A DNA stretch of 40,818 nt from a virus. How positions within the stretch are numbered: position 1 is the first letter of the stretch; the number at the start of each line of letters is the position of its first letter. The position numbers were made by a program, and so were the translations under genes. The notes below the pieces were generated by a model. The model was not told the DNA's origin. It was given only the letters and a program-made list of their open reading frames with translations, and searched no databases. This document shows positions 1-40,818 of this stretch, piece by piece. Where the stretch lies: the IMG/VR virus record IMGVR_UViG_3300042902_000079, positions 1 to 40,818 of that record. The stretch is one strand, 5' to 3'.

Positions 1-36
1 TGGATGCCACTTCCAGAGCACCCTAAAGATGAGTAA
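1..36 (+). CDS. 3' end of DUF551 gene (duplicate of the right-end copy)
   Basis: The last eleven codons and the TAA of the DUF551-type protein whose full copy is at 40442-40645. The visible tail reads HWMPLPEHPKDE without its first residue, which is the typical DUF551 C-terminus. It is present only because the window overlaps itself. Confidence 0.9.
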   Translation, partial: WMPLPEHPKDE

Positions 37-209
37 TGCAACCAAGAATGAGCGCGATCACATGGGGCGCGTTGCCGCCATATGTTGCGTAGTTTGCAGA
101 AACGAGGGTCTTGGTAGCACTCCCGCAATGGTTCACCACATCGGCAACGGCACCATGGGTAAGCGGGCAAGCAACTACGAGGTTATCCCGCTGTGTCCGG
201 CTCACCACC
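1..209. repeat. Terminal direct overlap, left copy
   Basis: Bases 1-209 repeat at 40610-40818 with one difference, A at 82 against G at 40691. The simplest reading is a circular assembly of about 40,609 bp written with an overlap, as expected for a headful-packaging, circularly permuted phage. The mismatch changes codon 18 of the Ref-like gene from Ile (ATA) to Met (ATG). Confidence 0.95.
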
Positions 210-319
210 AATACGGCGGCCATGGCGTAGCGGTACATGCGGGGCGAAAGGCATTCGAGGCCAGATATGGCACGGAGAAAGAGCTGCTAGAGCAGACAAG
301 GAGAGAGCTTGGATTATGA
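29..319 (+). CDS. Ref-like RecA-dependent HNH nuclease
   Basis: 96 aa. It shows the pattern of the phage P1 Ref nuclease domain: CVVC near residues 21-24, the MVHHIG histidine pair, then LCPAHH and an HAGRKAFEARYGT block. In P1, Ref is an HNH-fold enzyme that cuts DNA in RecA-made displacement loops and stimulates recombination. Here it is much shorter than P1 Ref and corresponds to the catalytic domain alone, as in many lambdoid nin-region homologues. The ATG lies inside the end of the DUF551 gene (ATGAGTAA overlap), and the stop region overlaps the RusA start, so it belongs to a coupled recombination cluster. A role in phage recombination is inferred from family and neighbours. Confidence 0.85.
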   Translation: MSNATKNERDHMGRVAAICCVVCRNEGLGSTPAMVHHIGNGTMGKRASNYEVIPLCPAHHQYGGHGVAVHAGRKAFEARYGTEKELLEQTRRELGL

Positions 320-668
320 ATTTGAGTTGCCATTTCCGCCAAGCGTGAACGCATGGAAGACACCATTCCGCAATCGGATGATACTCACGAAGCGAGGCAG
401 GGGGTATCGCAAAGAGGTGGATGCAGAACTGAGGCGCCTTGGCCTGCGCGGAGAGTTGGTTGATGGAAATCTATCTGTAAGTATCACGCTAAACCCGCCA
501 AGCCTCCGGCGCTATGACGTGGACAATTTCACCAAGTCACTGTTTGACGCGCTAACAACATCGGGATTCTGGATTGATGATAGTCAGGTGCAGCGAATGA
601 CGGTGCATAAGGGGGTTAAGGTGGCTGGCGGAAACGTCCAAATCAAGGTTGAACTTATCGGCTCCTGA
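309..668 (+). CDS. rusA: RusA-type Holliday junction resolvase
   Basis: 119 aa, the usual RusA length. RusA dimers resolve Holliday junctions and branched DNA from phage replication. The sequence shows the N-terminal LPFPPSVNAWKT block, the RYDVDNFTKSLFDAL motif carrying the catalytic aspartates and lysine, and WIDDSQV with a further acidic pair. The start is TTG at 309: AAGGAG lies five bases upstream and the first in-frame ATG would remove the conserved N-terminus. It overlaps the Ref-like gene by 11 bp and is followed at once by an intrinsic terminator. Confidence 0.93.
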   Translation: MDYEFELPFPPSVNAWKTPFRNRMILTKRGRGYRKEVDAELRRLGLRGELVDGNLSVSITLNPPSLRRYDVDNFTKSLFDALTTSGFWIDDSQVQRMTVHKGVKVAGGNVQIKVELIGS

Positions 669-684
669 GTGGGCCGATTTTTTT
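657..684 (+). terminator. Rho-independent terminator after rusA
   Basis: Arms ATCGGC (657-662) and GCCGAT (673-678) with a 10-nt loop, then seven T. The hairpin begins inside the last codons of rusA. Confidence 0.75.
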
Positions 685-780
685 GCGTGAAACTTAAAGT
701 AACCGTTGCGGTTAGTGCGTGGTGCGGATAGAATTGTCTCAGTAGCGCGGCAACGGGCGGCGCAATGCGGAGTGTGCGGA

Positions 781-1104
781 ATGTATCTAAATGACTGGTC
801 AGAATCAAAAGAAGTTGGAATGTGTGGTGATTTTCAAATAGAAGAATCGGTACTTGATGGCCTGAATATTCTTCTCGCCACCTACACATACGAAGATTGC
901 AACGGTGACGCATTCGTCTTGTTTGAGAAAGATGGGGTGCTTTTCGAGGTAAATGGTTGTCATTGCTCTTGCTATGACCTTGAGGGTCAGTGGGAGCCGG
1001 AAGAAACAACAAGTGAGGCTCTTTTGGCTAGGCTTTGGTATAGCTATGATGATTCCTTCAAAAGCATACTGGAGCGCGTTCTTTCTGAGCGGGTAACTAA
1101 ATGA
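781..1104 (+). CDS. Conserved phage protein of unknown function
   Basis: 107 aa from the ATG at 781, chosen because GCGGAG stands eight bases upstream. A TTG at 706 or the ATG at 820 are alternatives. The conspicuous stretch is LLATYTYEDCNGDAFVLFEKDG, broken here by a Cys, followed by GCHCSCYDLEGQWEPEE. Similar small acidic proteins are common in prophages of Gammaproteobacteria, without a known job. There is no signal peptide or membrane segment. Its TGA overlaps the ATG of the next small regulator (ATGA), so the two are probably cotranslated. Confidence 0.75.
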   Translation: MYLNDWSESKEVGMCGDFQIEESVLDGLNILLATYTYEDCNGDAFVLFEKDGVLFEVNGCHCSCYDLEGQWEPEETTSEALLARLWYSYDDSFKSILERVLSERVTK

Positions 1105-1277
1105 CAGCACAAGAAATCAAAGAGGCACGCAAGCAGTTGGGCTTAACCCAGCAAGAGCTGGTAGAGGCGATAGGTGGAAACCTGAGTACCCTTCGACACT
1201 GGGAGCAGGGAATGCACAAGATAAACAAATTCGCAGCTGACTCAATTAAGCGGCTGCTAGAGCAAAAAAGGAGTTGA
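1101..1277 (+). CDS. Small XRE-type helix-turn-helix protein
   Basis: 58 aa, starting in an ATGA overlap with the preceding gene. Residues 6-36 form a classic HTH: IKEARKQLGLTQQEL, then the recognition-helix region NLSTLRHWEQG. It is almost only the DNA-binding domain, so it would act as a dimer or with a partner. It resembles the 62-aa HTH protein at 38076 in the same nin-like region (shared ARK-LGLTQ core and W-G after the second helix), suggesting paralogues. The next gene's AAGGAG sits over its last codons, so methyltransferase translation may be coupled to it. Confidence 0.85.
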   Translation: MTAQEIKEARKQLGLTQQELVEAIGGNLSTLRHWEQGMHKINKFAADSIKRLLEQKRS

Positions 1278-1279
1278 TC

Positions 1280-2065
1280 ATGTTTAACGATAAAGGTATT
1301 TGGCTAATGCAAGGCGACTGCCTGGAGCGCATGAAAGAAATTCCTGATGGCAGTGTCGATATGATTTTGACAGATCCGCCATATGGGACGACAGCCTGCA
1401 AGTGGGATTCGATCATTCCTCTTGAGCCGATGTGGGAGCAGATAAAACGCATCATTAAGCCTACTGGTGCGGTTGTTATGACAGCTAGTCAGCCATTTAC
1501 CAGCGTTCTTTTGTGTAGCAACATGCCAATGTTCAAGGAATCTATTGTCTGGGAAAAAACCACCGCCACTGGGCACTTGAATGCAAAAAAGAAGTTCATG
1601 CGTGCTCACGAGGATATTTTGGTTTTTTACTCAAAGATGCCTACATATAACCCTCAGATGTCGCATGGTCACGAGCGAAAGAAGGCACTAAGAGTAGATA
1701 GGGGGCAAAAGCTTTCTGATTGTTATGGGATCCAAAAGGGTGAAACAAATTACGATTCAACATCGAGATATCCCAGGAGCGTCATAAAAACCAGCACTGA
1801 CAAGCAGAAATCAAAACTGCACCCAACTCAAAAGCCGGTCGCGCTTATGGAGTACCTGATTAAGACATACTCAAGCGAAGGTGAGACGGTTTTAGATTTT
1901 GCGGCCGGTTCGTTTACAACTGGGGTTGCATGCGTTAATCTTGATCGTCAGTTTATTGGAATAGAAATGGATAAAAAATATTTCGATATAGGGGTTAACA
2001 GGATTAAGGAGCGCATCAAGTGCCTAGATTTAAAGATAGAACTAATGATAAGTATGGGCGATTGA
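1280..2065 (+). CDS. Beta-class DNA (adenine or cytosine-N4) methyltransferase, C-terminus altered by insertion
   Basis: 261 aa from ATG 1280 with AAGGAG eight bases upstream. Motif IV is DPPY at residues 32-35, near the N-terminus. A TQKPVALMEYLI block precedes the AdoMet-binding motif I, which gives the beta order. Motif I reads LDFAAGSFTTGVA, where the family normally has G-S-G-T-T, so a Phe replaces the second Gly. After IGIEMDKKYFDIGVNRI the protein runs into a novel tail (residues about 246-261) created where the HNH gene begins. A second copy of the family C-terminus lies downstream of the HNH gene. Activity is likely but not certain. It could protect phage DNA from host restriction. 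Confidence 0.88.
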   Translation: MFNDKGIWLMQGDCLERMKEIPDGSVDMILTDPPYGTTACKWDSIIPLEPMWEQIKRIIKPTGAVVMTASQPFTSVLLCSNMPMFKESIVWEKTTATGHLNAKKKFMRAHEDILVFYSKMPTYNPQMSHGHERKKALRVDRGQKLSDCYGIQKGETNYDSTSRYPRSVIKTSTDKQKSKLHPTQKPVALMEYLIKTYSSEGETVLDFAAGSFTTGVACVNLDRQFIGIEMDKKYFDIGVNRIKERIKCLDLKIELMISMGD

Positions 2066-2604
2066 CTGTAATATCCCATGCAGGCAAAGACCATAGAAAC
2101 AAACACCTGTGGCTTTGCTTGTGCGACTGCGGAAATGAGAAGGTCGTTGTTTCTGATAATCTATCAAGTGGGAAGTCCAATAGTTGTGGATGCTTGAAAG
2201 CTGAGGTATTAGCAAGAAATGGCAACCAATACGGAATCTATAACGATAGGGAAAAGGCGCTTTTAAAGGTGCAATATAGTCACCTAAAAAGGCGAGATAG
2301 AAATAAAGGGTTTACCGATACAATAAGCTTTGATGTTTTTAGTACACTGTCAAAATCACCATGTAAGTATTGTGGGATTGATTACTCAAAAGAAATAGAA
2401 GATAGGTTAAACGAGAGTAAGAGCCAAAAAAGGCTTTCTGACCACATTTTAAAGTGTAACGGCATAGATAGGATTGATAGCTCAAAAGGTTACACTGTAG
2501 AAAATAGCGTGGCTTGCTGCAAGTATTGCAATACAGCTAAAAACACAATGACAGAAAGTGAATTTTACACTTGGGTAAAGATGGTTTATGAATTTAACTT
2601 TTAA
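2020..2604 (+). CDS. HNH homing endonuclease
   Basis: 194 aa from GTG 2020, with AAGGAG twelve bases upstream inside methyltransferase codons. The N-terminus has the FKDRTNDKYGRLTVI opening and the CLCDCGNE ... NSCGCL cysteine clusters typical of free-standing phage HNH proteins. The C-terminal nuclease half has CKYCGIDY, NGIDRIDSSKGYTVEN and CCKYCNTAK. It overlaps the methyltransferase by 46 bp in another frame and is visibly richer in A+T than the genes around it, consistent with a recent mobile insertion. Homing enzymes of this type cut the matching site in uninvaded genomes and spread by repair. Confidence 0.92.
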   Translation: MPRFKDRTNDKYGRLTVISHAGKDHRNKHLWLCLCDCGNEKVVVSDNLSSGKSNSCGCLKAEVLARNGNQYGIYNDREKALLKVQYSHLKRRDRNKGFTDTISFDVFSTLSKSPCKYCGIDYSKEIEDRLNESKSQKRLSDHILKCNGIDRIDSSKGYTVENSVACCKYCNTAKNTMTESEFYTWVKMVYEFNF

Positions 2605-2605
2605 C

Positions 2606-2716
2606 GACTCCACTGGAGTTGCAGCCATGAACACAAGCCGCCGATTTATCGGGGTCGAGTTGGATTTGAATTATTTCAATATTGCATTAGAGCGAATAGG
2701 GGGTTTTTATGAGTAA
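2606..2716 (+). pseudogene. Orphan C-terminal fragment of a DNA methyltransferase
   Basis: Directly after the HNH stop, one frame stays open for 36 codons and reads like a methyltransferase C-terminus: DSTGVAAMNTSRRFIGVELD, then NYFNIALERI. It parallels the tail of the intact enzyme (GVACVNLDRQFIGIEMDKKY). Its TAA at 2714 overlaps the ATG of the next gene in the ATGAGTAA style used elsewhere here. That arrangement suggests it is the original 3' end, displaced by the HNH element. An internal ATG exists, but no separate function is likely. Confidence 0.85.
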
Positions 2717-2894
2717 CACATTCAAAGAGCTTGCAGAAAAGGCAGCGCAGATGGAGCAAGATGGTGAGTCAAAGGCTGCGGCTTCATGCTGGAAGAAGGC
2801 AGGAGCATATTCCAGCAACGAGATGAACATTGACTGGTGCAAGGCTCGCGCTGAGTTTTGCGAGTCACATCTGTGGCGTGGGGTGGTGGCATGA
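2709..2894 (+). CDS. ANR/PerC-like small regulator
   Basis: 61 aa with weak upstream GGGGG and an ATGAGTAA overlap with the methyltransferase remnant. The pattern F..LAEKAAQMEQDG...AAASCWKKAGAYS, then N..W...RAEFC, matches the ANR (AraC negative regulator)/PerC-like family found in phages and pathogenic enterobacteria, which bind or modulate transcription activators. Family assignment rests on spacing of the Ala, Trp, Asn and Arg positions, so moderate confidence. Its TGA overlaps the next ATG. Confidence 0.65.
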   Translation: MSNTFKELAEKAAQMEQDGESKAAASCWKKAGAYSSNEMNIDWCKARAEFCESHLWRGVVA

Positions 2895-3283
2895 TTGATT
2901 TGGATGCCATTGAGGAGTGGGCAAGGAATACGCGTCTGAAGGAGTGCAAGTACCTGAGCACGGTTTCACTTATTGAGCTTATCACTCACCTGCGCCAAGC
3001 CGAGAAACTAAACGCAGAGCTAAAGGATCGTATATCAAAAATTGGCATGGATGTTGAGAGCGCAACAACTGGCCAGATTCCCAGTGAGCACCCTATAAAG
3101 TCTCGGCTAGAAATGGTTGCCAATCTGGCAAAAGACGCTGCGCGGTATCGGTGGGCTCTGGATAATTGCCTCCTTGGGATTGGAAGAAATGGCGCCACTT
3201 GGGATTTGCAATTTGAAGGCCCAGCGCCAGACCACATCGGCCAAGTGAGTGGCGCAATCGACGAGGCCATGCAGTGCAAGTAA
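2891..3283 (+). CDS. Phage protein of unknown function
   Basis: 130 aa from the ATGA overlap at 2891. The N-terminal half is helical with a probable short coiled coil (LIELITHLRQAEKLNAELKDR). The C-terminal half contains KDAARYRWALDN, a motif common in nin-region and Ea-type phage proteins (the DAARYRWL signature) with unknown role. It closes the run of overlapping early genes; the next 580 bp hold no long ORF. Confidence 0.75.
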   Translation: MIDLDAIEEWARNTRLKECKYLSTVSLIELITHLRQAEKLNAELKDRISKIGMDVESATTGQIPSEHPIKSRLEMVANLAKDAARYRWALDNCLLGIGRNGATWDLQFEGPAPDHIGQVSGAIDEAMQCK

Positions 3284-3360
3284 AGCTAGAGTTCATCACT
3301 GAATGCGATGCGCAGCATGGAGCAATGTACTTAGATGATCGCGGGTAAAGAGTAAAGCTA

Positions 3361-3477
3361 ATGGGAAAGGCTCTGGTGGTAGATAAGCCAGACCAAGCTG
3401 ACCCGGCCCTTGTGATGACTGCTTATCGTGCTTATACTATTGATATCGCTGATGGTGATATCCCCGACAAGGATTAG
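3361..3477 (+). CDS. Short ORF, 38 aa, uncertain
   Basis: ATG 3361 follows AAAGAGTAAAGCTA, a weak ribosome site. The product is unrecognised. The same frame continues open past its TAG (3475-3477) for another 21 codons to 3543, so an amber interruption of a 60-codon gene is an alternative reading. Confidence 0.35.
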   Translation: MGKALVVDKPDQADPALVMTAYRAYTIDIADGDIPDKD

Positions 3478-3479
3478 GC

Positions 3480-3493
3480 AGGAGGTGATCCAG
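3480..3493 (+). promoter_or_regulatory. Extended Shine-Dalgarno, complementary to the 16S rRNA 3' end
   Basis: AGGAGGTGATCCAG is 14 bases perfectly complementary to the conserved 3' tail of bacterial 16S rRNA, far longer than any other ribosome site in this genome. A TTG at 3496 lies ten bases after AGGAGG and opens a 15-codon frame that couples to further tiny frames. The complementarity is seen directly. Use as a ribosome site or a decoy is inference. Confidence 0.6.
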
Positions 3494-3495
3494 TC

Positions 3496-3747
3496 TTGGC
3501 AGCCGGAACAGACGGCAAGCTCCTAGCACAAACGAGAGATTGAGCGAAGAGCACACAACTGAAGTTTCATTGACCCGCAAAATCACGTGGGAAAGCAATG
3601 CGGGGCTAAACCGCAGAAGTGTGAAACAGTGAAACCTCAGTTGTGGTTTGGCTTAATGGAGAAAGCGCCCTGGGACCTGGGAATGGGAGCGTTGCGCTGA
3701 TGTGGGGTCATGGCCTACGTTTGTGTGTACTTTTAGGGTGGCGCTAG
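3496..3747 (+). other. Chain of four overlapping micro-ORFs
   Basis: Four short frames follow the strong ribosome site, each starting on the stop of the one before: TTG 3496 to TGA 3543 (15 aa), TTG 3540 to TGA 3632 (30 aa), GTG 3629 to TGA 3700 (23 aa), ATG 3700 to TAG 3747 (15 aa). The overlaps (TTGA, GTGA, TGATG) are exactly the coupling forms used by the long genes here. Products are unrecognised; the last is hydrophobic and its stop falls inside a perfect palindrome. They may be coupled peptides, leader peptides, or debris of decayed genes. Confidence 0.35.
3554..3645. repeat. Long inverted repeat, candidate structured RNA
   Basis: Arms CACAACTGAAGTTTCA (3554-3569) and TGAAACCTCAGTTGTG (3630-3645) pair over 16 positions with one mismatch. 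Inside, CCCGCA (3574-3579) pairs with TGCGGG (3599-3604). The result would be a roughly 92-nt two-tier hairpin. No T-run follows, so it is not a plain terminator. Confidence 0.5.
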
Positions 3748-3756
3748 CGCCACCCT
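3735..3756. repeat. Perfect 22-bp palindrome
   Basis: Two 11-bp arms (AGGGTGGCGCT and its complement) meet with no spacer. Four T stand on the upstream side, none downstream, so it does not look like an intrinsic terminator for the + strand. It could be a protein-binding site or a cruciform. Confidence 0.6.
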
Positions 3757-3864
3757 GATAAAGTCCGATTTTAGCACGTAAAATTACATTGCTAACTCAG
3801 CCTTTTGGGGCTTGTGTTGAGGTGAAAGCCAGCCTTAATTTTTGGCTTATCAGGGGTAATTAAA

Positions 3865-4068
3865 ATGTCTGTTCAAGTGCAGAGGAAAGATGGAAGCGGC
3901 GATCTTCGCTTGGCCCGTCGCCGTGCCTTGTTGCAACAAGAAAATCGCGTTTTTGAAGTTGTTCCATCAAGCTGGTCTCCAGCTCGTTCCCAAGAGGCGT
4001 CATTGGCGTCTGGCGAGATTTTTTCTGAATCAAAACATCCGTATAATGGTGCCTTCGAAATAGCATAA
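3865..4068 (+). CDS. Hypothetical 67-aa protein
   Basis: ATG 3865 with AGGGGT nine bases upstream. The product is basic in its first half (RLARRRALLQQENR) and Ser-rich later, with no recognised domain, signal or membrane span. Codon choice looks ordinary. It stands alone between two structured intergenic stretches, directly upstream of a tRNA 3'-half and a tRNA-Asn. It may be a real accessory gene; the isolation and lack of family keep confidence moderate. Confidence 0.5.
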   Translation: MSVQVQRKDGSGDLRLARRRALLQQENRVFEVVPSSWSPARSQEASLASGEIFSESKHPYNGAFEIA

Positions 4069-4112
4069 GGCGTCAGGAATGACCGCACCATCAACGGCGG
4101 TTGCAACCGTAA

Positions 4113-4137
4113 GGTGGTTCGAATCCACCAACCACAC
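4113..4137 (+). other. tRNA-like 3' half (T arm and acceptor strand)
   Basis: GGTGG-TTCGAAT-CCACC is a perfect five-pair T arm with a canonical T loop, followed by AACCACA and C in acceptor position, without encoded CCA. No D arm, anticodon arm or matching 5' strand lies within 100 bases upstream, so it is not a complete tRNA. It could be a decayed tRNA or a captured tRNA end. The only exact complement of the acceptor strand nearby is TGTGGTT at 3642-3648. Confidence 0.55.
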
Positions 4138-4144
4138 ATAATTT

Positions 4145-4221
4145 TGGGGATGAGCACATAAGGCACGTGCGATCGACTGTTAACCGATAGGTATCTGGTT
4201 CGAATCCAGAATCCCCAGCCA
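4145..4221 (+). tRNA. tRNA-Asn (GTT anticodon)
   Basis: 77 nt. The acceptor TGGGGAT pairs with ATCCCCA. The D arm is GCAC/GTGC and the anticodon stem ATCGA/CCGAT has one A-C mismatch next to the loop. The loop is CTGTTAA with anticodon GTT, the T arm TCTGG-TTCGAAT-CCAGA, then discriminator G and encoded CCA. Encoded CCA is typical of gammaproteobacterial and phage tRNAs. It may supplement host decoding of AAC/AAU during late expression. Confidence 0.93.
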
Positions 4222-4265
4222 ATTTCCCAACACCACGCAATGCCATCAACTCCTGCTGTAACTTC

Positions 4266-4291
4266 GCCCCTCCATGTGAGGGGCTTTTTTT
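4266..4291 (+). terminator. Intrinsic terminator after tRNA-Asn
   Basis: GCCCCTC (4266-4272) and GAGGGGC (4278-4284) with a 5-nt loop, then seven T. Confidence 0.9.
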
Positions 4292-4357
4292 GCAGTAATG
4301 CATTGACTCGGTGCCATCCAACTGCCATCATGTTCCTGCCAGCCTAAATCAACCACT

Positions 4358-4430
4358 AATCCCTGTTGTGTATCTCGTCCGAAGTGGTTCGGATCGGCTG
4401 GCGCCTTGAGGTACACAACAGGGATTTTTT
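4358..4430 (+). terminator. Long nested-hairpin terminator
   Basis: A perfect 15-bp stem (AATCCCTGTTGTGTA at 4358-4372, complement at 4412-4426) encloses a second perfect hairpin, TCCGAA-GTGG-TTCGGA (4378-4393), and ends in six T. It ends 14 bp before the next start codon, so it sits in the leader of the membrane-protein/SPFH pair. That placement suggests either strong insulation or conditional read-through control. Confidence 0.75.
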
Positions 4431-4443
4431 ATTTGGTGAGAAA

Positions 4444-4647
4444 ATGAAGATTTACATGATAGTTGTCTTTCAGTTGTTTTTGTTTGCCATGACTTATGGG
4501 TTTATTGTCCCGTCGCTGGTTTCAGCAAAGGACAGCATTGCGGTGGCTATGGGGTTTTTGGTTGCAGTGGTAATAGCCCCATCAGCCCTGCTGCTTATAG
4601 GTAAGTATTGTTACTATAAACACGTAAAGAAGGATGATTTGAAATGA
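4444..4647 (+). CDS. Small inner-membrane protein, two spans
   Basis: 67 aa from ATG 4444 with GGTGAG three bases upstream. Two hydrophobic stretches, about residues 4-24 and 32-57, then a charged tail (KHVKKDDLK). The stop overlaps the ATG of the SPFH lipoprotein gene (ATGA), so the two are a translational pair and plausibly a membrane complex. Holin-like size and topology are possible, but the neighbour argues for a partner of the SPFH protein. Confidence 0.7.
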   Translation: MKIYMIVVFQLFLFAMTYGFIVPSLVSAKDSIAVAMGFLVAVVIAPSALLLIGKYCYYKHVKKDDLK

Positions 4648-5480
4648 AAAAAATAATTATGGCCATTGTGATGGCGGCATCATGCTTGACCCTGACGGCT
4701 TGTGGTCGCGCAACCGTTCCTGCTGGGTTTGTTGGTGTAAAGGTTGATCTGTATGGTGATGAGAAGGGTGTGCAGCAGGAAGTGGTTGGTGTTGGTAAAT
4801 ACTGGCTGACATGGAATGAAGAGATCTACCAGTTCCCTACATTCAATCAGCTCCACGTCTACAGTCAGTCGTTCAACTTTCAGACCAAGGACTCAATGAG
4901 CGTGTCTGCCAAGGTTGGCGTTGAGTATTACGTTGACCAGTCGAAAGTTTCCACAGTGTTCCAGACCTACCGCAAGGGAGTGGAGGAGATTACCCAGGTA
5001 AACATTCGCCAGAACATTGCTGACGCCTTGATCAAGGATTCTGGCAAGATGGATATTGGAACCTTGGCTGGTGAAGGGAGATCCAAGCTGTTGGATAGCG
5101 TTACCGAGGCGGTAAAGAAAAAGCTAGACCCAATCGGTATCGTTATCGTCAAACTGAGCTGGACTGATGATCTTACCTACCCGCCGCAGGTCACGGCGTC
5201 CATAAACGCCAAGATTGAAGCAACCCAGAAAACCCTGCTGCGAGAGAACGAGATAGCCCAGACCAAGGCTGAGGCACAGAAAGCCATTGAAGCTGCACGA
5301 GGTGATGCTGAGTCCACCATTCTCCGCGCAAAAGCTGAGGCTGATGCTATCGCACTTCGCGGTGACGCATTGCGCAAAAACCCAGAAGTGTTGCAGCTGG
5401 AGGCAATCGGAAAATGGAATGGCACCCTTCCGCAATACATGACAAGCGGAGCATCAACGCCATTCATCCAGGTCAAGTGA
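4644..5480 (+). CDS. SPFH/prohibitin-like lipoprotein
   Basis: 278 aa. A lipoprotein signal (MKKIIMAIVMAASC...) ends in the lipobox LTAC with Cys20. An SPFH (band 7) domain follows, about residues 25-185 (PAGFVGVKVDLYG, then KVGVEYYVD, then RQNIADAL). A long Ala/Glu/Lys coiled coil covers about 185-245 (ENEIAQTKAEAQKAIEAARG). This matches stomatin/prohibitin/HflK-C relatives, which form large membrane rings that modulate proteases. In a P22-like phage this is an accessory gene. The lipid anchor in place of the usual N-terminal helix would put it on the periplasmic face. Interference with FtsH/HflKC or superinfection are hypotheses only. Confidence 0.85.
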   Translation: MKKIIMAIVMAASCLTLTACGRATVPAGFVGVKVDLYGDEKGVQQEVVGVGKYWLTWNEEIYQFPTFNQLHVYSQSFNFQTKDSMSVSAKVGVEYYVDQSKVSTVFQTYRKGVEEITQVNIRQNIADALIKDSGKMDIGTLAGEGRSKLLDSVTEAVKKKLDPIGIVIVKLSWTDDLTYPPQVTASINAKIEATQKTLLRENEIAQTKAEAQKAIEAARGDAESTILRAKAEADAIALRGDALRKNPEVLQLEAIGKWNGTLPQYMTSGASTPFIQVK

Positions 5481-5495
5481 TCTGCAAATGACAAC

Positions 5496-5517
5496 AACCC
5501 GCTTCGGCGGGTTTTTT
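5496..5517 (+). terminator. Intrinsic terminator after the SPFH gene
   Basis: AACCCGC-TTCG-GCGGGTT with six T (5512-5517), a UUCG tetraloop hairpin. Confidence 0.93.
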
Positions 5518-5543
5518 GTTTCCGCCATGCAGGGTGTTACAAT
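5516..5543 (+). promoter_or_regulatory. Candidate late promoter for packaging genes
   Basis: Extended -10 TGTTACAAT (5535-5543), with a poor -35 TTGTTT at 16-bp spacing overlapping the terminator T-run. The GGTGnTACAAT core recurs upstream of the scaffold gene. Confidence 0.45.
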
Positions 5544-5577
5544 GAGTAAATGATAAAAAAAGAGGAAACATAGAGGA

Positions 5578-6072
5578 ATGGCAAATCCTAACCCAGAAAA
5601 CAAGATAGACAAGGAAAGGCGAGCCAAGATGCCACCAAGGGGAAGGGATAAACGCATCCTGATACTTGAATCAATCAAGGAGTCTGCGCTTCTTGGCCTT
5701 AGCAAGGATAGCACGAGCGAGCAGGCAGAAAAGGCCGTATTTTCTCACATGGCAAAGGTTGCATTTAAGCCAGAGGATGAGAATCAAGCTAGTCAGTCAA
5801 GCGTGTGCCTAAGCCTGTTAATGAAGAAGGGGTGGCCTGATGTTAAGCCGCAGGATCCACTTATCGAATTCGATTTCGATAGCGATGGCACTCCGCTACA
5901 AAAGGCAAATCAGCTCATGAGCGCCATATCAAATGGGGTAATCCCACCATCCACAGGCCTTAGCCTGATTAACGCCATGGCATCAGTTATGAAGATTGAA
6001 GAGGTGACGGAGATCCGCCAGGAGATTGATCGCATCAAAGAGAAGTTGGGCATAGCCGATGTCAATCCTTAA
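5578..6072 (+). CDS. Probable terminase small subunit
   Basis: 164 aa from ATG 5578 with AGAGG. It opens with NPENKIDKERRAKMPPRGRD, a basic segment shared by a phage family that sits directly before large terminases, and ends in a helical, possibly coiled-coil segment (EEVTEIRQEIDRIKEKL). It overlaps the large terminase gene by 14 bp. It is not visibly related to P22 gp3, so the role (pac-site recognition and nuclease loading) rests on position, size and the associated family. Confidence 0.65.
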   Translation: MANPNPENKIDKERRAKMPPRGRDKRILILESIKESALLGLSKDSTSEQAEKAVFSHMAKVAFKPEDENQASQSSVCLSLLMKKGWPDVKPQDPLIEFDFDSDGTPLQKANQLMSAISNGVIPPSTGLSLINAMASVMKIEEVTEIRQEIDRIKEKLGIADVNP

Positions 6073-7762
6073 GCGAGAGCTGAAGCGCATAAAGCCATTG
6101 GCTGACGCTGCTAGCGGAACACTGAAACCGACCATATATGGCGTTATAGATCGCGTTGATAAGGTTGATGGCAAGCTCATACCCAATATCATCCGCAGGT
6201 GGGAGGGAACTATCGGCTCAATGGTTCCCACCGATAAGGAGCCAACCGTGCTTCTAGTACCAAAGCTGGAACCTTTCATTCTCAAGCAGAAGAAATACAA
6301 GCTGCTGTTCGGTGGTCGCGGTGGCATGAAGACGCGCTTTGCGCAGAACGTATTTGCTGCTGAGGTGCATTCTACTGCTTGTAAGAATTACGTCCTGCGT
6401 GAGCGCATGACCGCTTTAAAGGAATCGGTTTACTCAGGCATAGAGACGACCATCAAGAAGATGGGTCTATCTGGCTTCATCCCTGTTCCGTCTAAGTGGG
6501 AGATACGTAATACTAATGGCGGGAAGTTCGTGTTTGGTGGTATGCAGAACATCATCGACATGAAGGGTACGGCAGACTTCAAGCGGTTCCTGATGGAAGA
6601 GGCAGAGAAGACCAAGCAGTCCACCATCGACACTCTGGGGCCTACGTTGCGAGAGGTTCCTGGCGCTGAATTATGGTATCTCTGGAACACTGGCTCAAGC
6701 CAAGACCCAATGAGCAAAGAGTTCATCATCCCGTATCAGGCTGAGCTAGATAAGCGCGGATTCTATGAGGATGAGCACCACATGATCGTCCGCCTGACAT
6801 TCGAGGATAACCCTTGGTTTGAGTATGACGAGTCATTGCAGCAAGAGCTAGATAAGGACAGATCAAAGGTTAAGCGAGGCATAATGACTCAATCCAGATT
6901 CGATGGCATCTGGTATGGCAAGTTCAACGATGATGTTACCAACTCCGTTATCAGTGAGGACTGGTTTAAGGCCTGCATTGACGCCCACAGGAAGCTTGGC
7001 TTTGAGCGGAGAGGGGCGATCACATCGGCATGTGACCCATCCGACACAGGAAACGACCCGTGTGGGTTCGTATCTCGCCAGGGCGTGGTGTTCTTCGATG
7101 TTACCGAGATAGAGGCAGAGAACGGAAACCGCAAGATGGACGAGGCGTGTAAGCGAGCCACCATGAATGGATCTGACTCATTCGGATATGATGCTGACGG
7201 ACTTGGCGCCACTCTGCGCGATAACGTTGACAAGTCATTCGGTGGGCGCAACGTCAACGTATACGCATACAAGGGCTCTAGCGCAATACACAACCCTGAA
7301 GCTCCATTCAAGAGCGAGACGGCCAACCTTACAAACACCAAGACCAATTTGAAGAACAAGGATGTGCTCTACAACAAGAAGGCGCAGAACGTCATCAGCT
7401 TCGCTGAGAGGGTGTTCAGGACGTGGGAGGCCGTTGTTGAAGGGAAATATCACGACCCTGATACCCTGGTTAGCTTCGAGTCTTACGATCCAAAAACTGG
7501 CATTGGCATCAAGCCTGACATGATGGAGAAGTTAAAGGCTGAAGCGGCCAAGACCCCAATCAAGCCAGGAGACACTGTAAGGTTCTACACCAAGGATGAG
7601 CTGAGAAAGGGCATTAGCTTGCCAGACGGTAGCAGGCTAAAGATCCCATCCCCTAACCTGTTTGATGCGGCAGTGTTATCATTTGACAAAGCCAGTATAA
7701 TCAGCTTTAGGAAAGAGATTGACGTTTCTGAGCTATACGTCACAACAGTTACGGGGTGGTAA
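6059..7762 (+). CDS. Terminase large subunit (ATPase-nuclease)
   Basis: 567 aa. The packaging ATPase has Walker A GGRGGMKT at residues 85-92 and Walker B RFLMEEAEK around 176-184, after DMKGTADFK. The C-terminal RNase H-like nuclease begins near SACDPSDTGNDPCGF, where the first catalytic Asp is expected. The overall look is the Terminase_3/PBSX type used by Sf6- and P22-like phages. The N-terminus is longer than usual, with about 65 residues before the ATPase core. Headful cutting is consistent with the circular permutation implied by the terminal overlap. Confidence 0.95.
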   Translation: MSILKRELKRIKPLADAASGTLKPTIYGVIDRVDKVDGKLIPNIIRRWEGTIGSMVPTDKEPTVLLVPKLEPFILKQKKYKLLFGGRGGMKTRFAQNVFAAEVHSTACKNYVLRERMTALKESVYSGIETTIKKMGLSGFIPVPSKWEIRNTNGGKFVFGGMQNIIDMKGTADFKRFLMEEAEKTKQSTIDTLGPTLREVPGAELWYLWNTGSSQDPMSKEFIIPYQAELDKRGFYEDEHHMIVRLTFEDNPWFEYDESLQQELDKDRSKVKRGIMTQSRFDGIWYGKFNDDVTNSVISEDWFKACIDAHRKLGFERRGAITSACDPSDTGNDPCGFVSRQGVVFFDVTEIEAENGNRKMDEACKRATMNGSDSFGYDADGLGATLRDNVDKSFGGRNVNVYAYKGSSAIHNPEAPFKSETANLTNTKTNLKNKDVLYNKKAQNVISFAERVFRTWEAVVEGKYHDPDTLVSFESYDPKTGIGIKPDMMEKLKAEAAKTPIKPGDTVRFYTKDELRKGISLPDGSRLKIPSPNLFDAAVLSFDKASIISFRKEIDVSELYVTTVTGW

Positions 7763-7765
7763 TAC

Positions 7766-9862
7766 ATGCAATCGCACGAAAAAATGATGGAGCATTACCG
7801 CTCCGCTTCGTCTGATACGACAATGCGCGACCAGTGCAACCTGGACATGCAGAGATTCTTCATTGACGGTGAATGGTGGTCAGGTTCAAGTCGGTACGCC
7901 GAGCCTTTCAAGAATAGGCCACGCCCAGAGTTCAACCGCATCTGGAAGAACATCAATCGGCTGATTGGTGACATCAATGACATGGAGTTGAATGCCGTCA
8001 TCATGGGTAACTCATCTGATGCCAGCGATGATGATGCCGTCCTGCTGCAGAAGCGGTGGCGCCATGACTTCCAATCTTCTGACGGCATTGAGGCAAGTGA
8101 GACGGCCACCATGGAGGCTATCGTCGGCGGGTTCGGGGCGCTGAAGATCATCACCAAGTACGAGAATGAGGAAAATCCGGACGACAATGAGCAGTATGCC
8201 TGCCTGGAGATAGTCCACTCCGCCGCAACATCCATCTATTTCGATGCTGGGGCAATACGCAAGGACAAGTCTGACGCTCGATGGGGGTGGCACCTGTCAC
8301 GGGTTAATCGTGATCGCCTGGAGGAAGACTTCGACGTAGACAGTATTTGCAGTTTTGGTAATCCGGTAGCAAATGAGTCGCGCAACCTTGATACCAATCG
8401 CGATGTCTATGTCGCTCACTACTATGAGGTCATTGAGAAGAATGTAACCACATACGACTTCTCTGCTCTTGTTCCAGGCCTAGAGATAACCAGTGGCGAT
8501 GGCATTACCGATGCAGCCGGCGCAACCTACACCCGCGATGAGCTGAAAGAGATCCGCGCAGAGTACGAACTGCAAGTTGGTGAGATGGCGCCGACCACTC
8601 GACGCAAGGTTAAGTACGTAGAGTACGCCCTGGCTGATGGCGAGAAGTACCTGACCAAGCCGCAGCGCCTGCCGTTTAAGCGAGTGCCAATCATCCCGCG
8701 CTATGGGTATTATGCCGTGGTTGATGGTCAGGAATACTATTGCGGCGAGGTGCGCAAGAACACTGACGCCGAGATGTTCCATAACATGTTTGGGTCTATC
8801 CTTGCCCAGGTTGCATCTGCGCCTCAGGTAACAAAGCCGGAGTACGCGCCAGAGCAGATTTCCCGCCATGCCAATCAGCGCTCAAGGGCTGATATAGACA
8901 ACGTTCCGTTCCTGCTTAGTGACCCTATTCGTGATGTGAGTGATAACCCAATCCACTTTGGGCCAGTTGGTTATCAGCAGCCTCCGCAACTTGGCAGCGG
9001 CGCTGCAACGTTCGGGCAGTTCCTGCAAGAGACTATCGCAACTAATGGCGGAACAGGTCAGGCAACGCTTCCATCAAACACCTCTGGCGCCGCGATACAG
9101 AGCGTGAACGACAGGCAAGATGATGCGTTCCTGCCAATCGTGAAGAACGTCCTGCACTCATGCAAGGCCACTTGTGAGGCGTGGATACCGGCAGCCCAGA
9201 GGCTTTACTTCTCTAACTCCCGCCAGATAAGCGTAATTGAGGGCAATGGAGAGATAGCCAAGATAACCACGCTGGAGATGGGTGACACCGAAGATGGCGG
9301 TTACGGCCCGAGCAAGAACACTGCCAAGGGTCGCTATGCGGTAAAGGTTGAGCAGGGGGAGGCATACAAGACCAGCAAAGAGCGCCAGATTGAAGTCAAC
9401 CTTCAGATGATACAGATGGCTGGCGCTGATGCTGAGTATGCGCAATTGCTTGCCTACAACACCATGACGCTGACTGACGGAGAGGGTGGCGACCGGATGC
9501 GAATGATTGCCCGCCTGCGCGAGATTGATTCCATCCTCTCAATGGGCTATCCAATCCAGCTATTCGACTTCGCCGAGGATGAGCAACAGTTCATCCAGTA
9601 CCGACAGCAACAGATGGAGCAACAGGCTAACTCGCAAGACAACCCAGCAATGGCATTGGCTCAGGCGGAAATGCTTAAGGGTCAGGCCGCCCAGGTTGAA
9701 GCCGAATCCAGCATGATGAGCCAGCAGATTAACGCCTACAACGCAGAGACCAAGCGAATGCAGGTGGGCATTGATGCAGAGAAGGCCGGAGCTGACATCA
9801 ACATCAAGCAGGCCGACCTTAAGCTTAAAGCGCTAGGGCAGGCAGGAAAGATGATCCAGTAA
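7766..9862 (+). CDS. Portal protein (P22 gp1-like)
   Basis: 698 aa, close to P22 portal size (725). It forms the dodecameric vertex ring through which DNA enters and leaves. Family signs: the N-terminal QCNLDMQRFFIDGEWWSGS and RPRPEFNRIWKNINRLIGD blocks, and a Gln-rich helical C-terminus (about 610-698) that would build the barrel seen in P22. The ATG at 7766 follows GGGGTGG by seven bases and lies 3 bp after the terminase stop. An intrinsic terminator follows at once, which is unusual because scaffold and coat normally follow in the same operon. Confidence 0.93.
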   Translation: MQSHEKMMEHYRSASSDTTMRDQCNLDMQRFFIDGEWWSGSSRYAEPFKNRPRPEFNRIWKNINRLIGDINDMELNAVIMGNSSDASDDDAVLLQKRWRHDFQSSDGIEASETATMEAIVGGFGALKIITKYENEENPDDNEQYACLEIVHSAATSIYFDAGAIRKDKSDARWGWHLSRVNRDRLEEDFDVDSICSFGNPVANESRNLDTNRDVYVAHYYEVIEKNVTTYDFSALVPGLEITSGDGITDAAGATYTRDELKEIRAEYELQVGEMAPTTRRKVKYVEYALADGEKYLTKPQRLPFKRVPIIPRYGYYAVVDGQEYYCGEVRKNTDAEMFHNMFGSILAQVASAPQVTKPEYAPEQISRHANQRSRADIDNVPFLLSDPIRDVSDNPIHFGPVGYQQPPQLGSGAATFGQFLQETIATNGGTGQATLPSNTSGAAIQSVNDRQDDAFLPIVKNVLHSCKATCEAWIPAAQRLYFSNSRQISVIEGNGEIAKITTLEMGDTEDGGYGPSKNTAKGRYAVKVEQGEAYKTSKERQIEVNLQMIQMAGADAEYAQLLAYNTMTLTDGEGGDRMRMIARLREIDSILSMGYPIQLFDFAEDEQQFIQYRQQQMEQQANSQDNPAMALAQAEMLKGQAAQVEAESSMMSQQINAYNAETKRMQVGIDAEKAGADINIKQADLKLKALGQAGKMIQ

Positions 9863-9867
9863 AAGAA

Positions 9868-9890
9868 AAGGCCCCGTGATGGGGCCTTGT
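9868..9890 (+). terminator. Terminator between portal and the minus-strand island
   Basis: AAGGCCCC (9868-9875) and GGGGCCTT (9881-9888) with loop GTGAT, followed by a T-rich TTGTTATT. On the minus strand the stem is followed by CTTTTCTTTTACTGG, so it may stop both directions. Confidence 0.8.
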
Positions 9891-9895
9891 TATTG

Positions 9896-9976
9896 CTAAG
9901 CTGGATTCATGATAAGAGTTATCATAGCTCCGATCGCTAATATTACCAACATTCTTGCCAGCCAATCTAAGTCCAT
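9896..9976 (-). CDS. 26-aa membrane microprotein
   Basis: A tiny frame on the minus strand with a good ribosome site (AAGGTG, seven bases before ATG). The peptide is one hydrophobic helix, roughly MLVILAIGAMITLIM, with charges only at the N-terminus. It is the last gene of the minus-strand island, 15 bp after the stop of the 284-aa gene and just before the portal terminator. Its size and placement recall toxin-like or superinfection-control peptides, but nothing identifies it. Confidence 0.6.
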   Translation of the reverse strand: MDLDWLARMLVILAIGAMITLIMNPA

Positions 9977-9991
9977 AACATCACCTTATTG

Positions 9992-10846
9992 TTATGGGCG
10001 GCGGATGAAGCGGAACTTGCTGGATGTGCACCACTTACTGCCTTCGCCAGGCGGCTGAAAACGAAACGGTCTTTCTCCATCGTAATCTTTTGGCTCCATT
10101 TCGGTAATAAAGCCAATCATCACACCTGCGTAGCACTTTGCCTTAACCTCATCCCCAACCCGCAAATCCCGCCAGTCGGTAATCGCCAGCTCTGGCTCTT
10201 TCTTTGCGGTGATTGGTGCCACAAGCAATCCAAGCGCTTCACCTGCCAACTCAAGCGCTTTCAGCTTAGCATCCGCATCAGCCTTCGCATTATCAGCCTC
10301 CTCCTGCTTGCGCTCGGCGTAGTCCTTGGCGTTTCGGTAGTCGGTTGCCAGCTGCTCGATGGTTGTTTTGGCTTCCGGCTCCGAAATTGACCGCATAACA
10401 GACTTGCAGAATTCAGGCTTCGCTTGCTCCGGCTTGTGCGGGCGGAATGCCTTAACACCAAGATCGCCAGTGTAGGTAAATGAATACCCTCCAGCTAGAA
10501 CACCAGCCTCTTTTCGTCCGTCTCCATAAATAACATCAACAATCGATCCAGCTATTGGTTTGTTTTTCTCATTTAGCTCAATCCAACCATCAGCATCCGG
10601 CGCTTGGTAAAGGTGGAAGTATTCGGCGCGGGATAGGCATGACTGATGCCAGTTGCTAAGCCTTGATACCTTTATTGGTACTGTCGAAGTTGCTGAACCT
10701 TGCCAGAAAGAACCTGATTTGTGCGGCTTATTGACATAGAAGTATATAAAACCGTTTCGTTCTTGCGCTGCAAACTCCCCATCACGCCACTCGCCATTCT
10801 CGCAGATGATGCGGGCCAGCTCTCTTTTGCTGTTGCTGATTTTCAT
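9992..10846 (-). CDS. Modular early-type phage protein
   Basis: 284 aa. The start at 10846 was chosen for GGAG eight bases upstream and an ATGA overlap with the zinc-finger gene before it. The N-terminal domain (SKRELARIICENGEW ... SRAEYFHLYQAP) is a family seen in prophages of aquatic Gammaproteobacteria. The central part is a coiled coil (DYRNAKDYAERKQEEADNAK). The C-terminal beta-rich part has ITDWRDLRVGDEV and FRFIRRP. Such mosaic proteins normally sit in the early left arm, not between portal and scaffold. No catalytic motif is visible. Confidence 0.75.
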   Translation of the reverse strand: MKISNSKRELARIICENGEWRDGEFAAQERNGFIYFYVNKPHKSGSFWQGSATSTVPIKVSRLSNWHQSCLSRAEYFHLYQAPDADGWIELNEKNKPIAGSIVDVIYGDGRKEAGVLAGGYSFTYTGDLGVKAFRPHKPEQAKPEFCKSVMRSISEPEAKTTIEQLATDYRNAKDYAERKQEEADNAKADADAKLKALELAGEALGLLVAPITAKKEPELAITDWRDLRVGDEVKAKCYAGVMIGFITEMEPKDYDGERPFRFQPPGEGSKWCTSSKFRFIRRP

Positions 10847-10971
10847 CGCTTCATCTCCATCTTTTTGCTGTCTCGAAACTTCTTCTGCCTGCACTTGTCA
10901 GAGCAGTATTTGGCGTTACTCTGCATCCTCTGCGTCTTGCCGCAGACTGGGCAGGTTAGGTCTTGTGGCAT
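10843..10971 (-). CDS. 42-aa zinc-finger protein
   Basis: The peptide has CPVCGK near the start and KYCSDKCRQKKFRD later: two Cys pairs (CxxC and CxxxC) able to bind one zinc, followed by a basic tail. This is the short treble-clef/zinc-ribbon form found in phage and plasmid accessory genes. It overlaps the preceding gene by 16 bp and the following one by an ATGA, so it is embedded in the island operon. DNA or protein binding is inferred from the fold type. Confidence 0.75.
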   Translation of the reverse strand: MPQDLTCPVCGKTQRMQSNAKYCSDKCRQKKFRDSKKMEMKR

Positions 10972-11228
10972 GTGCGCCCCAGCTCTGCAAGGAGTGCGCC
11001 AGCCCTTATGGCTCGCTGTATTGCCTCGATGGCTGCTGCTGCCCTAATCTCATCAAGCGCATCATTCCAGTCAACCTGCCTTCCAAGTAGCTCGCAAGCT
11101 GACTCTTGGCTTACGCGCATTTCCATCTCTGGCAAAGTTGCAGCCATCATCTCGCGCTTGGTTAGACCACCAAAGATGTCGCCACCATTGGATTGAGTTG
11201 GCATCGCTGCCATATCTGCATCATTCAT
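10956..11228 (-). CDS. Small phage protein of the GLTKREMMAA type
   Basis: 90 aa, starting in a TGATG overlap, with GAGGAG upstream. The stretch GGLTKREMMAATLP resembles the GMTLRDYFAAKA motif of a widespread but uncharacterised family of small phage early proteins, usually with the Ala-rich C-terminal helix also seen here (DEIRAAAAIEAIQRAIRAGA). No function is known. Confidence 0.7.
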   Translation of the reverse strand: MNDADMAAMPTQSNGGDIFGGLTKREMMAATLPEMEMRVSQESACELLGRQVDWNDALDEIRAAAAIEAIQRAIRAGALLAELGRTCHKT

Positions 11229-11494
11229 CACTTCATCTCCTCATCAAGCCCAAGTCTCTGCATTTCTTGTTTTGCCAAGTGCATCCTGTACATGGCTTCA
11301 ACTTGGAAGCCGGGAGTGTAATCTCCTGAGTCTTCAAAAACCCAAAAAGCATATGCGCTAGGCTTAAATACATTTCGCTCAACCTGCTTTAGGTACAGTG
11401 AGCTGATAGATCTGCACTTAACCTTTGCAACAATCCCAAATTCACTTTTGCCAACCAACTTGAAATCACTTAAGCATTCAAACATGTCATTCAT
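11228..11494 (-). CDS. Hypothetical 88-aa protein
   Basis: ATG with CAGGAG six bases upstream, and a stop overlapping the next start by one base. It is a mixed alpha/beta soluble protein with no recognised motif. It is the second gene of the island and probably cotranscribed from the promoter near 11760. Confidence 0.65.
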   Translation of the reverse strand: MNDMFECLSDFKLVGKSEFGIVAKVKCRSISSLYLKQVERNVFKPSAYAFWVFEDSGDYTPGFQVEAMYRMHLAKQEMQRLGLDEEMK

Positions 11495-11534
11495 CTCCTG
11501 CGTTGTTGGTTTGTTACTGTATTGCCTTACTCAA

Positions 11535-11717
11535 TCACAGCCTAGCTATTGATTCGACGGCCACATCTCCACGGTGGTTAGCTTTCACCTTGGCTGGCTC
11601 CTTTTCAAACCCATCTGGGGTTGCGCTAATGAAGTATTCATGGGTCTTTCTACCAAGACCTGGATCCTGCAAATCCACATATGCAGATATCTTCACCCAA
11701 TAAAGATTCTTTTCCAT
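11535..11717 (-). CDS. Hypothetical 60-aa protein, first gene of the island
   Basis: Starts at 11717, where AGAGG stands six bases upstream; longer in-frame starts lack a ribosome site and would run through the promoter. The sequence WVKISAYVDLQDPGLGRKTHEYF suggests a small beta-rich protein. No family recognised. It lies about 33 bp downstream of a clear minus-strand promoter. Confidence 0.65.
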   Translation of the reverse strand: MEKNLYWVKISAYVDLQDPGLGRKTHEYFISATPDGFEKEPAKVKANHRGDVAVESIARL

Positions 11718-11749
11718 GCAAGCCTCTCGCTTCGTTGTTGACGCTACAA

Positions 11750-11777
11750 ATAATAACGCAATTTCGTTACGCATCAA
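11750..11777 (-). promoter_or_regulatory. Promoter of the minus-strand island
   Basis: On the minus strand, -35 TTGATG (11777-11772) and -10 TATTAT (11755-11750) are 16 bp apart. The first gene starts at 11717. Confidence 0.6.
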
Positions 11778-11810
11778 GATAAATCTGCGATTATTTTCAC
11801 AAAGCACAAG

Positions 11811-11827
11811 TTGGCGAAATTCGCCAA
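11811..11827. promoter_or_regulatory. Operator-like palindrome between divergent promoters
   Basis: TTGGCGAAATTCGCCAA is a perfect palindrome with 8-bp arms around a central base. It lies 34 bp upstream of the minus promoter's -35 and just before the -35 zone of the plus promoter feeding the scaffold gene. A dimeric repressor or activator site is the natural reading. No second full copy was noticed. Confidence 0.65.
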
Positions 11828-11849
11828 TGTTTGCGCATTCTAACCACGG

Positions 11850-11858
11850 TGATACAAT
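11850..11858 (+). promoter_or_regulatory. Extended -10 promoter for scaffold and coat
   Basis: TGATACAAT is an extended -10 with a poor -35 (TTGCGC at 11831-11836). It shares GGTGnTACAAT with the site at 5533-5543. It is needed because the portal transcript is terminated upstream. Confidence 0.5.
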
Positions 11859-11915
11859 TGCAGTGCCTACCGGAGGATTCCGGATTTCGTTTCACCAGGA
11901 TGACGAGGAAAATAC

Positions 11916-12848
11916 ATGCTGGATTTGGATGATATGCCCAAGACTGAATTCGAGGTTGATCAACCTGCTGGTGCTTTAGCGGGCGCAGCAGAGGAAATCA
12001 ATGGTGACGCTAACGCCACTGACACCGACGAGCCAGGGTTCGAGATTGAGGGTGAAGACCACCATGAAGGGTCTAATGATGGCGTCGAGTTGCGCCGCCG
12101 CAAGGCTGCATTCGCTAAGCAGAAGCAGAAAACCAAAGAGGCCAAAGCTCGCGAGGATGCGGCAATTGCAGAGAGTCAGCGGCTGAAGCAAGAGCTTGAA
12201 GACCTGAAGAAGCAGGTTGGCCAGCTCAAGGTCGGCCCAAAGCCAACCTATGAGTCATGCGGGTACGATGATGCTGTGTATGAGCAGAAGTTGGCGGATT
12301 GGATCGCCAGTGGCAGCAACAAGCAGCAGCAAGCGCCAACCCAGCAGCAGCCACAATCTCAGGCAGGATTTGAGCTTGATCCTGAGATTGAGTTCGAGCA
12401 CGAGGAGGCGGTCTCAGCAATCAAGAAAGCTGGCGTGTCAGACTACGACGACAAGTCAGCCGCCCTGGATGCCGCAATAGTTGACCTTGGCATGAGTCCC
12501 GCAATGGTGCGCGGCCATGTTCGCCAACTCTGCTCGCTGGCTGGCATCGACTCAGGAAAGGCCGAGTACATGCTTGGTCGCAACACTGCCGTAGTGGCTG
12601 AACTGGCAAGTGCCAAGTCACCGCGACAGTTACAGCGAATCCTGCAACGCGAGGCTGACAAGCTCAAGCTCCGGCAGAAACAGAAACTCGACGTCAAACC
12701 AGAACCATCTATATCGTCCAGTGGTTCCGTTGGCAATCTGGACAAGCAGATCGAAAAGGCCCGCAATGCGTGGCGTGATGCAGAACCGCACAATCAGGCC
12801 ACTGCTTGGCAGGAATACCAGCGGATCAAAAAATCCAAATCCAAATAG
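11916..12848 (+). CDS. Scaffolding protein (P22 gp8-like)
   Basis: 310 aa (P22 gp8 is 303). Scaffolds guide coat assembly and then leave the procapsid. The protein is acidic at the N-terminus, with a Lys/Glu/Gln coiled coil about residues 65-110 and Gln-rich linkers. It ends in a basic helix-turn-helix-like tail (RNAWRDAEPHNQATAWQEYQRIKKSKSK contains it), where P22 scaffold binds coat. It lies immediately before the coat gene. Confidence 0.85.
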   Translation: MLDLDDMPKTEFEVDQPAGALAGAAEEINGDANATDTDEPGFEIEGEDHHEGSNDGVELRRRKAAFAKQKQKTKEAKAREDAAIAESQRLKQELEDLKKQVGQLKVGPKPTYESCGYDDAVYEQKLADWIASGSNKQQQAPTQQQPQSQAGFELDPEIEFEHEEAVSAIKKAGVSDYDDKSAALDAAIVDLGMSPAMVRGHVRQLCSLAGIDSGKAEYMLGRNTAVVAELASAKSPRQLQRILQREADKLKLRQKQKLDVKPEPSISSSGSVGNLDKQIEKARNAWRDAEPHNQATAWQEYQRIKKSKSK

Positions 12849-12860
12849 AGGTAAACGAAA

Positions 12861-14117
12861 ATGGCAAACTCATTCGCACATGACAAGATGTGTACCATCT
12901 GGGAAAAGGCGGCCGAAACTACCGGCATGAACATGACGCTCTCCAAAGACTTGGAGACGTATAACATGTCGGATATGGCCGACAAAGACCGCACTGGTGA
13001 CGCCAACAACACCAACTTCGGCTCCGGCAATGGTGATCGCGAGTACATCCCGCAAGAGTACCGCTTTGAAGTTAAGGACGGCATCGAAACTACCGATTCC
13101 GACTTCCAAGCCGTCATTGACCGGATGATCCCAGTCAACCGCATCCGCAGCTTCAACGTGCCTGCAACCATCAAGGCCAAAGAGCTGCAAGACCCGCAGC
13201 GCATCAAGAAGGTTGCCGACGGTTTCGCCCGTGACATCGCCAACAAGATTGACCTGGTGTGTTATCAGGCGATGATCGAGCAGTCCACCATGTTTATCGG
13301 TGTGGATCAGAAGTTCACATTTGAAGCCGGTATCGACGCTGAAACCCTGATGTTGAACCGTGGCCTGTCAAAATTCGACCGCAAGCTGTTCCTGTCAAAC
13401 AGGCACTATGCCTCAGTGGCAAAAGACTTGGGTGCGGCAAGCCGTGATGTGCTGGTACAAGATGCGCTGTCCCGTGCCAAGATTCCTGATCTGGCAACCT
13501 TCAACACCATGCGCTCTGACTACCTGCTGAATCTTGCAGGAAACACCGAGGCAACCATCGAGGTGAACGGCAACCAGTCGCACACCGTGGCAACCTTTGG
13601 TTCTGACGGCTTCTATCAAGACAACCGATCCATGACCCTGGCGCTGACCAACGCCACCACAGCCAACATGCCTGTCGGCACCAAGTTCACCATCGTCGGT
13701 GTGAACGCAGTGCACCCAGAGACCCGCCAAGACACCGGTACTCTGATGACCTTCACCGTCATCAAGGCAGTCAACGGAGCTCCGGTTATTCAGCCTGCAA
13801 TCGTGAAGGATGGCCCTTACCAGAACTGTAGCGCCCAAGCGGCGACCGGCGCTGACGTGGTTATCCTAAACAAGAAGACTGACGCACCGTCCCTGTTCTA
13901 CACCCCGGAGTCTACCGTTATCGTTCCAGGTAACGTGCCGGTGATTGGTGATGGCGTTAAAACCATGACCCTGACCACCGAGAACGGCATCCCGATGACC
14001 ATGGTTTACTGGTACGATGGCCACAAGATGCAGTACAACATGAAGGCGGTGTTCAACTTCGACGTTCAAGTCGTGTACCCGAACATGCTGGGCATGATTA
14101 TGGCTAACCAAGCCTAA
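12861..14117 (+). CDS. Major coat protein (P22 gp5-like)
   Basis: 418 aa (P22 coat 430). HK97-fold shell protein. The order of blocks fits the P22 coat family: an N-terminal helix, LDTYN-type regions replaced here by GNGDREYIPQEYRFEV, KLFLSNRHYASVAKDLG near residue 175, then the inserted beta domain about 225-340 (VGTKFTIVGVNAVHPETRQD, APVIQPAIV). The C-terminus reads NFDVQVVYPNMLGMI. Start has AGGTAAACGAAA upstream. Confidence 0.9.
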   Translation: MANSFAHDKMCTIWEKAAETTGMNMTLSKDLETYNMSDMADKDRTGDANNTNFGSGNGDREYIPQEYRFEVKDGIETTDSDFQAVIDRMIPVNRIRSFNVPATIKAKELQDPQRIKKVADGFARDIANKIDLVCYQAMIEQSTMFIGVDQKFTFEAGIDAETLMLNRGLSKFDRKLFLSNRHYASVAKDLGAASRDVLVQDALSRAKIPDLATFNTMRSDYLLNLAGNTEATIEVNGNQSHTVATFGSDGFYQDNRSMTLALTNATTANMPVGTKFTIVGVNAVHPETRQDTGTLMTFTVIKAVNGAPVIQPAIVKDGPYQNCSAQAATGADVVILNKKTDAPSLFYTPESTVIVPGNVPVIGDGVKTMTLTTENGIPMTMVYWYDGHKMQYNMKAVFNFDVQVVYPNMLGMIMANQA

Positions 14118-14125
14118 CAAGATGG

Positions 14126-14141
14126 GGGGGCTTCGGCCCCC
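14126..14141 (+). other. Stable UUCG hairpin after the coat gene
   Basis: GGGGGC-TTCG-GCCCCC with no T-run. It could stabilise the coat mRNA or attenuate downstream expression without full termination. Confidence 0.6.
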
Positions 14142-14161
14142 TCTAATATATCGAGGTTGCT

Positions 14162-14455
14162 ATGATTCATGTATTCAAGAAGGGCGGCGAGCGAGGCAAA
14201 GCTCCCGACAATTACTCCATCCAGTGCGTGAGCGAAGATCGCTTAGATGAGTATATTGCTGATGGCTGGTTCCTGACCCTGCCAGATGCTCTTGGTGCCT
14301 CCGCTCCTGCGCAATCAGCTGACGCAGATGGTGATGGCAAGCTATCACACGAAGAAGCCAAAGCATATCTGGCAGAGGCTGGCGTGGAATACGAAGATGG
14401 CATGCACTGGAAGAAAGTGGTTGCTCTAGCAGAACAACACATGAAGGGTGAGTGA
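14162..14455 (+). CDS. Small virion-module protein with an EF-hand loop
   Basis: 97 aa. Residues 54-65 (DADGDGKLSHEE) form a complete 12-residue EF-hand calcium loop: Asp at 1, 3 and 5, Gly at 6, Leu at 8, Glu at 12, followed by a helix (AKAYLAEAG). The N-terminal part (VFKKGGERGKAP) is basic. It sits between coat and the gp4 plug. A virion or assembly role and calcium binding are inferred; one isolated loop could also bind weakly. Confidence 0.75.
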   Translation: MIHVFKKGGERGKAPDNYSIQCVSEDRLDEYIADGWFLTLPDALGASAPAQSADADGDGKLSHEEAKAYLAEAGVEYEDGMHWKKVVALAEQHMKGE

Positions 14456-14456
14456 T

Positions 14457-14828
14457 ATGAACGATCAAGCTATTGAGAAAGAGATTCAAGCCAAGGGCCT
14501 TACTGCTCCGCGCGTAACTCCGGCAGACCTTGAGGCAAACATTGCAAGCGAGCACTATTTTACTGCTGGCGATGGCTTTGCTGGAGTCGCAGCTTTAACT
14601 GTTAAAGAGGGAGAAATTATCTCCCCTCCCGAGCCGCTTGACCTGCTCACATTCTGTGTGCTGGTGCTGAAAAATGGCTTCACAGTTACTGGTGAAAGCG
14701 CCTGCGCCAGCCCTGAAAACTTCGACGCCGAGCTTGGTCGCAAGATTGCTCGTCAGAACGCCATCAACAAAGTCTGGCCGCTGATGGGTTATGAGCTCAA
14801 GTGCCGACTGCATAAAGCTGGTGAGTGA
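14457..14828 (+). CDS. Gp49/66-family phage protein
   Basis: 123 aa from the ATG at 14457; GTG 14448 is an alternative. The C-terminal block (LTFCVLVLKNGFTVTGESAC, then ASPENFDAELGRKIARQNAI) is the conserved core of the Gp49_66 family found in many tailed phages next to virion genes, with no assigned activity. The stop overlaps the next ATG (TGATG). Confidence 0.8.
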   Translation: MNDQAIEKEIQAKGLTAPRVTPADLEANIASEHYFTAGDGFAGVAALTVKEGEIISPPEPLDLLTFCVLVLKNGFTVTGESACASPENFDAELGRKIARQNAINKVWPLMGYELKCRLHKAGE

Positions 14829-14983
14829 TGAGCGAATCAAAGTATTGCCCATTCTGCCAGCGGCACATTGAGCCGGAGCTTGATGATGACGGAGTTGTTA
14901 TCGGTCTAGCTACTGGCTCTCGCTTGTATGTGCATGATGACGTGGCTCACGATCCAGACTATCAGCATGAGGATATGCAATGA
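14828..14983 (+). CDS. 51-aa Cys-containing protein
   Basis: Begins in a TGATG overlap and ends in an ATGA overlap with the gp4-like gene, so it is part of the coupled series. YCPFCQRH near the N-terminus is a CxxC knuckle; no second Cys pair is present but three His follow (HDD, AHDP, QHED). The rest is very acidic. A half zinc-ribbon is possible. Function unknown. Confidence 0.7.
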   Translation: MSESKYCPFCQRHIEPELDDDGVVIGLATGSRLYVHDDVAHDPDYQHEDMQ

Positions 14984-15438
14984 GCATCACCAAGGGCGAT
15001 CTGGTAATCCGCGCACTCAAGATGCTGGGGGTGGTGGATTCCATTACATCAGCCGACCCAGAGGAAATCCGAGACGGCCTTGAGTATCTTGACTCGATGA
15101 CTGCTGAGTGGGAAAACCACGGCATTCGGATTGGCTACATTCTGCCAGCCAGTGGCGTGCCGACAATGCCGGATGATGAGTCGGGTTTGAGCGATACCAA
15201 GGTGCTAGGTGTTGCCGCAAACCTTGCTGTAAACCTTGCTCCGCTTATGGGGCGCGAGGCGCAGCAGGCAGTGCGCTCTCGGGCCAAGCTGTTCTATGAG
15301 GGCCTGTTCAGTGTCGAACTACCTCAGCGGCAAAGCGACCCGATGATGCCGACCGGCTCTGGCAACTGCTACCTAGGTGCGTATCAGGTTCCTGATGATG
15401 ACATCACCATAGAGAATGGCGGCCTGCTAACGCTGTAA
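14980..15438 (+). CDS. Tail accessory factor (P22 gp4-like)
   Basis: 152 aa (P22 gp4 is 166). It binds under the portal as a 12-mer and extends the DNA channel before gp10 and the needle join. The family pattern is clear: VIRALKMLGV at the start, DGLEYLDSMTAEWENHGIRIGY, and an Ala-rich helix region (GVAANLAVNLAP). In P22 the protein also shows muramidase activity; whether that holds here is unknown. An intrinsic terminator follows. Confidence 0.92.
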   Translation: MSITKGDLVIRALKMLGVVDSITSADPEEIRDGLEYLDSMTAEWENHGIRIGYILPASGVPTMPDDESGLSDTKVLGVAANLAVNLAPLMGREAQQAVRSRAKLFYEGLFSVELPQRQSDPMMPTGSGNCYLGAYQVPDDDITIENGGLLTL

Positions 15439-15440
15439 CA

Positions 15441-15463
15441 AAGCCCCCGATGCAGGGGGCTTT
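15441..15463 (+). terminator. Terminator after the gp4-like gene
   Basis: AAGCCCCC (15441-15448), loop GATGCA, GGGGGCTT (15455-15462), then TTT. Confidence 0.8.
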
Positions 15464-15499
15464 CTGCATTAAGACATAGCGCACCAACGGAGGGGCGAC

Positions 15500-15811
15500 A
15501 TGACAAGAATTTCAGACCTTAACAGGAATCAGGATTTGACTGATGGGGATGTCTTCCCTATTGGCGCAGCTGATGGCTCTACTCGCGGCATAACCGCCTC
15601 TGATTCCGCCAAGTATTTTACCGAAAAGACCAAGGAAGACATAGCACCGCTGATTGATGAGGCGACGCAAGCGGCAGCTGATGCAACTCAGGCGGCAATC
15701 AATGCAGAATCCAGCGCAGATTCTGCATCAGCAAGCGCAGCAACATTTGACCAAGTGTATTGCGCGGTGGAGTCAAAGACAGCTGGTAAATTCACTGAGA
15801 TAGCGGTTTGA
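15500..15811 (+). CDS. Small repeat-rich virion-associated protein
   Basis: 103 aa. The N-terminus (TRISDLNRNQDLTDGDVFPI ...) resembles the adhesin-like opening found in phage neck or tail-fibre proteins. An Ala/Ser-rich heptad region follows, about residues 50-85 (DEATQAAADATQAAINAESS), typical of the coiled coils in tail fibres. It is too short to carry a receptor domain itself. It is the first of three genes inserted between gp4 and gp10 relative to P22, likely forming one appendage. Confidence 0.65.
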   Translation: MTRISDLNRNQDLTDGDVFPIGAADGSTRGITASDSAKYFTEKTKEDIAPLIDEATQAAADATQAAINAESSADSASASAATFDQVYCAVESKTAGKFTEIAV

Positions 15812-15827
15812 TTTTTTAGGAGGAAAT

Positions 15828-16121
15828 ATGCAATACACAATCACGGCAGCAAGCGGCGTTACGCTGCTGCCATACAGCTCTGAAGCGATGAACCGGTTGA
15901 TATCGGTTCGCTATCACACACCAATCACCGGAGGAACCATTGAGATAAAGGCTCGCGCCCCTGGTCGCACTGATTTCCTCGCCGTAGAGGATGCTCCGGC
16001 ATTCTCTGCTGAGGAAGAGAAGACCATCACGCTTGCCTATCCCGTGGCAGAGCTTCAGGTAACGCAGGCAGGCATCACTGGCGGGTCGCTTATCTTCATC
16101 ACTGTGGCTGATGGGGTGTGA
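15828..16121 (+). CDS. Small beta-rich protein
   Basis: 97 aa with a strong AGGAGG six bases before the ATG. The sequence is all beta-like (MQYTITAASGVTLLPY, GGTIEIKARAPGRTDF, GSLIFITVADGV), as in small capsid-decoration or fibre proteins. No named family. The strong ribosome site suggests high output, as expected for a virion component. Confidence 0.65.
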   Translation: MQYTITAASGVTLLPYSSEAMNRLISVRYHTPITGGTIEIKARAPGRTDFLAVEDAPAFSAEEEKTITLAYPVAELQVTQAGITGGSLIFITVADGV

Positions 16122-16122
16122 T

Positions 16123-16683
16123 ATGGGAAGTTTTGACGAGTACCCAGCAAAGGAAGGTGTCGCGGGGCCTGAAGGCCCTGCCGGCCCAGCAGGGCCCGCT
16201 ACACCTCTACCTACAGGCGCGGCAATACACAGATTTATCCAGATGTCAAACGGCGCAAACAGCACGATCACATCATCCAATATTGCGGTTACAACCTTGC
16301 TTCCGCTGGTTGGCGATGGGGCGTTCAATGATGGATTCAACAACCCAACGGGGTTCGGCTCTCTGGATGCGGCAAACAACCGGATAGACGTGAGCCAGCT
16401 GAACAGGAATGCAAACCTGCTTTTCCGAGTTACTATGACTAATAACTCTGGCGGACAAGTTAGCAACGCAACCCTTGTAATTAGGCTGATCCCTGATATA
16501 ACCACTCCAGCCGTGTTCACCGACATTCCGAATGTGTCGCAGTCTTTCGGTACTCAGGCCGCGTTCATGACCATGGCTTTTCATGGCGGTGTTGATGCGG
16601 TTCAAATTGGTATGCGAACATCTGCCATTGAAAACGTCAGGCTGAACGGCGTCTACCTATCGATAACAGATGTCGCACCTTGA
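16123..16683 (+). CDS. Collagen-like virion protein
   Basis: 186 aa from ATG 16123. Residues 13-27 are five Gly-X-Y triplets (GVAGPEGPAGPAGPA), a short collagen-like segment. A beta-rich C-terminal domain of about 150 residues follows (SNATLVIRLIPDITT, SFGTQAAFMTMAFHGG) that could be a trimeric jelly-roll head. Collagen-like stalks with globular heads are known in phage fibres and decoration proteins. Together with the two genes before it, this may be an extra appendage. A terminator follows. Confidence 0.72.
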   Translation: MGSFDEYPAKEGVAGPEGPAGPAGPATPLPTGAAIHRFIQMSNGANSTITSSNIAVTTLLPLVGDGAFNDGFNNPTGFGSLDAANNRIDVSQLNRNANLLFRVTMTNNSGGQVSNATLVIRLIPDITTPAVFTDIPNVSQSFGTQAAFMTMAFHGGVDAVQIGMRTSAIENVRLNGVYLSITDVAP

Positions 16684-16690
16684 CACATCA

Positions 16691-16720
16691 AAAGCCCCTC
16701 GATTGAGGGGCTTTCTTCAT
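16691..16720 (+). terminator. Terminator after the collagen-like gene
   Basis: AAAGCCCCTC (16691-16700), loop GATT, GAGGGGCTTT (16705-16714), T-rich tail. Confidence 0.88.
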
Positions 16721-16743
16721 CATTCGCTCAATCATCAATCAAG

Positions 16744-16752
16744 TGGTAGAAT
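16744..16752 (+). promoter_or_regulatory. Possible promoter for tail genes
   Basis: TGGTAGAAT is an extended -10 of the same TGnTAnAAT form as at 5535 and 11850, just after a terminator and 28 bp before the gp10-like start. No good -35. Confidence 0.35.
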
Positions 16753-16779
16753 TCACCTAACATTAGGAGATTTCGCCAC

Positions 16780-18552
16780 ATGCAGGAAATTCAGATCCCA
16801 CTCGTCAAAGGTCAGGGTAAGTCGCCAAAGAATGCCGACTACGTTGACTTACTGCCAACCAACATCATCCCCATTGTCGGCGAGGCAGATGGCGCGGCTG
16901 GCTATTTCCGTTTCTGGCCTGGACTAACAAAGGTTGCTGATGTGGCTGGGGTTAGCCGTGGCAGCCACTGGAACACAGTTAAGGATGCTGTCTATCGCGT
17001 GATGGGCGACAAGCTTTACCTTGGAAGCTATGAGCTCAATGGCGTTGCTGGTTCAGGTCGTGTTTCCATGGCTCACGGCCGCACCTCTCAAGCCGTTGTA
17101 GTGAATGGTCAGCTAAAGCTGTATCGGTATGACGGTGAGGTAAAGACAGTAGAGAACTGGCCTGCAAATGAAACCTTCCCTGGCGAGACAAATACCATTC
17201 AGACCACTCAGCATAGTGCCGACGGCGACACACTGAAGATGACGCCAAGCAACGAGACTGGGCAGCTAACGCTAACCATTACGCCAACCAACGGCAATAA
17301 CAAACTTGGCGACCAAATATCCATTGCCGAAAGCCAATGGTCTACTGGCGTGTCTCAAGCCGCGCCAGCTGCTGGCACTCCATACATTACAGATCTGAAA
17401 GTCAGCGGCGTTAAGTTCGCAGGAGCAATACTGACTGTTACTTACACCTTCAACCCGAATCCAGTCACTCCTGGCTCGCCAACGCCAGCAGAAGAAAAAG
17501 ACATCAGCAAGCTGGTGTGGGTGCAGGTAACGCAAACAACCACAGTGCCAAATCCGCAATACGACTTTACCCCTGTTGGGGATGTGTGCCGCATCCGTGG
17601 CCGCTACGTATTCACGCAGGCTGGCACTGATACATTCTGGCTCACCAGCCTTGAAGACGAGAGCAAGCCAGACCTGACTGCTCCGGCATATCGCGCAGAG
17701 AACATGCCTGATGGCATCCTTGCTTTACGCGAGCACCGAGATTTCATCCTTGCCTTTGGGTCATCTACCATCGAGTTTTTCAGGCTGACTGGTGACGCAA
17801 GTAACCTTGTCCAATTCGCCAGTAGCTACATGGTGCCAATAGGCATTGCTGGTCAGTTCTGCGTGACTGAGTTTGCTGACAGCTTTGCATTCATCACCAG
17901 TCCCGCGCGAGGGCAGGTGATAGTTGCGGTAATGGGGCAGGGCACCTACTCGCAGATATCAGATCGCAACACCAACAAGATACTTGCCGAATACACCAAG
18001 GCGGAGCTGGCAGGCTCGTTTGTGGAGTCGCTAAAGACTGAAGATAACCAGTTCATCATAATGCACCTGCCGCGCCACACGATGGTTTACAACGCCACCA
18101 GTGGGCTTTGGAGCATCCTAAAGACTGGGCTTGGTGATAACACTCACCGAGCCATCGACTATCGAAACGAGGGCGACACGGTGACGTGCGGCGATCGCCT
18201 GTCTCCATTCCTTGGCAAGCAGGATTTAACAACCTCTGCGCAGTATGGAGAAGACCAAGAGATCATCTTGTATAGCCCTCTTGTTGGCGTTGAGAAGTCC
18301 GTGATGTACGACATGCAGATCACGGCAAACTCCGGCCTCGCTTCCAATGTGCGCCGCATCTTCGTCTCATCAACTTCAGACGGCATCAACTACGGCGACG
18401 AGGAAGCTATCGAATTCGACGGCCCCTGGCAGTGGCTGCGCCGAGCCATAAAGCGAAGGGTGGGGCGTATCCGCCTGCGCATAGGATTCAAGCTGCGAAT
18501 CGTCGGGGCAACCCCGTGCACACTTTCAAATTTCAGAGCGAGGATTGAGTAA
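16780..18552 (+). CDS. Tail hub/packaged-DNA stabilisation protein (P22 gp10-like) with an inserted domain
   Basis: 590 aa against 472 in P22. gp10 forms the hexameric hub that carries the needle and tailspikes and seals DNA. Flanks match P22 closely from memory: NADYVDLLPTN, VAGSGRVSMAHGRTSQAV, VENWPA, then RIRGRYVFTQAGTDTFWLTS, LEDES, FGSSTIEFFRLTG, HLPRH and the C-terminal KRVGRIRLRIGFKLR. Between NWPA (about 130) and the YDFTPVGDV block (about 261), roughly 125 residues are extra. They are Thr/Ser/Pro-rich and beta-like (QLTLTITPTNGN, ILTVTYTFNPNP), like an Ig-type module. The stop overlaps the needle gene (TAATG). Confidence 0.92.
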   Translation: MQEIQIPLVKGQGKSPKNADYVDLLPTNIIPIVGEADGAAGYFRFWPGLTKVADVAGVSRGSHWNTVKDAVYRVMGDKLYLGSYELNGVAGSGRVSMAHGRTSQAVVVNGQLKLYRYDGEVKTVENWPANETFPGETNTIQTTQHSADGDTLKMTPSNETGQLTLTITPTNGNNKLGDQISIAESQWSTGVSQAAPAAGTPYITDLKVSGVKFAGAILTVTYTFNPNPVTPGSPTPAEEKDISKLVWVQVTQTTTVPNPQYDFTPVGDVCRIRGRYVFTQAGTDTFWLTSLEDESKPDLTAPAYRAENMPDGILALREHRDFILAFGSSTIEFFRLTGDASNLVQFASSYMVPIGIAGQFCVTEFADSFAFITSPARGQVIVAVMGQGTYSQISDRNTNKILAEYTKAELAGSFVESLKTEDNQFIIMHLPRHTMVYNATSGLWSILKTGLGDNTHRAIDYRNEGDTVTCGDRLSPFLGKQDLTTSAQYGEDQEIILYSPLVGVEKSVMYDMQITANSGLASNVRRIFVSSTSDGINYGDEEAIEFDGPWQWLRRAIKRRVGRIRLRIGFKLRIVGATPCTLSNFRARIE

Positions 18553-19229
18553 TGGCAGAAAAACCAACACCGGTAAGTGTAGAGGCTCGCCGCCTTGATG
18601 TGTCGATACTCCCACTTAACTTCAGCATTCCGCTCACTGACTTCTTAGTAGGCCAGAATGATGACCTCTCCAATGTAGCAGGACAGGCAAACAGTGCGGC
18701 CAGTGACGCCTACATTGCCCAGCTAACCAACGAAGAGCAAGGCGTCGTTCTTGCCGAGCACACCCAGCAGATACAAGGGCTTGATATTCGCCTGATTGCC
18801 GCAGAGGCGACGCTTGAAAGCCATGAGATTCGCATCACTGACAACACTAACCGTCTCGATATCGTTGAGCCAAAGGTTAGCACCCTGGAGGGTCAGGTGG
18901 TTAGCCTTGACAACAGAATCACCCTTGTAGAGAGTGACTATGTTAGTAAGTCGATCACCTCAATGCAGACTCTTGCCAGCCCAATTTCTGTTGCCACCAG
19001 CTACAGCGTTGGTGGAATAAAGGTTGTTGGCGCTCGCAACACTGGCTGGACAGCAGCAGCTGGGACTGTTGCTGCAAACAAAGGCGCGTGGACTCCAAAC
19101 ACCCTGGCGGCTGCATCGGCAGCTTACTCTCAGGCTGAGGCTACCGCAGTTAGGCAGCAGCTTAACGCGGCAGAGGCTCGCCTAAAGGCCATAGAGCAAA
19201 TGGCTCGCGCTCACGGGCTCATTGACTAA
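18552..19229 (+). CDS. Tail needle (P22 gp26-like)
   Basis: 225 aa (P22 gp26 is 233). It is a trimeric coiled-coil needle that plugs the tail and probes the outer membrane. It has the N-terminal hub-binding segment (ARRLDVSILPLNFSIP), heptads about residues 60-135 (HEIRITDNTNRLDIVEPKV) and the shared ADYVSK-like and SYSVGGIKVVGARNTGWTA blocks. The C-terminus RAHGLID is identical to that of P22. It begins and ends in TAATG overlaps, in the same order as P22. Confidence 0.95.
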   Translation: MAEKPTPVSVEARRLDVSILPLNFSIPLTDFLVGQNDDLSNVAGQANSAASDAYIAQLTNEEQGVVLAEHTQQIQGLDIRLIAAEATLESHEIRITDNTNRLDIVEPKVSTLEGQVVSLDNRITLVESDYVSKSITSMQTLASPISVATSYSVGGIKVVGARNTGWTAAAGTVAANKGAWTPNTLAAASAAYSQAEATAVRQQLNAAEARLKAIEQMARAHGLID

Positions 19230-19591
19230 TGGAGCGCATATCTCAATCTGACGGCGTGCGCCTGATGCGCCGATGGGGTAACGATAGCTGGCCGGATATC
19301 GAGGCCGATTACCGCCTTTGGAATGCCTGCTGCGTGTTTGCGATAATGCCTCTTGGTGATGGCAATCAATTCCACATGGCTATGCCAAAGAAAGACCGGC
19401 GAAAGTGTCGAGAGGCTGGCGAGGCCATCGTTAAACTGATCGGAGAAAAGCCAATGCTTGCCCCGATACTGAATGGGCGATGCTCTGTTGAAAATCTCGC
19501 CAAGAAATTTGGGTTCGTCAAAACTGTGGCTCACAACACAGAGCAAGGCGAAGTTTCCTGCTACGTAAGGAGTCCGACATGGGCGGAGTGA
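19229..19591 (+). CDS. Unknown protein at the P22 gene 14 position
   Basis: 120 aa in a TAATG overlap after the needle gene and overlapping the gp7-like gene by 13 bp. P22 places gp14, a head-assembly factor, here, but similarity to gp14 is not evident. Blocks LWNACCVFAIMPLGDGNQFH and NGRCSVENLAKKFGF suggest a compact alpha/beta protein. The role is inferred only from position. Confidence 0.6.
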   Translation: MERISQSDGVRLMRRWGNDSWPDIEADYRLWNACCVFAIMPLGDGNQFHMAMPKKDRRKCREAGEAIVKLIGEKPMLAPILNGRCSVENLAKKFGFVKTVAHNTEQGEVSCYVRSPTWAE

Positions 19592-20262
19592 TTAAGGCGA
19601 CAGGTAACGCTGTTGGGAATATATTTGGGGGGATTGGCGCTTACAACGGCGCCAAGGAAGAGGGTAGATATGCAGATCGCGCCATGGATTTGCAGTGGGA
19701 CATGTACCAGAAGCAGCAGGAGCTTGCCAAGCCATTCTACGATCAAGGGCTGCAAGGGCTTAGCTCTCTATCAAGCATTGCTGGTAAGCCACTAGATAGA
19801 GAGGCGGAGCTTGCGCAGTATTACGGCTCGCCAGAGTTCGCCATGGAGTCTCGGCAGGCTAGGGGGCAGCAACTGGCTGCATCAGAGGCAACTGGTGGGC
19901 TTGGTTCAACCTCCACTGGTAACGCTCTGGCCGCTATAGCTCCAGAGCTCGGGCAGAATTACCTTGGGCAACGACAAGCCCAGCAAGGCGACATCTTCAA
20001 CCAGCTTATGGGCATGACCAATATTGGCCTGCAAGGCATGGGTGCTCAATCCGCAGCTGCTGGCCAGTACGGCTCGCAGGGTGCGCAAATGCAGCTGTAT
20101 CGTGGTAATCTTGCTGGTGGCAAAAAAGCACTTCCTTGGCAGGTTGCGGGTCAGTCATCCAAGGATGCAGGCGAAATAGTTGGCAACGTGTTCAGCCCAT
20201 CATCATGGTTCGGCATGGGCGGCGGTGGTGGAAGCGGCGGCGGCGGTGGAGGTATGTTCTAA
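19579..20262 (+). CDS. DNA ejection protein (P22 gp7-like)
   Basis: 227 aa (P22 gp7 is 229). It is one of three proteins ejected ahead of DNA to form a conduit through the envelope. It has a Gly/Ala-rich amphipathic N-terminus (TGNAVGNIFGGIGAYNGAKEE), DLQWDMYQKQQELAKPFYDQG, then AYQ-type Ala/Gln-rich repeats. It ends in a poly-Gly tail. In P22 the first residues are cleaved; not assessable here. The stop overlaps the next ATG. Confidence 0.82.
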   Translation: MGGVIKATGNAVGNIFGGIGAYNGAKEEGRYADRAMDLQWDMYQKQQELAKPFYDQGLQGLSSLSSIAGKPLDREAELAQYYGSPEFAMESRQARGQQLAASEATGGLGSTSTGNALAAIAPELGQNYLGQRQAQQGDIFNQLMGMTNIGLQGMGAQSAAAGQYGSQGAQMQLYRGNLAGGKKALPWQVAGQSSKDAGEIVGNVFSPSSWFGMGGGGGSGGGGGGMF

Positions 20263-21509
20263 TGGCAGAAAACTACTTTGAGCAATTCGTTGCCCCAGGA
20301 TTGCAACGAGACGTGCAGCGCGAACAGCTCGGCATGCAACAGCGTCAACTTGGCATGGATGAAGCAAAGTTCGCCTATAGCTTGCAGCAGCAGAAAAAAA
20401 AGCAGGCTAGACAGGAGGATTTCACTCAGAAGTTCGGCAAGGCATGGGCATCTGGCGACAAAGAGGCCCTAGTTAACATCGGCGCTCAGTTCCCAGACCA
20501 GATCGAGACAATCCAAAATGCTGTCGGGTTTCGTGACGACACGCAGAAGCAAACCATTGGCAAGCTTGGCCTTGAGCTTAATGCCGCCATAAAGTCAGGC
20601 CGCACCGATGCGGCCGCCCGAATCATCACAGAGAACGCCGAAACCCTGCGAGGGTACGGCCCTGGCTATGAGCCTGAAACGCTGCTGCAAGAGCTTCAAG
20701 ATGACCCGGCGGTACTGGCTGACGCATCTGACAAGATGAGCCTTATCGCACTTGGCCCCAAGCAGTATTACGACGTAATGAACCAGCGCGAGCAGCAGGC
20801 CACCACGCGCAGAGGTCAGGATGTTCAGGTGCGAGGGCAAAACATGTCGGCAGCAACAGCCTCAGCAGATAGAGCTGCGCGAGCCCGCATAAAGTCCGAG
20901 GAGTTTGACTTAAAGCTGAAAGAGCTTGGCATGAAGCCATCTCTTGATGCCAAGGACATAAAGGGAATCAACTCAGACATATCAAGCTTCAAAAAAGATG
21001 CTGACGTGATGTATGGGGCCGCTGTTGACCTGCAAACTATCAGGGAAAACGCCACCCCCGCCGCCCAACTTGCGGCAATATTCAAGTTCATGAAAGCACT
21101 TGATCCGACCTCAGTTGTTCGAGAGGGTGAGCAAGTAATGCTGCAAAAGACTGGCGGCGTTTATGACTCGGTTGGAAACTACGTGAGTAAGTTGAACAAC
21201 GGTAGCAGACTGAATGCTGACCAACTGAAGGATTTGGCTAATACCGCAAAGAGGCTTGCGAACTCATCTTCAAGCACCGTAAACAGGTCTATTGATGAAT
21301 ACCTTTCTACATACGGCGAAAACCTAACTGAAGACCAAAAGAAGCTATTCACACGGCGAAAGGTAAAAACATTCGATGTGGCAGCTCCGGCAGTGGATGA
21401 CGTAAATGAGGGGTCAAGATACAAGCCTGATGCGAGTGCCGCCACCACTCCGACAACTTCAGTTGCTGAAATGTCAAACGAGCAGCTGATAAAAAAACTG
21501 GGGTTATAA
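20262..21509 (+). CDS. DNA ejection protein (P22 gp20-like)
   Basis: 415 aa (P22 gp20 is 471). The start at 20262 (MAENYFEQF) was chosen for the TAATG overlap; longer in-frame starts would lie within the gp7-like gene. It is a Gln/Lys/Arg-rich helical protein (RDVQREQLGMQQRQLGMDEA) with long predicted helices and Ala-rich stretches, as in ejection proteins. Ends in a TAATG overlap with the gp16-like gene. Confidence 0.82.
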   Translation: MAENYFEQFVAPGLQRDVQREQLGMQQRQLGMDEAKFAYSLQQQKKKQARQEDFTQKFGKAWASGDKEALVNIGAQFPDQIETIQNAVGFRDDTQKQTIGKLGLELNAAIKSGRTDAAARIITENAETLRGYGPGYEPETLLQELQDDPAVLADASDKMSLIALGPKQYYDVMNQREQQATTRRGQDVQVRGQNMSAATASADRAARARIKSEEFDLKLKELGMKPSLDAKDIKGINSDISSFKKDADVMYGAAVDLQTIRENATPAAQLAAIFKFMKALDPTSVVREGEQVMLQKTGGVYDSVGNYVSKLNNGSRLNADQLKDLANTAKRLANSSSSTVNRSIDEYLSTYGENLTEDQKKLFTRRKVKTFDVAAPAVDDVNEGSRYKPDASAATTPTTSVAEMSNEQLIKKLGL

Positions 21510-23461
21510 TGTCAACAAGACAAGAGATGCTAATAGAGGCAAATCGCCGAGGGTTACTAAAAGGCGAGCAAAAGGCTGCATTCGACATGGCTGTGCAGCG
21601 CGGCCTTATAGCCATTCCAGAGCAGCAATCAGCGGCCATGACAACCCCAACTGGAGGTGAGGATGGCGGAGTCGGTGAAGGTGGCTTTTTTGATATGGCA
21701 ACTTCCGCCATTGGCGAATCCATTACAGGATCTGAAAGGTCAACTGGAGAGATTCAATCGCTTGATCCAGTTGGTAACGCCCCAGAGCTTAACGCTCTCA
21801 CCATGGAAGCGGCAAAGATGGGATTCGCTCAGCTTTTTGGCTCAGATAAAAGCCAAGAGCAGATATTGCAGAACATGGGCGGAAAGATTGGCTATGACGA
21901 AAAAGGCAATACCATTGTCGAGCTCCCTTCTGGCAGGTATGCATTGAACAAGCCAGGACTATCCCCCCAGGACGTTGCATCTGGAATAGCTCAGACTCTG
22001 GCATTTGCTCCAGCGGCGGGGGCTGGCACTATTGCAAAGGCAGCTACTGGTGCAGCAGCTACGGAGACTGCACTTAAGGGCGCAGTTCAAGCGGCTGGGG
22101 GCGAGGATGTAACCGCCAGTGACGTTGCTATTGCTGGTGCGCTTGGTGGAGCTGGAAAGGCAGCGGAGGGGATTATCGGCGGCGCATATCGAATGGCAAC
22201 GGGAAGGCCAACTGGAGACGCTGCATCAACCGTTAAGTTCGCAGAGGAGCAGGGGGTTCCGCTGCTTACCACTGACGTTTCTCGCCCGTCCACATTTGTT
22301 GGAAAGTCCGCTCAGTCAGCCGCAGAAAAGATCCCAGTCACCGGAACTGGCGCGGTAAGGGCGGAGCAGCAAGAAGCAAGGTCAAGGCTTGTTGATGAGT
22401 TCGCTCAGAGGTTTGGTGAGTATCGTCCGGATGAGGTTGTGGCAAGTCTTCAGCGTCAAACAAATAAAGTTAAGCGAGCGGCTGGAGCGGCAAGACAGAA
22501 CGTAATGAGCCAGATGGATTCTGTAGCTGTTACTCCATCCAATGCGATAAAGGCGATAGATGACGAGATAGCTCGCCTGTCTGCATCTCCATCTGGGGTT
22601 GCCAGGGATACCGCAGACACGCAGACAATCCAGAAATTGCAGGCATACAAGAATGACCTTGAGGCTGAAAGCACATTCCAGAACCTTGAGCAGTTGCGCA
22701 CTAACTTTCGAACTGACGTAAAGGGTGAGCGAATGGTTATGCCTGGAAGGTCTGAGGCTGCCATAAGCAAGATATACAGCGCCATGAGCAAGGACATGGA
22801 CGATGCCGTAACGTCTGCATTACCTCCAGAACAGGCAAGGAAGTGGGCTCAATCAAATGCCGTTTATGCTGCCGAAGCTAACAAGATAAAAAACACCAGG
22901 CTGAAGGGTATTCTTCAAAAAGGAGAGCTTACCCCAGAGGCGGTAAACACGATGCTGTTCAGTAATAAGCCAAGCGAAACGAAGGCTCTTTACTCATCAC
23001 TTGATAAGAGCGGTCGAGACGCCATGAGGGCTGGCCTCATAGGAAAGGCGCTGGAGAAGTCATCAGGGAGCCCTGATCGCTTTCTTGGTGAACTAAACAA
23101 GATGGGCGACAAGATCGGCATCGCGTTTCGCGGTGAGGATAGAAACTTTGCCGAAGGACTGCAAAAGTACCTTGCGGCAACAAGGCAAGCTGCCAATGCC
23201 TCTCTGGTAACGCCAACCGGCCAGCAGCTTATGCAGGTTGCAGTTCCTGCCGGTGTCACCGGTGACGTGATTGGAACGGGCGGGATTGGTACAGCATCCG
23301 CTCTTGGTTATGGCCTTATCGCCAGGGCTTACGAGTCAAAGCCGGTAAGGAATGCAGTGCTAAGACTAAGAGCCATAAAGCCCGGATCTACCGCTTTTGA
23401 AAACCAGCTTTCAAAGGTGCAAACACTACTCACCGCTTACGGCCAGAGCCAGACAGAATAG
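21509..23461 (+). CDS. DNA ejection protein (P22 gp16-like)
   Basis: 650 aa (P22 gp16 is 609). It is the largest ejection protein, needed for DNA transfer into the cell. It starts with a helical bundle (TRQEMLIEANRRGLLKGEQK), followed by Gly/Ala-rich membrane-active-looking helices near residues 155-240 (IAQTLAFAPAAGAGTIAKAA). Long soluble helices make up the rest. Third in the canonical 7-20-16 order and followed by the tailspike, as in P22 apart from the missing immI genes. Confidence 0.85.
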   Translation: MSTRQEMLIEANRRGLLKGEQKAAFDMAVQRGLIAIPEQQSAAMTTPTGGEDGGVGEGGFFDMATSAIGESITGSERSTGEIQSLDPVGNAPELNALTMEAAKMGFAQLFGSDKSQEQILQNMGGKIGYDEKGNTIVELPSGRYALNKPGLSPQDVASGIAQTLAFAPAAGAGTIAKAATGAAATETALKGAVQAAGGEDVTASDVAIAGALGGAGKAAEGIIGGAYRMATGRPTGDAASTVKFAEEQGVPLLTTDVSRPSTFVGKSAQSAAEKIPVTGTGAVRAEQQEARSRLVDEFAQRFGEYRPDEVVASLQRQTNKVKRAAGAARQNVMSQMDSVAVTPSNAIKAIDDEIARLSASPSGVARDTADTQTIQKLQAYKNDLEAESTFQNLEQLRTNFRTDVKGERMVMPGRSEAAISKIYSAMSKDMDDAVTSALPPEQARKWAQSNAVYAAEANKIKNTRLKGILQKGELTPEAVNTMLFSNKPSETKALYSSLDKSGRDAMRAGLIGKALEKSSGSPDRFLGELNKMGDKIGIAFRGEDRNFAEGLQKYLAATRQAANASLVTPTGQQLMQVAVPAGVTGDVIGTGGIGTASALGYGLIARAYESKPVRNAVLRLRAIKPGSTAFENQLSKVQTLLTAYGQSQTE

Positions 23462-23531
23462 CTTCAATATTGGCAAAGTGAGCCATGACGACGACGTAGG
23501 CAATGGCAAAAGTAACAATTGCAGTAATCAT
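23430..23531 (-). CDS. Possible 33-aa antisense membrane peptide
   Basis: Minus-strand frame with GGAGG four bases before ATG and a hydrophobic N-terminal half (ITAIVTFAIAYVVVMAHF). It overlaps the 3' end of the gp16-like gene and fills the 90-bp gap before the tailspike. In P22 this interval holds the immI/superinfection-exclusion genes. The ribosome site is part of a CCTCCGAGG partial palindrome that also serves the tailspike, so chance is quite possible. Confidence 0.35.
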   Translation of the reverse strand: MITAIVTFAIAYVVVMAHFANIEAILSGSGRKR

Positions 23532-23551
23532 AAATCCTCCGAGGAATAAAA

Positions 23552-25723
23552 ATGGCAGATATCTTAGTAACCAGTCCTTACCGCCCATTCACTCTGCCAA
23601 GCCAATTTAAGGCGGTGTTCAATGGGTTTATTTACTGTGGCACGGTTGACGCGGTAGATCCATCAAATTCACAGGTTCAGGTATACAAAGTTAACGAGGA
23701 TGGTTCGCGAATCCCAGTGGCTCAGCCGCTGCGCACCAATGCTGGTGGCTTCCTTGTTTACAACGGCCAGCCTGCTAAGTTCGTCACCGACTCAAATCAC
23801 AGCCTGCTTGTTCGTGACTCGCTAGGGGTGCAGGTTTGGTACGCTCCTGACGTAAGGGTCGCAGACCCTGAAAACCTTGCAACAGATCTCACATCCAATG
23901 GTGGGGCAGCAATAATTGGCTCAGAGGCTGGGCTTACCGTGCAGCAACAGATCGGCGACAAGATAATTGTCAGGCCGGTAGGCAACCCGGCCGGAGACAA
24001 AGCTGCGCTACTAGCCGCCGCCGCTTCCGCCGCTGCTACTGGCATGGCCGTCCACACCCTCAAGGGTGACGTGTTCACGATTGACAACTCTGCCGGTACT
24101 GGCATCACCTTCACGCAGGACGATTTCCAGCTGACCGGTCTCGGCAAGATAAAGTCCACTCATGACACTAACACTCTTGTTCATACCACTGGTGCGCGAG
24201 CAAAGGTGCATAAAGGCATAAAACTAGAGGGTCCTGGTACGCACCGGCCAGACTTGGGAGGGACAGGCAACCCTCCTGCGCTATTGAAAATGACTGGTGA
24301 AGATTCAGATTCCACGGGGTGCTGGTTTATCGAGCCGTATTGCGCTGGGGTATTCTTCACTGGGATGTCTGGCGGCCTAATAAAAAAGAACACAATCACC
24401 TGTAGTTACTCTGGCCCTATATCTCTGCCGTTCATTTTCGGGATATCCACATACGCATGTGACACAGTTAATATTCTGCTAAACGTGATTGACGGCTGTA
24501 TCCAAGGCATCAGTGGCGGCGGCGACGGTTCAGGGTCCATCGTGGTAGTTGGAAAAGACGGAGCGTCTTCGTCAAAGCTGCGAAATATCACTGTCAACAT
24601 GAACACCTGTGTTAACCAGCTTGACCATTCGATCTATTTCAGCAACGATACTCAAGATATAAGCATCCTTAATAACAAGGGCTTGAAGAGTGTAAATGAC
24701 CTTATCAAGATCGAGGGTGGCCCTAATACTGTGGATGGAAATACAGGGATTGGCGGCAGTGCAGTAACCGGAAGGAACATCCACGGTACGATCATCAACA
24801 ACAACATCATAACCACCACCACAAGCTCACCAAGCGCTTACGGCATAATTTGCTATGAGCAGCAGTTTAAGCGCGAGTTTGCTAACGTATCCATAACAAA
24901 TAACCAGCTTACGCATGTTGATGGCGCAGAATCAAAGGGCGCGATCTATGTCATAGGCGATTATTGGGATGGGTACCAAAGCTTGATTTCAGCGCTGACA
25001 ATAGACAACAATAAGTGCAAAGGCTATGGGGCCACCAGTGAGGGTTTCGGCATACGAGTGCGTCAAAACTTGGTTCCAGGTACACCGCTAACCGGCAGCC
25101 TTGGCACTACTGTTGACGTCACGAATAACCAGATAACATTCCCACCGCATACAGTCCCAAGTTACGGCATAGAGCTTGGTTATGGTTTATATGGCGGAAA
25201 AGTACAAGGGAACGAAATAAATGGATTCAGAACTCAGGGCGTCAGGTCTCTAGGTGTTCGCGGGTTTAATATGTCTGGGAACGTATTAAAGCCGCCAGTT
25301 GGCGTTTCAGTAACTGGTTTTTATGAGCGACCGCATGATACCAACGTTCACATAAACTCAACAGAGAACAAGTACGCAGATAACACCTATTTAGGGACTT
25401 TCTCTAGAGAGGTCGTACATGCAGACCAGACCACCTACAACGCTGACAGGAAGGTAATAAGAAGAACATCAGGGCTTTCATCTGATAGCATAGACCCTAC
25501 ACAATGGCCGAAAATGGTCGTCTACAATAACCACTCAGCCGGAGCGGTTATAACACTGCTTTCACTTGCCAGCTCGCCTTGGCCTATAGCTATTGACGTT
25601 GAGATAGTGAACGCAGGGCTCGCAAACTCGCTCACAGTGAACCCAGGCGGCTACGTAGTTACAGCCGGAACATCGCTCAAGTTGGTATCTACCGGTTCAA
25701 ATACCTGGATAAAAGCGAATTAA
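23552..25723 (+). CDS. Tailspike with P22-type head-binding domain
   Basis: 723 aa. Residues 1-115 match the P22 tailspike head-binding domain (SPYRPFTLPSQFKAVFNGFI, then QVYKVNEDGSRIPVAQPL and GGFLVYNGQ). A long right-handed parallel beta-helix follows, about 165-610, with regular Asn-rich turns (NTITCSYSG, NNNIITT, ITNNQLTH, VTNNQIT). It ends with a beta C-terminal domain (about 655-723, VVYNNHSAGAVITL ... GSNTWIKAN). The C-terminal part is unlike P22, so receptor specificity, probably an O-antigen or capsule, is different. Start has GAGGA upstream. Confidence 0.93.
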   Translation: MADILVTSPYRPFTLPSQFKAVFNGFIYCGTVDAVDPSNSQVQVYKVNEDGSRIPVAQPLRTNAGGFLVYNGQPAKFVTDSNHSLLVRDSLGVQVWYAPDVRVADPENLATDLTSNGGAAIIGSEAGLTVQQQIGDKIIVRPVGNPAGDKAALLAAAASAAATGMAVHTLKGDVFTIDNSAGTGITFTQDDFQLTGLGKIKSTHDTNTLVHTTGARAKVHKGIKLEGPGTHRPDLGGTGNPPALLKMTGEDSDSTGCWFIEPYCAGVFFTGMSGGLIKKNTITCSYSGPISLPFIFGISTYACDTVNILLNVIDGCIQGISGGGDGSGSIVVVGKDGASSSKLRNITVNMNTCVNQLDHSIYFSNDTQDISILNNKGLKSVNDLIKIEGGPNTVDGNTGIGGSAVTGRNIHGTIINNNIITTTTSSPSAYGIICYEQQFKREFANVSITNNQLTHVDGAESKGAIYVIGDYWDGYQSLISALTIDNNKCKGYGATSEGFGIRVRQNLVPGTPLTGSLGTTVDVTNNQITFPPHTVPSYGIELGYGLYGGKVQGNEINGFRTQGVRSLGVRGFNMSGNVLKPPVGVSVTGFYERPHDTNVHINSTENKYADNTYLGTFSREVVHADQTTYNADRKVIRRTSGLSSDSIDPTQWPKMVVYNNHSAGAVITLLSLASSPWPIAIDVEIVNAGLANSLTVNPGGYVVTAGTSLKLVSTGSNTWIKAN

Positions 25724-25726
25724 CAA

Positions 25727-25754
25727 AAAGCCCCTCAGTGAGGGGCTTTCCTTT
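25727..25754. terminator. Bidirectional terminator between tailspike and lysis genes
   Basis: AAAGCCCCTC (25727-25736), loop AGT, GAGGGGCTTT (25740-25749), then CCTTT on + and TTTTTG on -. Convergent genes meet here. Confidence 0.88.
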
Positions 25755-25980
25755 ACTGCTTGCTGCCTTTCCATCCGCATAGCCTCCTACCAACAAGATT
25801 GTGATTCAGGATGAGCCTTGCTGTCTGGTCGGTCAGGGCGTCATCTCGGCCCATTAGTATCGGCCCGCTGACTGCGCAAAATGATGGCTCCGCAACCAGC
25901 TCATTCCTCGCGCATCCACTCATCGCGAAGCTGCTTATCAGCAGCGCCAATAGGCTTACTGTCCACTTCTGTCCGCACAT
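25753..25980 (-). CDS. Outer-membrane spanin lipoprotein (Rz1-like)
   Basis: 75 aa from ATG 25980, the start that gives a proper lipoprotein signal with lipobox AMSGC and Cys23. It overlaps the inner spanin gene by 80 bp in another frame, the hallmark of Rz/Rz1 pairs. Mature o-spanins span the periplasm and fuse membranes with the i-spanin in the last lysis step. It is longer than lambda Rz1 and not Pro-rich. Confidence 0.85.
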   Translation of the reverse strand: MCGQKWTVSLLALLISSFAMSGCARNELVAEPSFCAVSGPILMGRDDALTDQTARLILNHNLVGRRLCGWKGSKQ

Positions 25981-26143
25981 TGCGTATTTCCCTAGATGCT
26001 TTTGCCGCATCCTCTGCAACTGATTCCTGCTGCTCCTGACGGGCCGCCTCTGCACCATCGCGACGCCCCTTGATCAGCGCGACAAGAACAGCGCCAACCC
26101 CAATTAGCAGCCACAGCGCCCATGCTTTAAGTTGCTCTATCAT
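25901..26143 (-). CDS. Inner-membrane spanin (Rz-like)
   Basis: 80 aa from ATG 26143 (ATGA overlap with the endolysin). One N-terminal membrane helix, about residues 6-25 (LKAWALWLLIGVGAVLVALI), then a charged periplasmic helix (GAEAARQEQQESVAEDAAK). This is the Rz layout, although shorter than lambda Rz (153 aa). The o-spanin gene starts within it. Confidence 0.82.
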   Translation of the reverse strand: MIEQLKAWALWLLIGVGAVLVALIKGRRDGAEAARQEQQESVAEDAAKASREIRNVRTEVDSKPIGAADKQLRDEWMREE

Positions 26144-26841
26144 ACAGCACCAGCCTGAGCCTTTCGGTACTGCTGCCAAGCCAGAAATACCGCTGCGCCA
26201 ACAGCGAAAGCACCTAGCGCCAGCTGAAGAACGTTCCCGCTGGTCAGATCCACTTTTGCGTTATCGACGGCTGCCATTACTGATGGCAAAACCTGCGCTA
26301 TTTGGTCTATGCCAATCCCGCCAACAGCGGCAGCCGGAAGAGCCGCAACCGCTTTCGTTTCCGCGTTCGCCTTCTTTACCACACCAGCGCGGCGCAACCC
26401 CTCTTCAATCTGAGCATTGGTGTACCAGCTGTTCTCTGTCTTCAGTGGCCCTCGCCCGCTCTCATGCCGGATGATCCCCTCGACTATAGGGCGCAAGTGC
26501 TCGAAGTTGTGAACATCGATCACCTCATCATCTGGCCCAACACCACCAAGCAGCGCAGCAACACTGTTAGCATAGGCGCCGGTGTCGTTCTCGAATGATG
26601 GCGCCCAGCGCTCGATGATCTCCTTGATTGAATCAATACGGCTTCCGTCCTTTGCCTTGCGCTTGTCCTGGTAGGTGATCAGCACACAGGCCAGAGCCCG
26701 AATGCCAAACACTGGATCATTGAACTGGGCGAACCGGTTGTCTGTACGCTCACTCTCTGGGCGCAAACCTTGCCACTGGCTGCCCCATTCGATATTCCCT
26801 GGGTTGTTGTTTCGGATACCACGTGGAGCTTTGCTGCCCAT
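26140..26841 (-). CDS. Endolysin-type protein with C-terminal membrane anchor
   Basis: 233 aa with AGAGG upstream. The N-terminal domain (GIRNNNPGNIEWGSQWQGL, RFAQFNDPVFGIRALACVL, IDSIKEIIERWAPSFEND) belongs to a family of phage peptidoglycan-active or virion proteins called structural protein P5-like. A hydrophobic helix near the C-terminus (about 203-222, LQLALGAFAVGAAVFLA) is followed by a basic tail, so it may be membrane-tethered or a signal-arrest form placed at the end. Coupling to the spanins makes the lysin role likely; the exact bond cut is unknown. Confidence 0.75.
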   Translation of the reverse strand: MGSKAPRGIRNNNPGNIEWGSQWQGLRPESERTDNRFAQFNDPVFGIRALACVLITYQDKRKAKDGSRIDSIKEIIERWAPSFENDTGAYANSVAALLGGVGPDDEVIDVHNFEHLRPIVEGIIRHESGRGPLKTENSWYTNAQIEEGLRRAGVVKKANAETKAVAALPAAAVGGIGIDQIAQVLPSVMAAVDNAKVDLTSGNVLQLALGAFAVGAAVFLAWQQYRKAQAGAV

Positions 26842-26915
26842 TTGAACACCTCTCTATTAAATCCGGCAAAAACGCCATATAATGTCAATGCATTTTAACA
26901 CAAAGAGGAAATGAA
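26842..26915. promoter_or_regulatory. Divergent promoter region between lysin and holin units
   Basis: Plus strand: perfect -10 TATAAT (26878-26883) without a good -35. Minus strand: TTGACA lies at 26890-26885 region (revcomp TGTCAA at 26884-26889), without a clear -10 at normal spacing. The interval is A+T-rich and separates the minus lysin-spanin unit from the plus holin unit. Confidence 0.45.
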
Positions 26916-26975
26916 ATGGCTAAGATGAAAAAAGGTCGGGCGGCAGGCAATGGCTCTCAGCGCCCCAAGAAATAA
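26916..26975 (+). CDS. 19-aa basic micropeptide
   Basis: ATG with GAGG seven bases upstream and 33 bp after a perfect TATAAT. The product is Lys/Arg/Gly-rich (MAKMKKGRAAG...) and not hydrophobic. It is either the first gene of the holin unit or a leader peptide. Not recognised. Confidence 0.45.
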   Translation: MAKMKKGRAAGNGSQRPKK

Positions 26976-27019
26976 AGATCTAGCACGGGAGCAATCCCTG
27001 CGGTCTATCAGGAAACGAT

Positions 27020-27481
27020 ATGAGCCTAAATGACATCCTCTTTGTTTGCGTGTGTGGTGCGGCAATCTACGCTCGCTCCATTAGCGCAATCGTGTTCTGT
27101 TCCTTGTATGCGATCCACTCGTTTTACAGTCCGGACATGGAGCAGTGGCAGAGGTATGTTGTTTTGATTCTTATCGATTCGGCGGTGGCCTTCTTGGTCA
27201 CCGCTATCAATCGCCCATCTCGGGCATCAATCATTACCGGCGTGTTTTCTGGATTGTTCTTGGTCATCAACGTGGCTGGATTCATCGCCTGGTATTCCTA
27301 TCTCCCGCCTGCGCCATATGATGCGATCTGCTCTATAGCCTACATCGCCATGATGGCGGCGCTCATCAATGAGGGTTTGAATGGACGCCGACTGGCTCTA
27401 CGCGATATGGCTGATACTCCTTCTGCTCCTGCTGTGCGCTCGGGTGTGGTTCTGCATCAGAAAAATGGTGGTAAGGTATGA
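27020..27481 (+). CDS. Polytopic membrane protein of the lysis region
   Basis: 153 aa with AGGAAA upstream. Four hydrophobic segments, about residues 4-33, 45-62, 70-92 and 98-118 (ILFVCVCGAAIYA, VVLILIDSAVAFLV, VFSGLFLVINVAGFIA, AICSIAYIAMMAAL), then a polar tail. Its position before a holin-like gene and its ATGA overlap suggest a lysis accessory such as an antiholin or second holin. Its last third overlaps another membrane frame at 27381. Confidence 0.7.
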   Translation: MSLNDILFVCVCGAAIYARSISAIVFCSLYAIHSFYSPDMEQWQRYVVLILIDSAVAFLVTAINRPSRASIITGVFSGLFLVINVAGFIAWYSYLPPAPYDAICSIAYIAMMAALINEGLNGRRLALRDMADTPSAPAVRSGVVLHQKNGGKV

Positions 27482-27527
27482 GCATAACAAGCAAGCTGTT
27501 AGTGTCGATACAGGCGACCCTGAGTGA
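27381..27527 (+). CDS. Out-of-frame overlapping membrane ORF, 48 aa
   Basis: ATG 27381 has GAGGG six bases upstream. The frame runs across the end of the 153-aa gene and the beginning of the holin gene. Residues 5-26 form a Leu-rich membrane helix (WLYAIWLILLLLLLCARVWF), followed by a charged tail (RKMVVRYEHNK). A good ribosome site plus a sharp hydrophobic-then-charged pattern makes this a credible overlapping gene, comparable in style to nested lysis genes. Chance cannot be ruled out. Confidence 0.55.
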   Translation: MDADWLYAIWLILLLLLLCARVWFCIRKMVVRYEHNKQAVSVDTGDPE

Positions 27528-27720
27528 CGCCAGAACGGCAGCCACGATAGGCGCCGGAACTGCTGGGTTTAGCTTTGCTCAGATAATGGGGTGGCTACAA
27601 TCGAACGTTGGCTTCATTGGCGCCATACTTGGCATAATCCTAACTGCGGTAACCATTTGGGTTCAGCTCAAAAAGGGCGTGCTTGAGATTGAATTGCTAA
27701 AGCGAAAGCTGGAAGAATAA
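27478..27720 (+). CDS. Holin-like protein
   Basis: 80 aa in an ATGA overlap. Two hydrophobic stretches, about residues 21-39 (AATIGAGTAGFSFAQIMGW) and 43-65 (VGFIGAILGIILTAVTIWV), then a highly charged tail (KKGVLEIELLKRKLEE): the class II holin design. It would release or activate the endolysin encoded on the opposite strand. A terminator follows. Confidence 0.8.
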   Translation: MSITSKLLVSIQATLSDARTAATIGAGTAGFSFAQIMGWLQSNVGFIGAILGIILTAVTIWVQLKKGVLEIELLKRKLEE

Positions 27721-27744
27721 ACCCGCCGAGGCGGGTTATTTTTT
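27720..27744. terminator. Terminator after the holin, probably bidirectional
   Basis: AACCCGCC-GA-GGCGGGTT followed by ATTTTTT. It overlaps the stop codon of the convergent DUF551 gene. Confidence 0.85.
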
Positions 27745-27918
27745 AGTTAGTTCTGGAAGCGGAATCCAGTGAGTTGGAGGTATTGCGTTGTGAGGCCACC
27801 TAACAACCTCGCCAACACAATTCACCCACCCACAATATGGGTCTGTTGTGTATTTCCTGCCATTGCCAATATCGACATTGAACGCCTTAAACACAACAAT
27901 CTGCTTTTCATCCGGCAT
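27736..27918 (-). CDS. Short DUF551 protein
   Basis: 60 aa ending in HWIPLPELTKK, with WVNCVGEVVRWPHNAIPPTH before it, the DUF551 signature. The start at 27918 has AGG directly against it, a poor site, and an in-frame stop lies just upstream, so initiation is uncertain. It is the last gene of the leftward operon. A second DUF551 gene is at 40442. Function unknown in all phages. Confidence 0.72.
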   Translation of the reverse strand: MPDEKQIVVFKAFNVDIGNGRKYTTDPYCGWVNCVGEVVRWPHNAIPPTHWIPLPELTKK

Positions 27919-27940
27919 CCTATCATCAACACTAATCTAC

Positions 27941-28174
27941 TCACTCATATCTCACCCCGTTCTTAACTGGAATAAACTCGCAATAGCTCCCACTGCGCCA
28001 CTCGACGGTGTAGCACTCTGGCACGTATGGATTTGGCAGCGCATGGCGCACGCCAACCTCATGATGGATTGGTCTCTCGTAAATCACTGAAGCCAGCATC
28101 AGGACGATTGCCGCACATGCGCCAACCAGCCACCATGGTGACCAGTTTGGCAGAGGGGCGTGGTAGTGGTGCAT
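27941..28174 (-). CDS. Small single-span membrane protein
   Basis: 77 aa with an ideal AGGAGG, starting in a TAATG overlap. One membrane helix, about residues 13-32 (WWLVGACAAIVLMLASVIY), then a polar domain with two Cys (PECYTVEW, SYCEF). The N-terminus is His/Pro-rich. Unrecognised. Topology prediction would place the Cys-containing part outside the cytoplasm if the basic end (HHEVGVRH) stays in, but this is unclear. Confidence 0.72.
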   Translation of the reverse strand: MHHYHAPLPNWSPWWLVGACAAIVLMLASVIYERPIHHEVGVRHALPNPYVPECYTVEWRSGSYCEFIPVKNGVRYE

Positions 28175-28545
28175 TACTTACCTCCTGAAATACGCTCGAA
28201 ATGAGCTGGCAGTGGCTGGCACCTGGTGGTGGTGTACGGGTCCATGCCGTGCTTTCTGGCCAGTGACAGCGGACTCAGAGGTTTCGCGTCAAAGCCAAAC
28301 ATGGTGTTATTGAATCCCCACGCATCAGCTTTAAAAGGCCGTCCTTGGGTGTCCACCCTAATCACACAACTGAACCGCTTGCTTGCTGGCCAGATGATGG
28401 CGTTGCCAGTCTCATCATCTAGCATCACCTTTCCATTCGATTTGAAAACAGCGGTATTGATCGGCTCTATGGTGTCAGCGTCCAATACTCGCAGCAGCCA
28501 TTGCGGCACGCTCTGGCCTTTCTTGAAATGGAAATAGTGTTTCAT
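28174..28545 (-). CDS. Hypothetical 123-aa protein
   Basis: Starts and ends in one-base TAATG overlaps, so translation is coupled to both neighbours. Soluble, mixed composition; visible blocks include HFKKGQSVPQWLLRVLDADT and RFSCVIRVDTQGRPF. No family recognised. Confidence 0.7.
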   Translation of the reverse strand: MKHYFHFKKGQSVPQWLLRVLDADTIEPINTAVFKSNGKVMLDDETGNAIIWPASKRFSCVIRVDTQGRPFKADAWGFNNTMFGFDAKPLSPLSLARKHGMDPYTTTRCQPLPAHFERISGGK

Positions 28546-29363
28546 TACTTGGTCTCCAGTTTAAATCCAGCCGCAAGGATTGTATCAGCAACCTCTCCAT
28601 CGCTACGCAGCGTGTTGCGCAAAGTCTTAATCAATCGAATTAGCTTATCGCGCTCGGTACGGATGGGGCGGAAGCGGCTTGCAGCTGATGCTGATGCGTA
28701 AAACACGCCATTATCATTCAGCTCACATACCATCCTGCCACCACTATCCTTTCCAACTGTGACGGCCTTTTGCCACCTTCCGTCAATTCGCTTCATTTCA
28801 CACTCAACGCCAACAGGCGGCAACTCCCCGCGCTCGAACCATCCGTTATCCTGCTTCATTTCCTGCTCCTGATTGTCTTCAATGCTGGTGAATGGATTGA
28901 ACTCTTGCGCCAGCCTGTTGGCATCTTCGTTTGATGGCTTGAACTTTTCCGGCCGCCTATCGAGAGTGTCGCGCCAGTCGCCTAGGACTTCTCCACGCAC
29001 ATTTGATGACCACGCCTGAAAACCATCGAAGCGCCAACCGTCATTGTGAGCTTGTGATGGGTTGAAAGGCTGGTCAGCAAAGAACGTCCAGACCCCGTGA
29101 GGCTCTTGTGCCATGTGGGCGGCTTGCGCCGGCGCATCCTTCCAGCTCGGCTTATTCTGCAACTCGGCGTGGCGGGCGAGCCATTGCTGACGGCACACAA
29201 TAAGTGGCTGCGAGGTAGTGCCTGCGTTAACCACAACGTGGCTCTCGCAGAACATGGCCCCATGCTCAAACAAATCATCCCCCTCCATCACCACGTTTGG
29301 CGTTTTATCAGGCCACTTGTGAACATTCCGCGCCAGCCAGTCCAGATCTGTTTCGTTACTCAT
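28545..29363 (-). CDS. Modular left-arm protein
   Basis: 272 aa from ATG 29363 with AGGAG upstream. The N-terminal module (TDLDWLARNVHKWPD ... VCRQQWLARHAEL) is a conserved phage domain of unknown role. A middle stretch has HNDGWRFDGFQAW. The C-terminal module begins GWFERGELPPVGVECE and ends with FRPIRTERDKLIR, a domain found singly or in tandem in enterobacterial phage early proteins. The mosaic build is like the 284-aa protein at 9992. Confidence 0.75.
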   Translation of the reverse strand: MSNETDLDWLARNVHKWPDKTPNVVMEGDDLFEHGAMFCESHVVVNAGTTSQPLIVCRQQWLARHAELQNKPSWKDAPAQAAHMAQEPHGVWTFFADQPFNPSQAHNDGWRFDGFQAWSSNVRGEVLGDWRDTLDRRPEKFKPSNEDANRLAQEFNPFTSIEDNQEQEMKQDNGWFERGELPPVGVECEMKRIDGRWQKAVTVGKDSGGRMVCELNDNGVFYASASAASRFRPIRTERDKLIRLIKTLRNTLRSDGEVADTILAAGFKLETK

Positions 29364-29544
29364 TGCCTTCTCCTGCTTCTTTAACTTCAATAATCCCAGC
29401 CTTTGGCGGGCTTGCTTCGCGCCACAACTGGCAGTTTTCGTCTAGGTAGGCTATTGCCTGTTGCTCTGATTTACCGCAGTTAACCTTCACGTAGTCGATG
29501 AGGCTTTGCCGGTAAATCTCCTGTTCGATACCCTACTGAATCAC
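29356..29544 (-). pseudogene. 63-codon gene interrupted by an early amber codon
   Basis: GTG 29544 overlaps the TGA of the gene before it (GTGA). Codon 4 is TAG (29535-29533); the frame then stays open to 29356 and ends in an ATGAGTAA overlap with the next gene. The downstream part has natural composition (IYRQSLIDYVKVNCGKSEQ, AIAYLDENCQLWREA). AGGAG lies directly before the ATT codon of IYRQ, so a rare ATT start or the internal GTG at YVKV are alternatives to a broken gene. Confidence 0.5.
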
Positions 29545-29744
29545 TCCAAAACCTCCATGTGTCTGCGCTCAAGCTCCATCATCTCGCGCCTTACCTCAAT
29601 GTCACGCCTGCACTTTGCGCGGCTTCTATCTGCTACTCGCGGCCGCCGGATGGTGTTGTTTATCTCTTCCAGCTTGCGAGCCTCTGCGCTTCGTAGGCGC
29701 TCATAGAATGCTTCGTTGGTGAGTGGTCTAAGCTCTAGCGGCAT
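29541..29744 (-). CDS. Small Arg/Glu-rich protein
   Basis: 67 aa starting in a TGATG overlap. Almost entirely charged helix (EARKLEEINNTIRRPRVADR, then RREMMELERRHME), possibly nucleic-acid binding or a coiled coil. Similar tiny proteins are frequent in phage left arms; no function assigned. Confidence 0.7.
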   Translation of the reverse strand: MPLELRPLTNEAFYERLRSAEARKLEEINNTIRRPRVADRSRAKCRRDIEVRREMMELERRHMEVLE

Positions 29745-29893
29745 CACATCACCCCGCGCTTATCGAAGCAAGCCACGCGAATGTGAGACATTGACATCAG
29801 TTTGATGGCTTGCTCATGGTTGGCGGCCATAACATTGGCAGCCTCGAAGCATCCAGTTTCCTTGTTTACTCCGGTAACTCGAAATATTTTCAT
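29744..29893 (-). CDS. Hypothetical 49-aa protein
   Basis: ATG 29893 with TAGGAG nine bases upstream; the stop overlaps the next ATG (TGATG). The peptide starts MKIFRVTGVNKETG and contains a helix (ANHEQAIKLMSM). Compact alpha/beta, unrecognised. First gene after a terminator, so it should have its own promoter: TTGATA (minus strand, about 29970) is a possible -35 with only a weak -10. Confidence 0.65.
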   Translation of the reverse strand: MKIFRVTGVNKETGCFEAANVMAANHEQAIKLMSMSHIRVACFDKRGVM

Positions 29894-30001
29894 CTCATCA
29901 TCTCCTACTGGCTTAGCTCCTGCGCCTCACCTTCTGAAATAAGCGTACTGACTGAATCGGTTACTATCAAGGTATTTTTTTGTGGCTCATGTCACGAAAT
30001 G

Positions 30002-30022
30002 AAAAGCCCGCACATGACGGGC
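30002..30022 (-). terminator. Minus-strand terminator after the coiled-coil gene
   Basis: On the minus strand GCCCG, loop TCATGTG, CGGGC and TTTT. It lies 8 bp past the stop at 30030. Confidence 0.8.
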
Positions 30023-30029
30023 CTCGTCA

Positions 30030-31136
30030 TCAGTATTTGATGATTAAGTTCTTTATCTTGCCAGACACTATCATCCGGATTAGCTGCTTCGCCTGCTCAT
30101 CGCTCAGTCCGGCCTTTGTCATGTCGGCCACTATCCCGCGATTTATGCTGCCCATGTGCTCTCTGTCGGCAAGCCGTCTTGCTTCCTCCTGCTCGCGCTG
30201 AATTCGCTCATCCTCAACTCGCTGGCGCTCAGCCTGCTTTGCCACTTCAGCTGCTCTTGCCGCATCGTCAGCGGCCTTTTGCTGAGCTAGCTTCCTGGCA
30301 ATCTCTGCCTGTTCAGCCTCCGCAATCCGGCGCGCCTCAGCTTGCTGACGGGCTAATTCTGCCTGCTCTGCATCTCTGCGGGCCTTCTCTTCCTTCTCTG
30401 CTGCTTCCTGTGCAAGTCTGCGAGCCTCAAGTTCACGGCGCTCTGAGGCTTCCCTCTCTGCCTGCTGGCGTCTTGCTTCTTCCTGTCTGGCAGCTTCAGC
30501 GGCCTGCTCTGCAATTCTTCGATCTCTTGCTTCCTGCTCAAGTCGCACATTCTCAGCCTGAATGCGGGCCATCCCTGCTGCGTCCTCTTCTGCCTTGATT
30601 GCCTTTGCCAGAGCGCACTCAGCTTTCTTGATTGCAAGATCCAGTGCTGGAGCCGCTTCTTTCTGCCACTCTGGCCACATGTCAGAGATTTCAGTCTTGC
30701 TGAGTTGGTCAAGGCAATCGCGAATTACGCTTGAAGCAACGCCATCAAATCCGCCAGCATCACCAAGAGCAACTATTGAGGCAATGCGATCCTTGTACTG
30801 GCTTTCAATTGCCGTAAGTGGCTCGCGAACCTGATCGCGCAACTCGTCACAACCTCGAACCCACTCGCGCAACTCCGCCTCAACTTCCTTTGGTAGCTCC
30901 TTGATGCGCTTCAGGTATTCGCGCCCCGGCCTCTCCACTGCTGTCTTGCTGCGTGATACTTGCGCAGCCAGAGAGGCTACGCGATCTCGCCCCTTTTTTG
31001 TTGTCAGGTCTGGCACTTCCCCTTCAACAGCCTGCTTTACCTGCTCGAAATACCCTTTCAGTCCGCCGCTAACATAGATTGCCGGTGCCAGCTCTGGTGT
31101 TACTTCGATTACTGCGATCTCATTTGAATTGCTCAT
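30030..31136 (-). CDS. Recombination-operon coiled-coil protein
   Basis: 368 aa from ATG 31136 with GGAG upstream. The N-terminal half (ELAPAIYVSGGLKGYFEQVK, KGRDRVASLAAQVSRSKTAV) is a conserved phage domain usually found beside exonuclease/annealing genes. Residues about 185-325 are an extremely Ala/Glu/Arg/Gln-rich coiled coil. The last 40 residues (GLSDEQAKQLIRMIVSGKIK) form a small conserved helical cap. It lies downstream of exo and recT in one operon, so a role as an accessory to recombination or nuclease inhibition is plausible, but not shown. Confidence 0.78.
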   Translation of the reverse strand: MSNSNEIAVIEVTPELAPAIYVSGGLKGYFEQVKQAVEGEVPDLTTKKGRDRVASLAAQVSRSKTAVERPGREYLKRIKELPKEVEAELREWVRGCDELRDQVREPLTAIESQYKDRIASIVALGDAGGFDGVASSVIRDCLDQLSKTEISDMWPEWQKEAAPALDLAIKKAECALAKAIKAEEDAAGMARIQAENVRLEQEARDRRIAEQAAEAARQEEARRQQAEREASERRELEARRLAQEAAEKEEKARRDAEQAELARQQAEARRIAEAEQAEIARKLAQQKAADDAARAAEVAKQAERQRVEDERIQREQEEARRLADREHMGSINRGIVADMTKAGLSDEQAKQLIRMIVSGKIKNLIIKY

Positions 31137-31163
31137 TACTAATCTCCTGCTTGTTTGGTTGTT

Positions 31164-31181
31164 GCCGCCCTCGTGGGCGGC
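31164..31181 (-). other. Intergenic hairpin between exonuclease and coiled-coil genes
   Basis: GCCGCCC-TCGT-GGGCGGC on the plus strand, perfect 7-bp stem with a tetraloop and no T-run. Possibly an mRNA-processing or stability element. Confidence 0.55.
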
Positions 31182-31188
31182 GTTACTT

Positions 31189-31998
31189 TTAAAAATGACG
31201 CCACTGGTCACCGAATTTGAAACCCAGCTCTTCCAGCTTCTCATCCATGTCAGCGATGAATTTTGGCACCTCAATCTCGAATCTATCGAACAACTCATTA
31301 TCCGGCGTGAATGACTGCACAAACAGGCGATTTTCTGGCTTTCCTCTCATGCGCGGGTCGAACGACACGAAGTCCCAGCGCTTCAGACCAGTTACCCACA
31401 TGCAGAACTGATACTGAGCGTGGTACTTGGGCTTAATCTTTCCGTTTAGCAGCGTATCGACATGCACCGCAGTGGTGAACGGGCATTTTATTTCTATCCC
31501 GCGATCATCTGTAAGACCGTCAGGGCTCACTGCGCAGCGCATGGCCACATCCCGATAGACCAAGCCGCATGTCTCGACAACTTCAAACTCTCTCGCCTCG
31601 TAAGCCTCACGGGCCAATGGCTCATGTTCGTGACCATACTCTGCTTGCTTGAACTTCACAGAGTCTTGGATAAGCCCAGTGCAAACTTGGGCTATCAGCT
31701 CGTTCATGTAGCCAGACTTTCCGTCTGGCGTAATCATTGGCAGCATACTGCGAACAAACTCGATGCACTTTGCCTTTGTTCCTATGAATTCTTTGCCAGC
31801 AAAAACAACCCTGTTCTCGCCCCGTTTCTCAAGCGCCTCAATTTCCAGGTCATCAGGAAATGGCGCCTGCCTATCTCTAATCAGCACATCACTTATGCGA
31901 GAGGCCGTTATGCATCCGGCGCGATGTCTTAACCATTCATCAGTGCCCTGAGCTATTTCGAGCGTGTTAACTCCGGTGATTGAGTTGGTGTATATCAC
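31189..31998 (-). CDS. YqaJ/lambda-Exo-type exonuclease
   Basis: 269 aa starting at GTG 31998, which overlaps the recT stop (GTGA) and has GGAGG seven bases upstream; longer starts would read back through recT. The signs are QGTDEWLRHRAGCITASRIS at the N-terminus and AVSPDGLTDDRGIEIKCPF, giving the D...ExK nuclease site. Lambda-Exo-like enzymes chew one strand 5' to 3' and hand the 3' tail to the annealing protein, here RecT. Confidence 0.93.
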   Translation of the reverse strand: MIYTNSITGVNTLEIAQGTDEWLRHRAGCITASRISDVLIRDRQAPFPDDLEIEALEKRGENRVVFAGKEFIGTKAKCIEFVRSMLPMITPDGKSGYMNELIAQVCTGLIQDSVKFKQAEYGHEHEPLAREAYEAREFEVVETCGLVYRDVAMRCAVSPDGLTDDRGIEIKCPFTTAVHVDTLLNGKIKPKYHAQYQFCMWVTGLKRWDFVSFDPRMRGKPENRLFVQSFTPDNELFDRFEIEVPKFIADMDEKLEELGFKFGDQWRHF

Positions 31999-32873
31999 TT
32001 GGTCGCCTCCATCTTGCGGGCCGCCCACTGCAACTCTTCCTCGCTCATCACATCGAATGAGTGGATTGGCTCTGGCAGCTTGCGGGCGCTGCTGAACCAC
32101 GCAAAAAACTGTTCTTCTGTGCGGCCCTTGCTGGCTATGGCCGCCTTGATTGCTTCGACAGGGTTGATGATGATTTCTGACTGACACTCTTTCTCATAAA
32201 CAAATCCCTCGCTGCCGTCAGTGTTGAGGTGGTGGATGGCTTTATCAAGGCGCTCGCAACGAGGCCAGTATTTAGAGCCGCGCTTGACGATCGTCTTTCG
32301 TGCCATCTCACTCCAGTCAGTGAGCCATGGTGACTTCTTGCCAGACTTGAAGCTCTGGCTTCGCTGCATGATTGCATTGATTTCATCGACACTCATTTCT
32401 TCTGTCAGGTAGTCACCCTGAGCAGTCTTTACTGTGCAGTACCCGCCAACAACGGCGCCACGGTCTCCGAATGCGTTGTATTTGTGGGCTGGGGCGCTAT
32501 CAAGCCCGTTCGACTCGTAGGTGTCGCTAGCGCACACCAGCTTGCATTGACCCCAATTAATCGCGCCGGAAACTTGCGCAAGGTGCAGCAATCCCATGTA
32601 GCTGATGTCCAGGTGCACCCCTCCATCGCGAGGCACAAGGTACGCCAGCTTTGCCGCAGGGTTAAGCGTGATGCCAATGGCGGCCACGTTGATGATTGCA
32701 TTCTGCGCACTGCTAGGGTTTGCCATCGCCACTTTGGCAAGGTAATCATTCTTCTGGAATGCCTGGATGGCGAACTGCTGCTCTTTCTGCCAAGTGATTG
32801 ACTGGTCAGACAATGCCTGATTAAAAAGGCCAGCCTGACTACCAACAAATCCAACAACATCAAACCCACTCAT
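31995..32873 (-). CDS. recT: RecT single-strand annealing protein
   Basis: 292 aa. RecT family signature: [20 protein letters not shown], then [20 protein letters not shown] and [14 protein letters not shown]; later [16 protein letters not shown]. It anneals complementary strands and, with the adjacent exonuclease, drives phage recombination and recircularisation, which a terminally redundant genome needs. Overlaps its neighbours on both sides by four bases. Confidence 0.95.
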
Positions 32874-33214
32874 CGCGCCGACTCCTTCAAATCGTGATTT
32901 TCGAATGCCAGCTCAGACCTAGCCCAAAGCATCTGGCGGCCCATTTCTTCTTCTGCTGCCAAGTGTTCATCCCACAGCTGGTCTACTACTACATCTAGCA
33001 GGAAAGCCTTAGCGATAATCTCGATAGCTTCGTGAGTAGCGCAGGCACCCAGGCGGAATGCTGCGTCAATCTGGTCGCCTTCCAGCTTCGTGAGGCCAAG
33101 CGCATCGGACACGGTAAGCAGCCGACCACTTGGATCCTCGATACCTTCAGCCACGAACTTGTCCCAGTGGTCGGCCAGCCAGTCTTGCTGGAATTGCAGC
33201 TTGCGGTTGCTCAT
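32870..33214 (-). CDS. Hypothetical 114-aa protein upstream of recT
   Basis: ATGA overlaps at both ends. Acidic, helical (QFQQDWLADHWDKFVAEGIE, EIIAKAFLLDVVVDQLWDEH). No known domain. The tight coupling to recT hints at a recombination or early-control role. Confidence 0.7.
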   Translation of the reverse strand: MSNRKLQFQQDWLADHWDKFVAEGIEDPSGRLLTVSDALGLTKLEGDQIDAAFRLGACATHEAIEIIAKAFLLDVVVDQLWDEHLAAEEEMGRQMLWARSELAFENHDLKESAR

Positions 33215-33570
33215 GCTGCACCTACTTTTTGTTTATATTTATCCAACAAATCTGACAGTGATGACCCGGTATCTATAGCGCACCGCTTGTACCCATCAGT
33301 CCAGCTTGACGCACAGATCTTCCCTTCCAGCTCTTTTGATGTATCAATAACTCGCTTGATGATATCAAGCAGCTCCTGGTTCATCTGCACCAGCTCATCG
33401 TGGCTGTTTATGGCGTGAGTAACGTAGTTTGATGCCTCCTCAGTTGTTGCATGAAAAGAGATGCACTCGATATCAACAACAACATCTCCATCACTGTTTA
33501 TGTTAAAAAAACCAGCCTCAGAGACCACACCCAACGGAAATAAATCCTTCATCTTCAAATATTGCTTCAT
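33211..33570 (-). CDS. First gene of the leftward operon, unknown
   Basis: 119 aa from ATG 33570 with AGGAG six bases upstream. Acidic protein with a beta-rich first half (GVVSEAGFFNINSDGDVVVD) and a helical second half (VQMNQELLDIIKRVIDTSKE). Not a recognisable repressor. Located where lambdoid phages put the first gene under the leftward promoter. Confidence 0.7.
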   Translation of the reverse strand: MKQYLKMKDLFPLGVVSEAGFFNINSDGDVVVDIECISFHATTEEASNYVTHAINSHDELVQMNQELLDIIKRVIDTSKELEGKICASSWTDGYKRCAIDTGSSLSDLLDKYKQKVGAA

Positions 33571-33609
33571 CACTATCTCCTGCTATCCGGCCCTGCCGTT
33601 GATGGATGA

Positions 33610-33637
33610 ATCTTAGCATGGTGGCGGGAGGGGTCAA
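33610..33637 (-). promoter_or_regulatory. Leftward early promoter candidate
   Basis: Minus strand -35 TTGACC (33637-33632) and -10 TAAGAT (33615-33610), 16 bp apart, 40 bp before the leftward start codon. Confidence 0.55.
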
Positions 33638-33661
33638 GAACAAAAGTAATCTTTTTATGTA

Positions 33662-33690
33662 TTGACATATAATTGTTTCTGGAACATCAT
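33662..33690 (+). promoter_or_regulatory. Rightward promoter with operator-like inverted repeat
   Basis: -35 TTGACA (33662-33667) and a weak -10 CATCAT (33685-33690) at 17 bp. Between them TGTTTCTGGAACA (33674-33686) is a near-palindrome (11 of 13 positions symmetric). A perfect TATAAT also lies at 33668. The Cro-like gene starts at 33724, so autoregulation is a natural inference. Confidence 0.55.
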
Positions 33691-33723
33691 TCATCACATC
33701 GAAACGCACAAGAAGGAATTAAA

Positions 33724-33927
33724 GTGAACGTATCAAAAGCAATTCGGGTTGCTCTAGCAATGAAGGATATGAACCAGAAGCAACTGGCTGAGCGCCTGGG
33801 GATGTATGAGTCGGCAGTTAGCCAGCTGGTTAACCGGGCAAGCATTACCACTGACAAGCTTAAGCGGGTTGCTGACGCTCTCGATATGCGGGTATCTGAA
33901 CTGGTAGCTCTTGGTGAGGATAAGTAG
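33724..33927 (+). CDS. Cro/CI-like HTH repressor
   Basis: 67 aa from GTG 33724 with AAGGA seven bases upstream; an upstream TTG would extend into the promoter. XRE-type HTH with MNQKQLAERLGMYESAVSQL as helices 2-3 and DKLKRVADALDMRVSELVAL completing the five-helix fold. It is only a DNA-binding domain, as in Cro. It is the first rightward gene after the divergent promoter region, so it probably controls the early switch. No CI-like partner with a protease or dimerisation domain was found. Confidence 0.88.
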   Translation: MNVSKAIRVALAMKDMNQKQLAERLGMYESAVSQLVNRASITTDKLKRVADALDMRVSELVALGEDK

Positions 33928-33932
33928 ATGCC

Positions 33933-34688
33933 ATGCACTACTTCCAGTTCAACATAGGTGATTACGCCAGAGACACGGCACACCTGACAGAGATGGAGGA
34001 CTTGGCATATCGCCGAATGCTCGACCTCTACTACAGGGCGGAAGGGCCACTCCCTTCAAGCATTGATGAAATAGCAAGATTGATACGTATGCGATCGCAT
34101 ACCGCAAGCATTGCGATCGTCTTGCAAGACTTCTTCGATGAGTGTGCGGATGGTTACAGAAATCAAAGGGCCGACCAAGAATTGCATAGCATCTACGAAA
34201 AGTCAGCTAAGGCAAAAGCATCAGCAAATGCGAGGTGGAGTAAAAACAAGGACTTACAAAAACCGGACGCAATGCGAACGCATAGCGAATGCAATGCGGA
34301 TGACATGCTACACATTACCCATAACACATTACCCATAACACAAGACACAGAAGTAAAGAAAAAGAAGCCAGCTGACGCAGGCATCGACTTTTCTCCGCTA
34401 TGCATGGCTGGTGATCGGATTAACGAGGTAAAGCGGATCCGCCGCAAGAACAAGGGTGGCGCTATTACCCAGCGTGTTGTAAATGGGCTGGCAAAGGAGT
34501 TCGAACTTGCGGCCAAGATTGGGTGGGGGCCGGAGGACATACTTAGCGAGTGGGAGCTTAGGGGGTGGAAGAGCTTCAAGGCTGAATGGGTAACACCAAA
34601 GTCAAATGCTGGCATCGGTTCAAAGCCATTTGGTGCCCACGTAGAGAAGACACTTAACAACATCAAGAACTTTGATTGGGAGAGCTAG
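33933..34688 (+). CDS. DUF1376 (YdaU-type) replication protein
   Basis: 251 aa. The N-terminus HYFQFNIGDYARDTAHLTEMED and YRRMLDLYYRAEGPLP is the DUF1376 domain, found in phage replication modules at the lambda O position. A polar Lys/Ala-rich linker follows (about 85-150), then a C-terminal domain with WGPEDILSEWELRGWKSFKA. The linker-coding DNA holds tandem repeats and a 16-bp palindrome, resembling the origin inside lambda O. Initiator function is inferred from this layout. Confidence 0.85.
   Translation: MHYFQFNIGDYARDTAHLTEMEDLAYRRMLDLYYRAEGPLPSSIDEIARLIRMRSHTASIAIVLQDFFDECADGYRNQRADQELHSIYEKSAKAKASANARWSKNKDLQKPDAMRTHSECNADDMLHITHNTLPITQDTEVKKKKPADAGIDFSPLCMAGDRINEVKRIRRKNKGGAITQRVVNGLAKEFELAAKIGWGPEDILSEWELRGWKSFKAEWVTPKSNAGIGSKPFGAHVEKTLNNIKNFDWES
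34087..34375. other. Candidate replication origin inside the DUF1376 gene
   Basis: GTATGCGATCGCATAC (34087-34102) is a perfect 16-bp palindrome. GCAATGCG occurs at about 34269 and 34291, and two perfect tandem copies of CACATTACCCATAA lie at 34311-34338, followed by a purine-rich A tract to about 34375. Repeats plus an easily melted tract inside an initiator gene is the lambda-type origin plan. Confidence 0.5.
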
Positions 34689-34690
34689 AG

Positions 34691-35266
34691 ATGAGCATTG
34701 CAGGAAGGCTGGATAACCTGCTTGGACAGATGTCAGTTAACTACCGGAGGGAGATTACCGAGGCTGATGCTGCAAACTTCAAGATGATGCTTAAGCGTTG
34801 GGGTGTTGATGCGCTAGAGGCTGCCACTCACGCACACATGTTCGACCCTGATGACGGGAAGTATTTCCCGAGCATTGGCAACATAGCCAAGCACATAGAT
34901 GGGACTGCAAAGCAGAATGCCGCAGCAGTTGAGGATAAGGCCGCAATAGCCTGGGCCTGCATAGAGCGCGACATTCGCCGCATCGGCAGCTACGGAACGC
35001 TAAAGCTGGAAGACAAGCAGGCTCTGGCAACCGTGAAGGCAATGGGCGGCTGGCAATCAATATGCCAAACCGAAACAAGTAAGATGGAATGGAAGCGCAA
35101 GGAGTTCATCCGGATGTACGAGACATTCGAGCGGATGCCGCTTGAGGCATTGCCAATCTCACTTCCGGGGCGTATCGAGATGAGCGAAGTTAAGCAGGCT
35201 GGGCCGGTTGCGCTGGATAAACTGGCGCTTGGTGTGGCGAAGTGGAGGAAGGAAAATGGACAGTGA
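34691..35266 (+). CDS. Second replication-module protein
   Basis: 191 aa from ATG 34691 with GGGAGAG upstream; an in-frame TTG at 34676 would overlap the previous gene. Blocks: VNYRREITEADAANFKMMLK, HMFDPDDGKYFPSIGNIAKH, then AIAWACIERDIRRIGSYGTL and GGWQSICQTE. Such proteins sit at the lambda P position (helicase loader) in many prophages, with a fold resembling primosomal or DnaT-like adaptors. Helicase recruitment is inferred from position. Confidence 0.7.
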   Translation: MSIAGRLDNLLGQMSVNYRREITEADAANFKMMLKRWGVDALEAATHAHMFDPDDGKYFPSIGNIAKHIDGTAKQNAAAVEDKAAIAWACIERDIRRIGSYGTLKLEDKQALATVKAMGGWQSICQTETSKMEWKRKEFIRMYETFERMPLEALPISLPGRIEMSEVKQAGPVALDKLALGVAKWRKENGQ

Positions 35267-35438
35267 AAACGAGTTTGAGTTTGATGGCAAGATTTTCATT
35301 TCAAAGGTTTCTATAGGTTGCGAAGGGTGCGCTTTCGATACCTGTGAAATAATTATCGGTGGATGTCTTGAGGCAAAATGCCATCCATCAGAACGAAGCG
35401 GTGGAGATAGCGTAATTTTTGTGGAGAAGCACCCATGA
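35256..35438 (+). CDS. 60-aa cysteine-rich phage protein
   Basis: ATG 35256 with GGAAGG upstream, overlapping the preceding gene by 11 bp. Core CEGCAFDTC and GGCLEAKCHPSER: five Cys able to bind a metal or Fe-S centre. The pattern is common in short proteins of phage nin regions. Ends ATGA with the next gene. Function unknown. Confidence 0.75.
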   Translation: MDSENEFEFDGKIFISKVSIGCEGCAFDTCEIIIGGCLEAKCHPSERSGGDSVIFVEKHP

Positions 35439-35662
35439 CAACCAAGCAAACATTTATGGGCAGCGACTTCGACCCGCTTGGCAATGTGGTGATAGTTGGA
35501 TTCACCGGTCAGCCATCGACTTACTTGAATGGCCCACTAACTCAGGTATCACCTGGAATATGGGGTGGTGACGGGATGATGTTCAACGGGCGCGGAGTCC
35601 AGGTAATGGCAACCGGAGAGATTATGCGGCCGCCGCATGTGATGGCAATCAACAGGGGGTGA
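35435..35662 (+). CDS. Hypothetical 75-aa protein
   Basis: ATGA overlap at the start. Gly/Pro/Val-rich and beta-like (LGNVVIVGFTGQPSTYLNGP, IWGGDGMMFNGRGVQVM), unlike its charged neighbours. No family recognised. Confidence 0.65.
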   Translation: MTTKQTFMGSDFDPLGNVVIVGFTGQPSTYLNGPLTQVSPGIWGGDGMMFNGRGVQVMATGEIMRPPHVMAINRG

Positions 35663-35663
35663 T

Positions 35664-36161
35664 ATGGAGCACGGACAGGCAACAGCAATGGCCAGGGGGA
35701 TGATCGCAAAGATGGTTGACCCAACAGGCCGCTACAAGGAGATCGAGATTGCGACAGGACTTGATATCAAGTCTGTGGCAACGATAGTCCACCGGATGCG
35801 GTCGGCTGGCTCGATACCAACTCCACGCAAGCGCGGCAGCACAAAGACCGATGTAGCGCGTCAGATGCTGCTGGACAGCGTTGGCGAACCTATCCAATAC
35901 GATGTTATGGCTCGCAAGACTGGAATGCTTACATCGTCACTCAGGAGCCTTGTTGCTACGATGCGCAAGAAAGGATTGCTTCCAGCATACGAGCCTGAGT
36001 CTTACGAGTACGTCGGGACCAGCAAAGAGCTTGGGGTTGTTCGGTTTGTCACGCTGAGTGAGGCAGCAGAACAAGGCTTTCCGGCGACAATGGTCAGCAA
36101 GGCAGTTAACGGAATCATCGACAGTTACGCGGGTTACAAGTGGGAGAAGGTGGAAAAATGA
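35664..36161 (+). CDS. Probable DNA-binding protein, winged-helix style
   Basis: 165 aa. Two successive segments look like helix-turn-helix units: YKEIEIATGLDIKSVATIVH (about 24-43) and PIQYDVMARKTGMLTSSLRS (about 76-95), each followed by a basic helix. Length and order suit a phage early regulator. Ends in an ATGA overlap with another HTH gene. Confidence 0.68.
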   Translation: MEHGQATAMARGMIAKMVDPTGRYKEIEIATGLDIKSVATIVHRMRSAGSIPTPRKRGSTKTDVARQMLLDSVGEPIQYDVMARKTGMLTSSLRSLVATMRKKGLLPAYEPESYEYVGTSKELGVVRFVTLSEAAEQGFPATMVSKAVNGIIDSYAGYKWEKVEK

Positions 36162-36526
36162 AAAAGCATATCGAAATGCGCTTGGTGGATGGAGCAACGC
36201 TGGAAGATATCAAGGCAGATGTCATGATATCCGCAATCAACACTGCTTTGGTTGCTTGTTACGGAAACCAGACCAAGGCCAGCGAGCTACTGAAAATCAA
36301 CAGATGGACCATGCGCAAGTGGCTGAATGACGCAAGCAAGAACACCTACAAGCCATTCGAGCGCGTTAGCCATTGCGTTGGTATGCAGACAGCAAAAGAA
36401 TTGCTAACAGATGCTTACAGAGAGGCAGTCAGCCAGGTAATGTCAACCAACAACAGCGTGACCATGGCGGCCAGCATCCTGAAGTGCCAGCGAGGCACCG
36501 TTAGAAAATACATGGTGAAGATATGA
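36158..36526 (+). CDS. Protein with two Fis-type HTH repeats
   Basis: 122 aa from ATG 36158. Two Fis-like units occur in tandem: CYGNQTKASELLKINRWTMR (about 29-48) and TNNSVTMAASILKCQRGTVR (about 98-117). Fis-type units in phages often act in transcription or DNA bending. Two in one polypeptide would let a monomer bind two half-sites. Coupled by ATGA overlaps on both sides. Confidence 0.75.
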   Translation: MKKHIEMRLVDGATLEDIKADVMISAINTALVACYGNQTKASELLKINRWTMRKWLNDASKNTYKPFERVSHCVGMQTAKELLTDAYREAVSQVMSTNNSVTMAASILKCQRGTVRKYMVKI

Positions 36527-36906
36527 GCAAAAATGAAAGATTGATGATTCATGTTGAGTTTTCAAAAAGCGTGATTAGCGATAAGGGGCGCGAGATATAC
36601 GAAGCTCTCATCGCCGGTGAAGAAATTGAATCAATTAGAGAAAGGTTTGGATTATCGGGTGGTTCAATGCATGGTTATGTGGATAGGGCCGTTAGGTATG
36701 GAATAATAACCGACACAAGGAAGAGGCGTAGAAGTAGGACGATCGTTGCAGTTAGCATGATGAAAAACTCAGAGGGTGACACGTATGAGATGCGCGGGGG
36801 TGCTGAGGTTTTGGCGCTTGGGTTTGAGTACAGCAAAGCATGGGCTTGGGCAAAAAAGAAAATAGAGAAGGATGGTTATCTTTGGTTTTTCAAAGGTGAA
36901 CTATGA
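36523..36906 (+). CDS. Hypothetical DNA-binding protein
   Basis: 127 aa. GEEIESIRERFGLSGGSMHG and YVDRAVRYGIITDTRKRRRS look like an HTH followed by a basic patch. The C-terminal part (GGAEVLALGFEYSKAWAWAK) is helical. More A+T-rich than the next gene. Start and end in ATGA overlaps, so it belongs to the same coupled regulator string. Confidence 0.62.
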   Translation: MSKNERLMIHVEFSKSVISDKGREIYEALIAGEEIESIRERFGLSGGSMHGYVDRAVRYGIITDTRKRRRSRTIVAVSMMKNSEGDTYEMRGGAEVLALGFEYSKAWAWAKKKIEKDGYLWFFKGEL

Positions 36907-37268
36907 CAACGATAACCATCATCGACGGGCGCGACACCCAGGGGCTTGTTGCCAAGGTAACTGCGATGCTTGCGGATGGTCCGGTACGGGTGAAGCTGTC
37001 ACCAGCAAGCAAGCGCTCATTGCAGGCCAACAAGCTGATGTGGGTGAAACTGAATGAGCTTGAGCGAACCAGAAAGTGGCACGGGCGCAAGCTGGCCGCA
37101 AGCAACTGGAAGCACCTAATCACAGCAGGCATGGAGCAGAAAGTTGTTGTGCCGAACATTGCCGGTGATGGGTTCGTTGTTTTGGGCAAGGCCACTAGCA
37201 ACATGGCGGTTAAGCAGATGAATAATGTGATCGAGATGGCTGACTTCCTACTGGCAGAATTGGCGTAA
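36903..37268 (+). CDS. ninB: NinB recombination protein
   Basis: 121 aa. NinB (lambda Orf) binds single-stranded DNA and helps early recombination steps. The match is direct: RSLQANKLMWVKLNELERTRK, WHGRKLAASNWKHLI, then VVPNIAGDGFVVLGKATSNM. Slightly shorter than lambda Orf (146 aa) at the C-terminus. Works in the same pathway as RusA and the Ref-like nuclease downstream across the circle junction. Confidence 0.94.
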   Translation: MTTITIIDGRDTQGLVAKVTAMLADGPVRVKLSPASKRSLQANKLMWVKLNELERTRKWHGRKLAASNWKHLITAGMEQKVVVPNIAGDGFVVLGKATSNMAVKQMNNVIEMADFLLAELA

Positions 37269-37285
37269 AAATATCAAAAAATAAC

Positions 37286-37314
37286 TTGCCGCACCGACGT
37301 GGTGACGGTATATT
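37286..37314 (+). promoter_or_regulatory. Promoter candidate before the 231-aa gene
   Basis: -35 TTGCCG (37286-37291), 17-bp spacer, -10 TATATT (37309-37314). The spacer includes CACCGACGTGGTG with complementary ends, a possible regulator site. Confidence 0.5.
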
Positions 37315-37364
37315 TAGATTCGCTAGGTGAGGAAAAGGTTCCAATCCGCTACCGGAGGTAATAC

Positions 37365-38060
37365 ATGAAAAACGTCAAATACTACATGAACAATCCTTGT
37401 GAAATTGTTCGCGTTATATCGGATGAGTTTGTTGAGATCAAGGTTTATCCAAAGTTTGTTGATGATGATTTTAATGGATCTGGCTGGTGCACTGAATGTA
37501 CTGCTGGGTCTGGGTATTCTCGCCACGCGTGCAGAGAGTATCAAGATGTAATCGACTACATAGTTGATTACGGCCAATCAATGATTGTGGTGGCCGAGTC
37601 AAGACTTGTTCAGGATAAGCCAGTTGAGTTTAAGCAATGGAGTTCACTTAGGAGCAGCATTAAGAGCAAGGGGGAAGATCTGCACTCAATTAATGAATCG
37701 ATTAGCATTGGCAAGAAATATTCGTCATGGATGGCCCAATACTGCGTCGACTTGAAGGAAGAGTTATACGACCTAAAAGATCGCATATCAGCCTCATCGG
37801 AAAGGTTAAATGATCTTTGTCTCAAGGAGTCAGAATCGGAAACTAGGCTTGGGAAAGTCTGTGCATCAATAAATCTCGGGAACATTGTTGCCACCATGAG
37901 CATTGAAGAGCTAAAGGATCTAGTCGAGGCAAAAATAATTCTTGATGGCCTGAAGTCTGGGGGGGTTGACAATTGGGAGTGGTACTCGGAGTCAGTTCCT
38001 GGTGATATTGATGGTGAGGTGGGAAATTATATCTCTTCAATCGAAGTTAAAATTTCTTGA
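37365..38060 (+). CDS. Coiled-coil protein of unknown function
   Basis: 231 aa with GGAGG eight bases before ATG, the strongest ribosome site in this region. The N-terminal domain (residues 1-75) is aromatic with a CTEC motif. Residues about 90-175 look like a long coiled coil (SSIKSKGEDLHSINESI, LKEELYDLKDRISASSERLN). Acidic tail. A+T-rich compared with NinB. No family recognised; its own promoter suggests separate timing. Confidence 0.7.
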   Translation: MKNVKYYMNNPCEIVRVISDEFVEIKVYPKFVDDDFNGSGWCTECTAGSGYSRHACREYQDVIDYIVDYGQSMIVVAESRLVQDKPVEFKQWSSLRSSIKSKGEDLHSINESISIGKKYSSWMAQYCVDLKEELYDLKDRISASSERLNDLCLKESESETRLGKVCASINLGNIVATMSIEELKDLVEAKIILDGLKSGGVDNWEWYSESVPGDIDGEVGNYISSIEVKIS

Positions 38061-38075
38061 TTTGGGGTAACTCAA

Positions 38076-38264
38076 GTGAGACCAGAACAAATCAAACAGG
38101 CCAGAAAATCGCTTGGCCTAACTCAAGCTAAAATGGCAGCGGTGATGGGTATCGGCACTCGCAAGTTGGAGCGGTGGGAGGGCGGGCATAGTCCGATAAG
38201 CGCAGAGGGGAGGGCGCTGCTTCGGCTGCTGGTTGAGCTGAACAATCAGGAGAATGGATTGTGA
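38076..38264 (+). CDS. Small XRE-type HTH protein
   Basis: 62 aa from GTG 38076 with GGGGT upstream. HTH: IKQARKSLGLTQAKMAAVMG, then RKLERWEGGHSPI. The WEGG after the recognition helix marks the MqsA-/NadS-like small XRE group. Related to the 58-aa protein at 1101. Ends GTGA with the next membrane peptide. Confidence 0.85.
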   Translation: MRPEQIKQARKSLGLTQAKMAAVMGIGTRKLERWEGGHSPISAEGRALLRLLVELNNQENGL

Positions 38265-38347
38265 AGGGCTTGATTGTGATATCGCTAGAGTTTGTGTTCA
38301 TCACTGTGATGTTTATGGCTGGCCTGAATGTGTGGGCTGGAACATGA
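38261..38347 (+). CDS. 28-aa membrane peptide
   Basis: GTG in a GTGA overlap, with AGGAG eleven bases upstream. One hydrophobic helix (LIVISLEFVFITVMFMAGL). The stop overlaps the ATG of the next gene (ATGA). An alternative is one longer frame from ATG 38254 through to 38559, whose extra 30 residues are Cys/Asp-rich and less protein-like. Two couplings favour the short peptide. Confidence 0.55.
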   Translation: MKGLIVISLEFVFITVMFMAGLNVWAGT

Positions 38348-38559
38348 AGCCAGCAACCGAGCAAGACAGAATAGCCGCCAGAGCTTTGGCAAAGAACCTC
38401 ATCAAGCAGTTCGATGGTATGGGCTTGCAGCGCACTGGCAACAGCCAGGACTTAATCGAGAGAGCTTGCTCACTGCTGAGGAAGGAGGCAGCAAACAACG
38501 GCATCAGCCCAACGGTTCTCAAGTGGTACGTGTCAGCAGTAAGAACCGGTGAAATATGA
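38344..38559 (+). CDS. Hypothetical 71-aa helical protein
   Basis: From ATG 38344 (ATGA overlap). Helical and basic (DRIAARALAKNLIKQFDGMG, LIERACSLLRKEA), ending in a Trp-containing segment (PTVLKWYVSAVRTGEI). Possibly nucleic-acid binding. Last gene before the structured RNA region. Confidence 0.65.
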   Translation: MKPATEQDRIAARALAKNLIKQFDGMGLQRTGNSQDLIERACSLLRKEAANNGISPTVLKWYVSAVRTGEI

Positions 38560-38588
38560 TTGCGCTGCATGGTGCGGTGGTGTAAGAT
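38560..38588 (+). promoter_or_regulatory. Promoter candidate for the structured RNA
   Basis: TTGCGC (38560-38565), 17-bp spacer, TAAGAT (38583-38588), preceded by TG. It lies just past the previous stop. Confidence 0.42.
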
Positions 38589-38594
38589 TCTTTC

Positions 38595-38772
38595 TGACTC
38601 TTTTGCTTACTCAGGTTGGTCGCTAACCAGCTTGATAAACCGGACTGCTAATCCGGTGAGTTAATAAACCTTATGCGCCTTAAGTTGTCGATGGACGAGA
38701 TCGAAATCAACTTAAGGCCCAAAAGCCTGAACCCGTTTGCGGCAGCTCGTCCCTGTCTCAAGCGGGTTTTTT
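38595..38772 (+). ncRNA. Candidate structured small RNA with its own terminator
   Basis: About 178 nt without a good ORF. Three stable hairpins in a row: GTTGGT/ACCAGC near 38615-38633; ACCGGA-CTGCTAA-TCCGGT near 38640-38658, whose 7-base loop is a canonical anticodon loop reading GCT; and an 11+5 bp stem (38677-38718) with a 7-nt loop and 3-nt bulge. A terminator ends the unit at 38730-38772. No complete tRNA can be folded. Either a phage small RNA or a long structured leader of the next gene. Boundaries are inferred. Confidence 0.5.
38730..38772 (+). terminator. Terminator ending the structured RNA
   Basis: AACCCGTTTG (38730-38739) and CAAGCGGGTT (38759-38768) pair over ten positions with one G-U, then six T. 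Confidence 0.8.
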
Positions 38773-38787
38773 ATTGGGATTTTATTT

Positions 38788-38970
38788 ATGATTGAAAAAT
38801 TTGACGGTGTTAAGATTGGTGAGACTGTTTTGGTTCTGGAAGATGCGTTGTCGCTTAAATATGGATTCAGGAGTCACGCCTGGGCTATGGATGTATGGAC
38901 TCCGAGAGCTGTAGAAAAGGTAACAAAAACGCAATTCACGGCTGGCGGCGTTAGGTTTCGCAAGAAATGA
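38788..38970 (+). CDS. Hypothetical 60-aa protein
   Basis: ATG 38788 with only a weak GGGA upstream, 15 bp past the terminator T-run, so expression may depend on read-through. Small, beta-rich with a basic tail (VEKVTKTQFTAGGVRFRKK). Unrecognised. Confidence 0.6.
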   Translation: MIEKFDGVKIGETVLVLEDALSLKYGFRSHAWAMDVWTPRAVEKVTKTQFTAGGVRFRKK

Positions 38971-38979
38971 GGTAAAGGC

Positions 38980-39174
38980 ATGAACAACAAAATGTCAAAA
39001 ATCAATGTGATTGTTAATCATCTGAAAGAGAAGATTCAAGCTGAGAATAAAGAGCTTTGTAAGCAAAACCTTCACTCTGAACAAAAGGCTTTTGATCCTA
39101 ACGAAGCAATTTTATCGTTAGTTTTCTGTACTGATGAAGAAATCAACAAAGCTTTTCATATGGTGGTTCGTTAG
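38980..39174 (+). CDS. Hypothetical 64-aa protein
   Basis: ATG 38980, GGTAAAGG upstream. Charged helical protein (INVIVNHLKEKIQAENKEL, DEEINKAFHMVVR). A+T-rich. No family. Followed by a small hairpin. Confidence 0.6.
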   Translation: MNNKMSKINVIVNHLKEKIQAENKELCKQNLHSEQKAFDPNEAILSLVFCTDEEINKAFHMVVR

Positions 39175-39182
39175 TTAACTCG

Positions 39183-39206
39183 ATGCGCTCAGTTGGGCGC
39201 ATTTAA
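39183..39206 (+). terminator. Weak hairpin terminator candidate
   Basis: ATGCGC (39183-39188) and GCGCAT (39197-39202) followed by TTTAA. Confidence 0.45.
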
Positions 39207-39233
39207 TCAAGATATTTAAACGAGGGAATTTGG

Positions 39234-39488
39234 ATGGATGTAGTGCTTGCCAATGCCACTAATCCTAGAATCGTTATCATGGATTCGACAAGTGAAGTGG
39301 TTGCTGAACTTCTTAAACGTGGCATAAACGTTCCACTTGTGGAGATTGACGACAATCAAGATAACTTGTTCGTAGCTGTCCGAGATAAAGACTATTTATC
39401 GGGATTCTATATCGGTATCGAACACGATGATGGAATGGTTAACATTTGGCTCAATGAGCGAGGGCATTCAGGTGGTTTCTGCGCATGA
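39234..39488 (+). CDS. Hypothetical 84-aa protein
   Basis: GAGGG seven bases before ATG. Mixed alpha/beta: VVAELLKRGINVPLVEIDDN, then LFVAVRDKDYLSGFYIGIEH. Acidic. No recognised domain. Confidence 0.6.
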   Translation: MDVVLANATNPRIVIMDSTSEVVAELLKRGINVPLVEIDDNQDNLFVAVRDKDYLSGFYIGIEHDDGMVNIWLNERGHSGGFCA

Positions 39489-39529
39489 ATCATATCTAGT
39501 CGAAATAGCTAAAGCAAAGGGGGTCTGAC

Positions 39530-39772
39530 ATGGACAAGATGCGGGAAGAGTTTGAGGCTTGGGCAAAAACGAGAAGTTTAAAGAATTTCCTATTCTGGCA
39601 CCCATCAGATGGTCAGTATGAAGTCCACGCTGTGCAGATGGCTTTTGAGGGGTGGCAAGCATCCCGCTCCGCGCTGTGTGTTGAGCTGCCAGACGCATGG
39701 AACCTTGCTGAGCATGAATACAAAAGACAGGTGGAGGAATCGCTTGGTAGCGCAGGGGTGAGCTATGAATAA
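39530..39772 (+). CDS. Small phage protein of the WQASRSAL type
   Basis: 80 aa. EEFEAWAK at the N-terminus and VHAVQMAFEGWQASRSALCV match a very common, uncharacterised family of short phage and prophage proteins (the AF.GWQASR motif). Overlaps the antirepressor start. Confidence 0.75.
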   Translation: MDKMREEFEAWAKTRSLKNFLFWHPSDGQYEVHAVQMAFEGWQASRSALCVELPDAWNLAEHEYKRQVEESLGSAGVSYE

Positions 39773-40442
39773 CCTGATCGCAATGTCATCCGAGATGACC
39801 ATGGGAACCCGCGAGATTGCAGGGATGCTTGGCGCTCGCCATGCTGACATCATAAAGAGCGTTTGCAGGCTGCATGATGCAGGGGCAATTTGCCACGATA
39901 CGACACTGCCGTTTCGTGAATTCAAGACGGAGAGAGGAAACACCTACATCGAGTACATGCTTAACAAGCTGGACTCCATCACGCTGGTGGCCCAGAACAG
40001 CCCTCAATTCACGGCTGCACTGGTTAAGCGCTGGGATGAGCTGGAGCGCGGAGTGGTTCCGCAAATACCGCAAACCTACGCCGCAGCACTGCTTGAGGCT
40101 GGCCGCCTTGCAATGGAGCTTGAGCAATCTCAGGCGCAACTGGCCATTGCCGCGCCAAAGGCTGATGTGTTCGATAGGGTGATAGAGCGAGATACCCTGC
40201 TCAATGCAACGCAGGTAGCCCAGCAGATTGGCATGTCAGCCATCAAGATGAATCGAAAGCTTGACGAACTGGGCGGCGTGTATAACAAGTGCGTAAAGCG
40301 TGGCCGCGCATTCTGCCATGACTGGGTGCTTTCTGGTTATGGTGAGATGAAGATTACCGAGATGGGATACCCGCAGCCTCTTTTCACTACAAAGGGATCG
40401 TTGCGAGTTGCCGAGATATTTACCAGCGAGGGGGTCGTGTGA
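39765..40442 (+). CDS. Antirepressor with Rha and KilA-C domains
   Basis: 225 aa. Residues about 10-95 form the Rha domain (TREIAGMLGARHADIIKSVC, FKTERGNTYIEYMLNKL, DSITLVA). Residues 140-225 form a KilA-C/phage antirepressor domain (DVFDRVIERDTLLNATQVAQ, KMNRKLDELGGVYNK, LFTTKGSLRVAEIF). Such proteins counter repressors during phage or prophage development. Its presence with a Cro-like gene but no integrase suggests temperate ancestry or control of a resident prophage. Confidence 0.9.
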   Translation: MNNLIAMSSEMTMGTREIAGMLGARHADIIKSVCRLHDAGAICHDTTLPFREFKTERGNTYIEYMLNKLDSITLVAQNSPQFTAALVKRWDELERGVVPQIPQTYAAALLEAGRLAMELEQSQAQLAIAAPKADVFDRVIERDTLLNATQVAQQIGMSAIKMNRKLDELGGVYNKCVKRGRAFCHDWVLSGYGEMKITEMGYPQPLFTTKGSLRVAEIFTSEGVV

Positions 40443-40645
40443 TGGGTGGGTGGAAAAAACTACGAGATATTGAACCTGGGGTTTGCGAGTACGTTTTGTG
40501 TTACGTGAATGACATTGTTTCAGGGTGGGTTGAGTTGCTGAAATACGAAGGTGGCGGGGTGTTTGTGGATGCGAAAGACGGGGATGAGTATGAGTGCACC
40601 GTAACTCATTGGATGCCACTTCCAGAGCACCCTAAAGATGAGTAA
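40442..40645 (+). CDS. DUF551 protein
   Basis: 67 aa from ATG 40442 (TGATG overlap). WKKLRDIEPGVCEYVLCYVN and the end HWMPLPEHP are the DUF551 signature, with central acidic beta strands. Frequently found in phage nin and left-arm regions, function unknown. A shorter relative lies at 27736. Confidence 0.88.
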   Translation: MGGWKKLRDIEPGVCEYVLCYVNDIVSGWVELLKYEGGGVFVDAKDGDEYECTVTHWMPLPEHPKDE

Positions 40646-40818
40646 TGCAACCAAGAATGAGCGCGATCACATGGGGCGCGTTGCCGCCATGTGTTGCGTA
40701 GTTTGCAGAAACGAGGGTCTTGGTAGCACTCCCGCAATGGTTCACCACATCGGCAACGGCACCATGGGTAAGCGGGCAAGCAACTACGAGGTTATCCCGC
40801 TGTGTCCGGCTCACCACC
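40610..40818. repeat. Terminal direct overlap, right copy
   Basis: Same 209 bases as 1-209 except G at 40691 (A at 82). Confidence 0.95.
40638..40818 (+). CDS. 5' part of the Ref-like nuclease gene (duplicate)
   Basis: First 60 codons of the gene fully present at 29-319, cut by the window end. Codon 18 is ATG (Met) here, ATA (Ile) in the left copy. Confidence 0.9.
   Translation, partial: MSNATKNERDHMGRVAAMCCVVCRNEGLGSTPAMVHHIGNGTMGKRASNYEVIPLCPAHH

Follow-up and report, generated by a model that had tools for sequence, protein, structure and literature searches.

What does the non-coding stretch at positions 38560-38772 of this virus record do? The window analysed here, that is the whole 40.8-kb record of 40,818 nt, carries it between an ORF ending at 38559 and another starting at 38788, which confirms a first, sequence-only reading on the point that the unit is non-coding; the same reading had described it as an orphan structured RNA with an anticodon-like hairpin. 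The closest relatives of the region are the Aeromonas phages vB_AsaM-56, 4_D05 and 4_4512, and the unit lies between the genes for NinB and for the anti-repressor Ant (Table 1). The product of the gene directly behind it had no match in Pfam or PHROG, and the C-terminal part of a 231-aa ORF at 37365-38060 matches PHROG families of host RecBCD nuclease inhibitors. Folding of a 231-nt stretch of the locus gave a z-score of -5.9, with none of 200 dinucleotide shuffles as good. That the unit is a discrete structured RNA is strongly supported by its folds, its anatomy, covariation and covariance-model matches, whereas the term orphan proved wrong: judged from the sequences, it belongs to a phage RNA family with many members. 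It is probably a switch for the adjacent gene rather than a tRNA mimic, because the tip of one of its hairpins complements the tip of the terminator that stands just before that gene.

The conserved core is made of two hairpins, H1 and the terminator hairpin H3. The first reading had reported a 16-bp bulged stem and a terminator, and both are as described, the bulge being of 3 nt; it did not report that the loops of the two, GGACGAG in H1 and CTCGTCC in the terminator, are exact reverse complements over the whole 7 nt. H1 is built alike in the seven distinct Aeromonas-phage elements, all of which have 9-12 bp in the lower stem, 3-4 bulged nt on the 3' side, 4-6 bp in the upper stem and a loop of 6-7 nt; in H3, across copies, an outer stem rich in G+C leads, usually through a small internal loop, to an inner stem that carries the complementary loop. 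Between the two lies the mini-hairpin H2, with consensus AGGYY...RRCCT and arms that vary between copies (GGCC/GGCC, GGCT/AGCC, GGTT/AACC); these pairs were read from the sequences, and automatic pairing took another register for the elements E1 and U2. The 5' arm of H2 overlaps the last pairs of H1 in regular copies, so that the end of H1 and H2 are mutually exclusive, and the linker from H1 to H3 measures 10-12 nt in 8/8 of these copies.

Table 1. Features of the element and of its surroundings in the window.
Feature	Position	Strand	Basis or remark
NinB	36903-37268		upstream of the element
sigma70-like promoter candidate, TTGCGC, 17-nt spacer, TAAGAT	38560-38588	+	direct sequence
extra 5' hairpin, 10 bp, loop CGCTA	38611-38635	+	fold; no homologue in phage records
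anticodon-arm-like hairpin CCGGA-CTGCTAA-TCCGG	38640-38656	+	private to the window copy, chance-level
H1	38677-38718	+	fold, covariation
H1 lower stem, 11 bp	38677-38687/38708-38718	+	fold
H1 upper stem, 5 bp	38688-38692/38700-38704	+	fold
L1, H1 loop GGACGAG, 5' half of the kissing helix	38693-38699	+	exact complement of L2
H1 3' bulge AAT, 3 nt	38705-38707	+	fold
H2 mini-hairpin AGGC-CCAAAA-GCCT	38715-38728	+	counterparts in other copies
H3 terminator hairpin	38729-38769	+	fold, anatomy, terminator scan, covariation
H3 outer stem	38729-38739/38759-38769	+	fold
H3 inner stem	38741-38745/38753-38757	+	fold
L2, terminator loop CTCGTCC, 3' half of the kissing helix	38746-38752	+	loop-pair search, fold, covariation
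terminator U-tract	38767-38772	+	direct sequence
Shine-Dalgarno-like GGGA, directly after the U-tract	38776-38779	+	direct sequence; similar in most copies
downstream gene	38788-38970	+	60-aa ORF
anti-repressor Ant gene	39765-40442		downstream of the element

Most copies have a promoter directly upstream of H1, with a -10-like box ending 20-31 nt before L1, which would place the transcript start close to the foot of H1. Against the sigma70 consensus five copies reach 10 of 12, where a score of 9 is reached by 3% of background sites. The window copy is unusual, since its promoter-like site is not directly upstream of H1 but ~90 nt away, with an extra 5' domain of two private hairpins between. 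The pair of boxes that the first reading had taken for a promoter candidate is present, weak by consensus score, and a promoter scan did not report it; the DNA of this site is 91-94% conserved with the relatives A2, D1 and F2, up to about 38592. BLAST against phages gave no match for about 38593-38670, and the two upstream hairpins are thus private to the record, as far as seen. The ~80-nt insert that holds them (38590-38670), placed between the conserved promoter-like site and H1, was seen in this record only.

Complementary loops of other sequence are found in the relatives. The element of vB_AsaM-56 found by BLAST alone is 77% identical and has loops GTACGAG/CTCGTAC; where it has a U-A pair the window has G-C, both loops being altered together. 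The syntenic site holds elements that BLAST left unaligned, with GTAGAG/CTCTAC in vB_AsaM-56 and GTGGAG/CTCCAC in 4_D05; the second copy of 4_D05 has GAGCAAG/CTTGCTC, and E1, from Aeromonas phages and contigs of their kind, has GTGCAAG/CTTGCAC. The element J1 is present in phiA005 and 4_L372X, and further copies were found in the unrelated viral contigs L197 and L219 (two each), L226, L194, L099 and L087. The shared architecture usually begins with a sigma70-like promoter, runs through H1, H2 and the terminator that kisses H1, and ends in a gene; it was found in at least 15 distinct elements, from Aeromonas phages of several types and from unrelated environmental phage contigs.

Searching for patterns, following protein neighbourhoods and running a loop-pair detector added members to those already found, for a catalogue of 14 elements, with L087 coming later. 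All 14 are fully loop-complementary, with 13 distinct 6-7-nt pairs, and none of 20000 loop permutations was as good in this 14-element set, part of which was found by requiring the kiss, while the window copy (W), A1, A2, D1, J1, S1 and U2 were found without it. Two copies are present in each of four genomes or contigs, vB_AsaM-56, 4_D05, L197 (positions 67 and 2545) and L219 (3078 and 6976, minus strand coordinates), and their kissing loops differ; no loop cross-match at six or more positions was seen between co-resident copies, the pairs being too few for significance. A search of the window for another copy found none.

Two probable members were recognised by eye only, one at 7211-7276 of L019, with a 9-nt kiss GGTGGTAGC/GCTACCACC, and one at 5678-5749 (minus) of L112, cut by the contig end, with an 8-nt kiss GGTAGCAG/CTGCTACC; L220, also a member by eye, was set aside when confirmation failed to come. 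The pattern CCCGCN{20,36}GCGGGTTTTTTATT returned mostly ordinary terminators from viral contigs, plus X1 and, recognised later, L087, and in genome contigs the pattern scan gave unrelated matches only; no similar DNA was found in plasmids and E. coli genomes. Rfam 15 gave no match reaching the gathering threshold at the window element or at five other element-bearing loci, and a known Rfam family was rejected for want of a covariance-model match. No description of the element was found in the open-access literature. The element seems to represent a phage RNA family that is widespread and has so far gone undescribed.

Covariation in related phages, which the first reading had proposed as a check, was found: in a six-copy alignment 86.6% of cells pair and 25 of 35 pairs are doubly changed, among them 11 of 15 pairs of H1 and 5 of 7 pairs of the kissing helix, the latter being 100% paired, in sequences that were cut to equal length around the loops, which favours the kissing register. 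None of 500 shuffles reached any of the five covariation measures, and sliding the partners removed the signal; once more copies join, MAFFT misaligns the drifting stems. Because of this loop-centred trimming, more weight is given to an independent test with a covariance model made of the nested stems alone and blind to the kiss. Outside its training set the model found A2 with the near-identical F2 and G2, then J1, D1, S1, V2 and L087, all at 27 bits or more and each with a perfect kiss; one more match is a fragment cut by the record end, and the lower-scoring ones are mostly ordinary terminators, with L112 and L019 as possible members. The loop-pair detector scored nearly all members at 49-66 and L087 at 46; in 2.4 Mb of mononucleotide-shuffled sequence the highest score was 46, and the few non-members that reach 49-52 are mostly AT-rich stretches lacking the terminator architecture. 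Minimum-energy folding, which does not see the kiss either, left both loops fully unpaired in 10/14 elements. The interaction that defines this RNA family is the one that covariance models and single-sequence folding ignore.

Most copies have a start codon 13-17 nt past the U-tract, usually preceded by a Shine-Dalgarno-like sequence in that interval, and the genes behind the elements are not all related: HNH endonucleases for A1, D2 and J1, Rha for U1, TnsA-like or unknown proteins for V2 and S1, and other unknowns. Among ten HNH homologues checked in other phages, two have the element (phiA005 and 4_L372X). Cassettes of promoter, RNA and HNH gene occupy different places in the related phages vB_AsaM-56 (L005, 20606-21364) and 4_D05 (L006, 18392-19090), as if the RNA element travelled with a homing endonuclease gene. 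One copy of vB_AsaM-56 has TerL on one side and the HNH and portal genes on the other, with everything on the same strand; an unconditional terminator in this position should be harmful, since late transcription would stop short of the genes behind it.

The RNA structure is well supported, and from it we infer the mechanism. The most likely role, proposed with moderate confidence, is that of a transcription attenuator that acts in cis: the kiss and the complete terminator would compete with each other. The transcript, usually started at a sigma70-like promoter, would fold H1, often H2, and then the intrinsic terminator; H1 would form first, and its loop would catch the terminator loop on emergence, favouring read-through into the gene behind the U-tract. 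Read-through is expected because the 10-12-nt linker bars a straight H1-kiss-H3 stack together with a fully closed outer terminator stem: the stack would measure ~104-109 angstroms, on rough estimates of helix length, versus a linker of at most 68-81 angstroms, and 3-5 outer terminator pairs must then open if the stack is straight. When the AAGG segment is paired in H2 instead of H1 the linker would be shorter, and termination would be favoured. The reading also draws on the same mechanism having been proposed for guanidine-IV riboswitches.

The main weakness of the attenuator is that the conserved bulge of H1 and the small internal loop of H3 could bend the stack, letting the kiss and the full terminator coexist, in which case the kiss would be neutral or pro-termination. 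The distant promoter-like site and the extra 5' domain of the window copy also count against it, as does the fact that compact phage genomes often begin a gene right after a terminator. If the attenuator reading holds, loop-loop pairing would gate a terminator with no protein involved, and since the loops are free to diverge each copy could be specific. Kissing-loop antitermination would become testable without a ligand, in modular and maybe orthogonal parts, and the element may account for the expression of homing endonucleases and further cargo genes from within late operons that nevertheless stay unblocked.

The element could instead be a stand-alone small RNA of ~100 nt acting in trans, the kiss just locking a compact fold and the adjacent gene being incidental. 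A promoter-like site and a strong terminator bracket the RNA and its folds are stable, but the start codon shortly past the U-tract of most copies, before unrelated genes, looks cis-regulatory, loops and stems drift with no conserved single-stranded seed, and the two copies of a genome differ in their loops; this explanation is somewhat unlikely. Rather less probable is a conditional terminator for Q- or N-like antitermination, as in lambda pR'-tR'/6S RNA, where the kiss would tune only terminator strength or RNA stability. The order of promoter, terminator at ~100 nt and phage operon fits it, and the TerL/portal location needs antitermination; however, a scan of window ORFs, which was not exhaustive, returned no Q/N-type antiterminator, and the covariation of whole loops is left unexplained.

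An extension of the attenuator, which we regard as speculative and improbable, gives each element a private feedback channel coded by its loops: the cis kiss would allow read-through and the short RNA would restore termination in trans, the terminated RNA accumulating until its loops bind the nascent copy and displace the cis kiss. The RNA would then be its own antisense, providing copy-specific dosage control or immunity, and two copies in one phage could work without cross-talk.

It is very unlikely that H1 and H2 are a put-like RNA that binds RNA polymerase directly and suppresses termination as in HK022. Two hairpins do lie at the extreme 5' end, beside the promoter, but the sequence of H1 is little conserved and the conserved contact is the terminator loop, whereas put RNA has a V fold that includes a triplex and works through the polymerase on terminators at a distance (PMC9378689).

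That the unit is a mimic or decoy of a tRNA anticodon arm, as first read from the 7-nt loop CTGCTAA on its 5-bp stem, is hardly credible, the hairpin being at chance frequency, not conserved and without a tRNA body. The hairpin itself does exist at 38640-38656; it is the importance given to it that fails. The window holds seven hairpins of anticodon-loop form, two of which are T-arms, versus a shuffle mean of 4.8, which puts CTGCTAA at chance level, and the other copies of the element lack it. ARAGORN and Rfam found no tRNA there, nor a cloverleaf body around the anticodon arm. A tRNA or tRNA remnant at the element was rejected on these grounds, and the proposed roles as tRNA mimic, ribosome ligand or decoy for anticodon nucleases lose their footing with the hairpin. 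Elsewhere in the window, at 4113-4129, a T-arm-like hairpin (GGTGGTTCGAATCCACC) lies ~15 nt upstream of a tRNA-Asn gene (4145-4221); no tRNA body was found at it by ARAGORN or Rfam, and it is possibly a tRNA remnant.

Among known systems, the lambda late leader pR'-tR' (6S RNA) has a constitutive promoter, a short structured transcript and a terminator before phage genes, and is Q-dependent and single copy. The order of its parts is also that of the present element, and to our knowledge no comparable kiss between a hairpin and the terminator occurs in it. Phage morons are cargo genes with their own sigma70-like promoter between phage operons, in the order promoter, gene, terminator; the element shares the first trait, but its terminator stands between promoter and gene. 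The HK022 put RNA is likewise a short two-hairpin RNA near a phage transcript start and tied to termination control, but it contains no terminator and makes no kiss with one, whereas here H1 has its conserved partner in the terminator loop; identity with put was rejected on anatomy.

A close parallel in layout is the guanidine-IV riboswitch (mepA / GGAM-1 motif), for which it is proposed that pairing between two hairpin loops pulls the linker taut, so that the outer terminator pairs cannot form and read-through follows (PMC7736828), a mechanism with single-molecule support (PMC11611296). In both, the leader holds a terminator and, before it, a hairpin whose loop complements that of the terminator, as read here from the sequences of 14/14 elements. 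Conversely, the loop nucleotides of guanidine-IV are ~97% conserved and form the guanidine pocket, while the loop positions of the phage element take 2-4 Watson-Crick types and form 6-7 plain Watson-Crick kiss pairs, in which nothing points to a ligand pocket; the riboswitch precedes guanidine export genes, the element HNH, Rha, TnsA-like and unknown genes, in phages and sometimes in two copies per genome. Identity with guanidine-IV was rejected, as the loops vary freely and the downstream genes are the wrong ones. Kissing-loop control of a terminator is already known as an idea; the RNA family itself appears to be new.
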